Origin: an uncultured Alphaproteobacteria bacterium
Lineage (GTDB): Bacteria > Pseudomonadota > Alphaproteobacteria > Rs-D84
Direction: 5' to 3'
DNA: 64,000 nucleotides
NCBI GenBank assembly: GCA_944392535.1
Contig: CALXWY010000001.1
Span: 248,001 to 312,000 of the forward strand
The notes under the pieces are model-generated. The model saw nothing but the letters and a program-made list of their open reading frames with translations, searched no databases and had not been told where the DNA came from. Positions 1-64,000 of this stretch are shown here, in pieces (within the stretch, counting starts at the first letter, position 1; each line of letters begins with the position of its first letter). Position numbers and translations under genes: made by a program.

Positions 1-1
1 C

Positions 2-859
2 GTGGCGCGTGAATGGAACGGGACAACCTGTGTCGCAAAGCCGAACGCAACAGGAATTTCAGACGGCAACAACACAGCCGGGCAAGACAATGCACAGGAT
101 GCCGGGCAAGAATCGGTTGTTGCGGGTGCTGGTGCACAATCTGGGGATACATTGAATCAAACAGAAAGATGCATTCGCAGTCGCTGTGGCGGGTTGACGG
201 GAAATACATACAGCCAGTGTATTACGTGTTGTTACGTACCGGCATCTGTTGCAGTATGGAACAGTGACACACGTATTTGTGAATGTGTGGACAATCAACA
301 GACGTTTAATCCGTCATCGTTACAGTGCGAAACAGCAAGCGTGGCACAATCAACGGGTGTCTTTGAATGTGATGCAACAATTTTGTCGCAAATAAGTAAT
401 TACGCATCACAATATGCCGGTGATGTGACGATTACAACCCAGATAAACAATATTTTAACGTATTGCAGTGGCAGTACCCCGTCGCAAATTGTGTTTAATA
501 ATATGTATAATCAATTGTTGTCTTTGATTGGGCGGGCGGATGATGCGGCCGCCGCGGCACAACAAAATGCCCAAATAACAGCGTCGCAAAATAAAATCAA
601 AAGCGCATATGCGTGGTTGACAGAACAACAAGAAACACTGGATGTCAGCAAGTGGCGCAATGCCGAAGGAAACTTTAACACATCGCGTTTGTTATCTGAT
701 TCTATTGCTGGGGTCGTTCTGGGGACGGCAGGTGGGCTGATAACCAGTCATGTTGTTAAAAATGGACAGATAGAAAACGGCTTTGAAGATTTGCAATGTA
801 CGGTTGGTGGACAAGTTGTTGCCAACTGGAATGACCAGTTCCGCGTCGGTATCCAATAA
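2..859 (+). CDS. Cys-containing protein of unknown function, 5' end outside window
   Basis: The reading frame is open from the window edge, and the first visible residues look internal rather than like a start or signal peptide, so the gene is truncated here. The visible 285 residues have a Cys-rich middle (about residues 57-110, with clustered CxxC and CC pairs) followed by a Gln/Ala-rich, probably helical stretch (about 180-215). A Gly/Ala-rich, weakly hydrophobic segment lies near residue 235. The style resembles the other exported Cys-rich proteins of this window, so a cell-surface location is my inference. No family is recognised. A strong terminator follows 16 bases after the stop. Confidence 0.6.
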   Translation: MAREWNGTTCVAKPNATGISDGNNTAGQDNAQDAGQESVVAGAGAQSGDTLNQTERCIRSRCGGLTGNTYSQCITCCYVPASVAVWNSDTRICECVDNQQTFNPSSLQCETASVAQSTGVFECDATILSQISNYASQYAGDVTITTQINNILTYCSGSTPSQIVFNNMYNQLLSLIGRADDAAAAAQQNAQITASQNKIKSAYAWLTEQQETLDVSKWRNAEGNFNTSRLLSDSIAGVVLGTAGGLITSHVVKNGQIENGFEDLQCTVGGQVVANWNDQFRVGIQ

Positions 860-875
860 GATGGGGAAAACAAAG

Positions 876-905
876 AATGCCGGACCAAAGTCCGGCATTT
901 TTATT
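876..905. terminator. Intrinsic terminator between convergent genes
   Basis: A perfect 10-bp stem (876-885 with 890-899) has a CAAA loop and is followed by TTTTATTTTA on the plus strand. It ends the gene at 2-859. The minus-strand gene stops at 906, so it may serve both sides. Confidence 0.85.
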
Positions 906-1313
906 TTATCTTTGTGCCATGTTAACGAAACGTAATAATTTTTGACGAATTGCCATTTGACGGCGCAGGTCTTGGCGTGATGCATGGTTCAAATGCGACA
1001 TAAAATCTGGCCGGGCATCAATTTCGTTTGTTGGGAACAAATACGCCACAGGGGTGTTTGTATATTTATCCAGATATTCAACAATTGTGCACGCCAGACG
1101 TTCACCCATAACGGGGCGCAGGTGTTCATACGCCAGTGTCATGTTATGTGCCGCCGGGTTTGGAAAGTCCGTGCTGGAAAAAAAGCTGCCACTGTTGGCG
1201 ATGCGCTGGCCATTTTTATTAACCACTGTCAACGGTGTGCATGGGCACAGGTCAAATAATTGTGAATTTGCAAATGTAGAAAACTGTACAATATATGTGT
1301 TCTTTTTTTTCAT
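906..1313 (-). CDS. Hypothetical protein, 135 residues
   Basis: I do not recognise this protein. It has no signal peptide or membrane segment and looks cytosolic. The N-terminus carries a CPC motif (about residues 23-25) and the C-terminal third is Arg/Gln-rich and probably helical. The start is well supported: AAAGGA precedes the ATG, and a good promoter (-35 TTGACA, 16-base spacer, -10 TATATT) lies upstream. It is transcribed as a single gene between parE and the terminator shared with the upstream neighbour. No function is proposed. Confidence 0.7.
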   Translation of the reverse strand: MKKKNTYIVQFSTFANSQLFDLCPCTPLTVVNKNGQRIANSGSFFSSTDFPNPAAHNMTLAYEHLRPVMGERLACTIVEYLDKYTNTPVAYLFPTNEIDARPDFMSHLNHASRQDLRRQMAIRQKLLRFVNMAQR

Positions 1314-1335
1314 ATCGTTATCCTTTTACGGGGTA

Positions 1336-1363
1336 AATATAGGACGAAAAGAACAATTGTCAA
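1336..1363 (-). promoter_or_regulatory. Promoter for the 906-1313 gene
   Basis: On the minus strand TTGACA (1363-1358) is followed after 16 bases by TATATT (1341-1336), both close to sigma-70 consensus. Confidence 0.7.
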
Positions 1364-1381
1364 TCGTAAAAATGGTGTTTT

Positions 1382-3361
1382 TTATACGAACAAGTCTTTG
1401 ACAAACTGGGCATGTTCGGTGATGAATTTGAATCGGAATTCAGGTTTTTTACCCATTAATTCAGAAACAATTGTACGGGTTTTTTCTGTATCTTCGGCAC
1501 CATCGTCTGTGCGTGGGGGTAATTCAACGCGAATCAAGCGCCGGGTTTTTGGTGACATTGTTGTTTCTTTTAACTGGTTGGGCATCATTTCCCCCAATCC
1601 TTTGAATCGGGAAATTTCCACTTTTTTATTTTTATATTTCGTTTCTTTTAATTTTTCTAGATCTTCGTCAGAATCAACATATACCGATTCGGTCCCACAG
1701 GTCAGTTTATACAACGGGGGACATGATAAATACAGATGACCGCCATATATCAGTTGGGGCATTACTTGGTAAAAAAACGCCATCAGTAATGATGCAATAT
1801 GACTGCCATCAACGTCGGCATCGGTCATTACAATGATTTTTTCATAGCGTAATTTTGATTCATCCCAATCCTTGGCCGTGCCGGCACCGATTATATCAAT
1901 CAATTCATTTAATTCTTTGTTTGCGCTGAACCGTTCATCAGAATTTGATACGACATTTAATACCTTGCCACGCAGTGGCATAATTGCCTGGGTCGCGCGG
2001 TCGCGCGCCTGTTTCGCGGTGCCGCCGGCGGATTCACCTTCTACGATAAATAATTCTGTGCCATCAACACCGTGTTTTGAACAGTCCGCCAATTTCGCCG
2101 GCATTCTGATGCGTTTAGTTGGTGTTTTACGGGCGATTTCTTTGACCTGTTTCGTTTTTATACGGGCATTGGCCAGATTGATTACAAATTCCAATATTGC
2201 ATTTGCCGTCTTGGGATCAGATGCCAGAAAGATATCCCACGGATCGCGCAGGGCATTTTCGGTATATCGTGCAATTTCAGGGTTGGACAGTTTTTCTTTG
2301 GTCTGGCCCAGAAATTGTGGCGTTTTATAAAATACGGAAACAATTGCCGCAACAGAATCAAATACATCGTCACTGATAATCGTGGTGGCCGATTTATTGT
2401 TTACTTTTTCGCCGTATGCCTTTATCCCCTTGGTAATAGCAGATTTGAACCCTGATTCGTGCGTGCCACCATCAATTGTTGCGATTGTGTTACAGTATGA
2501 TGCAAAAAATCCATCGTCGGATGCCGCACCATTTTCGTCTGTTAAAAATGTTAACGCCCATTCAACGCGACCACTGTCATCAGGAAAATCCACAGCGCCA
2601 CTGAATATTTTTGGCATTATGCGCGGTTTATCACGTGTTTTTTCATCCAGAAAATCGGCAACACCATTTGGATAGAAAAATGTTGTCTGGACAGGAATGT
2701 TCATGTCTTCGGTTAATAATTCAGGATTACACATCCATTCAACATGCACACCGCGTGATAAAAACGCCTTGGACCGCGCCATGCGATATATTTTGACCGG
2801 TTTGAATACGGCCGAATCGCCAAATATTTCACCATCAATTGTAAATCTGATTTTCGTTCCGTGTTTTTTTGTCGCATCGCAACGGGTCATTTGACTGGTC
2901 GGTTTTCCGCGCGAAAAAGTTTGACGCCATTCGTACCCATCGCGTGCAATGGTTACAATCATTTCAGATGATAATGCGTTTACCACAGAACTGCCCACGC
3001 CATGCAGGCCCCCACTGGTTTTATACACATTATTATTAAATTTTCCCCCAGAATGCAGGGTTGTTAAAATCACTTCCAGTGCAGATTTTCCCGGAAACTT
3101 TGGATGTTCGGCCACTGGAATCCCACGGCCGTCATCGGTAATCTCAATCGTTTTTGAATCAATTAAATTTACAGTTATGTTTTTGGCAAAACCGGCAACA
3201 GCCTCATCAATAGAATTATCTAGGATTTCAATTGGTAAATGATGCCATGCCTTTTCATCAGTGCCACCAATATACATCCCAGGACGCAAACGAACAGGTT
3301 CCAGTCCTTCAAGAACCTGGATATCAGATGCATCATAAGAATGATTTACTTGTTCTGCCAT
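1382..3361 (-). CDS. parE: DNA topoisomerase IV subunit B
   Basis: ParE is the ATPase subunit of topoisomerase IV, which with ParC unlinks replicated chromosomes. The GHKL ATPase domain shows EILDNSIDEAVAG, DDGRGIP and the GLHGVGSSVVNAL loop in the first 130 residues. The transducer domain follows, then the TOPRIM region with ELFIVEGESAGG and the metal-binding DADVDGSHI, then RFKGLGEM. At 659 residues it is in the normal range for alphaproteobacterial ParE. I prefer ParE to GyrB because of the YIGGTDEKA-type N-terminus. The ATG at 3361 gives a normal N-terminus. It is divergent from dnaJ. Confidence 0.93.
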   Translation of the reverse strand: MAEQVNHSYDASDIQVLEGLEPVRLRPGMYIGGTDEKAWHHLPIEILDNSIDEAVAGFAKNITVNLIDSKTIEITDDGRGIPVAEHPKFPGKSALEVILTTLHSGGKFNNNVYKTSGGLHGVGSSVVNALSSEMIVTIARDGYEWRQTFSRGKPTSQMTRCDATKKHGTKIRFTIDGEIFGDSAVFKPVKIYRMARSKAFLSRGVHVEWMCNPELLTEDMNIPVQTTFFYPNGVADFLDEKTRDKPRIMPKIFSGAVDFPDDSGRVEWALTFLTDENGAASDDGFFASYCNTIATIDGGTHESGFKSAITKGIKAYGEKVNNKSATTIISDDVFDSVAAIVSVFYKTPQFLGQTKEKLSNPEIARYTENALRDPWDIFLASDPKTANAILEFVINLANARIKTKQVKEIARKTPTKRIRMPAKLADCSKHGVDGTELFIVEGESAGGTAKQARDRATQAIMPLRGKVLNVVSNSDERFSANKELNELIDIIGAGTAKDWDESKLRYEKIIVMTDADVDGSHIASLLMAFFYQVMPQLIYGGHLYLSCPPLYKLTCGTESVYVDSDEDLEKLKETKYKNKKVEISRFKGLGEMMPNQLKETTMSPKTRRLIRVELPPRTDDGAEDTEKTRTIVSELMGKKPEFRFKFITEHAQFVKDLFV

Positions 3362-3450
3362 GGCATAACAGTATTAGTATATTTTTCAAATTCTTGCAAG
3401 TGAAAGAATTTGTTATAATTAATCTGTAATACCGAATGCTGTTTATAGAC

Positions 3451-3478
3451 TTGATTTTTTTTATAATATACTTATATA
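3451..3478 (+). promoter_or_regulatory. Candidate dnaJ promoter
   Basis: TTGATT (3451-3456) and TATATA (3473-3478) are separated by 16 bases. A second TATAAT at 3414-3419 lacks a properly spaced -35. The region is very A+T-rich, so chance matches are possible. Confidence 0.4.
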
Positions 3479-3510
3479 AGTGGGGATAATAAAGACGATG
3501 GACAGATAAA

Positions 3511-4638
3511 ATGAACAAAAATCCTTATGAAGTTTTGGGCGTTGCGCGGAATGCGTCTGATGATGAGATTAAGAAAGCATATCATAAATTAGTTATGAAA
3601 TATCATCCAGACAGAAATCCAGGTGACAAGTCAGCCGAAGAAAAATTCAAAGAAGTTAATAATGCCTTTGATATACTGAAAGATCCGCAAAAACGTGCGG
3701 CATATGATAGATTTGGTGATGCGGCGTTTGCCGGTGGTAATGCGTCGGGCGCAAATCCGTTCGGGGCCGGGGCCAATCCGTTTGGTAATGGCGCGTTCCA
3801 CTTTAATATGGGTGGGGCCGGCATGGACGATATATTACGCGAAGCAATGCGGGGATTCGGATTTGGTGATTTTGGCACAGGCAATGGGCAATCGGCGAAA
3901 CGTGGTGGGCGTGATTTGTTGGACGAAGTCACCATAGATTTACGCGATGCATATTTCGGAACAACACATACGGTTAAATTTACAACAAATGTTGAATGCG
4001 ACAAGTGCCACGGATATGGTACAGCAGATGGCAAGCCTGCACCAACATGTTCGCGATGTGGTGGGCGTGGATATGTTCGTACATCGCGTGGATTCTTTGC
4101 AATGGAAACGCCGTGCCCAGAATGTAATGGCACAGGTCACAAAATTGATAAAAAATGTTCACAATGTGATGGGGATGGTACAATTCGGAAAAGTCGCACG
4201 TTGGACGTGAATATTCCCGCCGGGGTTGAAGATGGTACACGGTTGCGTCTGGCGGGCCAGGGCGAAGCCGGACAAAACGGTGCGCCGGCGGGTGATTTTT
4301 ACCTGGATGTGCGTGTACGCCCAGATAAACGTTTTGAACGTGATGGCGCGGATTTAATTACGCGCGTTGATATACCGTTTACCACGTTGGCGTTGGGTGG
4401 CGAAATAGAAGTTGATACCATTGATGATAAAAAATTATCGGTAAAGGTGCCGGCGGGTACCCAGGTTGGCGAAAAACTGCGTGTGCGGGGACATGGAATG
4501 CCGACACGACGCGCGGGCAGTTTTGGTGATTTGTATATAGATGTTAATATGCGTGTGCCAACAAAATTGACCGAAAAGCAAAAGAAATTATTAAATGAAT
4601 TTGCCGGCACAAAAAGTGCCAAAAAAGGGTGGTTTTAA
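3511..4638 (+). CDS. dnaJ: Co-chaperone DnaJ (Hsp40)
   Basis: DnaJ delivers unfolded clients to DnaK and stimulates its ATPase. The J domain (residues 1-70) contains the essential HPD at 32-34. A Gly/Phe/Asn-rich linker (about 75-125) follows. Four zinc-finger repeats then appear in order: [24 protein letters not shown] and CSQCDGDG. The C-terminal substrate-binding domains complete a class I DnaJ of 375 residues, the usual length. dnaK and grpE are not adjacent. It is followed by a strong hairpin shared with the convergent pgsA. Confidence 0.96.
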
Positions 4639-4650
4639 CAATTGTAAAAA

Positions 4651-4695
4651 AACGCGCTATGTGCATAAAAACATGTACATAGCGCGTTTTTGTTT
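4651..4695. terminator. Bidirectional terminator between dnaJ and pgsA
   Basis: A 12-bp stem (4651-4662 with 4677-4688) is flanked by an A-tract upstream and a T-rich tract downstream, so it can terminate transcription from either side. Confidence 0.85.
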
Positions 4696-4706
4696 TGTTG
4701 ATTTTT

Positions 4707-5306
4707 TTATTTTATCTTTTTTAATTTTTCAGCGAAAGTGAATGTGTATTGTGTCGCTGACCATACAGATGCGACCAATGCCAGCCATGTTCCCCATATG
4801 CCAATTTGTGATAATACGTTCAATGATACTGTGATGGTGTTGCTGGTCGCTTCAGGGGTGACAATCGCACTTAATGCGAATAACAGCAAGAACACGGAAA
4901 TGGTTATCATTTGCAGTGTTGTTTTAATCTTTCCCATTGAAAAGCGCGCCTTGGGTACCGGCATTTCCATCTTTTGGGTCCCCATAAATTCGCGCAGGCC
5001 ACTGATATACAATTCACGCGCGACCATTAAAATTACAGGTACGACAATGAACCATACAGGTATCATAACCATTAACATTAAAAATGTATTAACCACCAAT
5101 AACTTGTCACCAATGTGATCCATAACGCCGCCCAGTTTTGTGCATACGTTATATTTACGTGCCAAAAATCCATCAAACCAATCAGAAACAGCGGCCAGAA
5201 TAAACAATATAAACGATGTCCAATACAGACCGAACATCAGTGTCGGTATAATCGCAAATGCCGCCGCAATGCGAAATGCAGATAAAAAGTTTACAAAAAA
5301 TTTCAT
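4707..5306 (-). CDS. pgsA: CDP-diacylglycerol-glycerol-3-phosphate 3-phosphatidyltransferase
   Basis: This enzyme makes phosphatidylglycerol phosphate from CDP-diacylglycerol and glycerol-3-phosphate, the committed step to phosphatidylglycerol. The CDP-alcohol phosphotransferase signature DGxxAR(x8)Gx3Dx3D is complete (D45, G46, A49, R50, G59, D63, D67). Several hydrophobic segments mark it as an inner-membrane protein of 199 residues, the normal size. It lies 29 bases downstream of uvrC on the same strand. The uvrC-pgsA pairing is common in proteobacteria and supports co-transcription. Confidence 0.93.
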   Translation of the reverse strand: MKFFVNFLSAFRIAAAFAIIPTLMFGLYWTSFILFILAAVSDWFDGFLARKYNVCTKLGGVMDHIGDKLLVVNTFLMLMVMIPVWFIVVPVILMVARELYISGLREFMGTQKMEMPVPKARFSMGKIKTTLQMITISVFLLLFALSAIVTPEATSNTITVSLNVLSQIGIWGTWLALVASVWSATQYTFTFAEKLKKIK

Positions 5307-5335
5307 GTTTTCTCCTTTCGTTATATTTATCCAGA

Positions 5336-6760
5336 TTATAACACTTCTGAATGAAAATGGGCATATATTTTTTTTGCCGCCGCGCGTCCAAGTCCCGGGA
5401 CGTGCATTAATGCATCCAAACTGGCATCAGATATGGCGCGCACCGAACCAAAATGGGTCAGCAAGGCATGTTTTCGCTTTGGACCAATGTCATCAATTTC
5501 ATCCAATACAGATGATGTCATCTTTTTTGCGCGAACCGTGCGATGAAATGTTATTACAAAACGGTGCGCTTCGTCACGTACGGCACGCAATAATAAAAAT
5601 AGTCTGGAATCTTTTGGCATATCGCGATACACGGTGCCATCAGGCATTATAAAATGTTCGTCGCCATCACGAACAACGCCCTTGGTTACACCCAGAATTG
5701 GTATGTCTGGTGCTGTTTCGTGTGCAATGTTCCATTGTGCCGGCCCACCATCAACAATTATTAAATCCAGTTTCGGACCACGTGTAATCGCACGCGATAC
5801 AAATTCATTCATCATGGCGATGTCGTTACCTGCGCGCGCCATATCGCGTAACTTGAAATGACGATATCCAGATTTTATAAAACCATCATGACCAAATGTT
5901 ATCATTGCGCCCACAGGATTTTTTCCAAACAGGTGTGAATTATCAAATACCCCCGCGCATTCAATTTTTATGCCCAGCCATTGTTCCAGATCGTTAACGG
6001 CATTTTGCCAATCAAAATTCGCGCTATATACACGATTGCGCCGTATACCGCGATTTGATGTTTGTGTTAATGCTGCAATTTTATCGCGGCATTCGGCCGC
6101 CGATTCAAAGTCCATTTGTTCAGAAAATTTTTTCATTTGTTTGGTTAAATCGGCGATTATTGGTTGACTGTCCCCGGTTAAAATCCGGCGTGCCAGTGCC
6201 ACGTTTTCGTTATAGTTTGTTTGTGGTAATGTGCATGGTGCACTGCATCGGCCAATTTGGTATAACAGGCATGGACGTGTGCGATTACGCATAAATGTAT
6301 CAGTGCATGTACGCAGACGGCATACCTTTTGAATCGTTTTTATTGTTTCATTTAATGCGGTAACAGATGGGTATGGACCGTATACATCACGACGCTGGGA
6401 TATTTTTCCGCGGAATTTTAACAGGCGCGGAAATTCAGAATGCGTCAGGGCAATCATCGGGTACATTTTCCCATCAGTCAGCATTATGTTGTATTTGGGT
6501 TTCAGTGTTTTGATAAGTTTCTGTTCCAGAATTAATGCATCTGATTCAGTTGGGGTGATTTCCCATTCAACGCGCGCAACCAGGCTGCGCATGACCTGTT
6601 TATGGGGTTCCAGTTTTGATATGTCCATGTATTGATTTAAGCGATTGGACAGATTTTTTGCCTTGCCCACGTATAACAGGTTATCGCCGGCATCGTACAT
6701 CTTGTATACGCCGGGTGCACGTGGACTGTTTTCAATCAAATCAGAAAATTGAATGTTCAT
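5336..6760 (-). CDS. uvrC: UvrABC system protein C, internally shortened
   Basis: UvrC makes both incisions in nucleotide excision repair. The GIY-YIG nuclease domain (residues 1-95, with GVYKMYD and LLYVGKAKNL), the C-rich region near 164-176, the UVR domain (about 200-233), the RNase H-like domain (VFDNSH, IIVDGGPAQ, RDEAHRF) and the C-terminal helix-hairpin-helix motifs are all visible. The protein is only 474 residues against about 610 in E. coli. By eye, about 120 residues are missing between the UVR domain and the RNase H-like domain. I place the start at the ATG at 6760 rather than farther upstream, because the upstream extension is hydrophobic and would overlap the divergent prepilin-like gene. 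Confidence 0.9.
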   Translation of the reverse strand: MNIQFSDLIENSPRAPGVYKMYDAGDNLLYVGKAKNLSNRLNQYMDISKLEPHKQVMRSLVARVEWEITPTESDALILEQKLIKTLKPKYNIMLTDGKMYPMIALTHSEFPRLLKFRGKISQRRDVYGPYPSVTALNETIKTIQKVCRLRTCTDTFMRNRTRPCLLYQIGRCSAPCTLPQTNYNENVALARRILTGDSQPIIADLTKQMKKFSEQMDFESAAECRDKIAALTQTSNRGIRRNRVYSANFDWQNAVNDLEQWLGIKIECAGVFDNSHLFGKNPVGAMITFGHDGFIKSGYRHFKLRDMARAGNDIAMMNEFVSRAITRGPKLDLIIVDGGPAQWNIAHETAPDIPILGVTKGVVRDGDEHFIMPDGTVYRDMPKDSRLFLLLRAVRDEAHRFVITFHRTVRAKKMTSSVLDEIDDIGPKRKHALLTHFGSVRAISDASLDALMHVPGLGRAAAKKIYAHFHSEVL

Positions 6761-6811
6761 GCCTTTTATGATAGAATAGAAAATAATAAATAGCAAATAG
6801 AGGTCGTAAAA

Positions 6812-7276
6812 ATGAAACAAGAATCAGGACGTTCAATGATTGAAATGATGGGTGTGTTGGCCATTATGGGGGTTATTACGGTCGCGGCAATCGCTGGGAT
6901 AAACAGCGCAATGAATATGCAAAAGCGTAATACTGTTAATGATGAGGTCTTGCAAATGGTTGCCCAAGTGCGCCAAACATTCAGTGAATATGACGATTTT
7001 TCAAACATAAATAATGCAACAATTTTTGGCGCAATTGGCATGTCAAATCAAAATCCATATGGCGGCGCGTATGAAATTTCCGTAAATCCATCAAATTCAC
7101 GCCAGTTTGTTATATCTATCACAGGGTTATCAAAGTCTGATTGTGAATATTTTGTTACCAAGGGATGGGATGGATCGGTCGGATACGAAATGTCTGGACG
7201 TACGCAGAGTGGGGCCAGTGGCGATTGCACCAGTTCGGGGGACCAGAATGTTGTGCAAATAACATATGGCGAATGA
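6812..7276 (+). CDS. Type IV prepilin-like protein
   Basis: The N-terminus has a class III signal: a short basic leader ending in Gly6, then RSMIEMMGVLAIMGVIT, with Glu at position +5 after the predicted prepilin peptidase site, running into a hydrophobic helix. This matches type IV pilins and PilS-type pseudopilins. The rest (about 115 residues) contains two Cys (CEYF and GDCTSS), which could form a D-loop disulfide as in type IV pilins. AGAGG lies upstream of the ATG. No pilus assembly genes are nearby, so whether it is a pilin or a pseudopilin is open. Its stop lies 18 bases before the next gene. Confidence 0.7.
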   Translation: MKQESGRSMIEMMGVLAIMGVITVAAIAGINSAMNMQKRNTVNDEVLQMVAQVRQTFSEYDDFSNINNATIFGAIGMSNQNPYGGAYEISVNPSNSRQFVISITGLSKSDCEYFVTKGWDGSVGYEMSGRTQSGASGDCTSSGDQNVVQITYGE

Positions 7277-7294
7277 TATGCTTGTGGGGCGCGT

Positions 7295-8266
7295 ATGGCG
7301 GAATTAGTAGAAGTTTCTAGGACAGAAGATGGAACGCGATTGATGCGCTGGTTTATGCGGCGGTATCCATCATTGCCCCAGCGTGAATTTTATAAACTGT
7401 GTCGTGGCGGACAGATTCGTGTGAATTCATCACGTGCCCGTGGACAAGAGATTTTGTGTGCTGGTGACGTTGTGCGGGTTCCGCCTACGTTGGCCAGTTA
7501 TGCCCAATCACGTAATACAAAAAACGAATCGGGTACGAATTTTTCATTGGCGGATTTAGAAAAACTGCGTCGGTGCATAATCCATGATGACGAAGATATT
7601 GTTGTGTTTGACAAGCCTGCTGGATTGGCGGTCCAGGGCGGAACCGGGATTCGTAAATCTGTGGATAAAATGGCGGCGGCGTTATTTCCGTATGATAAGA
7701 TTTCATTGGTTCATCGCTTGGACCGGGAAACCAGTGGTGTTTTGGTCGTCGCAAAAAATCAACGTGCCGCGCAAATTTTGGCAAGCGAATTTCAAAACAA
7801 ACAGGCGTATAAAGAATATTTGGCGCTGTTAAATGGTGATGTACGACCACAACATGGGATAATTGATAATTATTTGGTAAAGGGACAAGTGTTTGACAGT
7901 CCAGAACGTATAAATGGTGGCACCGGCCAGCGGCCCCAGCATGCGGTAACCGAATATGATGTTTTGGCCACAGCCGGGGGCCATCTGTCATGGGTTTTGT
8001 TTTCGCCAAAAACAGGGCGTACACATCAATTACGTCTGCACAGTGCACAATGTTTGCATGCGCCAATCGTTGGGGATATGTTGTATGGGGCAAATAAAAA
8101 ACTGGATGGGGCGTTACAGTCGCTGCTGGTAACAAATAACTTGTTTTTATTGGCATATAAGTTAACATTCCAGCACCCGTCCAGCGGAAAAATGATGACA
8201 TTGCATGCGTCTGTGCCAGAATTTATGCAGCCTGTGATAACATTTTTAGAATTTCCGTTGCCGTAA
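7295..8266 (+). CDS. rluC: RluA-family pseudouridine synthase (RluC-like)
   Basis: These enzymes convert uridine to pseudouridine in 23S rRNA. An N-terminal S4 RNA-binding domain (about residues 15-70) precedes the catalytic domain, which contains HRLDRETSGVLV with the catalytic Asp. Later GRTHQLRLH is the second conserved family motif. The length of 323 residues is typical. The S4 domain and motif pattern fit RluC better than RluA, but substrate positions cannot be assigned from sequence. It may be transcribed with the AsmA-like gene 13 bases downstream. Confidence 0.85.
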   Translation: MAELVEVSRTEDGTRLMRWFMRRYPSLPQREFYKLCRGGQIRVNSSRARGQEILCAGDVVRVPPTLASYAQSRNTKNESGTNFSLADLEKLRRCIIHDDEDIVVFDKPAGLAVQGGTGIRKSVDKMAAALFPYDKISLVHRLDRETSGVLVVAKNQRAAQILASEFQNKQAYKEYLALLNGDVRPQHGIIDNYLVKGQVFDSPERINGGTGQRPQHAVTEYDVLATAGGHLSWVLFSPKTGRTHQLRLHSAQCLHAPIVGDMLYGANKKLDGALQSLLVTNNLFLLAYKLTFQHPSSGKMMTLHASVPEFMQPVITFLEFPLP

Positions 8267-8279
8267 AGTTTGTGAGAAT

Positions 8280-10370
8280 ATGGTTAAAAAAAAGAAAAAA
8301 AGAAGTGTTTTTTTAATAATGATGCGCGTGTTGGGGCTGTCACTGATGGGGTTGATAGCCGCGGTGGTTATCGCGTTGTTTCATATTGATTTAGAAAGTT
8401 TGCGTGGCGATGTATTGGCGGCGTTGCGTACGTCAACAGGTTTGCCGGTGGAAATTGATGGGCCGGTGTCGTGGAATTTATCACTGCGACCACAAATTGA
8501 ATTAAACCAAGTGCGGGTCGCAAATGCAGAATGGGCAAATGCCGATTATGCATTCAGTGCAGAAAAAATTGATGTTACACTGGATTTAATCTCGCTGTTC
8601 CGGGATGCGCCAACTATTAAAAATATCAAAGTATACAATGCGGTTGTTAACCTGGAACAAAATGAAAATGGTGAATTTTCTGTGGTGCCAGATATGTCTG
8701 ATAATAATACTGTAAATAACACATCACAGGCATCGGTTGATGCGCCGACAGATTTTCCGTTCGTTGAATTTGGTTTGGGTGGACTGGAAGTTCAGAAACT
8801 GGATTTGAATGTTATCGGTATGAAATATAAACTGGATGCATTTCAAATCAGGTATATTCCGCGCGCGGAAAATCGCGAGTACAGCGGATGGGTTAAATCA
8901 AATAACAAAGTTTTTCCTTTTATTGTTGTATTTTCAAAATACGCCCCAGAACGTAAAGTGTACCCAGTGCGTGTCGCATTTGCCACAGGGGGGGATGCAT
9001 TAATCGCAAATATCGCCCTGGAAGGAACCAGCAAGGCCCCGATTGATTTCATTATTCGTGGTGATATTCCAGATGTTTCGGCCATTGGGGCAATACTGAA
9101 TACCGACTTGTCAAAAGTATCAGATATTACCGTGAACATCGCCGGGGGATTTGATTGGAAAAAATTAACGTTGCGTTCGTCGTCAATCGCAATGCGTGGA
9201 CACAGTTTGAATTTTTCTGGATATGTTGATTGGTCTGGGGCCAAGCCGCTGATTCAAGCCGATTTAGATTCTGATTACATTAATTTGTTGGAATTGATAC
9301 CGGGACTGTACGGAAACAAATGGATTCACCCCAATCGCGAATTGAATGTGTTCAAAGATATTCCACTGTTTGGGCAAGAATTTGCAAAAACGGATATGGA
9401 TTTGCGTGTACGATTGGATAATTTTATTGTTTATCGTGATATGAATCTGCGCGATGTTGATGTGTCATTAAAGGTTAATGGGGGGCGGTTGCGTGCAGAT
9501 GTTGGGGTGAATATCGCCGGTGGCGATGTACGGGTCGCAGGTAATGGAAATGTTGACAGCGAAGGTCGTATGTACGTTCGTGTTGGGGGGCGTGGACGTA
9601 ATATATCTGTGGGACAATTGTTGCATGAAATAAATATTGATGATTTTATTTCTGAATTGCCCGTGAACCTGGATATGTATGTTGAAGCCAGTGGTTCAAA
9701 TTTGTCAGAATGGATGCAAACAATCAGTGGGCCGGTGCGTGTTTATTCGGCGGCGCCGGGATATGCCCATTCGGCATTGGTGGCAAATATGTATGGCGCG
9801 GATTTTTTAACGACTTTGCGGCACAGTATTCAAGATTTGTTCCGGTCGGAAAAGAAATATAATCAAATAAATATATCTTGTGTGGCGGTTAATACGAAAT
9901 TACGTGAAGGACTGGTTGAAACACAAAATGGTGTCGCGGTTGAAACAAATGCAATAAATGTTCTGTTAACAGGTATGCTGAATTTGGGAACGGAAAAAAT
10001 TCAATTGTCGTTAACAACGGTGCCGGTGCGCGGATTAAAATTGTCGTTAACCGGTAATGTGGTGAATTCAATTGAAATTACCGGAAATCTGGCAGAACCG
10101 GATATTCAAATCAGTGGGGCGGCCATGGCGGGCAAGGTCGCGTCAGCCACAGGTATTGGATTGTTGTTGGCGCCATTTACGGGTGGAATCGGGCTGGTCG
10201 CTGGAACCGGTGTTGGATTATTGGCGGGCGATTTAATTGAAAACTGGTTGGCGGATGATAATCCGTGTCAAACAGCGCTGGACAGTGGCGCCCCGGCACG
10301 GCCAGGTGATCCGGATTGGATGAATATGCCTGTGATGGAATTGGCAAACACTGTTCTGGATAATAATTAA
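8280..10370 (+). CDS. AsmA-like protein
   Basis: The protein has 696 residues. A Lys-rich start is followed by one membrane anchor (about residues 10-30) and then the conserved AsmA-type start of the periplasmic part (DVLAALRTSTGLPVEIDG), with long beta-rich repeats after it. Near the C-terminus the pattern of NLGTEKIQLSL, repeated beta strands and a Gly-rich hydrophobic stretch (ATGIGLLLAPFTGGIGLVAG) is typical of the family. AsmA-like proteins are proposed to bridge the envelope and help move phospholipids to the outer membrane. That role here is family knowledge only. No lipid-transport gene is adjacent. Confidence 0.8.
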   Translation: MVKKKKKRSVFLIMMRVLGLSLMGLIAAVVIALFHIDLESLRGDVLAALRTSTGLPVEIDGPVSWNLSLRPQIELNQVRVANAEWANADYAFSAEKIDVTLDLISLFRDAPTIKNIKVYNAVVNLEQNENGEFSVVPDMSDNNTVNNTSQASVDAPTDFPFVEFGLGGLEVQKLDLNVIGMKYKLDAFQIRYIPRAENREYSGWVKSNNKVFPFIVVFSKYAPERKVYPVRVAFATGGDALIANIALEGTSKAPIDFIIRGDIPDVSAIGAILNTDLSKVSDITVNIAGGFDWKKLTLRSSSIAMRGHSLNFSGYVDWSGAKPLIQADLDSDYINLLELIPGLYGNKWIHPNRELNVFKDIPLFGQEFAKTDMDLRVRLDNFIVYRDMNLRDVDVSLKVNGGRLRADVGVNIAGGDVRVAGNGNVDSEGRMYVRVGGRGRNISVGQLLHEINIDDFISELPVNLDMYVEASGSNLSEWMQTISGPVRVYSAAPGYAHSALVANMYGADFLTTLRHSIQDLFRSEKKYNQINISCVAVNTKLREGLVETQNGVAVETNAINVLLTGMLNLGTEKIQLSLTTVPVRGLKLSLTGNVVNSIEITGNLAEPDIQISGAAMAGKVASATGIGLLLAPFTGGIGLVAGTGVGLLAGDLIENWLADDNPCQTALDSGAPARPGDPDWMNMPVMELANTVLDNN

Positions 10371-10413
10371 ACTAATTCTTTTTTGTCTGGGACATATGGG
10401 GGCTGTTTTGCCC

Positions 10414-10441
10414 TTGCACCGAATCGGCATTTTTTGATAAA
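10414..10441 (+). promoter_or_regulatory. Weak candidate dnaN promoter
   Basis: TTGCAC (10414-10419) is followed after about 16 bases by GATAAA. The match is partial. The 119-base space before dnaN holds no other clear signal. Confidence 0.25.
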
Positions 10442-10489
10442 CTGATTCACAGGATGTAGGCGTACATTTAATTTAACAGGAGTATATAA

Positions 10490-11608
10490 ATGGAATTTTC
10501 AGTATTTCGTCAGGTTTTAATACGTGCGCTGGGGCATATGCAATCTATTGTGGAAAAACGGGCAACATTGCCGATATTGATGAACGTAAAAATTGATGTC
10601 ACAGATGATTTGGTTTTGTCGGCAACAAATGTTGATTTAGAATTGGTTGAACATGTCGCGGCGGATATTACACTGGGTGGACGCACGACCGTGCCGGTTC
10701 AGATGCTGTATGATATTGTTCGTAAATTGCCAGATGATGCGGAAATATCGTTCAAGCAATCTGGGGACCAGTTGGTGGTGTCCAGTGGTCGCGCAGTGTT
10801 TCATTTGCCGACATTGCCGGCGGAAAATTTTCCGGCCATGGCGGGCAGTAATTTAACCACCAGATTCCAGATGACAACGGGTGATTTGGCGCACTTGATT
10901 AACCAGACGAAGTTTGCAATCCCAACAGATGATGTTCGTTATCATCTGGGGGGGATTTATTTCCATATCTCGGACGAAGGCAAGGAAAAAATGTTAACCG
11001 CGGTCGCAACAGATGCCCAGCGTATGGCACTGTGTGCAATTCCGGCCCCGGCGGGCAGTACAGAAATGCCGGCGGTTATTTTGCCGCGCCGCGTGATTGG
11101 TGAATTGTCAAAGTTATTGGAAGATGCAACCGTTGATGATGTTACGGTTGAATTGTCGGATACCAAGGCACGGTTCACAGTTGGGGCAGCGACATTGACC
11201 AGCAAGTTGGTTGATGCGCAATATCCAAACTATCGCGTTGTTATTCCAAAGGGTAATGACAAAATTGCTGTTATGGACAGAAAGCAATTCTTGAATGCGG
11301 TTGATTTGGTGTCGGTTGCCAGTGTTGATAAAACAAAATCAGTTCAGTTGACGTTTTCTATGAACAAGTTGGTTGTTAATGCGTCCAGTCCAGATGCCGG
11401 GACCGCGACCCAAGAACTGGATGTTGAATACAATGGTGATACCGAATTTACGGTTACGTTTAATGTAAAATTCTTGATGGATGTTGCCGGCCAGGTTGAA
11501 GGTGAAAAATTCCAAATGGAAATGCAGGATCCATTATCACCAACAATCATTAAATCCACAGATAAAAATACAGACGCGTTGTTCATATTGATGCCGATGC
11601 GTATGTAA
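10490..11608 (+). CDS. dnaN: DNA polymerase III beta sliding clamp
   Basis: The beta clamp is a ring-shaped dimer that tethers DNA polymerase III to the template. The 372-residue protein has three similar clamp domains. The N-terminal FRQVLIRALGHMQSIVEKRATLPILMN region and the C-terminal end MPMRM match the family closely, the latter forming part of the client-binding cleft. AACAGGAG lies upstream of the ATG. It is not next to dnaA or recF, unlike the classical arrangement. A terminator follows. Confidence 0.95.
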   Translation: MEFSVFRQVLIRALGHMQSIVEKRATLPILMNVKIDVTDDLVLSATNVDLELVEHVAADITLGGRTTVPVQMLYDIVRKLPDDAEISFKQSGDQLVVSSGRAVFHLPTLPAENFPAMAGSNLTTRFQMTTGDLAHLINQTKFAIPTDDVRYHLGGIYFHISDEGKEKMLTAVATDAQRMALCAIPAPAGSTEMPAVILPRRVIGELSKLLEDATVDDVTVELSDTKARFTVGAATLTSKLVDAQYPNYRVVIPKGNDKIAVMDRKQFLNAVDLVSVASVDKTKSVQLTFSMNKLVVNASSPDAGTATQELDVEYNGDTEFTVTFNVKFLMDVAGQVEGEKFQMEMQDPLSPTIIKSTDKNTDALFILMPMRM

Positions 11609-11628
11609 TCTGTTTATTTGGTATGTTG

Positions 11629-11664
11629 AACAGTTCTGCAAATATATGCGGAACTGTTTTTTTT
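11629..11664 (+). terminator. dnaN terminator
   Basis: A 12-bp stem with one G:T pair (11629-11640 with 11647-11658) is followed by a run of eight T residues. Confidence 0.88.
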
Positions 11665-11732
11665 GTTGGCAAGAATTGCAAACTTGATTTTTTATGATAA
11701 CATCTGCGCCAGAAACAGAGAGGTTATTTTTT

Positions 11733-12275
11733 ATGAATATATCAGAAATTATTCCGGGTAAAGAACCACCAAAAAAAATGAATGCGGTCATAGAAGTGCC
11801 AGAAAATGGATATGTAAAATATGAATTGGACAAGGACACCGGGTTGCCGCGTGTGGACAGAATTTTACATACCCCGATGGCGTATCCGGCCAATTATGGT
11901 TACTTTCCAGGCACGTTGGGTGACGATGGCGACCCACTGGATTGTGTTGTCGTTTGTAATGCGCCATTGAATCCAGGTGTGTTGATTGAAGTGCGACCAA
12001 TCGGGGCACTGTTGATGGAGGATCAATCAGGTGGCGATGAAAAAATTATATGTGTGCCACGTGATAATATTGACCCGTATTATACAAATACAGAATATAT
12101 TGAACAGTTACCGGAAATATTGCGTTCCAAGATTGAATATTTTTTTCATCACTATAAAGATTTGCAACCAAATGCATGGTCCAAGGTCAAGGGCTGGGCC
12201 AATCGCGATATGGCAGATAAACTGATTATGGAAAGCATTGACCGATATTGGGCGCGCAAGCGTGCCGGACAATAA
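11733..12275 (+). CDS. ppa: Inorganic pyrophosphatase
   Basis: This soluble family I enzyme hydrolyses pyrophosphate and so pulls biosynthetic reactions forward. The metal-binding motif GDDGDPLD is present, with EVPENGYVKYELDKDTG and the conserved MAYPANYGYFPGTL before it and KVKGWANRDMA near the end. I choose the ATG at 11733, which has AGAGAGG upstream and gives 180 residues, the usual length. An earlier in-frame ATG at 11694 would add 13 unrelated residues. Confidence 0.93.
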   Translation: MNISEIIPGKEPPKKMNAVIEVPENGYVKYELDKDTGLPRVDRILHTPMAYPANYGYFPGTLGDDGDPLDCVVVCNAPLNPGVLIEVRPIGALLMEDQSGGDEKIICVPRDNIDPYYTNTEYIEQLPEILRSKIEYFFHHYKDLQPNAWSKVKGWANRDMADKLIMESIDRYWARKRAGQ

Positions 12276-12279
12276 ATGC

Positions 12280-12308
12280 TTGCCAGGGATGGATTGTGAT
12301 TTTATAAT
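12280..12308 (+). promoter_or_regulatory. efp promoter
   Basis: TTGCCA (12280-12285) and TATAAT (12303-12308) are separated by exactly 17 bases, immediately after the ppa stop. Confidence 0.7.
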
Positions 12309-12338
12309 AACTGCGCAAAAAACAAAGGGGTATTAATT

Positions 12339-12908
12339 ATGGCATCATATATTGCAAATGATATGCGTGTGGGTTGGGTGATTTCGCACAACGGGAAAAG
12401 ATATTCTGTTATGTCAATAACCAAGGTAAAACCCGGCAAGGGTGGCGCATTTGTCCAGGCGGATTTGCGCGATATTGATTCCGGAAACAAGGATAATAAT
12501 CGTTGGCGTGCCGAAGACAAAGTTGAAAAGTTAATAGTAGAAGATTTTGAATGCCAGTATCTGTATTCTGATGGTACAGATGCATATTTTATGAATCTGT
12601 CTGATTATGAACAATTTACTATGCCGGTTGAATCGCTGGGCGAACAGATGAAATTCTTGGCCCCGGAAATGCTGGTCAAGGCTAATTTCGTAGAAGGTCA
12701 ACCTGTATCAATTTCGTTGCCGAAAACAGTGGTTGCCGTCGTGGCGGAAACAGAACCGGCGTTAAAGGGACAAACTGTGTCCAACAGCGGGGGCAAACCG
12801 GCGATATTGGATAATGGCGTGCGGGTCCAGGTGCCGTTGTTCATTGAACAGGGCGAAAAAATTGTCGTAAATACAGAAACGCTGGAATATGTTGAACGTG
12901 CCAAATAA
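12339..12908 (+). CDS. efp: Elongation factor P
   Basis: EF-P enters the ribosomal E site and rescues ribosomes stalled at polyproline. The KOW-like N-terminal domain carries the KPGKGGAF loop with Lys34, the position that is beta-lysylated in bacteria with EpmA/EpmB. The middle and C-terminal OB domains are present, ending NTETLEYVERAK. At 189 residues it is a standard length. AAAGGGG precedes the start. No modification enzymes are encoded in this window. Confidence 0.95.
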   Translation: MASYIANDMRVGWVISHNGKRYSVMSITKVKPGKGGAFVQADLRDIDSGNKDNNRWRAEDKVEKLIVEDFECQYLYSDGTDAYFMNLSDYEQFTMPVESLGEQMKFLAPEMLVKANFVEGQPVSISLPKTVVAVVAETEPALKGQTVSNSGGKPAILDNGVRVQVPLFIEQGEKIVVNTETLEYVERAK

Positions 12909-12930
12909 AAAATAAATTATAACCAGCATT

Positions 12931-12983
12931 CCTGCGCACGGTGACGGCCGATATATATGAGGGTCATTGTTGTCGTGCGCAGG
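12931..12983. other. Long perfect hairpin between efp and fba
   Basis: A perfect 10-bp stem (12931-12940 with 12974-12983) closes a 33-base insert that can itself form TGAC/GTCA. It lies between two convergent genes and may be a shared terminator. The nearest T-tract (12994-13000 on the plus strand) is 10 bases beyond the stem, so it is not a textbook one. Confidence 0.5.
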
Positions 12984-12992
12984 TATGCGGTA

Positions 12993-13943
12993 TCATTTTT
13001 TTATCTGGTTATTTGATTTCATTATATTTGTTATTTCGTCCACACACGTATCGTATATGTTTTTTTGTCCGGCGCCCAGGTAATCGCGCGGGTTAAATAT
13101 TTCTGGATTTTTTGCCAATGTTTCACGCACACCTGCGGTAAAGCCCATGCGCAGGTCGCTGTCTATATTTACTTTACATATATTCATTTGAACCGCGTGT
13201 CGTATTTGTTCGGGTGGAATACCGCGTGCGCCACTGATTTTGCCGCCGCTGGTGTTGATTGTGTTTACATACGATTGTGGCACGGTTGATGCGCCATGCA
13301 GTACCAGTGGAAAATCAGGTAACTGGGTGGCGATTTTTTCCAATATGTCAAATCGCAATTCTTCGTTATCAGATTTGCGTTTGTATGCACCATGACTGGT
13401 GCCGATTGCGATGGCCAACGAATCAGTATTTGTTGCGTTTACAAAATTAACCACGTCATCAGGATTGGTATAGTTTGACGCATCGCCGTGTGTTGTTTCA
13501 TCTTCAAATCCGGCCAATGTTCCCAATTCTGATTCAACCGATACATCATATTGATGGGCAAAGTCTATGACAGTGCGGGTCAGTTCTGTGTTTGCGTCAA
13601 ATGGTAATTTGGAACCATCAATCATAACACTGGAAAACCCCAGTTTAATCGCATGAACACACGATTCGTATGATGTCCCGTGGTCCAAGTGTAATGCAAC
13701 CCCGTTTTCTGGACGCAGATTTAGCCCCCAAATCATACCCATCAGTAAATTATCGCCCATGTATTTTAACGCAGATTCAGATACCGCCAGAATAACCGGG
13801 CTGTGTGTGTCGCGCGCCGCAGATATAATCGCATCCAATGTTTCCATGTTGTAAAAGTTAAATGCCGGCACCGCATAGTGATTCGTAATTGCGTCGGCAA
13901 ACATTTGTTTTGTGTTGACCAGTCCAAAATCTTTGTAATCCAT
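12993..13943 (-). CDS. fba: Class II fructose-bisphosphate aldolase
   Basis: This zinc-dependent enzyme cleaves fructose-1,6-bisphosphate in glycolysis and runs in reverse in gluconeogenesis. Visible motifs include VPAFNFYNMETL near the N-terminus, LHLDHGTSYE (catalytic Asp and a metal-binding His), ESELGTLAGFEDE, GTSHGAYK and VLHGAST. I choose the ATG at 13943, giving 316 residues, because GGGGG lies 5 bases upstream. A TTG start at 13967 is unlikely because it overlaps the -10 box. A related sugar-bisphosphate aldolase (tagatose type) cannot be excluded. Confidence 0.88.
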   Translation of the reverse strand: MDYKDFGLVNTKQMFADAITNHYAVPAFNFYNMETLDAIISAARDTHSPVILAVSESALKYMGDNLLMGMIWGLNLRPENGVALHLDHGTSYESCVHAIKLGFSSVMIDGSKLPFDANTELTRTVIDFAHQYDVSVESELGTLAGFEDETTHGDASNYTNPDDVVNFVNATNTDSLAIAIGTSHGAYKRKSDNEELRFDILEKIATQLPDFPLVLHGASTVPQSYVNTINTSGGKISGARGIPPEQIRHAVQMNICKVNIDSDLRMGFTAGVRETLAKNPEIFNPRDYLGAGQKNIYDTCVDEITNIMKSNNQIKK

Positions 13944-13966
13944 AAAATCCCCCATGCTTTGTGACA

Positions 13967-13975
13967 ATTATATCA
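13967..13975 (-). promoter_or_regulatory. Extended -10 promoter of fba
   Basis: On the minus strand TGATATAAT is a perfect extended -10 (TGnTATAAT). No good -35 is seen. Transcription would start about 13960, close to the ATG at 13943. Confidence 0.6.
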
Positions 13976-14023
13976 CAAGTGCCGCGAATAAAATATCAGG
14001 AATATTTTCGCAAAATTAACACC

Positions 14024-14053
14024 TTGACAAAAAATACATTTGTAGTGTATAAT
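14024..14053 (+). promoter_or_regulatory. Strong promoter upstream of the 47-codon ORF
   Basis: TTGACA (14024-14029) and TATAAT (14048-14053) are both perfect, with an 18-base spacer. The expected start is about 14060. Confidence 0.8.
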
Positions 14054-14098
14054 TCACAAGAACTTTGAAAACAACGTATATTCAGGTGGTTGGATACG

Positions 14099-14242
14099 AT
14101 GAATATCTTTTGTATTCTTGACCGTTTTTATTCTGGGGGTGCGCCGTCGTGGCCGCCCTGTGGGGTGACGGGGGGAATGCGGGGGAATGAATCGTTTCCG
14201 TTTGTTCAAAACGCGTCTGAATATGTTTTTGGGGCGATGTAA
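14099..14242 (+). CDS. Candidate 47-residue protein or leader ORF
   Basis: An ATG-TAA frame of 47 codons lies between a consensus promoter and a hairpin with a T-tract. AGGTGG is about 10 bases upstream of the ATG. The predicted protein is rich in Gly, Phe and Pro, with two Cys and the stretch GGAPSWPPCGVTGG. It has no signal peptide. Base composition is more G-rich than the neighbours. It may encode a small protein, or the transcript may act as a leader or RNA controlling the lipoprotein-like genes downstream. No homologue is recognised. Confidence 0.4.
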   Translation: MNIFCILDRFYSGGAPSWPPCGVTGGMRGNESFPFVQNASEYVFGAM

Positions 14243-14251
14243 GACAGGGAT

Positions 14252-14280
14252 GGGTCCGGATTTTTTCGGCCCGTTTTTTG
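14252..14280 (+). terminator. Terminator or attenuator after the 47-codon ORF
   Basis: GGG-T-CCG (14252-14258) can pair with CGGCCC (14267-14272), with one bulged T, and is followed by six T residues. No separate promoter is visible between here and the next gene, so read-through may feed it. Confidence 0.55.
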
Positions 14281-14322
14281 TTTTATGTTGCGTCAAATCG
14301 CCAAAATAAAAAGGAGTAAGTG

Positions 14323-14769
14323 ATGAAGTTCAAACGTGTTGTGCCATATAATTTGAAAAAGATGCTGCCGATATTAGGAATTGCCGGTATCGGTGCCGTA
14401 TCATCATGTGAAAAAGTTGAACCAATAGAAATGCCAAAGACGTCTTTGGAATTTAGTTTTTTGGTGTGTGGAAGTACCGTTGATGAAATGTGGGATTGGA
14501 ATCAAAAATATTCGTTTAGTTCGCTGAATACATTTTTGAATCAAGATTATGTTGATACAATTTATATCGTGCCAAAAGGTGAATACCCGTACAACAAAGA
14601 TGACATATCTTATTTGCGCAACCAGTATATGGAACCATTGGTAAATTCGTCGCCAAAAATACATGGCAAGGGTAATTTTTCATTTGAGAAAGGTGAACCA
14701 GCCAAGGTACCAGAAGACAGTTTATGGTTTGTCCAGAACGGTTGGACGATAAATCAAAAACAACGCTAA
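14323..14769 (+). CDS. Lipoprotein-like protein, first of two tandem paralogues
   Basis: The N-terminus has basic residues, a hydrophobic stretch and VSSC at the end of it (MLPILGIAGIGAVSSCEK), which resembles a lipoprotein signal although the lipobox is imperfect. The mature part has about 118 residues and ends in the motif VPEDSLWFVQNGWTIN. The next gene shares both the signal region and this C-terminal motif, while the middles differ. AAGGAG lies just upstream of the ATG at 14323. The function is unknown. An envelope location is inferred from the signal. Confidence 0.7.
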   Translation: MKFKRVVPYNLKKMLPILGIAGIGAVSSCEKVEPIEMPKTSLEFSFLVCGSTVDEMWDWNQKYSFSSLNTFLNQDYVDTIYIVPKGEYPYNKDDISYLRNQYMEPLVNSSPKIHGKGNFSFEKGEPAKVPEDSLWFVQNGWTINQKQR

Positions 14770-14798
14770 AGCAGTCTTTATTTACAAGGGGTAAGATT

Positions 14799-15278
14799 AT
14801 GAAAAAAATGAATTTCAGAAAAATTTTTCCGTATAATTTGAAAAAGATGTTGCCAGTATTGGGAATTGCCGGTATTGGCGCCGTGTCGTCGTGCGAAAAA
14901 CCATCACCATATCAACCAGAACCAGCCGAAGTTGATGTTTGTTTTTCTTATGATCAATTGTCGCCAGTATTTACGTTGGTTTATAGTACTGCGACAGATT
15001 ACGAGTATATACCAAGTGACATTGTGAAATACTATGTTGAACATCCAGATGTAAAGACGATAAATCTTGTTTCAACAGGTGATTGGAGTCCATATGGTAC
15101 ATTGGTTATGTCCCGTATGAAAACAGGGCTGCAAACATTAGTAAATTATTCACCAAAGATTCGTGGCAAAGGGGATTTTAATTTTATGCCAGGACAAGCA
15201 TCCAGTGTACCGGAAGACAGTCTGTGGTTTGTTCAAAACGGTTGGACAATAAACAAGGCATTACAAAATCAGCGTTGA
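14799..15278 (+). CDS. Lipoprotein-like protein, second of two tandem paralogues
   Basis: This 159-residue protein shares NLKKMLPxLGIAGIGAVSSCEK at the N-terminus and KIRGKGDF with VPEDSLWFVQNGWTIN at the C-terminus with the preceding gene, so the pair arose by duplication. The central part is divergent and has a Pro/Glu-rich start (SPYQPEPAEVD). I choose the ATG at 14799, preceded by AAGGGG. A longer frame from 14724 would overlap the previous gene. The 29-base gap suggests an operon. No family is recognised. Confidence 0.7.
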   Translation: MKKMNFRKIFPYNLKKMLPVLGIAGIGAVSSCEKPSPYQPEPAEVDVCFSYDQLSPVFTLVYSTATDYEYIPSDIVKYYVEHPDVKTINLVSTGDWSPYGTLVMSRMKTGLQTLVNYSPKIRGKGDFNFMPGQASSVPEDSLWFVQNGWTINKALQNQR

Positions 15279-15287
15279 TACAGAAAA

Positions 15288-15311
15288 AGCCGGCAAATGC
15301 CGGTTTTTTAT
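15288..15311 (+). terminator. Terminator of the lipoprotein-like pair
   Basis: CCGGC (15290-15294) pairs with GCCGG (15299-15303), extended by A:T and G:T pairs, and is followed by six T residues. Confidence 0.75.
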
Positions 15312-15371
15312 TGTTTGACAATGCTGTTGTAAACGTGCAAAGATATATTTATAAAATGCGGGATATGTATC

Positions 15372-16829
15372 ATGAAAAACCTGGGTAAAATAAGAACGTT
15401 TATTTTTTTATTATGTGTTGTTTTCATAAATGATGCAAGTGCAGCAGTTCAATATGTTCCTGTACCGGCGCCATGCAAGATTGTAAATTGTGGCGTGGTA
15501 TCAACAGATCCCAATCAGGAATTTGAAGAGTTTTGTCCCGTGGAAAGTACGTATTGTGGTTCGGGATGTTACCTGGGGTCCAAATTTGGGACAGAGGTTA
15601 CATTGGGTACGTGTACCGCAATAGGGGCTACTTTGTATATATCAGGTGGTGTAGCTAATCAACATCAAGTCACAATGGAGGATATCAATGCAAACCAAGC
15701 GAATTATAAGTGTAAAGCGCCAGGACTTGCAAGGGTTATTGGATCGGATGAGGCTGCCGCCGTCCTTGCGGATGCAGATGTGAAAAATTGCAAACAAGAG
15801 GACAGCGAAAGTGTACGTACCTGTTATATAACTAAACGTGTGTCTGAATATGATTGTCCGTGGTTGATAGAATGCGATGTTGATGAATATTGGACCGGAA
15901 AATTGTGTGCGAAATGTGGTGACGGCTATAAGGATAATGACAGCACTTACACGATGGTTGGAACAGGGAATTCTGTTGAAATATTTTCTGGAAACAAACC
16001 TGGTCGTTGTGATGGTATTGAATATACGATATCTTTACAAACAAATACATCGTATGCCGCGAATATAACGCCGGTTGCCAGCGGAATGCCAACGTCGGAT
16101 GAATATAAAAATAAAGAGATTAAGTATAAACATGGCGATGGGTTACAAGGCGTCTCTGATCCGACAACGTTGCCCGATACATATTTTCAGCCGTCAACGT
16201 CGTACTATACGTTTTTGGGGTATTTCAAAACGGCCAATGATTCAGAAGATACAACGCCGATAATAGATACAAGTGGTAAATATAAAATAGATTCTGATCC
16301 GGACGTAGAAATTGAATCTGCGGATTTGCGTGATAATAATACACTGTACGCGCGATATGAAATACATAATACCAGTGTATGGTACATGGATAAAAAACCA
16401 CAGTCGTGGGGGAACGCGCCTGCGACCAAGGCAGAAGTTGTGTTTACTGTAAAGAATCCAGAATCAGACAGAAAGGTAAAGGCGTTGCCCAGTAATTGGT
16501 ATCTGGATGGGAAAATTTTTGATTACTATGAGTGTTATAATGTAAAAACTGGTGCGGCGTGCCAGGGGAAAGGTAAATACAATCCGGGTGAATCTTTGAT
16601 ATTTTCAGATGATTTGGAACGTGTTTTGATTCCGCATTATTACGACTGTCCCAAGGGACACTATTGCCCAAAAGGTGTGGAAAAGGCTTGCCCCGCCGGG
16701 TCAACCACAAACAGCACGGGCCAGTCGCAGATTACCAGTTGCGTTATGAAACCAACCAACAGTGGAACGAAATTTGTTGATCAATACGGAACCTTTTATT
16801 TGCCCAGTAATTCTGATATACCGTATTAA
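15372..16829 (+). CDS. Exported Cys-rich protein with an InlB-like repeat
   Basis: The 485-residue protein begins with a signal peptide (MKNLGKIRTFIFLLCVVFIN, cut near DASA). The N-terminal half contains about twenty Cys residues. A segment at about residues 215-335 ends in YTFLGYFKT, DNNTLYARYE and similar signatures of InlB-like B repeats. The C-terminal part has CPKGHYCPKG and CPAGSTTN, resembling the GCC2/GCC3-type Cys modules of surface proteins. It is probably secreted or displayed at the surface, where it might bind or adhere. It stands alone between two small envelope genes. Function is unproven. Confidence 0.75.
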   Translation: MKNLGKIRTFIFLLCVVFINDASAAVQYVPVPAPCKIVNCGVVSTDPNQEFEEFCPVESTYCGSGCYLGSKFGTEVTLGTCTAIGATLYISGGVANQHQVTMEDINANQANYKCKAPGLARVIGSDEAAAVLADADVKNCKQEDSESVRTCYITKRVSEYDCPWLIECDVDEYWTGKLCAKCGDGYKDNDSTYTMVGTGNSVEIFSGNKPGRCDGIEYTISLQTNTSYAANITPVASGMPTSDEYKNKEIKYKHGDGLQGVSDPTTLPDTYFQPSTSYYTFLGYFKTANDSEDTTPIIDTSGKYKIDSDPDVEIESADLRDNNTLYARYEIHNTSVWYMDKKPQSWGNAPATKAEVVFTVKNPESDRKVKALPSNWYLDGKIFDYYECYNVKTGAACQGKGKYNPGESLIFSDDLERVLIPHYYDCPKGHYCPKGVEKACPAGSTTNSTGQSQITSCVMKPTNSGTKFVDQYGTFYLPSNSDIPY

Positions 16830-16952
16830 TTGGTTTGATGTCCGTGGACTGTGTATTATATAACTTGACAACGTGGCGTTTTGTGCAACAATTGTAGTAC
16901 GAATCGGGGAGCGGGTCAGAGAATACGTAAAGTTTGATAAAGGACACGAAAT

Positions 16953-17348
16953 ATGAAAAAAGTTCTGGTTTCCGCAATTGCATTGACCGCTTTGACCGGA
17001 TGCAGCGCATATTATGACTACTATAAGGGCGGCGTCAGATATACCCAAGATGGGCAAGATTGTATCTATTACGCCGGCGAATATGGACGTAATTTTTCCC
17101 AGTATGTCAGTGGTATTGATAATGGCAAAAAGATTGTCTATCGCAACACACGGTGTGAAGACCTGTATGCGCGCGATACGTTTGGTTTGCCACAACGTAA
17201 TGAACGCCAGGTTCTGGCCCCGGCGGCCCAAGAAGTGTCGTGCACACAATGTGGTGCGTGTGGTGCCGAAACTGTTTCTTGCGGATGCGATTCTTGCGGT
17301 GCCCAGCCGGTTCTGAAACGCAGATATGTCATCGTTCCGGCGATGTAA
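16953..17348 (+). CDS. Small lipoprotein of unknown function
   Basis: A classical lipoprotein signal is present: MKKVLVSAIALTALTGC, with LTGC as lipobox and Cys17 as the lipidated residue. The mature 115 residues are Tyr-rich at first and contain a Cys cluster near the C-terminus (CTQCGACGAE, CGCDSCGA) that could bind metal or form disulfides. GATAAAGGACACG supplies the ribosome binding site. A hairpin follows the stop. No family is recognised. Confidence 0.75.
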   Translation: MKKVLVSAIALTALTGCSAYYDYYKGGVRYTQDGQDCIYYAGEYGRNFSQYVSGIDNGKKIVYRNTRCEDLYARDTFGLPQRNERQVLAPAAQEVSCTQCGACGAETVSCGCDSCGAQPVLKRRYVIVPAM

Positions 17349-17374
17349 AGCAAACCAGATTTCGTTGACTTTTG

Positions 17375-17415
17375 GCGGCAATGCCGATGCTGTTCGGTGT
17401 TGCCGCTGTGTTTTT
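17375..17415 (+). terminator. Terminator after the small lipoprotein gene
   Basis: A 7-bp stem (17375-17381 with 17400-17406) encloses a further possible small hairpin and is followed within four bases by five T residues. Confidence 0.6.
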
Positions 17416-17422
17416 ATCTTGC

Positions 17423-17451
17423 TTGAATCATGCGTGTTTTTGTGATACAAT
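17423..17451 (+). promoter_or_regulatory. Promoter of the VirB2-like gene
   Basis: TTGAAT (17423-17428), a 17-base spacer and TACAAT (17446-17451), with TGA directly before the -10 forming an extended -10. Confidence 0.7.
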
Positions 17452-17479
17452 TGCTGTAACAGGTTAAAAGGGGATTCAT

Positions 17480-17860
17480 ATGAAAAAATTATTAAAGATT
17501 TTGGGTGTTGCTGGTATTATCGCAACCGTCGGTGCCGGCGGGGCAATGGCGGTCGCGGCGGGCGGTGTCGGTGTTAATGATTCCGGACTGTGCATGTTAA
17601 TCGGGCAAATGTATGGCGTGTTCAAAATATTACGTACGTTGGCGTTTGTTGGGGCCGCGTTCATTATCGCTGGATGGGCATGGACATATATTTCCAAAGG
17701 CAAGGTTGAAATGGAAGACCTGAAAGCCAAAGGTACAGGCATGTTGGTCGGGTTCGTATTGTTGTTTGGTATCGGTATTGTGTTACAGTTCTTCTTGTCA
17801 TCAGCCGGGTTGGGGATGATTGGATGCGAAAATGTAATACTGCAATGGGGATTGAATTAA
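17480..17860 (+). CDS. VirB2/TrbC-like small membrane protein
   Basis: The 126-residue protein has a signal-like N-terminus with a Gly/Ala-rich stretch (about 10-33), followed by two long hydrophobic segments (about 50-70 and 90-112) and a short loop of charged residues between them. This is the architecture of VirB2/TrbC pilins, the pilus subunits of type IV secretion and conjugation systems. Two Cys (in SGLCMLIG and IGCENV) could form a disulfide. No other VirB genes are present in the window, so it may be an orphan pilin-like protein. The assignment rests on topology, not a motif. Confidence 0.5.
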   Translation: MKKLLKILGVAGIIATVGAGGAMAVAAGGVGVNDSGLCMLIGQMYGVFKILRTLAFVGAAFIIAGWAWTYISKGKVEMEDLKAKGTGMLVGFVLLFGIGIVLQFFLSSAGLGMIGCENVILQWGLN

Positions 17861-17888
17861 AAAAACGGCCATTTGGCCGTTTTTTATT
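17861..17888. terminator. Terminator after the VirB2-like gene
   Basis: ACGGCCA (17865-17871) pairs with TGGCCGT (17874-17880). An A-tract before and a T-tract after could serve both strands. The minus-strand gene downstream stops at 17941. Confidence 0.85.
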
Positions 17889-17940
17889 GTTCTGGCGTAA
17901 ATACCCCGGGCGTGGGCCCAAGGAATTATTTATTTTATTT

Positions 17941-18891
17941 TTATCGCTGTAAAACCTGGGGCGCGAATTGTTGAATAAATTTTTGTTCCGCGTTTTTGAA
18001 TTCACGCGATATATTGGTGACTGATTTTTTGAATATGTCTTGTTCTGGGGCGATGCCAGTCTTTTGTATCATGCGAACGCGTGCAGACACCAGTTCTTCG
18101 TATAATATATCGGCAAAACGTTCAAATCGCATATGTGGGGTCGCGTCCCATGTGGCAATGGCGTTGCATATGCCCCGCCGGCGTGACAGTAATGACTGGG
18201 CCCCCATATAATTTGACAGTGGGTCATTGTCGTATATCGGAATGTCGTGACCGATTTTGATGTCGTTTGCGTCGCGACCATAGAAAAATGCACGGTGCAT
18301 ATAATAATGAAAATGGCGCATGTTGGCATGATTACGATGGGCAATGCCGTTGACCATGTGTTCTGCGCGTGCTAATTCATCACGCAATGATATGCGGGCG
18401 TATTGGTATGTTTGGTTGTATATATCACCGAATGTCGCGTTCGGCATCATAAAATATGTCTGGGTGAATATCTGGCGTGGCCATTGACGCATTATTGACC
18501 AGCATGCATATCGGGTTAATTTGGCGTCTGGGGCGTTTGTTTTGTTTATTGTCTGGTTGCCGTCATTGATTTGATAGTTGTTATGTATCGTCGCAATGTG
18601 ACCAGTATAGAAATTATAAAAGTTTTGCGGAATACGTTCGTTATCTGAATTATGTCGGCGGATTTTTTCAAATGTTTTGCGATTAATTGCGTCGCGACCA
18701 ATTGTGTCAATGTCGTCGTGGTGACCCATGTATAATGGACCAAATAAATTATATAAATCAGAAAATAACCAATATTCGCATTCGGATGTTATGGCGGCGC
18801 CAGAAAACAGGGTGGGGGGATTATCGTCATATGTGCTGTGGGTGCAACGATTCAATTGATTGTAAATATTTTCAGATTTTTCGTGTGCCAT
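17941..18891 (-). CDS. DinD-like protein paired with a ribbon-helix-helix protein
   Basis: The 316-residue protein resembles DNA-damage-inducible protein D by eye. It has an N-terminal segment ending in ECEYWLFSDLYNLFG, LTRYACWSIM, an FMM-rich stretch in the position of the DinD AQTYF motif, and a C-terminal part with FFYGRDANDIK and MGAQSLLSRR matching the family's later motifs. DinD inhibits RecA filament activity in E. coli. AGGGGAC precedes the ATG. It lies 22 bases after a CopG-like gene, so the two form an operon and could act as a toxin-antitoxin or regulator-effector pair. This is inference. Confidence 0.5.
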   Translation of the reverse strand: MAHEKSENIYNQLNRCTHSTYDDNPPTLFSGAAITSECEYWLFSDLYNLFGPLYMGHHDDIDTIGRDAINRKTFEKIRRHNSDNERIPQNFYNFYTGHIATIHNNYQINDGNQTINKTNAPDAKLTRYACWSIMRQWPRQIFTQTYFMMPNATFGDIYNQTYQYARISLRDELARAEHMVNGIAHRNHANMRHFHYYMHRAFFYGRDANDIKIGHDIPIYDNDPLSNYMGAQSLLSRRRGICNAIATWDATPHMRFERFADILYEELVSARVRMIQKTGIAPEQDIFKKSVTNISREFKNAEQKFIQQFAPQVLQR

Positions 18892-18913
18892 TTTTTGTCC
18901 CCTGGGGTGATTA

Positions 18914-19138
18914 TTATTTTTGTTCTTCTATGTTCGCCAATGAAAACAAAACAGACGAAATCAATGATTGGTATGGGACGTGTTGTTGATCGGCCAATTG
19001 TTTTATGCGTTCCAAAATCTGGTGCGGAATGCGCATGTTTATCACACTGTCAGATTTATTAAATGCGCGATATGCCGCATATTCTTTCAGTAAAGATTCT
19101 ATGTTCATTATGAACAGTTGTTGCATTACGTTTGGCAT
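18914..19138 (-). CDS. Ribbon-helix-helix (CopG-like) antitoxin or repressor
   Basis: The C-terminal half reads VINMRIPHQILERIKQLADQ followed by HVPYQSLISSVL, the typical beta-strand and helix-turn-helix pattern of CopG/BrnA-type antitoxins. The start is set at 19138 because GGGGG lies 6 bases upstream; it gives 74 residues. Two other starts (19156 and 19108) are possible. It is the first gene of a two-gene operon with the DinD-like gene. Inverted repeats over its promoter are compatible with autoregulation. Confidence 0.65.
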   Translation of the reverse strand: MPNVMQQLFIMNIESLLKEYAAYRAFNKSDSVINMRIPHQILERIKQLADQQHVPYQSLISSVLFSLANIEEQK

Positions 19139-19156
19139 ACACAACCCCCTATACAT

Positions 19157-19215
19157 ACGGCAATACCGCCGTCTTTACAACGAACTATACCATTGTATTG
19201 GCATTTGTCAATACA
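19157..19215 (-). promoter_or_regulatory. Promoter and putative operators of the RHH operon
   Basis: On the minus strand TTGACA (19211-19206) and TATAGT (19189-19184) have a 16-base spacer. A perfect 7-bp inverted repeat (TGTATTG at 19194-19200 with CAATACA at 19209-19215) overlaps the -35. A second one (ACGGC with GCCGT, 19157-19172) lies at the start of the transcript. Both are candidates for autoregulation by the RHH protein. Confidence 0.6.
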
Positions 19216-19295
19216 TTTGTAATTGCGGGTGTATGCACGGGTGTGATGGCGTTTGTAGGGGCGGGTGTGTGACACTGTTTTTGGGGCGCAAAATC

Positions 19296-19324
19296 TTGCT
19301 TTTTATGTTTTGCGCATATAAAAT
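19296..19324 (+). promoter_or_regulatory. tolB promoter
   Basis: TTGCTT (19296-19301), a 17-base spacer and TAAAAT (19319-19324). The spacer overlaps one arm of an 8-bp inverted repeat (19286-19293 with 19308-19315). Confidence 0.45.
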
Positions 19325-19358
19325 TATTGTGTCTTTTGTTCGCAGGAAAGGTTCAGAT

Positions 19359-20678
19359 ATGATAAAGAAAATAATCTTTGGTGTGATGGCCGTAATGATG
19401 ATTGCGTTTCCGGCCCATGCAGAAATCAAGGTTGATATTATTGCAAATGCAGCCGAACCAATATCGGTCGCAGTTCAGAAAATTGAACCCGTTGGTGATG
19501 TTGATGCAGACGATCTGGAAATGATACGTGATGTTGTTGATGCAGATTTGAAATCAACCGGACTGTTTCGTATTGTGTCGCGTGATGCGTTGCCTGAATT
19601 TGTAAAAATGGGAAATATGCCTGATTTTGAACTGTGGGATGCGGTGCGTGCCCAAGTTCTGGTCCAGGCAAAATTGGCCGCGGAATCTGGGGGGCGGTAC
19701 AGTTTGGAATTTTATGTATGGGATGTAAATGGCCGTGAACAGATAGAAGCACAGAGTTTGGTCGCATCACGTAAATCTGTGCGGCGGTTGGCGCATATCA
19801 TGGCAGATGCAATTTATGAACGTCTGACCGGTGAAGTCGGATATTTTGATACGCAAATTGTATTCATTGCGGAAACAGGACCTGTTGGTAACAGAATAAA
19901 GCGGATGGCAATAATGGACCAAGATGGTCATGGAATGCGATATTTATCAGATGAAGATACGTTTGTTATGTCGCCCCATTTTTCGCCGAATATGCAAACA
20001 ATTGTGTTTTTGTCTTTCCGTGATGATGATCCAATGGTTTGGACGCTGGATTTGGAAACAGGGGAACAGCGCCGGTTGGGCCAATTTGGCGGGATGAACT
20101 TTGCCCCGCGGTTTTCGCCAGATGGTACTAAAATTGCACTGTCGTTGGTTAAAAACGGCATAACGCACATATATGAATATGATATTGAGTCAAAAAAGTT
20201 GCGTCAATTAACCTTCGGGCGTTCGCTGAACACCAGTCCGTCTTATTCCCCAGATGGTAAAAAAATGGCTTTTAATTCTGATCGCAGTGGTAACCAGCAA
20301 ATTTATGTGTTGGATCTGGAATCAGGGGATGTGGAACGTATAACATATGGGGCTGGGCGATATGCAACCCCGGCATGGTCCCCAGATGGGCAATTTATCG
20401 CATTTACAAAAATTGCCGACGATACGTTCTATATTGGCATTATGAATCCGCGGGGACGTAATGAAAAAATATTGGCCGGTGGATGGTATATGGAGGCCCC
20501 ATCCTGGGCCCCGGGTTCACGGCGTCTGGTGTATTATGAAACAGAAAAGGCACTGGATGGTATTGAACGTATCAGTCATATTCGCAGTGTGGATATTACC
20601 GGACAGAATATATATGATATTGAATTGCCAGATGGTATAAATGGGGTTGAACCAACGTGGTCACCAAAGTTGCCCTAG
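19359..20678 (+). CDS. tolB: Tol-Pal system protein TolB
   Basis: TolB is a periplasmic protein of the Tol-Pal system that helps constrict the outer membrane at division. A signal peptide (MIKKIIFGVMAVMMIAFPAHA) precedes the N-terminal domain (VDADDLEMIRDVVDADLKST). A six-bladed beta-propeller of PQQ/WD40-like repeats follows, with conserved FSPDGTKIA, YSPDGKKMAF and WSPDGQFIAF. I choose the ATG at 19359, preceded by CAGGAAAGG; a longer frame from 19005 overlaps the divergent RHH operon. 439 residues is the usual size. tolQ, tolR, tolA and pal are not adjacent. Confidence 0.92.
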   Translation: MIKKIIFGVMAVMMIAFPAHAEIKVDIIANAAEPISVAVQKIEPVGDVDADDLEMIRDVVDADLKSTGLFRIVSRDALPEFVKMGNMPDFELWDAVRAQVLVQAKLAAESGGRYSLEFYVWDVNGREQIEAQSLVASRKSVRRLAHIMADAIYERLTGEVGYFDTQIVFIAETGPVGNRIKRMAIMDQDGHGMRYLSDEDTFVMSPHFSPNMQTIVFLSFRDDDPMVWTLDLETGEQRRLGQFGGMNFAPRFSPDGTKIALSLVKNGITHIYEYDIESKKLRQLTFGRSLNTSPSYSPDGKKMAFNSDRSGNQQIYVLDLESGDVERITYGAGRYATPAWSPDGQFIAFTKIADDTFYIGIMNPRGRNEKILAGGWYMEAPSWAPGSRRLVYYETEKALDGIERISHIRSVDITGQNIYDIELPDGINGVEPTWSPKLP

Positions 20679-21070
20679 GGCTGGGGATTTCATTAATATC
20701 GGGCGTGGCATATGCGATGCCGGCGGTTGTTGATTATGTGATTGACGGCGATACGTTTGGCGCACATGTGTTGGTAAGTGATGATATCAATGTTGATGTG
20801 CGTGTACGAATCGCAAATATTGATGCCCCAGAAATTCATGGTCGGTGTGAATTTGAAACGATGTTGGCACACCGGGCCCGTGACCGGTTGGCGGAATTGT
20901 TGCCAATTGGTGAATCCGTTGATTTAACAGATATTCGTGATGATAAATATCTGGGGCGTATTGACGCCCGTGTTATTCATGCAAAACATGGCGACGTTGG
21001 CCGCGTTATGATGACAGAAAATTTAGCGCGCAAATATGATGGCGGGCACCGTGATGGATGGTGTGATTAA
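20657..21070 (+). CDS. Exported staphylococcal nuclease-like protein
   Basis: This is a thermonuclease-type protein of 137 residues. A signal-like hydrophobic stretch is followed by the catalytic core: IDGDTFGAHV (with the calcium-binding Asp), VRVRIANIDAPEIHGRCE (with catalytic Arg and Glu positions), LTDIRDDKYLGRIDARV (second catalytic Arg) and a closing GGHRDGWC. It overlaps the end of tolB by 22 bases in another frame with a GTG start, so translational coupling is likely. Its role could be nucleotide scavenging; this is inference. The Cys residues suggest an oxidised (periplasmic) location. Confidence 0.75.
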   Translation: MVTKVALGLGISLISGVAYAMPAVVDYVIDGDTFGAHVLVSDDINVDVRVRIANIDAPEIHGRCEFETMLAHRARDRLAELLPIGESVDLTDIRDDKYLGRIDARVIHAKHGDVGRVMMTENLARKYDGGHRDGWCD

Positions 21071-21088
21071 GTGCGCAGTTAAATATAG

Positions 21089-21262
21089 TACTTGCAAAAC
21101 TACTATAAAACCAGTACCGAATGCAAAGAATGTCCATCGCCAGGTACCAGTGATAACAATAATTCAAATGGAATTACAGATTGTTATATCCCGGCGGGTA
21201 CCACCGGCAGTGATTCAACCGGTTCGTTTAGATATGTATCTGATTGTCATTATTCAAATTAA
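21089..21262 (+). pseudogene. C-terminal fragment of a Cys-rich surface protein
   Basis: After an in-frame stop at 21086-21088 the frame reads, without a good start codon, a 57-residue piece with CKECPSPGTSDNNNSNG, DCYIPAGTTGSDSTG and a final DCHYSN. The arrangement CxxCPS...(D/E)CY(I/V)(I/P)...GSD(S/T)TGS matches the C-terminus of the protein at 30609-31517. It is therefore likely the surviving 3' end of a deleted relative, with its terminator still in place. It could alternatively start at TTG 21092 as a small protein, which I consider less likely. Confidence 0.6.
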
Positions 21263-21266
21263 AATA

Positions 21267-21287
21267 CCGCAATATGCGGGATTTTTT
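21267..21287 (+). terminator. Terminator after the gene fragment
   Basis: CCGCA (21267-21271) pairs with TGCGG (21275-21279), followed by a run of six T residues. It touches the stop of the convergent plsC. Confidence 0.6.
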
Positions 21288-21993
21288 ATGCACTGTGGCG
21301 GTTGATGGCCGCAGATATTTCGTCCAATGATGCGTTACAAGGTAACATGGGTTCAAACCATACATTTGCCGTGCCTGGGCGCATTTTTCCACGTTTTGGC
21401 CAGTACAGTCCCGTATCTGTTCCAACCGGTAATATTGGTAATTTTAATTCATGGGCCAGAAATAACAAACCGCGTTTTAATTTTACTTTTTGTCCCGGCT
21501 TTGCACGTGTGCCTTCGGGGAATATTATCAGTACCATGCCGTCCATAATCTTTTTTGCCACGGCGTTTGTTAATTTATGCATGTTTGTTGCACCACGTGC
21601 ACGATTTACCGGCTGTAACCCCATGCGCCAAAATGCCCATCCGTAAATCGGAATCCACAATAATTCGCGCTTTATTATAAAAAATGCATGTGGCAATTTG
21701 GTTGTTAATATCGCAACTTCCAGTATGGACATGTGTTTTGCGGCAACAATTGCTTTGCCATCCAGACGTATGTTTCCGTTTGGGGTCATTGGGATACCAT
21801 TTTCTTCGTTTGGTGGAAAATGCAATGTGTACTTTATCCCAGCGACCAATCGGGCAATGCCCAGCACACCGCGCGCGCATGTGCGTATTAAAAAACGTAT
21901 TAATGATTTGGATATTAACCCAATTAACAAAATCGGTGACCATAAAACAAAATACAGTCCCAGTGTAATTTTGAAAAGAATTGTTCTGAACAT
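21286..21993 (-). CDS. plsC: 1-acyl-sn-glycerol-3-phosphate acyltransferase
   Basis: PlsC transfers an acyl chain to lysophosphatidic acid, giving phosphatidic acid for phospholipid synthesis. A hydrophobic N-terminus precedes the acyltransferase domain. The usual HxxxxD motif reads KHMSILE, with Glu in the Asp position, as is common in alphaproteobacterial PlsC. FPEGTRAKPG is motif III, and PILPVGTDTG the last motif. I choose the ATG at 21993, preceded by AAAAGGAAAA; this gives 235 residues and avoids overlap with the upstream gene. It is the last gene of a four-gene minus-strand operon. Confidence 0.88.
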   Translation of the reverse strand: MFRTILFKITLGLYFVLWSPILLIGLISKSLIRFLIRTCARGVLGIARLVAGIKYTLHFPPNEENGIPMTPNGNIRLDGKAIVAAKHMSILEVAILTTKLPHAFFIIKRELLWIPIYGWAFWRMGLQPVNRARGATNMHKLTNAVAKKIMDGMVLIIFPEGTRAKPGQKVKLKRGLLFLAHELKLPILPVGTDTGLYWPKRGKMRPGTANVWFEPMLPCNASLDEISAAINRHSA

Positions 21994-22015
21994 TACTGTT
22001 TTTTCCTTTTGATTA

Positions 22016-22525
22016 CTATCGTTCTTTGATTCCGCAAAGTGTTGCAATGTATTTTATATATTCTGTGGCCCATCTTTCAAGTCTTTTTGCAGGCGGCATC
22101 CCAGATAATGGCACCGGACATGCGATTATTTCTGAATCTGGAATTTCATGTTGTATCAAGTGACGCGCGCGATTCATGTGGTCTTCGGTTGTAATTAAAA
22201 CGATCCTGTCCAGTCCAGTGCGTGTCGCAATTTTTTTTATTGCCAATGCATTTTGATATGTTGATTCTGATTCGGATTCAATCGTTACACGACGGTTTAT
22301 TTCATATGAACCATCATCGCCCGCACCAATGATATACAGGTCTGTATTTGGATATGTGCGTAATTTACGCATTGCAAACGGAATGCGGCGCATGTCACCG
22401 GTTAATACAAAAATACTGTCGTCTGGCAATATTTCGTTACACTGTGACGGTGTAGAAAACTTAAACGCCATTCCACCAATCGCAACGCATGTCAGAAGTA
22501 ATAAAGACGATGTTAATAATCTCAT
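22016..22525 (-). CDS. YdcF-like (DUF218) protein
   Basis: A 169-residue protein with an N-terminal membrane anchor or signal (MRLLTSSLLLLTCVAIGGMA). The DUF218/YdcF core follows: a GD region near 44, ESESESTYQNA (matching the family E..T..NA motif), IVLITTEDHMNRA and a final hydrophilic helix. Family members such as ElyC and SanA affect envelope or peptidoglycan homeostasis. The gene overlaps ftsX by 4 bases (ATGA), indicating translational coupling. Its precise role is unknown. Confidence 0.7.
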   Translation of the reverse strand: MRLLTSSLLLLTCVAIGGMAFKFSTPSQCNEILPDDSIFVLTGDMRRIPFAMRKLRTYPNTDLYIIGAGDDGSYEINRRVTIESESESTYQNALAIKKIATRTGLDRIVLITTEDHMNRARHLIQHEIPDSEIIACPVPLSGMPPAKRLERWATEYIKYIATLCGIKER

Positions 22526-23361
22526 TCTTCGTTTTTAAGAATATTCAATGTTGTGCGTTTTGTCATCCAAATTGCGAATATTATTATAACAATTGGCAAT
22601 AATAACAATGTAATCCATCCCGCCCCAGATATGTCCAACATTGCCATTAACCCAACGCGCGCACTGTGCGCGGTTGACAGTATTAACAGTAATACTGGGG
22701 CCGCAACAACAAATCCAATTCCACCCGCAATTGTACATATTTTTGCAATAATAATTTGCATCTGGTGGGCAACATATGCGTCTGTGGCGCCAATTTGGTT
22801 TAATATTTCCAGTTCGCGTCGGTGCAACAATGCCATATTACGTGTGATATACGATATGCACAGACCAATTGCCCCCAGGGTCAGCACTAATACAAACGAT
22901 GCAATCAGAATCATTTTCCATCCGGCCGATGTTGATGCGTTTAACGCATCGGCATGTGTTAAAAAACGCGCATATTTTGATATCTGGGGGCCGATTTGTT
23001 CCATGGCATCGGTTGTGGTAAATTCAACTTCATACATTTTTGGCAGATAGTTTTCCAATGCCCCACCGCCAGAAATCCATGGCCGCATTAAATCACGCAT
23101 TTGTTCAGTTGTTATTTCTGTGACATGGGTTATTTTGTCAGTGTTTTCATCAAAAATCTTTTTTACATTTGCTGTATTATCAGTATCCATAATCTGGACA
23201 GTGGCGTATAAATCCCATTGCGAATTCCAGCGAATAACCCCCGTGCCAATTGCCAATGACATGCCCAATGCAATTACCGCCAGAAAAGTTAATAACGACA
23301 TTATTGCCGTCATGAAAACGGATTGGTCTTTGATTACAGAAAATACAATGGGCTTTTTCAT
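22522..23361 (-). CDS. ftsX: Cell division protein FtsX
   Basis: FtsX is the membrane subunit of the FtsEX ABC-type complex that controls peptidoglycan hydrolases at the division site. The topology is as expected for the family: one N-terminal membrane segment, a periplasmic loop of about 115 residues (roughly 45-160), then three C-terminal membrane segments. HRRELEILNQIGATDAYVA lies in the loop between the second and third membrane segments and is the conserved FtsX coupling motif. It follows ftsE directly (adjacent stop and start). The length of 279 residues is normal. Confidence 0.88.
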   Translation of the reverse strand: MKKPIVFSVIKDQSVFMTAIMSLLTFLAVIALGMSLAIGTGVIRWNSQWDLYATVQIMDTDNTANVKKIFDENTDKITHVTEITTEQMRDLMRPWISGGGALENYLPKMYEVEFTTTDAMEQIGPQISKYARFLTHADALNASTSAGWKMILIASFVLVLTLGAIGLCISYITRNMALLHRRELEILNQIGATDAYVAHQMQIIIAKICTIAGGIGFVVAAPVLLLILSTAHSARVGLMAMLDISGAGWITLLLLPIVIIIFAIWMTKRTTLNILKNEE

Positions 23362-24165
23362 TTATGCGTTTCCGATGTCATCAAATTGTTTTGATAATTC
23401 TGTGAAGTAATTTTGTGGTTTTGGGCCTTTCCACAACTTTTTTCCAATGTTTTGTGTTGTTGATTGACCGGCGGCCTTGGTGGGTGCGCCGTTTGTAAAA
23501 CTGACCCGGTGATTTTCAACACGAATAACAGGGTATTTATATGTTTCTATTAATTTAGTGCTGTGTGTGGCCAATATAATTGTTGTGCCAAATGCACGAT
23601 TCATTTGCACAAACAATTCCATCAGGCGTGACGCGTTTTCGTCGTCCAGATTGCCCGTCGGTTCGTCGGCCAATAATATTGCCGGCTGGATAATAATTGC
23701 ACGCGCAACGGATACACGTTGCTGTTGACCGCCAGACAGTTCGCGCGGGTTGGCATTGGCATATTTGCCCAATCCGACCCATTCCAGTGTTTTGGATACC
23801 AGTTTCTGTATCTTGGATTCTGGAAAGTTTCGTACCCGCAGTGGTAACGCAATGTTATCAAACACAGACATATGTGATAACAGTGAATATTCTTGGAATA
23901 CAATTGCCATTTTGTGGCGCAGTTTTGCAATCTCGTCCCGCGTCATATCATTGGTTATGTGACCAAATAATTTAATCTGGCCCCGGCATGGTTTGTGTAA
24001 TTGATATATTAAACGCAGTAACGTTGTCTTGCCCGCACCAGATGCCCCAGATAAAAAGTAAAATCCGCCAGAACTGATATTAAATGATACATCAGACAGT
24101 ATTTCGTGCGTGTCATCATAACGCGCACCCACATTGGCAAAAGATATCGCAGTGTTATCTGGCAT
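23362..24165 (-). CDS. ftsE: Cell division ATP-binding protein FtsE
   Basis: FtsE is the ATPase of FtsEX. Walker A (GASGAGKTT), the Q-loop (VFQEYSLL), the signature LSGGQQQRVSVARA, Walker B (ILLADEPTGNLD) and the switch His (ATHS) are all present. At 267 residues it is about 40 longer than typical FtsE. The extra part is a C-terminal tail beginning NHRVSFTNG and ending NYFTELSKQFDDIGNA. It is the first gene of the operon ftsE-ftsX-DUF218-plsC. Confidence 0.9.
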   Translation of the reverse strand: MPDNTAISFANVGARYDDTHEILSDVSFNISSGGFYFLSGASGAGKTTLLRLIYQLHKPCRGQIKLFGHITNDMTRDEIAKLRHKMAIVFQEYSLLSHMSVFDNIALPLRVRNFPESKIQKLVSKTLEWVGLGKYANANPRELSGGQQQRVSVARAIIIQPAILLADEPTGNLDDENASRLMELFVQMNRAFGTTIILATHSTKLIETYKYPVIRVENHRVSFTNGAPTKAAGQSTTQNIGKKLWKGPKPQNYFTELSKQFDDIGNA

Positions 24166-24173
24166 GATAAAAA

Positions 24174-24202
24174 ATCATAGTAAAAAAATTTTTTTCGGTC
24201 AA
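24174..24202 (-). promoter_or_regulatory. Promoter of the ftsEX operon
   Basis: On the minus strand TTGACC (24202-24197), a 17-base spacer and TATGAT (24179-24174). The start would fall near 24167, giving a very short leader before the ATG at 24165. Confidence 0.55.
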
Positions 24203-24227
24203 GTTGCACAAAATATAAATTTATTAT

Positions 24228-24256
24228 TTGGAATGAATGCTTATTTGTGATATAGT
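24228..24256 (+). promoter_or_regulatory. Promoter of the beta-barrel gene
   Basis: TTGGAA (24228-24233), a 17-base spacer and TATAGT (24251-24256) with TGA before it, so an extended -10. Confidence 0.7.
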
Positions 24257-24285
24257 TACAGTAAATTTTATGGAGTTATGGAAGG

Positions 24286-25029
24286 ATGAAAAAAATAATT
24301 TCTTTTGCTGTGTTGGCTGGTTTGTCTGTGTCTGCGTATGCGGCACCGATGTATCCAACGTATGTATCCAGTAATTCGTATGTTGATGCGAATTACAGCG
24401 GTGACAGTCTGTACAGATATGCCGATCGTGAAAAAACAAATTGGTATGCCACAATTCGTGCCGAATTGGCTTTGTTGAATTGGACGAATACGTATTCAAT
24501 GCAAGAAACTGCACCAACAGATGCGGGATTTGGCGGGGATAAATATTCGCTGGAACCGGTGTTTGGTGGCAACTTGGCGGTTGGTCATAAGTTTACAGAT
24601 GCATGGCGTGCGGAACTGGAAGCCGGCTATATCGGATATTTTTCTGATACTGATCCGATTGCACACTTTACAATGCAAATTCCGTATTTAATGGTGAATG
24701 GATTTTATGATTTTCAAAATGGATTTTATCTGGGGGCGGGCGTTGGTGTGTCGCTGGTTATAACAGAAATTGATACGTTGATGTCTACGCCGGAAAATCG
24801 CTATAACACCGGGGCATCGCCAATGGGGGCGGTTATGTTGGGTTATGCGCTGGAACTGGGGAATGATTTTGTTCTGGATGTGCGGTACAGATTGTCTGGG
24901 ATGATGGGGGACCAGCATCGTTTCTATCCGACAGAACTGTTTGATGGCAGTGCAACGTTCTGGGTGCAAAATGAAATTGGATTCATACTGGATAATTCAC
25001 TGTCGGTCGGGTTGCGATATGAATTTTAG
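24286..25029 (+). CDS. Outer membrane beta-barrel protein
   Basis: A Sec signal peptide (MKKIISFAVLAGLSVSAYA) is followed by about 225 residues of alternating hydrophobic and polar strands rich in Tyr, Gly and aromatic residues. The protein ends in LSVGLRYEF, with a C-terminal Phe as expected for BAM-assembled barrels. It fits the opacity or OmpA-barrel superfamily, with about eight strands. GGAAGG lies upstream of the ATG. It is transcribed from its own extended -10 promoter. Substrate or partner is unknown. Confidence 0.8.
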   Translation: MKKIISFAVLAGLSVSAYAAPMYPTYVSSNSYVDANYSGDSLYRYADREKTNWYATIRAELALLNWTNTYSMQETAPTDAGFGGDKYSLEPVFGGNLAVGHKFTDAWRAELEAGYIGYFSDTDPIAHFTMQIPYLMVNGFYDFQNGFYLGAGVGVSLVITEIDTLMSTPENRYNTGASPMGAVMLGYALELGNDFVLDVRYRLSGMMGDQHRFYPTELFDGSATFWVQNEIGFILDNSLSVGLRYEF

Positions 25030-25041
25030 TATAAAATGCTG

Positions 25042-25071
25042 TTGACCCGATTCGGACATTTGTGATATCAT
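25042..25071 (+). promoter_or_regulatory. Promoter of the fibre-like gene cluster
   Basis: TTGACC (25042-25047), an 18-base spacer and TATCAT (25066-25071), preceded by TGA as an extended -10. It probably drives at least the first three cluster genes. Confidence 0.7.
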
Positions 25072-25091
25072 TAAACAGGTAGAGAGAATTT

Positions 25092-26909
25092 ATGAAAAAC
25101 ACGTTTGGCATTTCAACATTAGCAATCACATTGGCCATAGGGGCATTTGTGTGTGACGCAAATGCGGCGGCAACTGTTCGGGCATTGGGGGGCAGTGGAA
25201 CGTATTCCAGTGCATCCAGTGCATCGTCTGGTTCGTCGGCCACAACACGGGGCAGTTCGGTCAGTGTTGCACCGGTGGCCAGTTCTGGGTCGTCGGGCGT
25301 CGCGGCAACCGGTGGTGGAACAACCACGGGGCGGGTTTCAACAATGCCACGTCTGTCGTTGGGCAGTTATTTGACCGGTGCAATTAATTCCAGTGGCGGA
25401 ATGCTGCGGCCGGTGGTGTCGGGTGATGATTCTTCGTCGTCTGGTTCGGGTTCTGGGTCAACAGGTGGTAATATGACCCCCGGGGCGTCCGCGGAAATTA
25501 TCAAAGAAATTGACCAGTTGCATTCAGATGTGGAAAGTTTGCGCGCATCAGATGAAAGTCTGTTGGAAAGCATGGATGCCAAGCAGGATGTTTTGGTTCC
25601 GACCGAAGATGGATATGTTGTTATTGACAATAATGAAATCTTTTTGGACGTTGAAAATTTAAGTAATGCATTAGAAGAACTGGTTGATGATGGTCGTGAA
25701 GTAGAAATTGATTATGATGGCGAATATGTTGTTTGGCGTTATGTCGGTGATACAGTGTGGAATAATTTGATATCCAAGGAAGATATTACCGGACCCCAAG
25801 GACCCGAAGGACCCCAAGGTCCCCAGGGCGAGGCCGCCAATCTGGACGCATATTCAACAACAGAACAGATGAATTTTGCAATTGCAAATGCAATTGGTGC
25901 GTTGGCTGAAATATACGCAACGAAAACAGAATTAACAAAGTATCCGACGTCTGATACTGTGGCGGCAACATACGCGACCAAGGCGGAATTGGCGAAATAT
26001 CCAACCGCGGATACGGTTGTTGCAACCTATGCAACCAAGGAAGAGTTAAAGAACTATCCAACGTCTGAAACAGTATCGGCAACATATGCAACAAAAACAG
26101 AGTTGGCGACCAAGGCAACGACCGAGGCACTGGAACGTGGATTGGCGGCCAAGGCAGATGCCGCGGCATTGGATAACTATGTTAAAACAGGAACACTGAC
26201 CCAGTATTATTATGACAAGGCCGGGGTTGATAATCGTATATCTGAAATTGTGTCGGGGGATTTAAGTACTGCGTTGACACAATATGTTAAAACAGAAGAT
26301 ATGAATACGGCATTGGCGGGCAAGGTTGATAACGAAGATATGGTCAACTATGCAACGGTTGCAACGGTTGATACCAAGGCGGATAAAACAGCGGTGGAAT
26401 CGTTGGCACTGACGGTTGCAGATGTTGATACAGTCGCAACATCGGCGGCCCAGGGTGTTGATACGGTGTCTGATTTGGTGGATGAGGTTATTGGGCATGT
26501 AAAACGGAATAAAACGGCAATTGGAAATATGCAGACTGTCGTAGGGGCGGGGGAATTGTCAACCGAAGCGCGAACAATCGTGGGGGCCATCAATGAAATA
26601 ACAGGTCGGGTGGACGATTTACCAACACAGAGCAATTTCCAAGAAGTTAATCAAGCTATCACCAGCATAGAAAATGCATTGGAAACCAAGGTTGAAACGA
26701 CCGAATTAAATGAAATCGCCTTTACCGGCCAGATTACAAATGAAAATGTGGCGGAAAATGCGGGGATTTCACGTATTAAATTATCATCGGATGTTCAAGA
26801 TTCTTTGGATCGTGCCGATGAAGCGGTGGTTGTTGATGGTATCGGTTCAAATCGTATCTTGGGAACAGACGACGCCGGTCAAGAAACGTGGTACGAAATT
26901 GTTATGTAA
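25092..26909 (+). CDS. Exported fibre-like protein with collagen-like and 19-residue repeats
   Basis: The 605-residue protein starts with a signal peptide (cut near DANAAA), followed by a Ser/Gly-rich low-complexity stretch (about 33-135). A short collagen-like segment (GPQGPEGPQGPQGEA) lies near residue 235. Three full 19-residue repeats and one partial copy follow, beginning YATKTEL or similar. The C-terminal half is predicted to be coiled-coil-like (ETKVETTELNEIAF and similar) and ends in WYEIVM. The layout suggests a surface fibre or tail-fibre-like adhesin, but no known family is certain. It begins the cluster of related exported proteins. Confidence 0.75.
   Translation: MKNTFGISTLAITLAIGAFVCDANAAATVRALGGSGTYSSASSASSGSSATTRGSSVSVAPVASSGSSGVAATGGGTTTGRVSTMPRLSLGSYLTGAINSSGGMLRPVVSGDDSSSSGSGSGSTGGNMTPGASAEIIKEIDQLHSDVESLRASDESLLESMDAKQDVLVPTEDGYVVIDNNEIFLDVENLSNALEELVDDGREVEIDYDGEYVVWRYVGDTVWNNLISKEDITGPQGPEGPQGPQGEAANLDAYSTTEQMNFAIANAIGALAEIYATKTELTKYPTSDTVAATYATKAELAKYPTADTVVATYATKEELKNYPTSETVSATYATKTELATKATTEALERGLAAKADAAALDNYVKTGTLTQYYYDKAGVDNRISEIVSGDLSTALTQYVKTEDMNTALAGKVDNEDMVNYATVATVDTKADKTAVESLALTVADVDTVATSAAQGVDTVSDLVDEVIGHVKRNKTAIGNMQTVVGAGELSTEARTIVGAINEITGRVDDLPTQSNFQEVNQAITSIENALETKVETTELNEIAFTGQITNENVAENAGISRIKLSSDVQDSLDRADEAVVVDGIGSNRILGTDDAGQETWYEIVM
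25914..26141 (+). repeat. Tandem 57-bp coding repeats
   Basis: Units of 57 bp (19 residues) start at 25914, 25971, 26028 and 26085. Each begins YATK(T/A/E)EL and the first three carry YPT(S/A)(D/E)TV. The fourth is divergent. Such repeats can lengthen or shorten the fibre. Confidence 0.85.
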
Positions 26910-26930
26910 CAGAGCAGAATGGGAACGTAA

Positions 26931-28094
26931 ATGAAAAATAAAAAAATTGTTTTTTGTGGATTTGCGGCGACATTACTGATGGCGGGTACCGCGAATGCGG
27001 CGGTGAAAATTGCCAGCCAAGAATACGTTGATCGTGTTGATAATGTTATCGCGGAAAGCGTTGATTCTGTTCAGACCCAGGTTACAGAATTGGATACCGT
27101 TGTTAATGACCCGGATACAGGGCTGGTTAGTGGGGTTGCGGATTTACAATCCCAGATTTCGGGCAAGCAAGATGTTGCGAATTTAACCCAGACCATAAAT
27201 GATGAATCCCAGGAAACACAATATCCATCGGCGGCGGCGGTTAATACGGCAATCAAAGATGCAACAACAGGACTGGTTGGCAGCGAAGATTTAGAAGATT
27301 TGGCCGGTGATGTAAACGCGCTGAACACAAATGTTATCCAGTTGCAATTTGATGTAAAGTCAAAACAGGATTCTTTGAATGATAATCAAATGAATGCGGT
27401 GAATTCTGGGATTACTGCGGACAAGGTTACACAGTATGATGAATATGCAACCCAGATTGCGGCCAAGCCAGACGCAGCATCGTTGGCAACAGTGGCAACA
27501 ACAGGATCATATAATGATTTGAAAGATGCGCCGGCACCGATTGTCGTTGATGCGACGTTAAGTGCAGAAAGTACAAATCCGGTTCAAAATAAAGTTATTA
27601 ATGCCGCATTGGCAACCAAGGCCAGTACCCAGGATGTTTCTGATATCGCCGAAGATGTGACGATATTGGAATATCTGGTTAATAACGAAGATACAGGCTT
27701 GTCGGCCCAGGTCGCAGATATTGTTACTGCGGTTAAAACAGCGCAATCGGGTGTTGATTCGTTGACACAAACAGTCGGTAATGCCGAAGGTGGACTGGTC
27801 AAAGATGTTACAGATTTGCAAGGCGATATGTCTGGCAAGCAAGATGTGGCAAGTCGTGAAAATACAATCACTGATGATGATACAAAATATCCATCATCTG
27901 GGGCGGTGTACGATGCGTTGGCAACCAAGGCCGATGTTGATACAACGTATACCAAAGAAGAAACAGACAACCAAATCACCACATTGGCAATACCACGGCC
28001 AAGTGATGAATGTATGGCATCGTCAGGGTTGTGTGTGTTGTCGGTAACCAGTTCTGGTGACTTTGCATGGGTTAATGTGGCGTATCCAGATTAA
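26931..28094 (+). CDS. Exported fibre-like protein, paralogue 2
   Basis: The 387-residue protein has a signal peptide (MKNKKIVFCGFAATLLMAGT, cut near ANAA) and then ASQEYVDRVDNVIAESV, matching the N-terminal motif of the next two proteins. Two copies of a SGKQDVA...YPS..AV module are visible (about residues 80-105 and 300-325). The C-terminus reads IPRPSDEC, then CVLSVTSSGDFAWVNV, and is similar to the next gene. It lies 21 bases after paralogue 1 with AACGTAA in the gap and no strong Shine-Dalgarno. It looks like a coiled-coil surface fibre. Confidence 0.75.
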   Translation: MKNKKIVFCGFAATLLMAGTANAAVKIASQEYVDRVDNVIAESVDSVQTQVTELDTVVNDPDTGLVSGVADLQSQISGKQDVANLTQTINDESQETQYPSAAAVNTAIKDATTGLVGSEDLEDLAGDVNALNTNVIQLQFDVKSKQDSLNDNQMNAVNSGITADKVTQYDEYATQIAAKPDAASLATVATTGSYNDLKDAPAPIVVDATLSAESTNPVQNKVINAALATKASTQDVSDIAEDVTILEYLVNNEDTGLSAQVADIVTAVKTAQSGVDSLTQTVGNAEGGLVKDVTDLQGDMSGKQDVASRENTITDDDTKYPSSGAVYDALATKADVDTTYTKEETDNQITTLAIPRPSDECMASSGLCVLSVTSSGDFAWVNVAYPD

Positions 28095-28153
28095 TTTGGC
28101 TGGGGCAAAACAAAGAGATATAAAGAGAAAAAAACAAAACAGGGAGAAAACAA

Positions 28154-29263
28154 ATGAAAAAATTAACCGCAGGTATATTTGCAACCTTATTGGCTGTTGT
28201 GTCGGTTGGTGCCGCACGCGCTGATATCGCGTCCAGCCAATATGTTGATGACAAGGTTGATACCGTTGCAACATCTGTAACAACATTGTCTGGACGGGTT
28301 GATACCGCCGAAGGGGAAATTGCAACATTAACAAGTAGTTTGGCGGGCAAGCAAGATAAAGCACTGATTACATCAACAGAATATGCGGAACATATATCCA
28401 GTGAAACAGGTTATCCATCTGTGGCGGCAGTAGAAGCGGCAATTGATGCGGCAACCGATGGGGTTGTTACCGATGTGTCGGACAAGGTTGATATTGACCA
28501 GGGCCCTGATGCCGCGAACAAGGCTGTTATTACCGGTGCAACCGGCAATATTACCACGGGTCAAATTGCCACAGGCATGATTTCAGATGGTGCCGTTACA
28601 TCCGCTAAAATCGGCACAGATGCAGTTGGCAGTGCGCAAATTGCAACTGGGGCGGTTACATCAGACGAATTAGCAGCAGATGCGGTGACCGCAGACAAGA
28701 TTGCAGATGGCGTAATCACAACCACAGAAATATCTGCGACGGCGGGCATAACGGCGACCCAGTTATCCACAGGTGTCCAGACATCTTTGGGCTTGGCGGA
28801 TACCGCCGTTCAAGAAGCGGATTTGGCGGGTTATGCGACAACAGATGCATTGGCAACAAAACAAGATACATTAACAGAACCGCAACAGGCGGCGGTGGAT
28901 TCTGGCATCACCACAGAAAAAGTTGCGGCATACGATGCCTATGCAAAATCCAAAGCAGATGCGGCCGCGTTAACCACATTAGAAGGCAAGGTTACAACCA
29001 ATACAACAAATATCGGTACAAATACAACCGCCATTGGTACATTAACCACTTTGACAACCACAGAAAAAACGAACTTGGTTGGCGCAATTAATGAAGTGGA
29101 CGGTGATATTACAACAATAAACAGCGAATTGGCGGGCAAGATCCCAATGCCAAGTGGCGAATGCAGCGACCCAACAAACAAATGCGTATTAGTATCAAAT
29201 GGTAGAAGTTCGTTTGAATGGGAAGTTGTTGCCCGTGGTGTGGCAGAGGATGTTGGTGAATAA
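28154..29263 (+). CDS. Exported fibre-like protein, paralogue 3
   Basis: 369 residues: a signal peptide, then IASSQYVDDKVDTVATSVT, an AGKQD...YPSVAAVEAAI module (about 60-100), Ala/Thr/Asp-rich helical repeats, and a C-terminus reading IPMPSGEC, CVLVSNGRSSFEWEVV. The same C-terminal signature occurs in paralogue 2. GGGAG precedes the ATG. Long Ala/Thr-rich coiled-coil stretches resemble phage tail fibres and trimeric adhesins, but no beta-barrel anchor is visible. Function unknown. Confidence 0.75.
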   Translation: MKKLTAGIFATLLAVVSVGAARADIASSQYVDDKVDTVATSVTTLSGRVDTAEGEIATLTSSLAGKQDKALITSTEYAEHISSETGYPSVAAVEAAIDAATDGVVTDVSDKVDIDQGPDAANKAVITGATGNITTGQIATGMISDGAVTSAKIGTDAVGSAQIATGAVTSDELAADAVTADKIADGVITTTEISATAGITATQLSTGVQTSLGLADTAVQEADLAGYATTDALATKQDTLTEPQQAAVDSGITTEKVAAYDAYAKSKADAAALTTLEGKVTTNTTNIGTNTTAIGTLTTLTTTEKTNLVGAINEVDGDITTINSELAGKIPMPSGECSDPTNKCVLVSNGRSSFEWEVVARGVAEDVGE

Positions 29264-29279
29264 TTTTACCGATAAGATT

Positions 29280-29310
29280 CTGTGTGTGATGCGTGGCGCG
29301 TCACACACAG
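29280..29310 (+). other. Hairpin in the leader of paralogue 4
   Basis: A perfect 10-bp stem (29280-29289 with 29301-29310) has an 11-base loop and no T-tract. It ends just before the AAGGAT of a 25-codon upstream ORF, so it may regulate or protect the transcript. Confidence 0.5.
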
Positions 29311-29320
29311 AAGGATAAAA

Positions 29321-29398
29321 ATGGGTATAAGTGGTGTGCAACGTAACGGTAATCTGAACATTCAGTTTTGTTTATGTAAATGTGATGATGAAAGTTAA
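29321..29398 (+). CDS. Candidate 25-codon upstream ORF
   Basis: ATG GGT ATA through to TAA, preceded by AAGGAT at good spacing. The product would end CLCKCDDES. It overlaps the start of the next gene (29388) in another frame, and that gene has no clear ribosome binding site, so translation of this ORF could be coupled to it. It has no similarity I recognise. Confidence 0.4.
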   Translation: MGISGVQRNGNLNIQFCLCKCDDES

Positions 29399-30419
29399 AA
29401 ATATTTTTGCTGTTTCTGTTATCGCGATAATGACAGTTGGCGGGGCGTTGGCTGATATTGCATCTGTAACGTATGTTGATGATAAGTTCAGCACCGTTGA
29501 AACCGATGTTACGGGAAATGTCACAGGGGACGGGAATGTTGTAACCACAATTTCAGCCAGTGGTAACACGGTTACCGCGACCAAGGGAATAACCGCCGAA
29601 GAAATTAAAAACAAGGTTGAAAGCATTCGTGATTCTGGGACGGCAACAAACACGGCGTATCCATCAGAACGTGCGGTTGCAATTGCGTTGGCGGTCAAGG
29701 CAGATTCCAGCACTGTTTCCGCAATGCAAAGTGATATAGATGCCGCCAGTGCCGCCGCCGCCGAGGCCAAAGAAGCGGCCAGCAGTGCAGAAAGTGCAGC
29801 AACAAAGGCATCAGAAGCCGCCGCCGCCGCCACCGCAGCGGTCGCGAACAAGGTTACGGCGAATGCCGCAATCACGGGTGGCACAGCAACAAAAATTACA
29901 TTTGATGCCAAAGGATTGGTTACGGGTGGGGCCAATTTGACCGCTGATGATATTCCAACGGTTCCAAGTACAAAAGTTTCGGGGCTGTCAACAGTTGCAA
30001 CGTCGGGGTCGTATGATGATTTGACGGACAAGCCGTCTATCCCAGCGGCATATACTTTGCCGGCGGCGACATCGGCGGCGTTGGGCGGTGTTAAATCGGG
30101 CGGTGATATTTCTGTTTCCGCAGATGGTGTTGTGACAGTCAGCAATGCTGCATCGGCGGACAAGGCGACAACGGCCACAACCGCAACGAATGCAACCAAT
30201 GCAACAAATGCGACGAATGATGCCGGCGGTAATAATATTGCGAGTACGTATGCAACCAAGTCGCAAATAACGGCATTGAACAGTTCATCCACAGGTACGG
30301 GTGCCGTTGTGACCGCTGTGTCACAATCAGGTGGCAAGGTTTCAGTGACCAAGGGCAATGTTAAAATTCCTGTGGGCAGTGCGACCGGAACATCGTATGC
30401 CACGATATGGGTTGAATAG
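29388..30419 (+). CDS. Exported fibre-like protein, paralogue 4
   Basis: A signal peptide (MKVKNIFAVSVIAIMTVGGA) leads into IASVTYVDDKFSTVETDVT, the cluster's shared N-terminal motif. The body has a YPSERAV module, an Ala/Glu-rich helix (residues about 115-150) and many Thr/Asn repeats (ATTATNATNATNATN). It ends VPVGSATGTSYATIWVE. I place the start at the ATG at 29388; 29385 and GTG 29382 are also possible, and no Shine-Dalgarno is visible before any of them. It may depend on the overlapping upstream ORF. It is the last of four related exported genes. Confidence 0.7.
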   Translation: MKVKNIFAVSVIAIMTVGGALADIASVTYVDDKFSTVETDVTGNVTGDGNVVTTISASGNTVTATKGITAEEIKNKVESIRDSGTATNTAYPSERAVAIALAVKADSSTVSAMQSDIDAASAAAAEAKEAASSAESAATKASEAAAAATAAVANKVTANAAITGGTATKITFDAKGLVTGGANLTADDIPTVPSTKVSGLSTVATSGSYDDLTDKPSIPAAYTLPAATSAALGGVKSGGDISVSADGVVTVSNAASADKATTATTATNATNATNATNDAGGNNIASTYATKSQITALNSSSTGTGAVVTAVSQSGGKVSVTKGNVKIPVGSATGTSYATIWVE

Positions 30420-30454
30420 CCTGTGCTGTGTGTGGGCCAAGGTTTACATAATAA

Positions 30455-30479
30455 AAAAAACGCCGTTTGGCGTTTTTTT
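30455..30479 (+). terminator. Terminator of the fibre-like cluster
   Basis: A 10-bp stem (30455-30464 with 30469-30478) with loop GTTT and T-tract. It is symmetrical and could act on both strands. Confidence 0.85.
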
Positions 30480-30545
30480 GTTTCGGGCTGGGTACCCCAG
30501 GTGGCGGGGTCCGTGTGATTATTTATTAGCACAACTGATACGGGT

Positions 30546-30574
30546 AAAAAAATCGGGGACATGTTGCCCCGATT
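30546..30574 (-). terminator. Terminator of the Cys-rich protein gene
   Basis: An 8-bp stem (30551-30558 with 30567-30574); on the minus strand it is followed by a run of seven T residues. It serves the gene at 30609-31517. Confidence 0.75.
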
Positions 30575-30608
30575 TATAACATGTGTTGGGGATGTTAATG
30601 TTTATTAA

Positions 30609-31517
30609 TTATTGCTGATAATATGCATTTTTATCACACGCCCAACTGCCGGTGGTATCACTGCCGGTGAATTTATTTGGTATAACATAGCATTCTGTTA
30701 TAGAAACAGTGCCAGGGGTTGCAGAACTGCCAACACCGATAGAGCCGTCGTTTATTTCGCCCGGGCCGGCGGTCGTTTGGGTACCAGATGAATGCGATGG
30801 GCATGGGGTGCAATATGATACTATGCTGCCGGCGAAATTTGCATTAGGTACCCCGTAAAATCCCTTGGGGCACCGGGTTTGTTTATTCATGTACGTCATG
30901 CATTTGTTGCCACTGCATGCTTTCTTTGTGCGGACCTGGACCGCGTTTGAACCACTGTATGCCATTTCCCATGCTGTTGGAACGCATGTTGATTCATCGC
31001 ATGTGCCACCAGTGGTGCCACCACCACCAGTATTGCTGGCCAAAGAATCACTCATACATTTATAATAGGTTACATTACTGCATCCCAAAATAGTGTGTTT
31101 TACGCGTGTGTATCCAGATTTACATCCGCTGGCGGATTTAATATAGTATTGAATACCATCTGCATCAAAACATATGTTTGTGGTACCTGTGGCCCCAGTA
31201 TCGCCCATCACAGATGCCGTTGAACCAAAGTCTATGAATTCCGTGCGTTCATATATATTGGTGCATCCCGCAGACAGGCATTGAGCATATCCACCGCCGC
31301 CGCCACCACCACCACCGGAATCGCCACAGCGACGACAACATGCGGTGTTTACAATGTCAAGGCATGTCATGCATCCACTGATGCATTCGGATACGTTATC
31401 CCAATCTAAGTATGATTCAGGAATGTTGGCACTGAATGCAGGCGTATTGAAACACAGGCAACATAACACAGAAAACACCCCGCCATGCCAAATGGCGGCA
31501 TTTGATTTTATATACAT
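30609..31517 (-). CDS. Exported Cys-rich protein
   Basis: 302 residues with a signal peptide (MYIKSNAAIWHGGVFSVLCC, cut near FSA). The body contains over twenty Cys residues, with CxxC-type pairs and a nine-Gly run flanked by Cys. I choose the ATG at 31517, with GGGAG upstream; a longer frame from 31562 has none. The C-terminus (CPSHSSGTQTT, then ECYVIPNKFTGSDTTGSWAC) resembles the fragment at 21089-21262. It is probably secreted or surface-bound and disulfide-rich. The gene has its own promoter, a leader hairpin and a terminator. Confidence 0.75.
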   Translation of the reverse strand: MYIKSNAAIWHGGVFSVLCCLCFNTPAFSANIPESYLDWDNVSECISGCMTCLDIVNTACCRRCGDSGGGGGGGGGYAQCLSAGCTNIYERTEFIDFGSTASVMGDTGATGTTNICFDADGIQYYIKSASGCKSGYTRVKHTILGCSNVTYYKCMSDSLASNTGGGGTTGGTCDESTCVPTAWEMAYSGSNAVQVRTKKACSGNKCMTYMNKQTRCPKGFYGVPNANFAGSIVSYCTPCPSHSSGTQTTAGPGEINDGSIGVGSSATPGTVSITECYVIPNKFTGSDTTGSWACDKNAYYQQ

Positions 31518-31538
31518 ATTTTTGTCTCCCACTTTTGT

Positions 31539-31570
31539 TGTTGTGAATGCCGAATTTGTCATTCACAACA
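31539..31570 (-). other. Leader hairpin of the Cys-rich protein gene
   Basis: A perfect 11-bp stem (31539-31549 with 31560-31570) with a 10-base loop lies just before the GGGAG ribosome binding site. There is no T-tract, so a terminator is unlikely. Confidence 0.6.
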
Positions 31571-31579
31571 TTTGCATTT

Positions 31580-31608
31580 ATTATATAAAATTTTGCATGT
31601 GGGTTCAA
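31580..31608 (-). promoter_or_regulatory. Promoter of the Cys-rich protein gene
   Basis: On the minus strand TTGAAC (31608-31603), a 17-base spacer and TATAAT (31585-31580). Confidence 0.7.
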
Positions 31609-31615
31609 TCGCAAA

Positions 31616-32191
31616 TTAAAACAGGGATATTAATCCAATACCCAGGCCGGCCGCAATTATTGCCCCAATCGTTATCGGCCAGAAATATTTTTTTACAATC
31701 GCGTTTGCGCGTTCTTGGAAAAAATACAACAGTGTCGCAATTATCGCAAAGCGACCAGTGCGGAATATCGCAGATACACCGACAAATATCCACAATGGAT
31801 ATCCAATGAACCCCAGCCATATCGCCAACAGTTTGTATGGTATCGGGGTTACCGCGGTTAAAACAATAATCAGTATGCCGTATTTGCTGAACATCGGTTT
31901 GATGGCCGTGTCAATTAATTCTGGATTAGTAAATGTGTTTATTATCCACATGCCAAGTGAATCCCATAACCATGCACCAATCAGATATGCAATTATGCCA
32001 CCAACAATTGAACCCAGTGCCGCGGCAATTGTTATCGGTAACGCGCGTTTCTTGTTCGCGATGATTGGCGGGGTCATAAATACTTCGGGTGGAATAAATA
32101 AAAATATTGATTCGCAGATTGTCAAGAAAAATACAATCCATGAATATGCGCGGCTTTCTGATTTGCTTAATATATATTCTGCGAATTTCAT
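31616..32191 (-). CDS. VTT-domain (DedA/YqaA-like) membrane protein
   Basis: A 191-residue protein with about five hydrophobic segments. The VTT core shows EVFMTPPIIAN, a Gly-rich segment (SIVGGIIAYLIG) and ILIIVLTAVTPIPYKLLAIWLGF, followed by FRTGRFAIIATLLYFF. The TPIPYK and GRF motifs match the YqaA branch of the DedA/SNARE-associated family. These proteins are implicated in lipid scrambling and envelope integrity, but the transported substrate is not known here. It stands alone, convergent with nothing and divergent from rbfA. Confidence 0.75.
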   Translation of the reverse strand: MKFAEYILSKSESRAYSWIVFFLTICESIFLFIPPEVFMTPPIIANKKRALPITIAAALGSIVGGIIAYLIGAWLWDSLGMWIINTFTNPELIDTAIKPMFSKYGILIIVLTAVTPIPYKLLAIWLGFIGYPLWIFVGVSAIFRTGRFAIIATLLYFFQERANAIVKKYFWPITIGAIIAAGLGIGLISLF

Positions 32192-32234
32192 TTATCTCTC
32201 GGTTCCCATGGTTGATTCAAAAAAATTTACTTGA

Positions 32235-32263
32235 TTGTAAATTAATATTTTATACTTTACAAT
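32235..32263 (+). promoter_or_regulatory. rbfA promoter
   Basis: TTGTAA (32235-32240), a 17-base spacer and TACAAT (32258-32263). Confidence 0.5.
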
Positions 32264-32287
32264 ACATTATATATGGTGAATGCAAAT

Positions 32288-32644
32288 ATGATGAAAAAAC
32301 AAAATAATTCCAATCGTGCAGAACGTGTGGCCAGTAAAGTTCAAACACTGGTCGCAGAAATATTGCGCAGTCAGTTTGGCGATGATGAATTGCTGGGCGG
32401 GGTGTCGCTGGTCGGCGCCGTGGCACATGGCGGATTACAATTCGTGCGATTGTTCTTTTATTCCCATAATAAAAATATTGCCGATGTTCAACGACGATTG
32501 GACCAAGAAACAAAAACGATTCGTTATGAACTGGCCGCGCGAATGAATCAAAAATATGTGCCAGAAATCCGTTTTGAATATGACGATACGCTGGAACGGG
32601 CCGCGCGAATTGATGAAATTTTTGCCAAATTAAACGAAAAATAG
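32288..32644 (+). CDS. rbfA: Ribosome-binding factor A
   Basis: RbfA assists maturation of the 30S subunit. The 118-residue protein has the single KH-like domain (NRAERVASKVQTLVAEILRS at the start, RLFFYSHNKNIADVQ in the middle, PEIRFEYDDTLERAARIDEI near the end), which is the standard RbfA form. I choose the ATG at 32288, with GGTGA 8 bases upstream; the ATG at 32273 would be nearly leaderless. It is usually found with infB or truB; here it precedes lepA. Confidence 0.88.
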   Translation: MMKKQNNSNRAERVASKVQTLVAEILRSQFGDDELLGGVSLVGAVAHGGLQFVRLFFYSHNKNIADVQRRLDQETKTIRYELAARMNQKYVPEIRFEYDDTLERAARIDEIFAKLNEK

Positions 32645-32660
32645 TTTTATGAAAATTTGG

Positions 32661-32689
32661 TTGCAAGTTCGTATATACTGGTGTATTAT
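32661..32689 (+). promoter_or_regulatory. lepA promoter
   Basis: TTGCAA (32661-32666), a 17-base spacer and TATTAT (32684-32689), directly before the lepA start region. Confidence 0.65.
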
Positions 32690-32712
32690 TGCCGCATAAC
32701 GCGCGGTATAGT

Positions 32713-34509
32713 ATGAATCAAAAGTATATCAGAAATTTTGCAATCGTTGCACATATTGACCATGGTAAGTCAACGCTGTCTGACCGGTTGATTGAATATA
32801 CCGGCGGATTGCAATCGCGCGAAATGAAGGCCCAGGTACTGGATTCTATGGACATTGAACGTGAACGTGGAATAACAATCAAGGCGCAAACAGTGCGATT
32901 AAATTATACGGCCAAGGATGGACAGGTTTATCAATTAAATCTGATGGATACACCCGGACATGTTGATTTTTCATATGAAGTATCACGCAGTTTGGCCGCA
33001 TGTGAAGGCGCATTGATTTTGGTTGATGCAACCCAGGGGGTCCAGGCGCAAACACTGGCAAATGCATATTTGGCGTTGGATAACGATTTGGAAATGTTGC
33101 CGGTTCTGAACAAGATTGACTTGCCGTCCAGTGATGTTGATGCCGCACGCCAGCAGATTGCCGATGCGATTGGATTGGACGCGTCAAATGCGATTTGTGT
33201 GTCGGGAAAAACAGGTGCCGGTGTTCCAGAATTGTTGGAAGAAATTGTTCATAAATTGCCCGCCCCAGACGGTGATGAAAATGCCCCGGCGCGCGCGCTG
33301 TTGGTGGATTCGTGGTATGATTCTTATCTGGGGGTTGTGATTCTGGTGCGGGTTGTTGATGGGCAATTGGCGCGTGGTCAGAAAATTCGCTTTATGGCAA
33401 CAGGGGCAGAATATGTGATTGAAAAAATCGGATGTTTTACACCAAAAATGATTGATACAGATGCGTTGTTGACCGGTGAAATCGGATTTATTATCACAGG
33501 AATGAAAACAATCCATGATTGCAAGGTCGGCGATACAATTATTGATGCGCGTGCGGGTGCGGCGTGCGAACCGTTGCCGGGTTTCAAGCCGTCTGTGCCG
33601 GTTGTTTTTTCGTCGTTTTTCCCAGTATCGGCGGATGATTATCCGAATTTGCGCGATGGCGCGGAAAAATTGGCGTTGAATGACGCGTCGTTCGTGTTTA
33701 CAACAGAAAAGTCATCTGCACTGGGGTTTGGATTGCGGTGTGGGTTCTTGGGGTTGTTGCATATGGAAATTATCAGTGAACGTTTGCGCCGTGAATTTGG
33801 ATTGAACTTGATTAATACGGTGCCAAGCGTGTTGTATAAAATTCATATGCGTGATGGCAGTATCGTTGATCTGGAAAATCCCGCAGATATGCCAGATGTT
33901 ACAAAAATTGAATCTGTTGATGAACCGTGGGTGCGGGCAACAATTATGATGCCTGATAAGTATATGGGCGGAATTATGTCACTGTGTTCCGAACGGCGCG
34001 GGGTGCAAGAAAATATCTCTTATGTTGGTAATCGCGCCGTGTTGGTATACCAGTTGCCATTGGCGGAAATTGTGTTTGATTTTTATGACAGGGTAAAATC
34101 TATATCGTCGGGCTATGCATCGTTTGACTATGTCGTTCAGGGATATCAGCCGTCTGATTTGGTCAAAGTGTCCATATTGGTTAATGAAGAAAATGTAGAA
34201 CCACTGTCTTTTATGTGTCATCGCAGCGCCGCAGAAAAACGGGGGCGCCAAATTGTTGAAAAATTAAAAGATTTAATCCCAAGACATCAATTCAAAATTC
34301 CGTTACAGGCCGCAATCGGTGGTAAAATTATCGCACGTGAAACAATTGCGGCATATCGCAAGGATGTAACAGCAAAATGCTATGGCGGGGATATTACGCG
34401 CAAGCGCAAATTGCTGGAAAAGCAAAAGGAGGGAAAAAAACGTATGCGGACATTTGGTAATGTGGAAATACCCCAGTCTGCATTCATAAACGCATTGAAA
34501 GTAAACTGA
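32713..34509 (+). CDS. lepA: Elongation factor 4 (LepA)
   Basis: LepA is a ribosome-dependent GTPase that acts in translation and 30S assembly. The G domain shows [14 protein letters not shown] and NKIDLP. The C-terminal unique domain ends [19 protein letters not shown] and [14 protein letters not shown], which is diagnostic of LepA. The ATG at 32713 is chosen; an upstream frame from 32689 would overlap the -10 box. 598 residues is the standard length. It begins a run that may include the downstream accessory operon, since only 17 bases separate them. Confidence 0.95.
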
Positions 34510-34526
34510 TATAAAGGAACTGGGCC

Positions 34527-34943
34527 ATGTCTGTGTGGACGTATATACTTAAAACACCAATAAAAGTAATTCGGGCGGATTTCGCAGAATATAGAAAACT
34601 GAATCAAGACATTGCGCGTGTGGGACGTAATATGCAGAATGCACGTGTTAATATGATTGTGCGTATGGGGAAAAAATGGTGCATGGTTCCATCGGCACGT
34701 GCGTATGCGGGCTGTGTGCAAAAATCTTGGACCCCAGAGTTAGATATTCAAATGGGAATTAATGTATTGCGTGAATATGAATGTGAATGTCCGTTGTTCG
34801 TTCCAAACTGGTGGCCGTGTAATCAAGTAAACTGTCTGTATCACCAGTTTAACAACAAGTATTTTGAAAATAAAAATATTTATGAAGTTCTGAAACGTAA
34901 TAAGTCTGGGTTTTGGAAAGAAAAGTTTAACAAGGTACGATAA
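34527..34943 (+). CDS. Small Cys-motif protein, paralogue 1
   Basis: A 138-residue protein I do not recognise. It begins with YILKTPIKVIRADFAEYRKL and continues as a predicted helical region. A CECPLFVPNWWPC stretch leads into the shared motif CNQVNCLYHQFNN, and the C-terminus ends FWKEKFNKVR. The motif Cx4Cx(Y/F)(H/Y)(Q/E)xN is common to three genes here. No signal peptide is visible. It starts with AAAGGAAC upstream, 17 bases after lepA. The Cys pair may bind metal; this is inference. Confidence 0.65.
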   Translation: MSVWTYILKTPIKVIRADFAEYRKLNQDIARVGRNMQNARVNMIVRMGKKWCMVPSARAYAGCVQKSWTPELDIQMGINVLREYECECPLFVPNWWPCNQVNCLYHQFNNKYFENKNIYEVLKRNKSGFWKEKFNKVR

Positions 34944-34960
34944 ATGGTGGGGCTGTTGTT

Positions 34961-35242
34961 ATGTCTGGGTGGAAATATTTAATTAAAACTTCGCGGAAAA
35001 CGTTAAAATCAGATATCACAGAATATAAAAAACTGTGTGAACGTCTTGTGGATGCCAGGCGACAATATAATTTATCACGTGCATCCTTTACAGATGTTGG
35101 ATGTACGCGTTATCCATGCAAAGACATATATTGCAAATATTATGAAGTTAACCGAAATTATGGCGAAACGTTGCATATGATGCATATGTTGGAAAAACAG
35201 CGCAAGATTTACTGGGTGCAAAAGTTTGCAAACTGTCGGTAA
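34961..35242 (+). CDS. Small Cys-motif protein, paralogue 2
   Basis: 93 residues, the shortest of the three related proteins. It opens YLIKTSRKTLKSDITEYKKL, then has CTRYPCKDIYCKYYEVNR, matching the shared Cx4C motif, and ends YWVQKFANC. It lacks the longer central section of the other two. The ATG lies 17 bases after the previous stop, so the genes form one operon. It has no recognised function. Confidence 0.65.
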   Translation: MSGWKYLIKTSRKTLKSDITEYKKLCERLVDARRQYNLSRASFTDVGCTRYPCKDIYCKYYEVNRNYGETLHMMHMLEKQRKIYWVQKFANCR

Positions 35243-35261
35243 AAAAAACAAGGTGAATGTT

Positions 35262-35558
35262 ATGAATAAATTTAACGTTGTAAAAAAAACTGTTTCTGAT
35301 TGTTTTAATATACGGCCGGGTGTAATCAATAAAACAACTCATCTGGAAAATGATTTAGAATTGGACAGTCTGGACAGAATTATATTACAGGCGAAAATAG
35401 AATCAAAATGTAAAAATTTTTATCCAAATGTTAAAAACTGGGTGGAAAATGTTCAAACGGTCGGTGATATCGCAGATTATGTTGATATGTGCAATCATGT
35501 GAATTGTAAAAAATTCGGACTTATTGGGCTTATCGGCCGTTTCGGAAAATCAATGTAA
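35262..35558 (+). CDS. Acyl carrier protein-like protein
   Basis: A 98-residue protein with the ACP signature LELDSLDRIILQAKIE, in which the Ser of DSL is the site for 4'-phosphopantetheine. The surrounding helices (LENDLELDSLDRI, TVGDIADYVDM) match helices 2 and 4 of an ACP. Unlike the canonical acpP nearby it has a Cys-containing, Gly/hydrophobic C-terminal tail (about 20 residues, KKFGLIGLIGRFG). AAGGTG precedes the ATG at 35262. It is probably a specialised carrier protein acting with its operon partners, but its substrate is unknown. Confidence 0.65.
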   Translation: MNKFNVVKKTVSDCFNIRPGVINKTTHLENDLELDSLDRIILQAKIESKCKNFYPNVKNWVENVQTVGDIADYVDMCNHVNCKKFGLIGLIGRFGKSM

Positions 35559-35575
35559 ACAAGGGAAATAAAAAT

Positions 35576-35944
35576 ATGAAAAGAATTCAATATATGTTAA
35601 CAACACCAATAAAACAACAACGTGCAGATTTGAACGAATTTCGCGAGTTAACATATAGGTGCGCATCGTTAAGATTGGATAAAATATGTACATACAATTC
35701 TTTGATTCGTAACCTGGGGAAAAATCAAAATCCAGACGATGTTCGGGCATGTGTGAAACGGGAAGCCGGGACAGACGATTTGTTTTGTGAAAAATTTAAT
35801 CCAAATAATATGATGGGGGCGTGCGATGAACAAAATTGTCCTTTCTATCAGCGCAATAATGCATTCTTTAATATTTTGAAACGGTATGAAAGCGCGATTA
35901 CAGCACGGCGTGATTTTTGGGATAATAAAATGAATCAGCGTTAG
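35576..35944 (+). CDS. Small Cys-motif protein, paralogue 3
   Basis: 122 residues, opening YMLTTPIKQQRADLNEFREL and carrying CDEQNCPFYQRNN, the Cx4Cx(Y/F)(H/Y)(Q/E)xN motif shared with the first two. It ends RRDFWDNKMNQ, similar to the FW-KFN end of paralogue 1. It lies 17 bases after the ACP-like gene. All three look like members of one family not known to me. Confidence 0.65.
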   Translation: MKRIQYMLTTPIKQQRADLNEFRELTYRCASLRLDKICTYNSLIRNLGKNQNPDDVRACVKREAGTDDLFCEKFNPNNMMGACDEQNCPFYQRNNAFFNILKRYESAITARRDFWDNKMNQR

Positions 35945-35967
35945 TCTTTCTGGACGGGGGGAATATC

Positions 35968-36966
35968 ATGGCACATCAATTCTTTTTTAATCCGTTTATA
36001 TTGGATAACTTGCCGGCACCAAGTGCGGGATTTGATGTGGTCCAGGATATATCTGAACCGCGTCTGCGTATGTATATTACCAGTCGCGGGATAAAAACAT
36101 TCTTTGTGCGTAAACGTGTACATGGGCGGGACAAGCGTATAATAATTGGAAATTATCCGGATATTGATGTTGAAACAGCACGTGGAATGGTGCCATCTGT
36201 GTTGGCGCGCGCAATGGAAAAACCACGCCGTCGCAATAAAAAAATTACAATGCGCAAATTTCTGGATATATATTTGACGAACCGAATTCGCAGAAACAGT
36301 TATTCGCGCGAAAAATTGGAACACGCAATAAGACGGCATCTGTCACCACTGTTTGATATGCCATTGAATGAAATTTCAGATGCTGATATTGCCAATGTTA
36401 TCAGATGTATCCATGGCCCGGCCATCGCAGCCCGTATGCAGGATTTGTTACAAAGTGTTTACAAGTATGCAATTGATAATGGGTATGCCAATGAAAATCC
36501 AGTTGCGAAATTACAGAAAATAAAGCCTGTGCGTCGTGTGCGGCCGTTGAATATGGCGGGGGTCCATCGGCTGGTGGGGGCAATAAAACGCGAACCTGTC
36601 CAGAATTTGCGCGCGGCGTTTTTAATGCTGGTGTACGGTTTCGCACCGAAATCACGTGTCTTTGCAATGCAATGGCGTGACCTGGATTTTAACCTTTATA
36701 TGTGGAATGATTGGCCACTGTCTGATGCCGCGGTTGTTTTGTTACAGGATTTGCCGCAAAATGGCCGTTGGGTATTTCCTGGACGGGGACGGGGGCATTT
36801 GACTGATCCGCGTGTCGCATGGCAGCGGATTGTGACCAAGGCCGGTATCCCAAATGTGACAATGGACGATGTGCATAAATTCTTGATGCGACAATTGGTC
36901 TGGGCCCCAGACAAGGAAGATATTCGTGCAAATATGAATGATGTTTTGGTAAATGCGCTTGGTTGA
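35968..36966 (+). CDS. Tyrosine recombinase-like protein lacking catalytic residues
   Basis: The 332-residue protein has the N-terminal integrase domain pattern of P4-type integrases (RLRMYITSRGIKTFFVRKR, IIIGNYPDIDVETARGMV) and a SAM-like core-binding domain (about 90-170). In the catalytic domain the usual TG(x)R box reads YGFAPKSRV, the HxxR box reads DDVHKF, and the C-terminal Tyr region is missing. A K-containing beta strand is also shortened. So, by eye, all RKHRHY residues appear lost. GGGGGG precedes the ATG. It may be a DNA-binding or regulatory protein, or a decaying mobile-element relic. Confidence 0.65.
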   Translation: MAHQFFFNPFILDNLPAPSAGFDVVQDISEPRLRMYITSRGIKTFFVRKRVHGRDKRIIIGNYPDIDVETARGMVPSVLARAMEKPRRRNKKITMRKFLDIYLTNRIRRNSYSREKLEHAIRRHLSPLFDMPLNEISDADIANVIRCIHGPAIAARMQDLLQSVYKYAIDNGYANENPVAKLQKIKPVRRVRPLNMAGVHRLVGAIKREPVQNLRAAFLMLVYGFAPKSRVFAMQWRDLDFNLYMWNDWPLSDAAVVLLQDLPQNGRWVFPGRGRGHLTDPRVAWQRIVTKAGIPNVTMDDVHKFLMRQLVWAPDKEDIRANMNDVLVNALG

Positions 36967-36983
36967 TACATATATTTTTGCAT

Positions 36984-37046
36984 TTGTCAAGTGTTTGTTA
37001 TCGTTTGTTATAATTTCTTGACACTGTTTGCATAAAATGATAGTTT
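36984..37046 (+). promoter_or_regulatory. acpP promoter region, two candidates
   Basis: TTGTCA (36984-36989) with TATAAT (37009-37014) has a 19-base spacer. TTGACA (37018-37023) with TAGTTT (37041-37046), preceded by TGA, has 17 bases. The second gives the better placed start for acpP. Confidence 0.5.
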
Positions 37047-37102
37047 TAAGTAATGACGCCCGTGTTCGGGCCAAAAATTTAACAAGAATAAAGGATAAAA
37101 AT

Positions 37103-37336
37103 ATGACAACTTTTGAACGTGTAAAAAAAATTGTGTCTGAAAAATTGAGTATACCAGAAGCGCGAATTGAAGAAAATTCGTCTTTTGTAAATGATTTGGG
37201 CGCAGATTCTTTGGACGTCGTGGAATTTGTTATGGCCGTGGAACAGGAATTTGGTATTGAAATTCCAGATGATGCCGCAGCAAAATTAACAACTGTGGGC
37301 GAAGCGGTTAAGTATATTGATGCACATAAAAAATAA
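37103..37336 (+). CDS. acpP: Acyl carrier protein
   Basis: ACP carries growing acyl chains on a phosphopantetheine arm through fatty acid synthesis. The 77-residue protein has the four-helix sequence of AcpP with [20 protein letters not shown], whose Ser is the modification site, and the acidic [12 protein letters not shown] region. I choose the ATG at 37103 (AAAGGATAAAA upstream). It is followed by a terminator and then fabF, its usual partner gene. Confidence 0.95.
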
Positions 37337-37368
37337 TAGTTTGGGGTTTGTGTATCAAGAATAGTAAA

Positions 37369-37404
37369 GTCCGTCGCGATATTTTTTGCGTGACGGATTT
37401 TTTT
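37369..37404 (+). terminator. acpP terminator
   Basis: TCCGTC (37370-37375) pairs with GACGGA (37392-37397), plus inner CGC/GCG, followed by seven T residues. Confidence 0.8.
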
Positions 37405-37473
37405 CTGTACGTTGATTGTTAAACGTTATATTATAATTGCATCGTACAGGTTTTATTACAAAGGATATGTGGT

Positions 37474-38727
37474 ATGAAAAGAGTTGTTATTACCGGCATG
37501 GGAATTGTATCACCGGTTGGAACAGGCGTTGAATATGCATGGAAAAATATTGTTAATGGTGTGTCTGGGGTGCGGAAAATTGATACATTTGATGCATCTG
37601 ATTTGGCATCGCAAATTGCGGGATTACCGGTTGTGGGGACTGAACCAGGGCAATATAATCCAGATGCGGTTGTTGATGCGCGCGAACAGCGTAAAATGGA
37701 TAAATGTATTATATACGGCGTTGTTGCCGCAGATGAAGCAATCAAAGATGCCGGATTGGCCGAATACGATGGGGACAAAACCAGAATGGGCGTTTCAATT
37801 GGTGCGGGCATTGGTGGATTGAATACGATTTATGATAACTGTGTTGAATTGTATGCAAATGGTCCACGACACATCAGTCCGTTCTTTATCCCAAAGGTTA
37901 TTATTAATATGACCGCGGGACATGTTTCTATTAAATATGGGCTGAAAGGACCGAATCTGTCTGTTGTTACAGCATGCGCGTCGGCGGCGCATTCAATTGG
38001 CGAAGCCGTGCGGTTAATCCAGCATGGTGATGCAGATGTTATGGTTGCTGGTGGTGCCGAAGGTGCGGTTGGTAAAATTGGTGTCGCGGGATTCTGTGCA
38101 ATGAAGGCGTTGTCAACGCGTAATGATGAACCAGAAAAAGCATCGCGCCCATGGGATAAAGGTCGTGACGGATTTATCATTGCCGAAGGTGCCGGTATTT
38201 TAGTTCTGGAAGAATACGAACATGCGATTAAGCGTGGCGCAAAAATTTATGCCGAAGTCGCTGGGTACGGTTTATCCGGTGATGCATATCATATTACAGC
38301 ACCGGCCCCAGGGGGCGAAGGTGGGCTGCGTGCAATGCAGGCGGCATTAAAAGATGCCGGAATGCAACCGGGCGACGTTGATTATATCAATGCACATGGA
38401 ACATCAACAGGTTTGGGTGACATGGGTGAATTGGCCGCGGTAAAGACGTTGTTTGCCGGTGCCGATGTTTCAATGTCTTCAACAAAATCTATGACAGGTC
38501 ACTTGTTGGGTGCCGCCGGTGGGATAGAGGCGATATTTTGTGTGATGGCAATTCGTGACGGAATTGTGCCACCAACAATTAATCTGGAAAATCCAGAAGA
38601 AGAGGTTGGTGATTTTGATTTAGTTCCGAATGTTGCCAAAAAACGCACGGTTGATGTTGCGTTAAGCAATTCGTTTGGTTTCGGTGGTACGAATGCCAGT
38701 TTGATTATTAAACGATTTGAAAAATAA
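37474..38727 (+). CDS. fabF: 3-oxoacyl-ACP synthase II
   Basis: FabF condenses malonyl-ACP with acyl-ACP in chain elongation. It has the thiolase fold with TACASAAHSIG (active-site Cys), INAHGTSTGLGD (His) and SMTGHLLGAAGG (second His), and a Gly-rich C-terminus (NSFGFGGTNASL). The 417 residues match FabF. AAAGGA lies upstream. The separate terminator after acpP suggests fabF has its own promoter, which I could not identify with confidence. Confidence 0.94.
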   Translation: MKRVVITGMGIVSPVGTGVEYAWKNIVNGVSGVRKIDTFDASDLASQIAGLPVVGTEPGQYNPDAVVDAREQRKMDKCIIYGVVAADEAIKDAGLAEYDGDKTRMGVSIGAGIGGLNTIYDNCVELYANGPRHISPFFIPKVIINMTAGHVSIKYGLKGPNLSVVTACASAAHSIGEAVRLIQHGDADVMVAGGAEGAVGKIGVAGFCAMKALSTRNDEPEKASRPWDKGRDGFIIAEGAGILVLEEYEHAIKRGAKIYAEVAGYGLSGDAYHITAPAPGGEGGLRAMQAALKDAGMQPGDVDYINAHGTSTGLGDMGELAAVKTLFAGADVSMSSTKSMTGHLLGAAGGIEAIFCVMAIRDGIVPPTINLENPEEEVGDFDLVPNVAKKRTVDVALSNSFGFGGTNASLIIKRFEK

Positions 38728-38728
38728 A

Positions 38729-38752
38729 AAATGCCCCGAATGGGGCATTTCT
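38729..38752 (+). terminator. fabF terminator
   Basis: AAATGCCCC (38729-38737) pairs with GGGGCATTT (38742-38750), a 9-bp stem. The following T-tract is short. Confidence 0.7.
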
Positions 38753-38815
38753 TATATCTTGTTTTATTTTTATATACATATTTTGTATGAATAAAATCAA
38801 TTAACGCGATAGATA

Positions 38816-38840
38816 AAAAAAACGGGCAATGCCCGTTTTT
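38816..38840. terminator. Terminator at the end of the acyl-CoA synthetase gene
   Basis: AACGGGC (38821-38827) pairs with GCCCGTT (38831-38837), with A- and T-tracts on both sides, so it can work in both directions. The acyl-CoA synthetase stops at 38844. Confidence 0.75.
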
Positions 38841-38843
38841 TTA

Positions 38844-40526
38844 TTATTTGTCATCATCTTTGCCGAATCCAATCGTGCTTTTGATTGGTTCAATAATTGT
38901 GTTTTTGGCACTGTCCAGCGTGCGTATTAATGCACGACGAATTTTGCCACTGATTGTCATCGGCAGACTGTCCACGAATTCAATTACACGTGGATATTTG
39001 TATGATGCAGTGCGACTGCGTACATGATCTTGTAATTGACGCACAAGAACATCTGTTCCTTGGAAATATTTATTCAGAACAATTGTCGCCTTGACCGCCA
39101 TGCCACGTGATGGGTCGGGAATTCCAGTAACGGCAACTTCGCGGACGGCGGGATGTTCCAGCAGCACACTTTCAACCTCAAACGGGCTGACGCGATATCC
39201 AGACGTTTTGATTAAATCATCGTTCCGGCCAACAAACCAATAGTATCCATCGTTGTCGCGGTACGCCACGTCCCCAGTATGATAGAATCCATCACGAAAT
39301 ACCTGGTTCGTCAGTTTTTCGTTTTTATGATAACCCTGGAATAATCCCACAGGACGGCCATTTTTTAATGATACGCAGATTTCACCAACTGTACCATTCG
39401 GAACAGGGCGTCCGCCTTCGTCCAATAACTGAACATCCCAGCCTGCGGCCGGCATGCCCATACTGCCCGGTTTGGGTTCAATCCATTGATTTGTAAACAG
39501 CATTATGCATGTTTCTGTTTGACCGAAACCTTCGTGTAATTTGATGTCTGTGGCCGATTGAAAGCGTTCAAAAACTTCTGGATTTAACGCTTCGCCGGCA
39601 ACGTCAGCCTTGGTCAATGCGGATACATCATAATGTGTGAAATCAGCGTGTATTAACATTTTATATACAGTTGGGGGTGCACAAAATGATGTTATGTGGT
39701 TGTCTGACATCGCGGACAATAAATCATGTGCGGTCGCGATTCCGGAAAAGTCATATACAAATACGGTCGCGCCCGCCAGCCATTGGCCGTACATTTTGCC
39801 CCATGAACATTTTGCCCATCCTGATTCAGACAATGTAAAATGAATGTCGCCATCATGCAGACGTTGCCAAAACACGGCGGTGTTTATATGCCCCAGCGGA
39901 TATACGAAATTATGTGCAACCATTTTGGGTAAATCTGTGGTGCCACTGGTGAAATATATTACCATCGTATCAGTGTTATTATTTGGGACACGTGCAAATT
40001 CAGACGGCATTGTTTCCAGTGCGCCATCAATATCTGGGGTTAATATTAATTTAACATCAGATGTGCCGATTGCCGTCTTGATTTCGTTTATAATATGTCC
40101 ATCGTCGTATGCAAAAATATATTTCGCGTCGGCCTGGCGAATGCGGTATTCAATATCTTCGGCCTTTAACTGATTCGTTGATGGAATTGGTATGATTCCA
40201 GCCTTGTGCATGGCCAACATTAAAATCCAATATTCCCAGCGACGACGCATGAACAGCAATGCAGTGTCGCCACGGTTCATGCCAAGTGATGTTAAATAAT
40301 TTGCCAGTGCGCCCGACATTAACGATAAATCACGAAATGTAAAACGTTTGATTTCCCCCGAATCGTCGGTCCACAATAATGCCAAATTATTCGGTGTTTC
40401 TGTTGCCAATACATCAATTACATCATATGCAAAATTAAAGTTTTCTGGAACAACAGGGGCGCCATTTTGGATATAGTCTTCGTAACTGTCAAATTTATCT
40501 TTTTTCAGGAATTTTGATGCAAACAT
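38844..40526 (-). CDS. Acyl-CoA synthetase (AMP-binding)
   Basis: The enzyme activates a carboxylic acid as an acyl-adenylate and transfers it to CoA. The AMP-binding signature YFTSGTTDLPKM, the HEGFGQTETC motif, the YHTGDVAYRD hinge region, GRNDDLIKTSGYRVSPFEVE and the C-terminal PMTISGKIRR with the catalytic Lys are all clear. By motif spacing it looks like the medium-chain or ACSM-like branch, but the substrate is uncertain. I choose the ATG at 40526, with AAAGG about 10 bases upstream; this gives 560 residues. The alternative ATG at 40550 has no Shine-Dalgarno. Confidence 0.85.
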   Translation of the reverse strand: MFASKFLKKDKFDSYEDYIQNGAPVVPENFNFAYDVIDVLATETPNNLALLWTDDSGEIKRFTFRDLSLMSGALANYLTSLGMNRGDTALLFMRRRWEYWILMLAMHKAGIIPIPSTNQLKAEDIEYRIRQADAKYIFAYDDGHIINEIKTAIGTSDVKLILTPDIDGALETMPSEFARVPNNNTDTMVIYFTSGTTDLPKMVAHNFVYPLGHINTAVFWQRLHDGDIHFTLSESGWAKCSWGKMYGQWLAGATVFVYDFSGIATAHDLLSAMSDNHITSFCAPPTVYKMLIHADFTHYDVSALTKADVAGEALNPEVFERFQSATDIKLHEGFGQTETCIMLFTNQWIEPKPGSMGMPAAGWDVQLLDEGGRPVPNGTVGEICVSLKNGRPVGLFQGYHKNEKLTNQVFRDGFYHTGDVAYRDNDGYYWFVGRNDDLIKTSGYRVSPFEVESVLLEHPAVREVAVTGIPDPSRGMAVKATIVLNKYFQGTDVLVRQLQDHVRSRTASYKYPRVIEFVDSLPMTISGKIRRALIRTLDSAKNTIIEPIKSTIGFGKDDDK

Positions 40527-40631
40527 ATTCTGGTTACCTTTTTTGTTCATACATTAATAAATTATAAATAGCCGTATGCAAGTATTGCAGATTATTTTCA
40601 CAAGTAAAACAAAAATAATGAATAAAAAAAG

Positions 40632-40660
40632 TTGATTTTTTATTCCCATGGGTGCATAAT
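40632..40660 (+). promoter_or_regulatory. tRNA-Pro promoter
   Basis: TTGATT (40632-40637), a 17-base spacer and CATAAT (40655-40660), about 22 bases before the mature tRNA. Confidence 0.6.
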
Positions 40661-40681
40661 CGGCCTGGTTGTTTGGTGTTG

Positions 40682-40758
<77 letters not shown>

Positions 40759-40771
40759 TAAATTTTTTGTG

Positions 40772-40798
40772 CGCCGTGGTGGCGTTTTTATTTTTTGT
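40772..40798 (+). terminator. tRNA-Pro terminator
   Basis: CGCC (40772-40775) pairs with GGCG (40781-40784) across loop GTGGT, followed by a long T-rich tract. The stem is short. Confidence 0.5.
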
Positions 40799-40838
40799 AA
40801 TTTGCATTCGTTTTTTTATCTGTAATAATATGTATGCT

Positions 40839-41852
40839 ATGAGAAAGAAATTAAAAATTCCAAATAACAGAGTACTGGGTATTGTTGGCTTTATTGTTGT
40901 TATTCTGGTGATATTGTTATATCTGTTTGGTATTCGCAGTGTCGTGTCGCATGATGTGACGTTTGAATTGTCGCGTGGTACCACTGTGTCCGCGGTGGCG
41001 ACACAGTTAAATGCCATAGGGGTGATTGATATGCCAGGACTGTTCAAAATCGCAGTTCGTGGTAATGGTGGGCAAATTCAATCAGGACTGTATGATATTC
41101 CACGTGGAACCAGTGTATGGCGTATCGCCCGCATGTTTGCCAATGGTGACGTGGCGTCAACAACAATTGTTATCCCCGAAGGTTTAACAGTACAACAGAT
41201 TAAGCGATTGTTGCTGGACGAATCTGGGTTAACAGGTGGTGTTGAATGTGGTCCGGGGACCGATTTGCCGGTGTGTGATTTGCATGATGGGGATTTGTTC
41301 CCAGATACATACCGGGTTGCGCGCGGCACGTCGCGATTGGCAGTGTTGGATTTAATGCGTAAAAAAATGCTGGATTTGCGTCATAATTGGGAACGGGGTG
41401 GGGCGATTGCGCCACGGCCGTTGAAATCTTGGAACGATGTGGTTACATTGGCGTCCATTGTTCAAAAAGAAACGCCCAAAAAATCAGAAATGCCAATAGT
41501 GGCCAGTGTGTACCTGAATCGGTTGCGTGATAATATGCGTTTACAGGCGGATCCGACGGTGGTTTATGCGGTGACGCGTGGACTGGGGGATATGCAGGGG
41601 CGCCCGTTGTTGCGTGAATACCTGAAAACAGACAGCCCATATAATACATACACGAATCGCGGATTGCCGCCGGCACCAATCGCGAACGTTGGTCGTGATG
41701 CGATATATGCTGTCTTGCAACCCGCAGACACAAATTATTTGTTTTTTGTCGCAGATGGTACTGGTGGGCATCGTTTTTCGTCGTCGTATGACGAGCATAT
41801 GAAAAATCATGCGAACTGGCGCGTGATAAAAAAAATTCAAAATCAAAAATAA
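40839..41852 (+). CDS. mltG: Endolytic murein transglycosylase MltG
   Basis: MltG is an inner-membrane lytic transglycosylase that cuts nascent glycan strands. A single N-terminal membrane segment (about 10-30) is followed by a LysM-like region and the YceG catalytic domain with ASIVQKETPKKSEMP, VASVYLNRLRDNMRLQADPTVVYAV and SPYNTYTNRGLPPAPI, then LFFVADGTGGH. These match the family. The start is uncertain: ATG at 40839 is chosen over the ATG at 40830, and neither has a strong ribosome binding site. It lies next to fabF-acpP in many genomes. Confidence 0.88.
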   Translation: MRKKLKIPNNRVLGIVGFIVVILVILLYLFGIRSVVSHDVTFELSRGTTVSAVATQLNAIGVIDMPGLFKIAVRGNGGQIQSGLYDIPRGTSVWRIARMFANGDVASTTIVIPEGLTVQQIKRLLLDESGLTGGVECGPGTDLPVCDLHDGDLFPDTYRVARGTSRLAVLDLMRKKMLDLRHNWERGGAIAPRPLKSWNDVVTLASIVQKETPKKSEMPIVASVYLNRLRDNMRLQADPTVVYAVTRGLGDMQGRPLLREYLKTDSPYNTYTNRGLPPAPIANVGRDAIYAVLQPADTNYLFFVADGTGGHRFSSSYDEHMKNHANWRVIKKIQNQK

Positions 41853-41919
41853 AAAGTCGTCATTTATTAAAAAAATTAATAATTTATTTATTTAATAATG
41901 GCGTGTATCAATGTAACAA

Positions 41920-41945
41920 AAACGCCGCATTTATGCGGCGTTTAT
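41920..41945 (+). terminator. Terminator after mltG
   Basis: AAACGCCGCA (41920-41929) pairs with TGCGGCGTTT (41934-41943), a 10-bp stem. The T-tract is short. Confidence 0.65.
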
Positions 41946-42026
41946 CAATTATTCACGAATTTTATCCGATTCGTTACTGCATATGTTTATAGCATATTTA
42001 GTGTCATTTTGCAAAAATCTTTGAAC

Positions 42027-42056
42027 TTGAAAATCGGTGATTGTGGACTATACAAT
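42027..42056 (+). promoter_or_regulatory. Promoter of the first beta-barrel gene at 42 kb
   Basis: TTGAAA (42027-42032) with either TATACA (42049-42054, 16-base spacer) or TACAAT (42051-42056, 18-base spacer). Confidence 0.5.
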
Positions 42057-42117
42057 ATTTATGACCGGGGTGGAAAATCTGGTTTTTTGCTAACTTAACA
42101 TAATAAAAGGACAGGAA

Positions 42118-42879
42118 ATGAAAAAAATAATTTTAACATCTTTGTTGGCTGTTTTTGCGGCAACAAGTGCAAACGCGGCAATTAATGATAATCCTATGTA
42201 TCGTCCGGACCAGGGCCGCTTTTACAGTGTTACAGAATTGAATTCGCATACCGAAGATATTGACAGTTGGAAAGTTACAGAAAAATTTGGTTATGGCATA
42301 ACAGACCAAGCGTCTATTTACATTAATACTGATTTATATGAATATAATTCTTTTGACCACTATGGTTGGGGCAATTTTGAAATCGGTGCCGATTATCGTT
42401 TGTTGAATGATATGAATTGGAAAGTTGATGCGTATGGTTCGTATGCGTTGGCGCCAGTATGGGGGGCCGAATTCTTGGATTCAAATGCAACAACATATAC
42501 ATGGGGTGTCGGTGTTCGTGCCGGATATGTAACGGATTTGTGGACGGTTGCTGGACATGTTGAATTTAATTATTTGAACAGTGAATCGTTCAATTGGGGC
42601 AACGATTTTGGAAATAATCATCTGTTGATTGCCGGGTTGGATGGATTTGTTTCGCTGACATCAGATTGGGCATTAATGCTGGGGGCGGAATACACCGGCG
42701 TTATGGATGACAGCGCAGAAAATGCCGGCAGATGGGACGGCAAAATTGGCGTAAATTATAACTTTAACCAAGACATGTTTGCTGGTGCGTACGTGTCAGC
42801 GATGATGGGTCATGGTTCTGGTGATTGGAAAATCGCCGATGGCATCGGATTTGGTGTAAAATTTGGTGCACAATTTTAA
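42118..42879 (+). CDS. Outer membrane beta-barrel protein
   Basis: 253 residues: a signal peptide (MKKIILTSLLAVFAATSANA) then a series of amphipathic strands rich in Tyr/Trp/Gly, ending GIGFGVKFGAQF with the terminal Phe expected for an outer-membrane barrel. It resembles opacity-type or small porin-like barrels. GGACAGG precedes the ATG. Its terminator is the hairpin at 42901. A second barrel gene lies at 43526 with a similar terminator before it, which suggests a duplicated locus. Confidence 0.78.
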   Translation: MKKIILTSLLAVFAATSANAAINDNPMYRPDQGRFYSVTELNSHTEDIDSWKVTEKFGYGITDQASIYINTDLYEYNSFDHYGWGNFEIGADYRLLNDMNWKVDAYGSYALAPVWGAEFLDSNATTYTWGVGVRAGYVTDLWTVAGHVEFNYLNSESFNWGNDFGNNHLLIAGLDGFVSLTSDWALMLGAEYTGVMDDSAENAGRWDGKIGVNYNFNQDMFAGAYVSAMMGHGSGDWKIADGIGFGVKFGAQF

Positions 42880-42900
42880 TAAATACCGGACTGCTTTACA

Positions 42901-42930
42901 AAATCCCGCCGTGTGGCGGGATTTTATATT
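42901..42930. terminator. Hairpin terminator, copy 1
   Basis: A 10-bp stem (42901-42910 with 42915-42924) with loop GTGT. The T-tract follows on the plus strand; the minus-strand gene ends at 42924, so it can act on both. The same stem and loop recur at 43446-43470. Confidence 0.85.
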
Positions 42931-43109
42931 GACTGTAATGGATGATGCGTTACATCAATGAACAAAATTAATTCGTATACAGTTGGATGTTGTTGGTCTG
43001 TGGTGATTTGATAATATCCGGATTCATCTGTATTGAATATGTCGCACATAACAAATACCGGAATTTTTTGTTTATGGCGTACGTGTTCTATTTCTTGCCC
43101 TAATGTCAT
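42924..43109 (-). CDS. Small HTH-like protein under a structured leader
   Basis: A 61-residue protein starting MTLGQEIEHVRHKQKIPVF. The spacing LGxxIxxxRxKxxIP resembles the first helices of XRE-type helix-turn-helix proteins, but the domain is short and the second half (ESGYYQITTDQQHPTVYELI) is unusual. It has a strong ribosome binding site, GGGGGG directly after the attenuator's T-tract. It is preceded by a promoter and a 190-base structured leader. It may be a small regulator. Identification is tentative. Confidence 0.5.
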   Translation of the reverse strand: MTLGQEIEHVRHKQKIPVFVMCDIFNTDESGYYQITTDQQHPTVYELILFIDVTHHPLQSI

Positions 43110-43299
43110 TGTATCCCCCCAAAAAAATGTAATAAAAAACCACCAGAAAAAATCTAAGTGGTTGGAGGTTGATTACTATGAAAGATATAGTGCCGCTTAT
43201 TCAATATATTCACGACCCTCCAACCAAACAGGTTGGAATTTCATCCAATGGATGTCTTTCAGGGGTAATCACACCCCGCAACAGCAACCCGCCATTGCA
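43110..43299 (-). ncRNA. Structured attenuator leader, copy A
   Basis: On the minus strand the leader contains, in order: hairpin GGGGT/ACCCC (43277-43262), hairpin CATCC/GGATG (43254-43242), CCAACC paired with GGTTGG (43236-43231 with 43225-43220), the conserved GTGAATA, the segment CACTATA with ACTAT/ATAGT, CCTCCAACC (43168-43160), and a terminator stem AACCAC/GTGGTT (43163-43158 with 43143-43138) followed by T residues. GGTTGGAGG (43225-43217) can instead pair with CCTCCAACC, which removes the terminator arm. The order of elements is the same as in copy B. Confidence 0.7.
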
Positions 43300-43305
43300 G
43301 ATGCT

Positions 43306-43334
43306 ATTATAAAAATCCGTTTTGTTTATTGCAA
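43306..43334 (-). promoter_or_regulatory. Promoter of leader copy A
   Basis: On the minus strand TTGCAA (43334-43329), a 17-base spacer and TATAAT (43311-43306). The start is expected near 43299. Confidence 0.7.
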
Positions 43335-43442
43335 TTTGTTTTTTGTCATAAATTGTAATAATTTTGTACTGATAAAAATATTGTCATTTTGCCATTTTTA
43401 ATACGTCCCTGATTTTTGGGATTTTCCATCGGTATTTTTAAT

Positions 43443-43473
43443 AAAAAATCCCGCCGTGTGGCGGGATTTTTTT
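43443..43473 (+). terminator. Hairpin terminator, copy 2
   Basis: A 13-bp stem (43443-43455 with 43460-43472) with loop GTGT and a long T-tract. The core AAATCCCGCC-GTGT-GGCGGGATTT is identical to copy 1 at 42901-42924. It sits upstream of the second barrel gene, whose promoter is not clear. Confidence 0.8.
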
Positions 43474-43525
43474 GCGGACTTTGTTCTTGTTGTTTATGTT
43501 TGCACAGACGTGTAATTATTGTGGT

Positions 43526-44290
43526 ATGGCGCATGGTATAAAATTATTTTTAATATTTACGGTATGCTATATTGCTGGATACTCATGCGCACATGCCGCG
43601 CGATTGGATGTCAGTCATATCAGTCAATCTGGTGAATTTTCTGCATCGTTTGGTGCGGCGTTCAAGACTGGTGCAAATCGTGATAATACGACCCAAACAG
43701 ATTTTTTATCTGGACGTGTACATGAATTATCACTGGATTTGGATTATACTTTTTTAGATGATTGGACGATTTCATTCAGCACGGACAATGATTATTCTGA
43801 TTCACAGATTGGTGTAAAGTGGAAGCTGATAAAATTTCATGAACTGAAAATTGATTTTATGGCGGACTATGGCATTGCATGGACAAAAAACGCCAAAACA
43901 GATGTACGTTTGGGGAATAATAATTTTGATTTTGGAATGCGTGTTCATGGTATTGCGTTGCAGGATTTTCAATGGGCAGTGAAAATCATGGGCCAGTTTG
44001 TATTTGCAGAACCAAAAAACTTTTGGAATATAAATCTGACCGCAGAAGCGATGTATTATTTCCATCCAGATATTGCCGCCAAGTTTGAATTTGAATATGA
44101 CTTTAATCAGATTAGTGCACCAATAACACAATATGATCGCACAATTCATTTTGGAATAATATATAATATGTCTAATATTGCGTCAGTGCATCCTTATGTA
44201 AAATATCACTTTAAGACCGATACAGCAGACAATAATTATATTCCCGATAATTTTTGGAAAATTGGGGCAGAGTTTTCAGTAGAATTTTAA
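43526..44290 (+). CDS. Outer membrane beta-barrel protein
   Basis: The protein starts at the ATG at 43526 (MAHGIKLFLIFTVCYIAGYS, cut near AHA), giving 254 residues; longer frames from 43472 or 43496 would start inside or just after the preceding terminator. The mature part is a regular series of amphipathic strands and ends KIGAEFSVEF with a C-terminal Phe. It looks like a small porin-like or opacity-type barrel. No strong ribosome binding site is seen. It lies between the two copies of the structured leader. Confidence 0.68.
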   Translation: MAHGIKLFLIFTVCYIAGYSCAHAARLDVSHISQSGEFSASFGAAFKTGANRDNTTQTDFLSGRVHELSLDLDYTFLDDWTISFSTDNDYSDSQIGVKWKLIKFHELKIDFMADYGIAWTKNAKTDVRLGNNNFDFGMRVHGIALQDFQWAVKIMGQFVFAEPKNFWNINLTAEAMYYFHPDIAAKFEFEYDFNQISAPITQYDRTIHFGIIYNMSNIASVHPYVKYHFKTDTADNNYIPDNFWKIGAEFSVEF

Positions 44291-44382
44291 GCATCTATGA
44301 TGGTGGTTTGACGCATAATGCATAACAATTAATTTTTGGATTGTGTTGTACTTGCCGGTAAAGGTTTATGATAAAAATTTGC

Positions 44383-44412
44383 TTGGATTTTTATACAAAT
44401 ATAAATTATAAT
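44383..44412 (+). promoter_or_regulatory. Promoter of leader copy B
   Basis: TTGGAT (44383-44388), an 18-base spacer and TATAAT (44407-44412). The start is expected near 44419. Confidence 0.65.
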
Positions 44413-44418
44413 ATTTTT

Positions 44419-44615
44419 TGTGGCGTTGGATTAACGCCATGGGGTGTCAAGACCCGAAATGCGGCGTTGCGGTATGCGACGATAAAGCTCCAACCATTGG
44501 TTGGAGGGCTGTGAATAATGCGTTTACGCAAAATAAGCACACTATACCGTATTGTAGTCTTGAACCTCCAACCACTTGAAAATTCTTTCAGTGGTTTTTT
44601 GTTTGGGGGTGGATT
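44419..44615 (+). ncRNA. Structured attenuator leader, copy B
   Basis: In order: hairpin GGCGTT/AACGCC (44422-44438), GGGT/ACCC (44442-44455), CGTTGC/GCGACG (44465-44481, loop GGTAT), CTCCAACC/GGTTGGAG (44488-44506), the conserved GTGAATA, CACTATA, and then CCTCCAACC (44565-44573), overlapping the terminator stem AACCACT/AGTGGTT (44570-44576 with 44590-44596) and its T-tract. GGTTGGAGG (44499-44507) can alternatively pair with CCTCCAACC, which would open the terminator. GGGGG (44605-44609) is the Shine-Dalgarno. It is on the opposite strand to copy A. Confidence 0.72.
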
Positions 44616-45182
44616 ATGAGAAAGCTTATATTTATTATCGCTGTCTGCATGCTGTACCACAACGCGTATGGTGCGATAGGACAACCATGCAGCGAGCCGT
44701 GTTTAAAAGGAACAATCCCACTACCAGATAGTTGGGATTGTGGTGTGTGTCCTGCTAATACATATATGGATGAGATGTTATGTCCCGCACCCGAATTATA
44801 TGAATGTAAACCATGTCCCGCGGGTACAATAACAATTGGCGATACAGCCGCCGATCATGACAGTATTGATGACTGTGTTGTTCCACCTGTTTCTTGTATG
44901 TCCGGATATTATTTGCCTGCCGGTTCTGCAACATGTACGCAATGCCCAAAAAATTCATATTGTCCGGGTGGGGAATATACATCATCTGGTCAAGATAGTG
45001 GTATTATTGCATGTCCAAATGATACCAAATCACCGATTGGTTCTGACAGCGCGGATGATTGTGGTCGTATATTACATATTGGTGAATATGTTTTATACTT
45101 ACGCACTGCAAAATTAACCAGTCCAGCATTGCATGTAAAAATAGGTGATGTGATATATTATGGGGATGCGTTTCCCGCATAG
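44616..45182 (+). CDS. Exported Cys-rich protein under leader B
   Basis: 188 residues with a signal peptide (MRKLIFIIAVCMLYHNAYGA). The mature part has about twenty Cys residues arranged as CPxG..C modules (PCSEPCLKGTIP, CVPANTYM, CPAGTITIG, CTQCPKNSYCPGG), similar to the C-terminal part of 15372-16829. It ends RILHIGEYVLYLR, LTSPALHVKIGDVIYYGD. It is likely surface-exposed and disulfide-bonded. It starts directly after the structured leader, with its own terminator-based control. No known function. Confidence 0.75.
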   Translation: MRKLIFIIAVCMLYHNAYGAIGQPCSEPCLKGTIPLPDSWDCGVCPANTYMDEMLCPAPELYECKPCPAGTITIGDTAADHDSIDDCVVPPVSCMSGYYLPAGSATCTQCPKNSYCPGGEYTSSGQDSGIIACPNDTKSPIGSDSADDCGRILHIGEYVLYLRTAKLTSPALHVKIGDVIYYGDAFPA

Positions 45183-45297
45183 TTATTATTAGTAATGTAA
45201 TGTACTAATAAAAAAATCGTCATGTTGAAACAAGACAAACATCCCAGTTTTACGGGATTTTCTAGCGTTTTTTTTGATAAAAATTCCCACATTCTGC

Positions 45298-45326
45298 TTG
45301 ACAATACTGGGGTTCGTGATTATAGT
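45298..45326 (+). promoter_or_regulatory. str operon promoter
   Basis: TTGACA (45298-45303), a 17-base spacer and TATAGT (45321-45326). The rpsL leader that follows is about 140 bases long. The interval 45183-45297 holds only a weak hairpin (45241-45258). Confidence 0.75.
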
Positions 45327-45333
45327 ATATTCG

Positions 45334-45390
45334 CTTTCCGTGTAAATAAGGAAAGAAAAAACACAGAAATCTGCGTATTTTGACAGATTT
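45334..45390 (+). other. Tandem hairpins in the rpsL leader
   Basis: CTTTCC/GGAAAG (45334-45339 with 45350-45355) and AAATCTG/CAGATTT (45367-45373 with 45384-45390) stand one after the other in the untranslated leader. They may regulate the operon. Confidence 0.45.
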
Positions 45391-45473
45391 ATAATCGCGG
45401 TGTTTCCGTTGAAATAAGTCTGATAGGCAGGTTTTGTGCAGACAAAAAGTAAGCAAAAACAAAGAGATTTTGA

Positions 45474-45845
45474 ATGCCAACAGTAAATCAACTGATTCGG
45501 AAGCCGCGCAAAAAGGTTGTTGTAAAGTCAACAGCACCGGATATGATGGCGGCGCCGCAAAAACGTGGTGTTTGCACGCGTGTGTACACAACCACGCCGA
45601 AAAAACCTAATTCTGCCCAACGTAAAGTGGCACGTGTAAAACTGGCCAATGGACGTGAAGTTACGGCCTATATCCCGGGTGAAGGGCATAATTTACAGGA
45701 ACACAGTGTTGTTATGATACGTGGTGGTCGTGTAAAGGACTTGCCGGGGGTGAAATACCATATTATTCGTGGTGTTTTGGATACCAAGGGTGTTGATGGC
45801 AGAAAGCAGGGGCGTTCCCTGTATGGTGCCAAGACGGCAAAGTAA
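45474..45845 (+). CDS. rpsL: 30S ribosomal protein S12
   Basis: S12 lies at the decoding centre and affects accuracy and streptomycin response. 123 residues; the sequence [18 protein letters not shown] and the later [13 protein letters not shown] are standard. The Lys of PKKPNSA is present, the wild-type state at a common streptomycin-resistance site. It is the first gene of the str operon (rpsL-rpsG-fusA-tuf). Confidence 0.97.
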
Positions 45846-45856
45846 TTATGATGGTG

Positions 45857-45899
45857 CACACAGCGTGTCTGTGTGAGTAATTCGGGCCCCAGCCCGGAT
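45857..45899 (+). promoter_or_regulatory. Tandem hairpins between rpsL and rpsG
   Basis: CACACAG/CTGTGTG (45857-45863 with 45869-45875) and ATTCGGGC/GCCCGGAT (45880-45887 with 45892-45899). In E. coli the rpsL-rpsG spacer is the S7 autoregulatory target, so this structure may be its analogue. Confidence 0.5.
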
Positions 45900-45922
45900 G
45901 AAGAACAAAAAGGAAAATTAAA

Positions 45923-46396
45923 ATGTCAAGACGCAAAAGAGCAACAAAACGTGAAATTCTGCCGGATTCAAAGTATAACAATCTGGTTGTCGCGAAATGT
46001 ATTAATGTGGTTATGTGGGACGGCAAAAAAGAAGTTGCCGAAGATATTGTTTATGGCGCACTGGATTCGTTAAAGAAAATCGCAAAAGATGGTGATGAAT
46101 TGGCCACGTTCTTGGAAGCGGTTGATGCGTTAAAACCATCTGTGGAAGTCAAAGGACGCCGCGTTGGTGGTGCAACATATCAGGTTCCCGTAGAAGTAAG
46201 ACCGGACCGTCAACAGACGTTGGCATTGCGTTGGTTGGTTATGTTCGCACGTAAACGTGGTGAACGTTCTATGAAAGACAGATTGTTTGGTGAACTGCGT
46301 GATGCGTTAAACGGCCAGGGCGGTGCGTTTAAGAAGAAAGTTGATACGCACAAAATGGCCGAAGCCAACAAGGCATTTGCGCACTTCCGTTGGTAA
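45923..46396 (+). CDS. rpsG: 30S ribosomal protein S7
   Basis: S7 nucleates assembly of the 30S head and regulates the str operon in E. coli. 157 residues; [17 protein letters not shown] opens the protein and the [22 protein letters not shown] region is typical. AAAAGGAAAATTAAA precedes the ATG. It is separated from rpsL by 77 bases of paired hairpins. Confidence 0.96.
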
Positions 46397-46435
46397 TATT
46401 TTTGAATTTACAAATAAAGAACAAGGGAAAGAAAT

Positions 46436-48517
46436 ATGTCAGTCGGAAAAACAGCACCTTTGGATATGTACCGCAATATCGGCATTATGGCACATATTGA
46501 TGCGGGCAAAACAACAACGTCAGAACGTATTTTGTTCTATACCGGTAAAACATATAAAATTGGTGAAGTGCATGATGGTGGCGCAACCATGGACTGGATG
46601 GAACAGGAACAAGAACGCGGTATTACAATTACGTCTGCGGCGACAACATGCTTTTGGCGCGATCATCGTATCAATTTGATTGACACACCGGGGCACGTTG
46701 ATTTTACGATGGAAGTTGAACGTTCGTTACGCGTCTTGGACGGTGCGGTTGCGGTGTTTGAATCTGTGTCTGGGGTTCAACCGCAAACAGAAACTGTGTG
46801 GCGCCAGGCTGATCGTTATAACGTTCCGCGTATTTGTTTTGTGAATAAAATGGACCGTATTGGCGGAAACTTTTTCCGCTGTGTTGATATGATTCGTGAA
46901 CGTTTGGGGGCGAATCCGTTGGTTGTGAATTTCCCAATCGGTGCAGAATCTGAATTCCGTGGGGTTGTTGATGTTGTTGAAATGCGGGGTATTGTTTGGG
47001 AAGATGACCTGGGCAAGGAACCGCACATTGTTGATATCCCAGATGACTTAAAAGAAAAAGCCGCGGAATTACACAACAAACTGATTGAAGAAGTTGTGAC
47101 ACTGGATGATGACATTATGGAAGCATATATGGAAGGTAACGAACCAGATGTTGCAACAATTAAAAAATTAATCCGCAAGGGTACAATTGCACAAAACTTT
47201 AATCCGGTTTTGTGTGGTACAGCGTTCAAAAACAAGGGTGTTCAGCCACTGTTGGATGCGATTGTTGATTATTTGCCAAGTCCGTTGGATATTCCCGCGA
47301 TTAAAGGAACGGCGATGGATGGTAAAACGGTTATTGAACGTCATGCCGATCCAAAAGAACCGTTCAGTGCGTTGGCATTCAAGGTGGCAAATGACCCATT
47401 TGTCGGAAATTTGATGTTTATCCGTATTTATTCTGGCAAATTAGTGTCGGGTTCTTATATTTACAATTCTAATCGTGACAAGCGTGAACGTGTTGGACGT
47501 ATGTTGTTGATGCATTCTAATCAACGTGAAGAAATTAAAGAAGCATCAGCCGGTGACATCATTACGCTGGTCGGTATGAAAGAAACAATTACCGGTGACA
47601 CATTGTGTGATGAATCAAATCCGATTATTTTGGAAAACATTCATGTTCCAGAACCGGTTATGAGTATTGCTGTTGAACCAAAAACCAAGGCAGATATTGA
47701 AAAAATGTCGTTGGGGTTACAGGCATTGGCCAAGGAAGATCCGTCTTTCCGTGTGTCCGTGGATGAAGAATCCGGTCAAACGATTTTGGCGGGTGTTGGT
47801 GAATTGCATCTGGAAATTTTGGTTGATCGCTTGCTGCGCGAATTCAAGGTTGACGTTAATGTTGGTGAACCGCGCATTGCGTATCGCGAAACATTCAGTA
47901 AACCAATTACAGAAGAATATACGCATAAAAAGCAATCTGGGGGTTCGGGTCAATACGCCCAAGTGAAAATTGAATTTGAACCATTGGAACCAGGTTCTGG
48001 GTATGTGTTTGAAAACAAGATTGTTGGTGGTGCTATTCCAAAAGAATATATCCCCGGCGTTGAAAAAGGGTTAAAGATAGCACAACAGACAGGTGTTCTG
48101 ATTGGCTATCCAACTGTGGATTTCAAAGCGACATTGGTTGATGGTAAGTATCATGAAGTTGATTCTAATGTATTATGCTTTGAAATTGCGGCGCGTGCCT
48201 GTTTCCGCGAAGCAATGAAAAAGGCGGCGCCAAAGTTGTTGGAACCGATTATGAAACTTTCGGTTAACACACCGGAAGAATATGTCGGTGACATCATCGG
48301 GGACCTGAACAGCCGTCGTGGACAAATCAACGGTATTGAAACACAATTTGGAAATCAGTTGATTTCAGCATTCGTTCCATTGGCGAACTTGTTCGGATAT
48401 GTCAAGACATTGCGTTCTTTGTCGCAAGGGCGCGCAAATCCGTATATGGAATTGTCGCACTATGCCGAAGTGCCGCAAAATGTCGCAGACGAGGTTATCA
48501 AGAAACTGACAAAATAA
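46436..48517 (+). CDS. fusA: Elongation factor G
   Basis: EF-G drives translocation and, with RRF, ribosome recycling. 693 residues. G1 is [20 protein letters not shown]3 is [17 protein letters not shown], and NKMDRIGG is G4. The C-terminal domain IV loop and final [19 protein letters not shown] match EF-G1. It lies 39 bases after rpsG with AAGGGAAAG upstream. Confidence 0.97.
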
Positions 48518-48532
48518 AAAAATAAAAAAAGA

Positions 48533-48560
48533 TTGTGATTTTTGATTTCTGGTTTATGAT
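48533..48560 (+). promoter_or_regulatory. Possible internal promoter before tuf
   Basis: TTGTGA (48533-48538), a 16-base spacer and TATGAT (48555-48560), inside the 115-base fusA-tuf spacer. Confidence 0.35.
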
Positions 48561-48632
48561 TGGTGAGAATTCCAATGAATCGGAAATCAGATTTCAGAAA
48601 TCAAATTAACAGCCAAGCCTAAGGAGAAAACT

Positions 48633-49820
48633 ATGGCAAAAGAAAAGTATGTAAGAACCAAGCCGCACGTTAACATCGGTACAATTGGTCACGTTGACCA
48701 TGGTAAAACGACATTGACGGCCGCAATCGTTCATTATTATGGCGTTGGCGCAGACCAAGCCAAGGGTGTTGATCAAATTGATAATGCACCAGAAGAACGT
48801 GCACGTGGTATTACAATTAATACTGCACACGTTGAATATGAAACAGCGAATCGTCATTATGCACACGTTGACTGCCCAGGGCACGCGGACTATGTTAAAA
48901 ACATGATTACCGGTGCGGCGCAGATGGACGGTGCGATTTTGGTCGTTGCCGCAACAGATGGACCGATGCCACAAACACGTGAACACATTTTGTTGGCACG
49001 CCAGGTTGGTATTCCAAAAATCGTTGTTTATTTGAACAAGTGCGATTTGGTAAATGATCCTGAATTGTTGGAATTGGTTGAAATGGAAATTCGTGAACTG
49101 TTGTCTTCAAATGACTTTGATGGCGACAAGGCTCCGATTATTCGTGGTTCTGCCGTTTCTGCATTAGAAGGTAAAAGTGATGGTTTGGGCAAAGAATCAA
49201 TTGACGCGTTGTTGGCGGCATGTGATGAATACATCCCATTGCCAGAACGTCCGGTTGACAAACCGTTCTTGATGCCGATTGAAGACGTATTCTCTATTAC
49301 TGGTCGTGGTACTGTGGTTACAGGTCGTATTGAATCTGGTACAGTAAAGGTCGGTGATGAATGCGAAATTGTTGGTTTGCGTCCAACACAGAAAACAACA
49401 GTTACTGGCGTTGAAATGTTCCGCAAATTGCTGGACCAAGGTGAAGCCGGTGATAACGTTGGTTTGTTGTTGCGTGGAACCAAGAAAGAAGATGTTGAAC
49501 GTGGTCAGATTATCTGCAAACCGGGTTCTATTACCCCGCACACTGAATTTGAAGCAGAAGTCTATATTCTGACCAAAGAAGAAGGTGGACGTCACACTGC
49601 GTTCTTTAGCAACTATCGCCCACAGTTCTATTTCAGCACAACAGACGTAACAGGTACAATCACACTGCCGGCTGATAAAGAAATGGTTCTGCCGGGTGAT
49701 AACGTCCGTATCTCTGTGCAACTGATTGCACCAATTGCTATGGACGAAGGCCGTCGCTTTGCTATCCGTGAAGGCGGACGCACAGTTGGCGCAGGCGTTG
49801 TATCAAAAATTATTAAATAA
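48633..49820 (+). CDS. tuf: Elongation factor Tu
   Basis: EF-Tu delivers aminoacyl-tRNA to the ribosome. 395 residues with [34 protein letters not shown] and NKCD of the G domain; domains 2 and 3 follow ([40 protein letters not shown]). AAGGAG is upstream. Only one tuf copy is in the window. Confidence 0.97.
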
Positions 49821-49833
49821 GTAAAACAGTCGT

Positions 49834-49876
49834 GGGTCGGTGTATCTGGATGAAAAATGCCAGAGATTACCGGCCC
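49834..49876 (+). promoter_or_regulatory. Structured leader before rpsJ
   Basis: GGGTCGGT (49834-49841) pairs with ACCGGCCC (49869-49876) with one G:T, enclosing TCTGG/CCAGA (49845-49849 with 49860-49864). It occupies the tuf-rpsJ spacer. In E. coli L4 controls this operon through the S10 leader; whether this is an analogue is unknown. Confidence 0.5.
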
Positions 49877-49901
49877 CGATAACGATAAGGAAAACGAACA
49901 A

Positions 49902-50213
49902 ATGGTACCAGCATCTAAAATTCGCATCAAATTGACAGCGTTTGACCACAGGGTTTTAATGGAATCTGTGGATGAAATAGTCAAAACTGCAAAGCGCACA
50001 GGCGCAGATGTAGTTGGACCCGTTCGCTTGCCGACATTGATTAAGAAGTTTACTGTGAACCGTTCGCCGCACGTGCATAAAAAATCCCGCGAACAATTTG
50101 AAATTCGCAATCACAAAGCGGTTGTGGATATTGTTAATCCAACCCCTCAGACAGTAGATGCATTGATGAAGTTGGATTTGGCGTCCGGTGTTGATGTAAA
50201 AATTAAATTGTAA
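49902..50213 (+). CDS. rpsJ: 30S ribosomal protein S10
   Basis: S10 is the first protein of the S10 operon and also a transcription antitermination partner (NusE). 103 residues: [20 protein letters not shown] and [20 protein letters not shown]-like segments are standard. I choose the ATG at 49902 (AAGGAAAACGAACAA upstream); an earlier ATG at 49857 would add 15 residues absent from the family. Confidence 0.95.
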
Positions 50214-50221
50214 TTGTTTGT

Positions 50222-50259
50222 GTTGGACGGCGTAATCAATGGTGTGTACAACGTCCAAC
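50222..50259 (+). other. Hairpin between rpsJ and rplC
   Basis: A perfect 8-bp stem, GTTGGACG (50222-50229) with CGTCCAAC (50252-50259), and a 22-base loop. Confidence 0.5.
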
Positions 50260-50284
50260 CTACTGACGAAAAAAGGCAAATAAA

Positions 50285-51037
50285 ATGAAACGTAGCGGTT
50301 TAATAACAACAAAAATAGGTATGACACGTTTGTATGATGACGGTGGCGTGGCGCATCCAGTGACTGTTCTGTCTGTGGGTGATTGCACGGTTATCGGTAA
50401 TCGTACAATGGATAAAAATGGATATGTCGCAAATGTGTTGGGTATGCGCGAAGCCAAGGCAAAGCATGTTGCAAAGCCCCAGGCGGTTGCGGCAGAAAAA
50501 GCAGGCGTAAAACCATATCGCAAAGTCGTAGAATTTCGTGTGTCTGATGATTGTGTCATCCCAACAGGAACTGTATTAAATGCGGCGCATTTTATTGCCG
50601 GACAATTTGTTGATGTCCAAGCAACCAGTAAGGGCAAGGGATTCCAAGGTGCAATGAAACGCCACAATTTTGGTGGTAAAGAAGCATCACACGGTGTGTT
50701 AAAAGCCCATCGTTCAATCGGTGGTACAGGTATGCGTGAATGGCCTGGTCGTGTTTTGAAGGGTAAAAAAATGGCCGGTCAGATGGGTAACGAAACTGTT
50801 ACTGTTCAGAATCTGAAAGTGTTTGGTGTTGATGAAGCAGAAAATTTAATCTTTGTAGAAGGCGCGGTCCCAGGGGCAAATGGAACATTTGTCTTGGTGA
50901 CAGATGCGATAAAAAAAGAACAGAAAGATTTGCCGGTTCCGACAAAGTTGCAGGTCGCGGAATCTGTGGCACCAGAATCAGTGGAATCCGGTGAACAGCC
51001 GGCGGCAGAAACCGAAACAGAAACTGTTGCGGAATAA
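50285..51037 (+). CDS. rplC: 50S ribosomal protein L3, with acidic tail
   Basis: L3 is an early-assembling 50S protein near the peptidyl transferase centre. The core has GMTRLYDDGGV and the GTGMREWPGRVLKGKKMAGQMG loop that carries the methylated Gln region. At 250 residues it is about 40 longer than usual; the excess is a C-terminal acidic stretch (APESVESGEQPAAETETET). The tail is unusual and may be disordered. Confidence 0.93.
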   Translation: MKRSGLITTKIGMTRLYDDGGVAHPVTVLSVGDCTVIGNRTMDKNGYVANVLGMREAKAKHVAKPQAVAAEKAGVKPYRKVVEFRVSDDCVIPTGTVLNAAHFIAGQFVDVQATSKGKGFQGAMKRHNFGGKEASHGVLKAHRSIGGTGMREWPGRVLKGKKMAGQMGNETVTVQNLKVFGVDEAENLIFVEGAVPGANGTFVLVTDAIKKEQKDLPVPTKLQVAESVAPESVESGEQPAAETETETVAE

Positions 51038-51072
51038 TAGTATGGGCAACAGATTAGAGTAAGGTGGAAAAA

Positions 51073-51693
51073 ATGCAAGTAGATGTTATTAATTTTGATG
51101 GCAAGTCGGTCGGCAAAGTGGATTTAGCAGACCAGATATTTGGTGTTGAACCGCGCGCAGATATTCTGCATCGTGTTGTTACATGGCAACGCGCAAAATC
51201 ACGTGCAGGTACACATGCAGTGAAAACTGTATCAGATGTCGCGGGCAGTGGTAAAAAAGCATTCAAACAGAAAAAAACAGGTAATGCGCGCCAGGGTGAA
51301 AGATATAATGTTCACATGCGTGGCGGTGGTGTTGTACACGGACCGGTTGTTCGTGACCACAGCATTGATTTGCCAAAGAAAATTCGCGCATTGGGATTAA
51401 AAATGGCCTTGTCGTCCAAGGTAAAAGATGGAAATTTAATCATTATTGATTCTGAAAAATTGTCTGCGGCAAAAACAGGGGTGTTTGCAAAACAGTTGAA
51501 AAAACTGGATTTGAATTCTGCGTTGTTTGTTGGTGCAGATACGTTGGATGAAAATTTCCGTAAGTCTGCGGCGAATATTCCAAATATTGATGCGTTGCCG
51601 ACAATCGGTTTGAATGTGTTGGATATTTTGAAACATGATAAATTGGTTTTGACCGCAGATGCAGTCAAAGCGGTGGAAGCACGCTTGGCATAA
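51073..51693 (+). CDS. rplD: 50S ribosomal protein L4
   Basis: L4 lines the polypeptide exit tunnel and in E. coli represses its own operon. 206 residues with KKAFKQKKTGNARQGERYN, VHGPVVRDHSIDLPKKIR and the C-terminal DAVKAVEARLA. I choose the ATG at 51073, with AAGGTGG upstream; the GTG at 51064 is less likely. Confidence 0.93.
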   Translation: MQVDVINFDGKSVGKVDLADQIFGVEPRADILHRVVTWQRAKSRAGTHAVKTVSDVAGSGKKAFKQKKTGNARQGERYNVHMRGGGVVHGPVVRDHSIDLPKKIRALGLKMALSSKVKDGNLIIIDSEKLSAAKTGVFAKQLKKLDLNSALFVGADTLDENFRKSAANIPNIDALPTIGLNVLDILKHDKLVLTADAVKAVEARLA

Positions 51694-51729
51694 TTTTATG
51701 CCTGGGTATGACGAAAAAGGTGAAATAAA

Positions 51730-52062
51730 ATGGCAGAAAAGAAAGTTACATCAGAAAAAAAAGTCGTTGCGACCGCCGGTATTTATGATATACTGCGTCG
51801 CCCGATAATTTCGGAAAAGGCGGCAAAATTGTCTGAAAGCAATGGTGTTGCATTTGAAATTGCACCGAATGCAACCAAGGCAGATGTCGTTCGCGCAGTC
51901 CAAGCAATTTACAATGTAAAACCGATAAAGGTGAACATTGTTGTTGCCAAGGGAAAAATTAAATCTTTCCGTGGACGTGGTGCGGGCGCACAACGTGCAG
52001 TTAAAAAGGCATATGTATCTTTGCCGGCAGATGCAAAATTGGATTTATCGGCAAATATATAA
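51730..52062 (+). CDS. rplW: 50S ribosomal protein L23
   Basis: L23 sits at the tunnel exit and binds trigger factor and SRP. 110 residues with an N-terminal Lys-rich extension and the core IYDILRRPIISEKAAKL, VNIVVAKGKIKSFRGRG. The start at 51730 follows AAGGTGAAA. Confidence 0.94.
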   Translation: MAEKKVTSEKKVVATAGIYDILRRPIISEKAAKLSESNGVAFEIAPNATKADVVRAVQAIYNVKPIKVNIVVAKGKIKSFRGRGAGAQRAVKKAYVSLPADAKLDLSANI

Positions 52063-52135
52063 TATAAACACAGTCTTGGCAGAGAACCCACAAAAATGGA
52101 TGTTATTGTCAAGATAAAATAAAAAGGTAATAAAA

Positions 52136-52969
52136 ATGGCATTAAAACATTACAAGCCAAATACAGCAGGAACACGTGGTTTGACATTGGTTGACCACAG
52201 TGATTTGCACCGTGGCGCACCAGAAAAGTCGCTGACTGTTGGATTAAAGTCCAAGGGTGGACGTAATAATTTTGGACATGTGACGGTTATGCACCAAGGT
52301 GGCGGTCACAAGCGTAAATATCGTTTAATTGATTTTGCCCGCAAGAAAAAAGGCGTGCCGGCAACTGTTGTTCGTTTGGAATATGATCCGAATCGTACAG
52401 CGTTTATCGCATTGATTGAATACACCGATGGTGCACGTTCGTATATTTTGGCACCGCGTGATTTGAAAGTTGGCGATGTTGTTGTTTCTGGGGATCGTGA
52501 AGATATTAAACCAGGTAATGCAATGCCGTTGAAAAATATGCCGATTGGTACAATTGTGCATAATGTTGAATTAAAACCAGGTGCCGGCGGCCAATTGGCG
52601 CGCAGTGCTGGTTGCTATGCCCAATTAATGGGTAAAGATGGTGTGTATGCCCAGATTAAAATGAACAGCGGCGAATTACGCAAGGTTCATTCTGATTGTA
52701 TGGCAACAGTTGGCAGCGTGTCAAATCCAGACCAGCGTAATGTTAACCTGGGCAAGGCTGGACGTGCACGTTGGTTGGGTATTCGTCCATCTGTTCGTGG
52801 TATGGCCCAGAATCCTGTGGATCACCCAATGGGTGGTGGTAATGGCCATTCCAAGGGTCATGAACCTGTATCGCGTACTGGTATCCCGGCCAAGGGTTAT
52901 CGCACACGCAAGAATAAACGTACTGCAAAGATGATTATCCGCAGCAGACATTTGGCAAAGAAAAAATAA
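52136..52969 (+). CDS. rplB: 50S ribosomal protein L2
   Basis: L2 is a core 50S protein at the subunit interface. 277 residues with [35 protein letters not shown] and the [12 protein letters not shown] loop. A weak hairpin (TCTTG/CAAGA, 52073-52077 and 52109-52113) sits in the rplW-rplB spacer. Confidence 0.96.
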
Positions 52970-52988
52970 TATAAAAACGGAGTGATTA

Positions 52989-53270
52989 ATGTCTCGTTCA
53001 ATATGGAAAGGTCCTTATGTTCATCCGTCTGTGCTGAAGAAAGTTGCGGCGGCAAATGAAAAAAATGATCATAAGCCGATTAAAACTTGGTCCCGTGGCA
53101 GTACAATTATACCGCCAATGGTTGGTTTAACCTTTGAAGTTCACAATGGAAATAAATTTATTCCGGTGTCTGTCGTAGAAGATATGATTGGACATAAATT
53201 GGGCGAATTTGCCCCAACGCGTACATTCAAAGGACACGCAGCGAATAAAAAAGCCGCAGCGGCAAAATAA
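52989..53270 (+). CDS. rpsS: 30S ribosomal protein S19
   Basis: S19 lies in the 30S head and contacts the A site tRNA. 93 residues: [19 protein letters not shown] and the [16 protein letters not shown] stretch are typical, with an Ala/Lys-rich end. It starts 19 bases after rplB with CGGAGTG upstream. Confidence 0.96.
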
Positions 53271-53285
53271 TAAAGGGTTACAGTT

Positions 53286-53702
53286 ATGACAACAGCAAGA
53301 TATGGAATTAAAGATAACCAAGTGCGTGCGTTTAACAGACTGATTCGTATCAGCCATCAGAAATTGAACTTGGTGTGTGATACTGTTCGTGGGTTGCCAG
53401 TTGCGCGTGCGATTGATGTCTTGAAATTTTCAAAAAAGCGCGTTTCTGGGGAAGTTTTGAAGACTTTGTTGTCGGCAATTGCAAATGCAGAACATAATAA
53501 AAATTTGCCGGCAGACAGTTTGTACATCAAAGAAATTTGGTGTGGCAAAGCGTTGACAATGAAACGTATTATGCCGGCGTCCCAGGGACGTGCACGTCCG
53601 ATTTTGAAACCGTTTTCAAATCTGACGATTGTTTTGGAATCTGGGGTGGCGCCATCCAAGAAAAAAGAAACAAAGGCAAAAAAACAAGAAAAGGCAAAAT
53701 AA
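53286..53702 (+). CDS. rplV: 50S ribosomal protein L22
   Basis: L22 lines the exit tunnel and binds many macrolides. 138 residues, with AIANAEHNKNLPADSLYIKE and the loop RIMPASQGRARPI that extends into the tunnel, and a Lys-rich tail. AAAGGG precedes the ATG. The following spacer folds into a three-way junction. Confidence 0.95.
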   Translation: MTTARYGIKDNQVRAFNRLIRISHQKLNLVCDTVRGLPVARAIDVLKFSKKRVSGEVLKTLLSAIANAEHNKNLPADSLYIKEIWCGKALTMKRIMPASQGRARPILKPFSNLTIVLESGVAPSKKKETKAKKQEKAK

Positions 53703-53709
53703 TAAATAC

Positions 53710-53771
53710 GGCAAGTGGTATGGATGAAAATCCTGAATAAAGCCGATGCCAAGGCTTCAAGAACACTTGCC
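53710..53771 (+). promoter_or_regulatory. Predicted three-way junction between rplV and rpsC
   Basis: The outer stem GGCAAGTG (53710-53717) pairs with CACTTGCC (53764-53771). Inside are GGAT-GAAA-ATCC (53722-53733), a GNRA-type tetraloop hairpin, and AAGCC/GGCTT (about 53740-53757). Such compact junctions are typical of ribosomal-protein binding sites. Confidence 0.5.
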
Positions 53772-53797
53772 ATAAAAAACACTAAGGGAAAAGTAAA

Positions 53798-54499
53798 ATG
53801 GGACAGAAAGTATCACCAGTTTCATTACGCGAATTTATTAACAAGATTACTGATTCGCGTTGGATTGCGGGTAAAAAAGACTATGCAGGTTTGCTGGCCG
53901 AAGATATCAAAATTCGCAACTTTATTGAAAAAAAGTTGAAAAAAGCCGGCTTGGCCAAGGTTGTTATAGAACGCTTTGCAAAGAAAGTTGTTGTTACTAT
54001 TCATACGTCACGGCCAGGTATGATTATCGGTAAAAATGGTGCAGATATTGAAACGTTGCGTAACGATATTAAAAAACTGGTTAAAAATGACCAAGTTGTT
54101 GTGAATATTTATGAAGTTCGTCGCCCGGACTTGAATGCACAATTGGTTGCCCAGAATATTGCACAGCAAATAGAAGGGCGTGTTTCATTCAAGCGCGCAA
54201 TGAAAAAGGCGGTTCAAAATGCACTGAAAGCAGGTGCCCAAGGCATCAAGGTTATGTGTTCTGGGCGTCTGAATGGTGCAGAAATTGCCCGCAGTGAACA
54301 AATTCGCGAAGGTCGCATCCCATTGCATACTTTGCGTGCCGATATTGACTATGCGTCAATCCAGGCGAAAACAACGTACGGGGTTATTGGTGTGAAAGTT
54401 TGGATTTACACTGGTGACGTCGTAAACAAGGAAAAGTTGGCATCTGAAATGGCACGTCCAGCCGAATATGCCGGCACCAGCGAAAGAAAAAGCAAGTAA
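53798..54499 (+). CDS. rpsC: 30S ribosomal protein S3
   Basis: S3 is a KH-domain protein of the 30S head. 233 residues with [19 protein letters not shown], the KH motif [14 protein letters not shown] and [36 protein letters not shown] precedes the ATG. Confidence 0.96.
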
Positions 54500-54537
54500 T
54501 TTTTGTCGGCATCTATATGGTGTCGGGACGACAAAAA
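54500..54537 (+). other. Hairpin between rpsC and rplP
   Basis: A perfect 9-bp stem TTTTTGTCG (54500-54508) with CGACAAAAA (54529-54537), extended inside by six pairs including G:T. There is no T-tract, so a terminator is unlikely. Confidence 0.5.
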
Positions 54538-54566
54538 TTAAAAACAGAAATTAAAAGGTTGTTATT

Positions 54567-54980
54567 ATGTTAATGCCAAATAAAACAAAATTTCGCAAAC
54601 AGCACAAAGGTCGTATTCACGGTGTTGCCAAAGGCGGCAGTGAATTGGCGTTTGGGTCGTTTGGTCTGAAAGCAATGACGCCGGAACGTGTCACCGCGCG
54701 TCAAATAGAGGCGGCACGTCGTGCAATTACCCGTCATATGCGTCGTATGGGGAAATTGTGGATTCGTGTTTTCCCGGATGTTCCAGTTACTAAAAAACCA
54801 GCCGAAGTCCGTATGGGTAAGGGTAAAGGTGCGGTTGAATACTGGATTTGCCGCGTAAAGCCAGGACGCATCTTGTTTGAACTGGATGGTGTTAAACCAG
54901 AAGTTGCATATGAAGCGTTTGCATTGGCCGCAGCAAAGTTGCCGGTTAAAACAAAAGTGGTTGAACGCAAAGTTAACTAA
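54567..54980 (+). CDS. rplP: 50S ribosomal protein L16
   Basis: L16 organises the tRNA-binding region of the 50S. 137 residues: [19 protein letters not shown] at the start (family typical) and [20 protein letters not shown] in the core. AAAAGG lies 11 bases before the ATG. Confidence 0.95.
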
Positions 54981-55038
54981 GTTGATAAGAACGTTATATT
55001 TTTCGCACTGGGGCGGAATATGACAAAAGGGTTAAAAA

Positions 55039-55233
55039 ATGGCAGAAAAAAAAGTTGAAAAAGAAACTTTGACAGCAGAAGCGTTGCAAAGCAAACTGGA
55101 AAACTTGAAAAAAGAACAAATGAATCAACGTTTCCAGCATGCCGCCGGACAAATGGCGAAAACGCACGTTATGCGCCAGACGCGGCGTGAAATTGCGCGT
55201 GTGAAAACACAAATTAACGCGTCAAAAAAATAA
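55039..55233 (+). CDS. rpmC: 50S ribosomal protein L29
   Basis: L29 sits near the exit tunnel. 64 residues, largely helical, with [17 protein letters not shown] and [10 protein letters not shown]. The longest untranslated spacer of the S10/spc genes (121 bases) follows. Confidence 0.92.
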
Positions 55234-55247
55234 ATCACCGATTTTTG

Positions 55248-55275
55248 TTGAGATTTCTAAATTTTTAGATATCAT
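55248..55275 (+). promoter_or_regulatory. Possible internal promoter before rpsQ
   Basis: TTGAGA (55248-55253), a 16-base spacer and TATCAT (55270-55275). Confidence 0.35.
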
Positions 55276-55354
55276 ATTCCGAAATCGGGTAAAATGTGTG
55301 CTGGGGGGCCGTAATGCACAAACCAGCGTAAATAAATGTAAGGGAATAATAGTT

Positions 55355-55624
55355 ATGCCAAGACGTATACTGCAAGGAACAGTTAAAAGTACAGCAAATG
55401 ACAAAACAGTCGTGGTGGAAGTTGAACGTCGTTTTCGTCATCCGCTGTATGGTAAATTTGTTAAGCAGAATAAAAAGTACAAGGCGCACGATGAAAACAA
55501 CGAATACAAAGTTGGTGATATCGTCGCAATTGAAGAACATCGTCCAATTTCCAAGACAAAAACTTGGGTGGTCAAAGGGCGCGTTGGTGTGTCCAAAGAC
55601 GAAACAGTGGATGTTGTTGAATAA
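55355..55624 (+). CDS. rpsQ: 30S ribosomal protein S17
   Basis: S17 stabilises 16S rRNA folding. 89 residues with [20 protein letters not shown] and the [19 protein letters not shown] stretch. I choose the ATG at 55355, preceded by AAGGGAATAATAGTT; a longer frame from 55298 starts in the leader. Confidence 0.94.
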
Positions 55625-55701
55625 TATCACACAGGGTCTTTGAGGTTTGGCACGTAATATCTTTATGGCGCCAGACAGTCGGAACCTGGGATAACAAAGC
55701 A

Positions 55702-55718
55702 GTGGGGGATTGCCCCAC
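55702..55718 (+). other. Hairpin in the rplN leader
   Basis: GTGGGG (55702-55707) pairs with CCCCAC (55713-55718), loop GATTG. It lies in a 115-base spacer before rplN. Confidence 0.45.
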
Positions 55719-55739
55719 GTGCAGGATAAAGGTGAAGTT

Positions 55740-56114
55740 ATGATACAAAATGAAACAGTTATGACGGTTGCAGATAATTCTGGGGCACGCAAGGCAATGT
55801 GTATCAAAGTCTTGGGTGGTTCGCACCGTCGTTATGCAACAGTTGGTGATAAAATTGTTGTTGCCATCAAAGAAGCAATTCCACGTGGCAAAGTTCAAAA
55901 AGGTACGGTACAACGTGCAATTATCGTTCGTACAAAGTTTCCGGTAAAGCGTCCGGATGGTTCAATTATTCGTTTTGATGACAATGCAGTTGTTTTGATA
56001 AACAAAAATAATTTTGAACCAATTGGTACACGTATTTTTGGGCCGATTGCGCGTGAAGTTCGTCGTAAATATGATGTTCAGAAAATTGTGTCTTTGGCAC
56101 CAGAAGTTATTTAA
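55740..56114 (+). CDS. rplN: 50S ribosomal protein L14
   Basis: L14 is at the subunit interface. 124 residues with [20 protein letters not shown] and [24 protein letters not shown]. The ATG at 55740 is preceded by AAAGGTGAAG; an upstream frame is rejected because it precedes the family start. Confidence 0.95.
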
Positions 56115-56158
56115 TTTTGGGTCAATGGCAAGCATGATGTAGACAAAGGATTGGGAAA

Positions 56159-56461
56159 ATGAAAATCAAAAAAGGCGACGAAGTCGTAGTTATTTCGGGA
56201 AAATATAAAGGCGTTAAAGGTAAAGTCTTGGAAGCGCGCCCGTCTGAATCCCGCGTTGTTGTAGAAGGTGTCAATCGCCACAAGTGGCATGTGAAACCAA
56301 CACAAGAACAACCAGGACATATTGTTGATCGCGAAGCACCGATACATGTTTCTAATGTTGCGTTGGTGGATCCGAAAACAAAAAAGCCGTCACGCGTTGG
56401 ATATAAGGTTGATGGTGATAAAAAAGTTCGCATTGCAAAGAAATCTGGTGCGGAATTATAA
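56159..56461 (+). CDS. rplX: 50S ribosomal protein L24
   Basis: L24 initiates 50S assembly. 100 residues with the KOW motif [20 protein letters not shown] and [13 protein letters not shown]. It starts 44 bases after rplN. Confidence 0.94.
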
Positions 56462-56471
56462 TAAAGAATGT

Positions 56472-56489
56472 TTCCCGCTGTTACGGGAA
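56472..56489 (+). promoter_or_regulatory. Shared hairpin before rplE
   Basis: TTCCCGCTGTTACGGGAA: 6-bp stem (56472-56477 with 56484-56489) and loop CTGTTA. The identical 18-mer occurs before rplR at 58446-58463. Confidence 0.65.
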
Positions 56490-56510
56490 TAAAACGTTAA
56501 GGAATAAAAA

Positions 56511-57056
56511 ATGCAAAGCAGATTGCGTGAAGTTTATGAAAAAGAAATTGTTCCTGAATTAATTAAAGAATTCGGGTACACGAATCCTTTGGCGGTTCCA
56601 AAACTGACCAAAATTGTTTTGAATATGGGCGTTGGCGAGGCCGTTAATGATAAAAAGAAATTGGATGCGGCGGTGACTGATTTAACCGCGATTGCCGCAC
56701 AAAAGCCGGTCGTTACGCATGCAAAAAAATCTATTGCAACGTATCGTTTACGCGAAGGTCAACCCATCGGTACCAAGGTGACGTTGCGTGGCAAAAGAAT
56801 GTATGATTTCTTGGATAAATTAATTACGGTCGCATTGCCGCGTGTAAAGGATTTTCGTGGATTATCAAAGTCTAAATTTGATGGACGTGGTAATTATGCG
56901 TTCGGTATCAAGGAACACTTGATTTTCCCAGAAATTTCCGTTGATAAAATTGACGCAATCCGTGGAATGGATATCGTCATTGCAACAACGGCAAAAACAG
57001 ATGATGAAGCGCGTGCATTGCTGACTAAAATCGGGTTGCCGCTGGTTCTGAAATAA
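56511..57056 (+). CDS. rplE: 50S ribosomal protein L5
   Basis: L5 binds 5S rRNA and helps dock it to the 50S. 181 residues with [40 protein letters not shown] and [32 protein letters not shown] precedes the ATG. The shared hairpin upstream is the main oddity. Confidence 0.96.
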
Positions 57057-57071
57057 TAAAAGGTAATACAA

Positions 57072-57374
57072 ATGGCGAAATTAGCGTTAATTAATAAACA
57101 AAAAAAACGTGAAAAGTTGGTCGCGCAATATGCCAAAAAACGTGCATCTATTAAAGAAAAGATGTCTGTGAATGCAACACCAGATGAACGTATGGATGCA
57201 ATGAAAAAATTGGCAAAATTGCCACGTAATGCAAATCCAACAAGACTGCATAATCGTTGTTCTGTTACAGGGCGGGCACGCGGGTATTTCCGTTTGTTTG
57301 GTCTGTGCCGTCAACAGGTTCGTACCATGGCATCCGAAGGTAAATTGCCGGGCGTACGCAAGTCCAGTTGGTAA
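57072..57374 (+). CDS. rpsN: 30S ribosomal protein S14
   Basis: 100 residues, the long zinc-independent form. NPTRLHNRCSVTGRARGYFR and CRQQVRTMASEGKLPGVRKS are typical. It starts 15 bases after rplE. Confidence 0.95.
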   Translation: MAKLALINKQKKREKLVAQYAKKRASIKEKMSVNATPDERMDAMKKLAKLPRNANPTRLHNRCSVTGRARGYFRLFGLCRQQVRTMASEGKLPGVRKSSW

Positions 57375-57393
57375 TTTGTGTTTTTATTAAATC

Positions 57394-57441
57394 CCCAGTT
57401 GTGGACAATGCAGCTGGGCATCAGTTTGGGGAAACCCACTG
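57394..57441 (+). promoter_or_regulatory. Tandem hairpins before rpsH
   Basis: CCCAGTTG/CAGCTGGG (57394-57401 with 57411-57418, one G:T) and CAGT-GGG-GAAA-CCC-ACTG (57422-57441) with a GNRA tetraloop. They lie in the rpsN-rpsH spacer. S8 represses the spc operon in E. coli, though at a different site. Confidence 0.5.
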
Positions 57442-57459
57442 AGTAACAAGGAGTAAAAG

Positions 57460-57858
57460 ATGTCATTATCACACCCAATCGGAGATATGCTGACCCGTAT
57501 TCGTAACGGTCAGAATGCCGGTAAAGAATTTGTGACTGTCCCAAACAGCAAACTGCGCGCAGCAGTGTTGGCGGTGTTAAAGGACGAAGGTTTTATCACT
57601 GATTTTCATAAAGAACAAATTGACGAACATCGCGCTAATTTGGTTGTTGAATTGAAATATATTAACGGAAATGGCGCAATCCAAGATATTACAGTCGTTT
57701 CAAAGCCTGGACGTCGTGTATATTCAGGCAGTGCAAAAATGCCACGCGTACTGAATGGATTGGGCATCGCGATTGTTTCAACACCAAATGGTGTTATGAC
57801 AGATCACAAGGCTCGCTTGATGAATGTTGGTGGCGAAGTGTTGTGCAAGGTTATATAA
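57460..57858 (+). CDS. rpsH: 30S ribosomal protein S8
   Basis: S8 organises the central domain of 16S rRNA and is the E. coli spc repressor. 132 residues with HPIGDMLTRIRNGQNAGKEF and the C-terminal SGSAKMPRVLNGLGIAIVST. AAGGAG precedes the ATG. Confidence 0.95.
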   Translation: MSLSHPIGDMLTRIRNGQNAGKEFVTVPNSKLRAAVLAVLKDEGFITDFHKEQIDEHRANLVVELKYINGNGAIQDITVVSKPGRRVYSGSAKMPRVLNGLGIAIVSTPNGVMTDHKARLMNVGGEVLCKVI

Positions 57859-57879
57859 TTAAGGTAAGCGAGGTTTAAT

Positions 57880-58431
57880 ATGTCACGTGCAGGAAAACAT
57901 CCAGTAAAATTGACCCAAGGCGTTACAGCGGCAATCGCAGATGGCGTCTTGACAGTCAAGGGACCAAAAGGTGAAATAAAATTACCGTTGGATACAAAGC
58001 ATGCCGGACTGGTTGATGTCGTAATTGAATCGGACCAAGTTGTTGTTACACCAAAAGATGCCGAAGATAAAACATCGCGGGCAATGTGGGGTACAATGAC
58101 GCGTAATGTTCGGGCGGCGGTTATCGGGGTCACAGACGGATTTTCAAAAGAAATGTACATGAATGGTGTCGGATATAAAGCATCAGTCAGTGGTAATAAA
58201 TTAGTTCTGGGGGCGGGATATTCGCATGACGTCGTTATGGAAATCCCAGATGGACTGACCGTAAAAATGGGTGACAAGCCAACAGAATTTATAATCAGTG
58301 GTTCTGACAAGTGCTTGGTCGGACAATTTGCAGATAAAGTGCATAAAGTTCGTAAACCAGATCCGTATAAAGGAAAAGGTATTTTCTATAAGGGCGAAAG
58401 AATTCGTCGCAAAGAAGGTAAAAAGAAATAA
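57880..58431 (+). CDS. rplF: 50S ribosomal protein L6
   Basis: L6 is near the factor-binding site. 183 residues with MSRAGKHPVKLTQGVTAAIAD and GKHPxxLxxG-type repeats; the later DPYKGKGIFYKGERIRRKEG is standard. It follows rpsH by 21 bases. Confidence 0.95.
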   Translation: MSRAGKHPVKLTQGVTAAIADGVLTVKGPKGEIKLPLDTKHAGLVDVVIESDQVVVTPKDAEDKTSRAMWGTMTRNVRAAVIGVTDGFSKEMYMNGVGYKASVSGNKLVLGAGYSHDVVMEIPDGLTVKMGDKPTEFIISGSDKCLVGQFADKVHKVRKPDPYKGKGIFYKGERIRRKEGKKK

Positions 58432-58445
58432 TAAATAATGGCACG

Positions 58446-58463
58446 TTCCCGCTGTTACGGGAA
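58446..58463 (+). promoter_or_regulatory. Shared hairpin before rplR
   Basis: TTCCCGCTGTTACGGGAA, identical to the element before rplE (56472-56489). Both copies lie 20 to 22 bases before their start codons. Confidence 0.65.
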
Positions 58464-58482
58464 TCGGAAAAAAGGAAACAAA

Positions 58483-58839
58483 ATGTTAAAACATTTATCT
58501 ACGGAAGAAAGACGTACATTGAAAATTCGCGGTGCGTTAAAAAGAAAAAATCCGGGCAAAATCCGTTTGTCGGTTTTCCGTTCCGGACGTCATATTGAAA
58601 TTCAGGCAATTGACGATGTCAAAGGACATACAATCTGTTCGGCATCATCCAAAGAAAAGAATTTCAAAGGCAAGGGTTGGAATGTCGCAGGGGCTGAAAT
58701 GGTCGGTAAAGCATTCGCAGAACGCGCTGTAAAAGCGAAAATCGCGGATAATTGCTATTTTGATCGTGGTGGTTACCGTTATCATGGTCGTGTAAAAGCA
58801 CTGTGCGAAGCAATCCGCGCGGGTGGTGTTAGAATATAA
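58483..58839 (+). CDS. rplR: 50S ribosomal protein L18
   Basis: L18 binds 5S rRNA with L5. 118 residues with LSTEERRTLKIRGALKRKNP, LSVFRSGRHIEIQAIDD and DRGGYRYHGRVKALCEAIRA. I choose the ATG at 58483 with AAAAGGAAAC upstream; the longer frame from 58438 overlaps the shared hairpin. Confidence 0.95.
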   Translation: MLKHLSTEERRTLKIRGALKRKNPGKIRLSVFRSGRHIEIQAIDDVKGHTICSASSKEKNFKGKGWNVAGAEMVGKAFAERAVKAKIADNCYFDRGGYRYHGRVKALCEAIRAGGVRI

Positions 58840-58856
58840 AGTAACGGAGTTTTATA

Positions 58857-59417
58857 ATGGCACGTTTTGATGATAAGAAATTACAAACGGATAATTTAGT
58901 AGATAAACTGGTTTCTATTAACCGGGTGTCTAAGACTGTTAAGGGCGGACGCAACATGTCCTTTGCGGCATTGGTCGTCGTTGGTGATAAAGCAGGGCGC
59001 GTCGGTTTTGGTAAAGGCAAGGCGTTGGAAGTACAAAGTGCAGTGCAAAAAGCAACCAAGGCAGCCAAGGCAAAAATGATACGGGTTCCGTTGAAAGAAG
59101 GGCGCACGTTGCATCATGATATTTCTGCAAAATATGGCGCAAGTAAATTAGTGGTGCGCAGTGCGGTTCCAGGTACGGGTATTATCGCCGGTGGCGCGTT
59201 GCGTGCAGTATTTGAATGTCTGGGGGTCCAGGACGTTGTTGTAAAGTCCCAGGGTTCTAATACACCAAATAATATGATTCGTGCAGTGTTTTCGGCGTTC
59301 AGCAAAATGAATTCACCAAAAACTGTTGCGGCGCGCCGTGGCAAAAGTGTTGCGGAAATTATCGCTGGCCGTGATGGTAAAAAACTGGACACCGCAGAAG
59401 CCACCGCAGAAAAATAA
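58857..59417 (+). CDS. rpsE: 30S ribosomal protein S5
   Basis: S5 affects decoding accuracy and is a spectinomycin-resistance site. 186 residues with [40 protein letters not shown] and [23 protein letters not shown] precedes the ATG. Confidence 0.95.
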
Positions 59418-59455
59418 TCAACGGGCATTACGCCAATAAATAACGGAGATTAATT

Positions 59456-59635
59456 ATGGCAAAAATTACAGTAAAACAGGTGAAAAGTATTATTGGCCGC
59501 CCAACAGCACAACGCAAGATTATTGCTGCGCTGGGGTTGGGACGTATCGGAAAGTGCAAAGAACATGAAGATACCCCGGCGGTTCGTGGCATGGTTGCCA
59601 AGGTTTCACACTTGGTTGAAGTTGTGGAAAAATAA
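59456..59635 (+). CDS. rpmD: 50S ribosomal protein L30
   Basis: A short 59-residue protein with ITVKQVKSIIGRPTAQRKI and VRGMVAKVSHLVEVVEK, matching L30. It starts with ATG at 59456 after AACGGAGATTAATT, 38 bases after rpsE, in its usual place between rpsE and rplO. Confidence 0.92.
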   Translation: MAKITVKQVKSIIGRPTAQRKIIAALGLGRIGKCKEHEDTPAVRGMVAKVSHLVEVVEK

Positions 59636-59660
59636 ATTTGTTAAACCGAGTATGTCAGAT

Positions 59661-59690
59661 TTGGCATGCGACAAAGAACTGGGTTACAAT
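59661..59690 (+). promoter_or_regulatory. Possible internal promoter before rplO
   Basis: TTGGCA (59661-59666), an 18-base spacer and TACAAT (59685-59690), in the 81-base rpmD-rplO spacer. Confidence 0.35.
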
Positions 59691-59716
59691 AGTTCGCAGG
59701 ATAAAAAGGAAAAAAT

Positions 59717-60175
59717 ATGAAACTGAATGCATTAATGGATAATTTCGGCGCACGCGCAAATGCAAAGCGTGTCGGACGTGGTATCGGTTCAGGTATGGGT
59801 AAAACATCTGGACGTGGTAACAAAGGACAAAAAGCACGCAGCGGTTCACGTAAACAGGCGACATTCCAAGGTGGACAGATGCCGATTTTGCGTCGCTTTC
59901 CAAAATTTGGGTTCAATAATCCGTTTGCAAAAGAATATGTGACAATCAACTTGGGCGATATTGAAAAGTTTATTGCATCTGGGAAAATTGATCCAAAATC
60001 ACCAATTACAATTGATTCTCTGTTGGGTGCAAAAATTATTAACCGCACAAAATCTGGGTTAAAGATTTTGGCCAAAGGCGAAATAAAGACATCTGTGAAT
60101 ATTATTGCCGATAAATGGTCCAAGGCGGCCGAAGAAGCAATTGTTAAAGCAGGTGGAACAATTAAAAATAAATAA
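59717..60175 (+). CDS. rplO: 50S ribosomal protein L15
   Basis: L15 is a late-assembly 50S protein. 152 residues with the Gly-rich AKRVGRGIGSGMGKTSGRGN and GGQMPILRRFPKFGF. AAAAAGG precedes the ATG. It precedes secY as usual. Confidence 0.94.
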   Translation: MKLNALMDNFGARANAKRVGRGIGSGMGKTSGRGNKGQKARSGSRKQATFQGGQMPILRRFPKFGFNNPFAKEYVTINLGDIEKFIASGKIDPKSPITIDSLLGAKIINRTKSGLKILAKGEIKTSVNIIADKWSKAAEEAIVKAGGTIKNK

Positions 60176-60182
60176 TTTAATG

Positions 60183-60216
60183 TGTTTGCACCTGGGGGAA
60201 AAACTGGGTGCAAACA
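60183..60216 (+). other. Hairpin before secY
   Basis: A perfect 10-bp stem TGTTTGCACC (60183-60192) with GGTGCAAACA (60207-60216) and a 14-base loop. There is no T-tract. Confidence 0.5.
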
Positions 60217-60238
60217 AATAATTGAAAAGTCGTATCGC

Positions 60239-61555
60239 ATGAAATTTTTGAGAGAATTTTTTGGAAGTATGTCCGATTTGCAAAAGCGCATATTGTTTAC
60301 GCTGGGTGCGCTGGTTGTATATCGTATCGGTTCTTTTATTCCATTGCCGGGGGTAAATGCGTCTGCGGTGTTACATCTGTTTTCTGGCGAAGGCAGTGGC
60401 ATGATGGGAATGTTTGATATGTTCGCCGGCGGTTCTTTGTCGCGTATGTCGGTGTTGGCATTGAACATTTTCCCGTATATTTCTGCATCTATCGTGTTAC
60501 AACTGTTAACAGCGACCAGCAAATCTTTAAGTGAACTGCGTAAAGAGGGCGAATCTGGGCGTATCAAAATCAATCAGTATACCCGTTATTTAGCGGTGTT
60601 CTTGGCAATTATTCAAGGATGGGCCGTTGTTCGTGGACTGGAAGTGATGGCGCCTGTTAATGGGGTGCCGGCTGTTGTTAATCCGGGATTTGCATTTGAA
60701 CTGTCGGCGATTATTGCGCTGGTTGGTGGTACGGTATTTGTAATGTGGTTGGCCGAACAAATCACAGCACGTGGCATTGGCCAGGGGGCGTCTTTATTGA
60801 TTTTTGCCGGTATTATTGCCGAAGTGCCAAGTGGAATCGCGCAACTGGTTTCACTGGGGTCGGTTGGCCAGATTTCACCAGCAATGATTGCGTTAATTGT
60901 GGCATTCGTTATCGGAATTATCGCGCTGATTGCGTTCTTTGAACAGGCACAGCGGCGTATACAGATTTTGTATCCGCGTCAAGTTATGGCGAACGGGGTC
61001 GTTAATACAAATGCGTCTTATTTGCCAATCAAGGTCAATATGTCGGGCGTTATGGGACCGGTATTTGCCGCAAGTATAATGATGCTGCCGGCGTTTGTGC
61101 AGCGTTTTGTACAAAGTGAAAATCCGATTGTTCAATCAATTATGGGATTCTTTACGTATGGTACGTGGTCGTACATCATTACATATACGATATTAATCGC
61201 GTTCTTTGCGTATTTCCAGACAGCGGTTATATTTAATTCCGAAGAAACGGCAAACAACCTGAAAAATGCGGGTGGATATATCCCGGGCGTTCGTCCAGGT
61301 GAACAAACAATGCATTATTTAGATTCTGTTGTTTCGCGTACAACGGCAATCGGTGTTTTGTACTTGATCGTCGTTTGCGTTGTGCCGATTATTCTGAATT
61401 CGCATGCAGGTATGCCATTGGCAATCGGCGGTACCAGTGTGTTAATCGTTGCGGGGGTTGTACTGGATACCATGAATCAAGTTCAATCGTATCTGGTCGC
61501 AAAGCAATATAAAAGTGTTATTAAAAAGGCACAAAAAAAAGGACGGTTCCGTTAA
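60239..61555 (+). CDS. secY: Protein translocase subunit SecY
   Basis: SecY is the membrane channel of the Sec translocase. 438 residues with ten hydrophobic segments and conserved GSFIPLPGVN, GEGSGMMGMFDMFAGGSLSR and NPGFAFELSAI. I choose the ATG at 60239; a longer frame from 60182 runs through the hairpin. It is not followed by adk, as it often is. Confidence 0.95.
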   Translation: MKFLREFFGSMSDLQKRILFTLGALVVYRIGSFIPLPGVNASAVLHLFSGEGSGMMGMFDMFAGGSLSRMSVLALNIFPYISASIVLQLLTATSKSLSELRKEGESGRIKINQYTRYLAVFLAIIQGWAVVRGLEVMAPVNGVPAVVNPGFAFELSAIIALVGGTVFVMWLAEQITARGIGQGASLLIFAGIIAEVPSGIAQLVSLGSVGQISPAMIALIVAFVIGIIALIAFFEQAQRRIQILYPRQVMANGVVNTNASYLPIKVNMSGVMGPVFAASIMMLPAFVQRFVQSENPIVQSIMGFFTYGTWSYIITYTILIAFFAYFQTAVIFNSEETANNLKNAGGYIPGVRPGEQTMHYLDSVVSRTTAIGVLYLIVVCVVPIILNSHAGMPLAIGGTSVLIVAGVVLDTMNQVQSYLVAKQYKSVIKKAQKKGRFR

Positions 61556-61582
61556 TATGATTTAATGAAATCGTAATAAAAT

Positions 61583-61610
61583 TTGACTTTTGCCACATTT
61601 TTTATAAAAT
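61583..61610 (+). promoter_or_regulatory. Possible promoter before rpsM
   Basis: TTGACT (61583-61588), a 16-base spacer and TAAAAT (61605-61610), in the 120-base secY-rpsM spacer. Confidence 0.45.
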
Positions 61611-61675
61611 TATGCGGCGAGATAAAGTAAATAGGGCGCGTCGCGCGTCACGTAACATAAAAAGGAAAATAAAAA

Positions 61676-62053
61676 ATGGCACGTATAGCGGGGGTTAACA
61701 TTCCGACAGAAAAGCGTATTGAAATCGCATTGCAATACATTCATGGTATTGGTCCGGCAAAGTCTGCACAGATTTGCAAGGCCTTGAAATTAAAAGATGG
61801 ATTGCGCGCAAAAGATTTGACTGACGAGGATGTTGTTAAAATTTCAAGTTATATTGAACAAAACTTTAAGGTAGAAGGTGATGTTCGTCGTGAAGTAGCG
61901 ATGAATATTAAACGTCTGCAAGATTTGAAAACATACCGTGGAATTCGTCATCGTAACCGCTTGCCGGTGCGTGGGCAACGGACGCAAACAAATGCGCGTA
62001 CACGCAAAGGTAAACGCGTCGTTGTCGCGGGTTCCGCAGTAAAGGGTAAGTAA
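61676..62053 (+). CDS. rpsM: 30S ribosomal protein S13
   Basis: S13 bridges the subunits at the head of the 30S. 125 residues with [21 protein letters not shown] and [37 protein letters not shown] precedes the ATG. Confidence 0.95.
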
Positions 62054-62118
62054 ATATATCCAATGGGTAGAGATTAACACCATAGTTAATTGAAGACATC
62101 TGATAAAGGGATAAAATA

Positions 62119-62502
62119 ATGGCAGTAACAAAAGCAAAAAAGAAAGTTGTTAAAAAAGTATCGCATGGCATCGCGCATGTTGTTGCGACAAATAATAATA
62201 CACGTATCACCATCACTGATCAATCAGGGGCAGTGTTGACATGGGCAACCGCTGGGGCAAATAATTTCAAGGGCGCAAAGAAATCTACGCCGTATGCCGC
62301 AACAGTTGTCGCAGATGCAGTTGGTAAGAAAGTCGCAGAAATGGGCATGAAAACAGTTGATGTGTTAATGCGTGGTATTGGCCAGGGGCGTGAATCTGCG
62401 GTGCGCGGTTTGGCAAATGCCGGATTGATTGTTCAATCTATTACGGATACAACCCGTATTCCACACAATGGTTGCCGTCCGAAAAAAGTACGTCGTGTAT
62501 AA
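62119..62502 (+). CDS. rpsK: 30S ribosomal protein S11
   Basis: S11 helps form the 30S platform. 127 residues with HVVATNNNTRITITDQSGAV and GQGRESAVRGLANAGL, ending in DTTRIPHNGCRPKKVRRV. It is the last ribosomal gene in the window. The expected rpoA and rplQ do not follow. Confidence 0.95.
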   Translation: MAVTKAKKKVVKKVSHGIAHVVATNNNTRITITDQSGAVLTWATAGANNFKGAKKSTPYAATVVADAVGKKVAEMGMKTVDVLMRGIGQGRESAVRGLANAGLIVQSITDTTRIPHNGCRPKKVRRV

Positions 62503-62630
62503 AATATAATAATATATCTACTCGCGGTGGTGGGCGTGTATGTTCTGGTGATACATTTCGCAACCCCCACTGTGTGTATCTGTATCGTTTTGTTTAATTT
62601 TCAAATCGGTAATAATCTTGATGTTAAAAT

Positions 62631-62658
62631 AAAAAAATCCGCGGATGCGGATTTTTTT
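62631..62658 (+). terminator. Terminator at the end of the ribosomal operon
   Basis: A 12-bp A-tract-containing stem (62631-62642 with 62647-62658), loop GGAT, runs into seven T residues. Confidence 0.85.
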
Positions 62659-62671
62659 AAATTTAAGTAGA

Positions 62672-62700
62672 TTGGATAAGGTAATTTGTGCTATCATAAT
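62672..62700 (+). promoter_or_regulatory. Methyltransferase promoter
   Basis: TTGGAT (62672-62677), a 17-base spacer and CATAAT (62695-62700). The ATG at 62708 is only about 8 bases after it, so the gene may be nearly leaderless. Confidence 0.5.
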
Positions 62701-62707
62701 GTTCAGT

Positions 62708-63601
62708 ATGAATAAATTTGAAAACAAAATTTTTAATCAAGATTGTATCATTGGTATGAAACAATTGCCAAACGATTATGCAGATATTATAATTGCAGAT
62801 CCGCCGTATAATATTGGTAAAGATTTTGGTAATAACTCTGACAAACAGAAAAAAAATGATTATATAGAATGGGTAAAGTTGTGGTTATTAGAATGCCAAC
62901 GAATATTAAAACCCCATGGCACAATGTTTATATATGGTTTTGACGAGATATTAGCGCATATATCTGTGTTATTGCCAATGGAAAGACAAAGATGGCTTAT
63001 ATGGTATTACACAAATAAAAATGTACCGTCTTTAAATTTTTGGCAACGAAGTCATGAATCTATTTTGTGTTATTGGAGAGAGAAACCCTTGTTTAATAGG
63101 GATGATGTTCGTGAGCCGTACACAGATGGTTTTTTAAAGGGCAGCGCAGGTCGCATTAGACCAAAATCTCAAACCGCTAGATTTGGAGGAAAGACCGAGA
63201 CTGTGTATAAAGCAAATGAAAACGGTGCGTTGCCTCGGGATGTTATTTGTGAGTCTACATTGGCCGGGGGGGCAGCTGTAAAAGAACGAATTATATATTG
63301 TAAGACATGTAAAAAAATTATAGCGCCGTCTGACAGAAAATCACATATTGGGCATAATTTGATTATTCACCCGACACAAAAACCTTTAGCGGTCACAGAT
63401 AGGTTGATAAAGTCATGTTGCCCGAAAAAAGAAGATTTTATTGTGATTATACCTTTTTGTGGTAGTGGCAGTGAATGTATATCCGTTTTAAACAATGGCG
63501 GAAAATACATTGCATATGAAATAAATCCAGACTATGTGTTGCTGGCTCAGAAAAATATAGAGAAATTCATCAGGGCAAGTTTGTTTACAACAGGCCAATA
63601 A
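62708..63601 (+). CDS. DNA adenine methyltransferase of a restriction-modification system
   Basis: The motif order is that of beta-class amino-methyltransferases: DPPYNIG (motif IV, D31-Y34) near the start, a variable target-recognition section in the middle, and PFCGSGSECISVL (motif I, FxGxG) near the end. It probably methylates adenine or cytosine N4 at a specific site, unknown here. A CxxC pair (YCKTCKKI) lies mid-protein. The start at 62708 is chosen over the ATG at 62699; neither has a good ribosome binding site. 297 residues. Its 3' end overlaps the convergent gene by 17 bases. Confidence 0.75.
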   Translation: MNKFENKIFNQDCIIGMKQLPNDYADIIIADPPYNIGKDFGNNSDKQKKNDYIEWVKLWLLECQRILKPHGTMFIYGFDEILAHISVLLPMERQRWLIWYYTNKNVPSLNFWQRSHESILCYWREKPLFNRDDVREPYTDGFLKGSAGRIRPKSQTARFGGKTETVYKANENGALPRDVICESTLAGGAAVKERIIYCKTCKKIIAPSDRKSHIGHNLIIHPTQKPLAVTDRLIKSCCPKKEDFIVIIPFCGSGSECISVLNNGGKYIAYEINPDYVLLAQKNIEKFIRASLFTTGQ

Positions 63602-64000
63602 ATGCATTTTTGGTAAATATGACAAAGCCATTTTTTAATCTTGTAAGTGTTCCGTTTGGGTTGCCGAATTCCAGGAATTCTTTCAAAGAATTTCGTAGTT
63701 CACCGCGGCGTGCAGGGATTATGTAAAATGGGTTTTCGTAATCAGATGCCTTGGGTACTATGTAGTAAATATCTACAACGCCATTGTCGCTTATTACATT
63801 CTTTTGCATTCTTGCTATTTCTGGGCGATGAGTTTCTTTTTTTATTTGTATTTTTAGCTTTTCTGAATTATCCATAGGGTTAACGATGAGAATGTCAACA
63901 TTTTTATGGTCTAGTTCTGTTCCCATTCTGACAGAGCCTTTGCCGAATACAGATTCTGCGACATAGCCTGCATGAATTTGTGTTATTAAGGATGCCCAAG
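63585..64000 (-). CDS. Probable restriction endonuclease, N-terminus beyond window
   Basis: The minus-strand frame is open to the window edge, so at least 138 residues are visible. The visible region contains SVFGKGSVRMGTELDHKNVDI, then KLKIQIKKET, with an Asp and a QxK like the PD-(D/E)XK nuclease core. It ends FVIFTKNAFIGLL. Its 3' end overlaps that of the methyltransferase, a common arrangement for a restriction-modification pair. I infer a partner endonuclease; the fold is not proven. Confidence 0.5.
   Translation of the reverse strand, partial: WASLITQIHAGYVAESVFGKGSVRMGTELDHKNVDILIVNPMDNSEKLKIQIKKETHRPEIARMQKNVISDNGVVDIYYIVPKASDYENPFYIIPARRGELRNSLKEFLEFGNPNGTLTRLKNGFVIFTKNAFIGLL

Follow-up and report, generated by a model that had tools for sequence, protein, structure and literature searches.

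The C4 RNA of phages P1 and P7 is linked to the ant genes, and sRNA-Xcc1 (Rfam family RF02221) has so far been described as a trans-acting sRNA. The former resides in the transcript of the very gene that it controls, carries two complementary segments, a' and b', and is tied to phage immunity, and many C4-like sRNAs are present in Acinetobacter baumannii (PMC5320573). The latter was mapped, with its ends, as an 88-nt RNA (PMC2996969), and in Xanthomonas integrons it lies upstream of symE (PMC12444791). Here we compare with these RNAs two putative transcription attenuators, leaders A and B, from a 64,000-nt stretch of an uncultured alphaproteobacterial genome (hereafter the window), together with their relatives, which offer an entry to gene control in the order Rs-D84 and related groups, uncultured bacteria of the gut and of termites.

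Two leaders of one type in the window

The first-pass annotation of the window had pointed to two structured leaders on opposite strands, with common sequence blocks and with a terminator stem, T-tract and GGGGG Shine-Dalgarno sequence at the end of each. All these parts are present in both leaders (Table 1), the Shine-Dalgarno sequence reading GGGGG(G), and the leader type is indeed shared; the two downstream genes, described as unrelated, stand less alone than it seems, given that both belong to families that recur behind such leaders. The motif AATAAGC-N1-4-CACTATA occurs twice in the window and not once in 100 shuffled versions, the folding energies of A and B compared to shuffled sequences correspond to z -4.8 and z -5.8, respectively, and TATAAT is located immediately 5' of each leader. 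At the gathering score, the sole Rfam match in the whole window is a tRNA, and at E<=10 the leader region yields just terminator look-alikes and other chance matches. A BLAST search with leader B, together with a pattern search, identified six close copies in the 951-kb genome, from which a covariance model, R1, was built.

Table 1. Positions of the parts of leaders A and B and of the genes behind them, in window coordinates.
Feature	Positions	Strand	Basis
A promoter -10 TATAAT, with TTGCAA 17 nt upstream	43306..43311	-	sequence
Leader A, whole element	43131..43304	-	R1 match, 156.5 bits
A P1 hairpin	43278..43298	-	fold and covariation
A 5' module, hairpin P2a GGGG..CCCC; other-state partner of the loop is 43170-43176	43262..43277	-	
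A 5' module, second segment (P3 5' strand); partner is the P7 loop	43255..43261	-	
A strand a of P5, TCCAACC	43231..43237	-	fold
A strand b, GGTTGGAGG; partner is a (terminator state) or c (antiterminator state)	43217..43225	-	
A P6, conserved inner loop GAATATATTGAATAA	43188..43216	-	
A P7 hairpin, antisense loop	43175..43191	-	
A strand c, CCTCCAACC, common to antiterminator stem, closing stem and terminator	43160..43168	-	
A intrinsic terminator, AACCAC..GTGGTTTTTT	43134..43163	-	sequence and fold
Gene after leader A, 61 aa, without Pfam match	42924..43109	-	
B promoter -10 TATAAT	44407..44412	+	sequence
Leader B, whole element	44414..44603	+	R1 match, 169.7 bits
B P1 hairpin	44420..44440	+	fold and covariation
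B 5' module, hairpin P2a	44441..44456	+	fold and covariation
B P2 (terminator state), loop TCAAGAC with GTCTTGA	44447..44453 with 44557..44563	+	
B 5' module, second segment (P3 5' strand); partner is the P7 loop region	44458..44464	+	
B P4 hairpin	44465..44481	+	fold and covariation
B strand a of P5, CTCCAACC	44488..44495	+	fold
B strand b, GGTTGGAGG, 5' end of the RF02221-like domain	44499..44507	+	
B P6, conserved inner loop AATAA/AAATAAG	44509..44540	+	fold and covariation
B P7 hairpin ACTATA-CCGTAT-TGTAGT, antisense loop	44541..44558	+	covariation
B strand c, CCTCCAACC	44565..44573	+	
B intrinsic terminator, AACCACT..AGTGGTTTTTT	44570..44600	+	sequence and fold
Gene after leader B, 188-aa secreted Cys-rich protein with Ephrin_rec_like-type repeats	44616..45182	+	

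Copy number and phyletic spread

In the genome that contains the window, R1 detects 18 copies at E<=1e-11, and the RF02221 model adds five divergent ones, for a total of about 23; one of these five scores weakly (E 0.07), its promoter, both halves and downstream gene being recognized by eye. The same genome holds a second subfamily (L241, L242, L244, L245 and L248), with a main stem like GGTCGGGGGG/CCCCGACC, which precedes autotransporter-like and PAP2 genes, is nearer to RF02221 and was missed by R1. Copies were found with R1 in 56 of the 59 sampled genomes of the genus; the RNA is present in 173 of 183 genomes and all 13 genera of the family, and in 186 of 201 genomes and 21 of 23 genera of the order. 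Across the class, 23 of 385 sampled genomes contain matches, including about eleven families outside the order, with genome sizes of 0.9-2.2 Mb. A closer count in seven genomes of about 1 Mb at E<=1e-5 gave 26, 50, 52, 55, 25, 36 and 7 copies, the genome with 26 copies being a single contig of 1.0 Mb. To our knowledge of published riboswitch counts, for a single cis-acting RNA to reach at least 50 copies within 1 Mb would be exceptional. Thus, the covariance-model search that had been proposed at the outset returned many homologues, and these show covariation (see below). Named matches include Candidatus Enterousia intestinigallinarum, E. excrementavium and metagenome-assembled genomes from the ruminant gut; Candidatus Enterousia has been placed in the reduced-genome order Rs-D84 (PMC12306168). 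The genome of the window presumably belongs to this group as well.

Elements also occur in tandem, two or three in a row (L040:1501-2096, L036:1036-1710, L053:1245-1680, L178 and L179), each with its own promoter and terminator and apparently with just the last one preceding a gene. A viral origin of the window-type element was considered and rejected, given that, of the 9 viral contigs with the motif, no more than 3 carry the full element and two of these share the same one. The complete elements on viral contigs are L234:12016-12197, L238:764-945 and L237:8438-8617; those of L234 and L237 lie beyond phage tail genes and are probably situated at prophage borders.

Architecture and two exclusive folds

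From 5' to 3', the elements consist of hairpin P1, a 5' module (P2a, GGGG..CCCC, and the segment next to it), hairpin P4, P5 (strands a and b), P6, P7, a short segment, strand c, the terminator and the Shine-Dalgarno sequence. The loop of P1 is often GUGUU, the inner loop of P6, GAAUAUAUUGAAUAA, is conserved, and the unpaired P6 loop GAATAT..GAATA is kept in most copies. A perfect TATAAT is found near the start of 69 of the 147 family members, compared to 7 after shuffling, and a T-tract (at least four T) at the end of 139 of 147 in one count and of 141 of 148 in another.

Two folds can be drawn. In fold T, helix P2 joins the P2a loop to the segment preceding c, helix P3 joins the following 5' segment to the P7 loop, a is bound to b, and c is bound to the terminator arm. 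In fold A, P2a and P7 form local hairpins and b pairs with c, in a stem that is incompatible with both a:b and the terminator; P2a and P2, as well as P7 and P3, may either exclude each other or coexist as kissing loops. By sequence, the elements thus combine the two features of an attenuator, namely a terminator hairpin with a U-tract before the gene and an alternative stem, b:c, that overlaps the terminator arm. The minimum-energy structure is fold T, and it includes the terminator in 95 of 111 elements. Forcing b:c leads to fold A at a mean cost, over the 111 elements, of 11.3 kcal/mol in the full RNA and of 8.7 kcal/mol before the terminator arm is made.

The pairing of GGTTGGAGG with CCTCCAACC, which had been proposed to exclude the terminator, is supported, and both exclusive folds covary. 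For each segment, the duplex energy reached with the cognate partner was compared to the energies reached with the partners from other elements, using 76 sequences less than 75% identical. The cognate partner was favored for P1 (z -26), P2 (-26), P3 (-30), P6 (-15), the terminator (-13), b:c (-12), P7 (-11), P4 (-9), P2a (-8) and P5 (-6), that is, for all ten helices, mutually exclusive ones included, with 0 of 5000 permutations for each, counts that are not exact probabilities because the tested sequences are related. In an alignment of 99 sequences, double-sided changes are seen in 43 of 46 pairs of state T and in 30 of 35 pairs of state A, with 87.5% of cells paired versus 34-46% when slid for state T and 92.6% versus 32-50% for state A. 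Within this set, b:c is too constant because the loci were fetched by a pattern containing GGTTGGAGGG; in unselected members and in other orders, b and c, and mostly also a, change together (also in L072 and L073). Between lineages strand b reads GGTTGGAGG, GGCAGGAAG, GACTGGAAG, GGCGAGAGG, GGGCGGATG and others, each time with a matching c. In the genome of the window, 15 of 17 tested elements pair best with themselves (z -12.6), so the copies appear to be insulated from each other.

Two other roles of strand b were rejected. It changes freely provided that c follows, which does not fit a T-box (UGGA facing the 3' end of tRNA-Cys), and GGAGGG within it, a candidate Shine-Dalgarno sequence, is not kept in distant members.

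Relationship with sRNA-Xcc1

The core had been described as absent from the known riboswitch classes and as a candidate new class; this view has to be revised, since the 3' half appears to be a distant relative of RF02221, albeit with scores below the curated cut-off of 53 bits. In cmscan searches, RF02221 is repeatedly matched in register by divergent copies over this half. A first search yielded five such distant loci and a second one six, the best E value over all Rfam being 1.6e-6; the six score 51.7 (L110), 45.4, 35.7, 33.8, 33.7 and 30.0 bits, and all of them align to the full length of the model (1-87). None of the examined window-type copies reaches the cut-off (best 51.7 bits; 46.2 in the genome of the window), and A and B themselves do not match RF02221, either at the gathering score on the window or at E<=10 on the region. 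That genome contains 8 RF02221 matches, 3 of which coincide with independently detected R1 elements. The main stem of RF02221 corresponds to b:c and its two inner hairpins to P6 and P7, the letters of the inner loop agree, and the window-type elements have the fold of the RF02221 consensus, namely the main stem, a P6 whose inner loop is conserved, and P7. Judged from these sequences, common descent of window-type elements and sRNA-Xcc1 is likely, albeit unproven because all window-type matches stay below the cut-off; a compact fold could in principle arise twice.

RF02221 was detected at E<=1e-4 in 55 of 399 sampled Pseudomonadota genomes, in 39 of them above the cut-off. We analyzed 22 loci, 19 from this search and 3 from a plasmid collection (one from Neisseria, two gammaproteobacterial), which are denoted gamma/beta for short, L269 among them being an alphaproteobacterium. 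These loci show a double complementarity: the P7 loop, together with the segment after it, can pair with a module located about 100 nt upstream (z -10.6), and the same two stretches can pair with the ribosome-site region of the gene that follows (z -8.5). The latter pairing is not present in every one of the 22, with L249 as the clearest exception. The next genes tested encode SymE, Bro-N, KilA-N, P22_AR_N and ORF6N proteins. RF02221-like sequence is also present in 40 phage records; each of the two pairings amounts to roughly -19 kcal/mol in an E. coli phage and likewise in a Vibrio phage, in the record of which sRNA-Xcc1 is annotated and followed by a small gene and a DNA-binding protein. 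From these complementarities, sRNA-Xcc1 appears to be a leader of the C4 type by which the adjacent downstream gene is silenced, and RF02221 can be re-read accordingly, from a supposed trans-acting sRNA to a C4-type cis leader; in the open-access literature searched, we found no description of RF02221 as a leader of antirepressor genes.

At L253-L272, L249-L252, L273 and L274, the 5' module copies the ribosome site of the antirepressor or SymE gene, and a hairpin resembling an intrinsic terminator, with a CCGNCAG-type loop, is located between the two targets. In L262, the RF02221 element is preceded, at a distance of about 1.3 kb, by a sub-threshold match to c4-2 RNA (RF02944, 34.8 bits; L262:2890-2958, minus strand); this control region may thus harbor two antisense control RNAs.

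The window-type elements share with sRNA-Xcc1 the stem b:c, the P6 inner loop AAUAnAA../..GAAUA, P7 with an antisense loop, a second antisense segment before c, and an upstream 5' module complementary to both segments (z -34 for 75 window-type elements). They differ by the additional P1 and P5, by the lack of ribosome-site pairing (z -1.4, 384 of 5000 permutations in the 75 elements) and by their targets, which are surface proteins and XRE regulators as opposed to antirepressors or SymE at sRNA-Xcc1 loci. In 18 elements of other alphaproteobacterial orders, ribosome-site pairing is weak (z -2.7). A T-run follows the window-type elements, whereas at the gamma/beta loci it precedes the element (17 of 22) and never follows it (0 of 22). 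Given the absent ribosome-site pairing and the T-run that is now 3', translation seems to have given way to transcription termination as the level of control, a direction that we infer from the wider distribution of RF02221, which extends to phages, plasmids and integrons.

Downstream genes

Altogether 146 distinct genes begin within 80 nt of the 169 examined elements, and 23 elements are without such a gene. These figures argue against the terminated RNAs of about 180 nt being independent products that act in trans on mRNAs or on each other, as does the best pairing of each copy with its own partner, which points to action in cis. Such products would fit the tandem copies, each with a promoter and terminator before a single gene, and have parallels in the mapped ends of the 88-nt sRNA-Xcc1 (PMC2996969) and in the many C4-like sRNAs of A. 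baumannii (PMC5320573). On balance we consider this reading quite improbable, but tandem elements without a gene of their own could perform part of their function as free RNAs.

A signal- or membrane-type N-terminus is predicted for 85 of the 146 downstream genes compared to 22 of 75 window ORFs (Fisher p 6e-5; the predictor is crude and the background small and rich in ribosomal genes). The largest groups include 28 XRE-type HTH proteins, 22 small secreted proteins, 13 Cys-rich secreted proteins of the kind encoded behind B, and 9 of the kind behind A; outer membrane barrels, prepilin-like, autotransporter-like, PAP2, GmrSD and glycosyltransferase-like proteins were found as well. Genes of the Cys-rich family of B follow 5 of the 6 closest copies, and the 61-aa protein behind A, one of the 9 similar ones, represents a small family located behind the same leader in other genomes. 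One genome carries three near-identical XRE genes (MSVVLVDNAYYGQIIRRARK...; L064, L066 and L069), the leaders of which are also nearly identical, yet differ in their cognate segments. A prepilin-like gene (GRSMIEMMGVLAIMGVITVAAIAG) is present at 6812-7276 of the window, with no element found before it; similar genes follow the leader in other orders (L097, L107 and L111).

The association with Cys-rich proteins raises the question of ribosome-mediated attenuation, in which the cysteine supply for these proteins would be sensed through a leader peptide rich in Cys, such as MAGCCCGV (leader A) or MCCCCG (copy c5). Several of the closest copies carry Cys codons in P1, and at least two early Cys codons in an ATG frame occur in 12 of 148 elements compared to 1.9 in shuffled sequences, an excess that may follow from the conserved GUGUU loop of P1. 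Most copies, however, lack such a frame or lack Cys codons in it, copy c4 has none, and the same RNA precedes XRE, outer membrane and pilin-like genes. Compelling as it looks in several of the six close copies, this reading is very improbable and was abandoned for the full family (12 of 148). The short Cys-rich frames in P1 (MAGCCCGV, MCCCCGASQ and MATMCYCCVASH), located at 43300-43270 of the window (minus strand) and in copies c3, c5 and c6, belong to a minority of copies, mostly before Cys-rich proteins.

No common pathway was found among the 146 genes behind the 169 elements. This result bears on the proposal in the first-pass annotation that the leaders may be riboswitches, for which nothing points to a metabolite. 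In such a scheme, a metabolite or second messenger bound at the junction and the P6 inner loop would shift the folds, and the copies would constitute one regulon; the two-state terminator/antiterminator design, the unpaired P6 loop conserved in most copies and the broad set of surface proteins are all compatible with it. Variability, however, is highest in the paired cognate segments rather than around a fixed pocket, the downstream genes have no pathway in common, and the pairing partners of the related RF02221 units include ribosome sites of the same mRNA. That the fastest-changing parts are the cognate antisense pairs is what an antisense switch, rather than a ligand pocket, would lead one to expect; a riboswitch is unlikely.

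Proposed mechanism and origin

In our opinion, the elements are probably self-antisense transcription attenuators, each comprising an antisense RNA and its own decoy target, and related to a phage control RNA. The transcript would start at its own promoter and could take two folds. In fold T, the 5' module would hold both antisense segments of the 3' module and a would hold b, leaving c free to form the intrinsic terminator, so that RNA polymerase would stop before the gene. In fold A, with the 5' module and P7 as local hairpins, b:c, the core stem of sRNA-Xcc1, would remove one terminator arm and the gene would be transcribed, read-through in the cell being the presumed outcome. We suspect that the choice between the folds is made by something that acts on the conserved P6 inner loop, or by folding kinetics.

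The putative ancestor is a C4-like sRNA-Xcc1 of phages, integrons and plasmids, whose two loops would additionally cover the ribosome-binding site of the gene that follows. In the Alphaproteobacteria with reduced genomes, the ribosome-site target would have been lost and the terminator placed over strand c, if the direction of change is as proposed above; the unit would then have spread to dozens of loci, with a matched sequence pair particular to each. At present, the elements appear to set the timing of production of surface proteins and of small DNA-binding proteins. A more far-reaching scenario, which is conceivable and which we advance only tentatively, is that an antirepressor-control RNA of phages or integrons was domesticated, in host-associated Alphaproteobacteria with reduced genomes, into a genome-wide system of up to about 55 insulated attenuators per approximately 1 Mb, read through the P6 loop by one factor and serving as a main control of the cell surface.

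Comparison with known systems

As in terminator/antiterminator riboswitches and amino-acid attenuators, two exclusive folds of the window-type elements would decide termination before the gene. Unlike in those systems, the switch strands are copy-specific, self-complementary antisense sequences. Identity with C4 RNA, suspected from the gene context, was rejected given that neither the C4 (RF01695) nor the c4-2 (RF02944) model matched any scanned element at E<=10. With C4 the elements share two antisense segments complementary to sites in their own transcript (P2 and P3); in contrast to C4, these segments pair with the 5' module rather than with the ribosome site, the fold is different, and it is a terminator that would be acted upon. 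The C4-like group of A. baumannii is similarly a phage-type antisense RNA multiplied on a chromosome, but consists of processed sRNAs with presumed trans targets (PMC5320573), whereas every window-type copy combines promoter, leader and terminator in one unit, which lies next to a gene and carries a matched target of its own.
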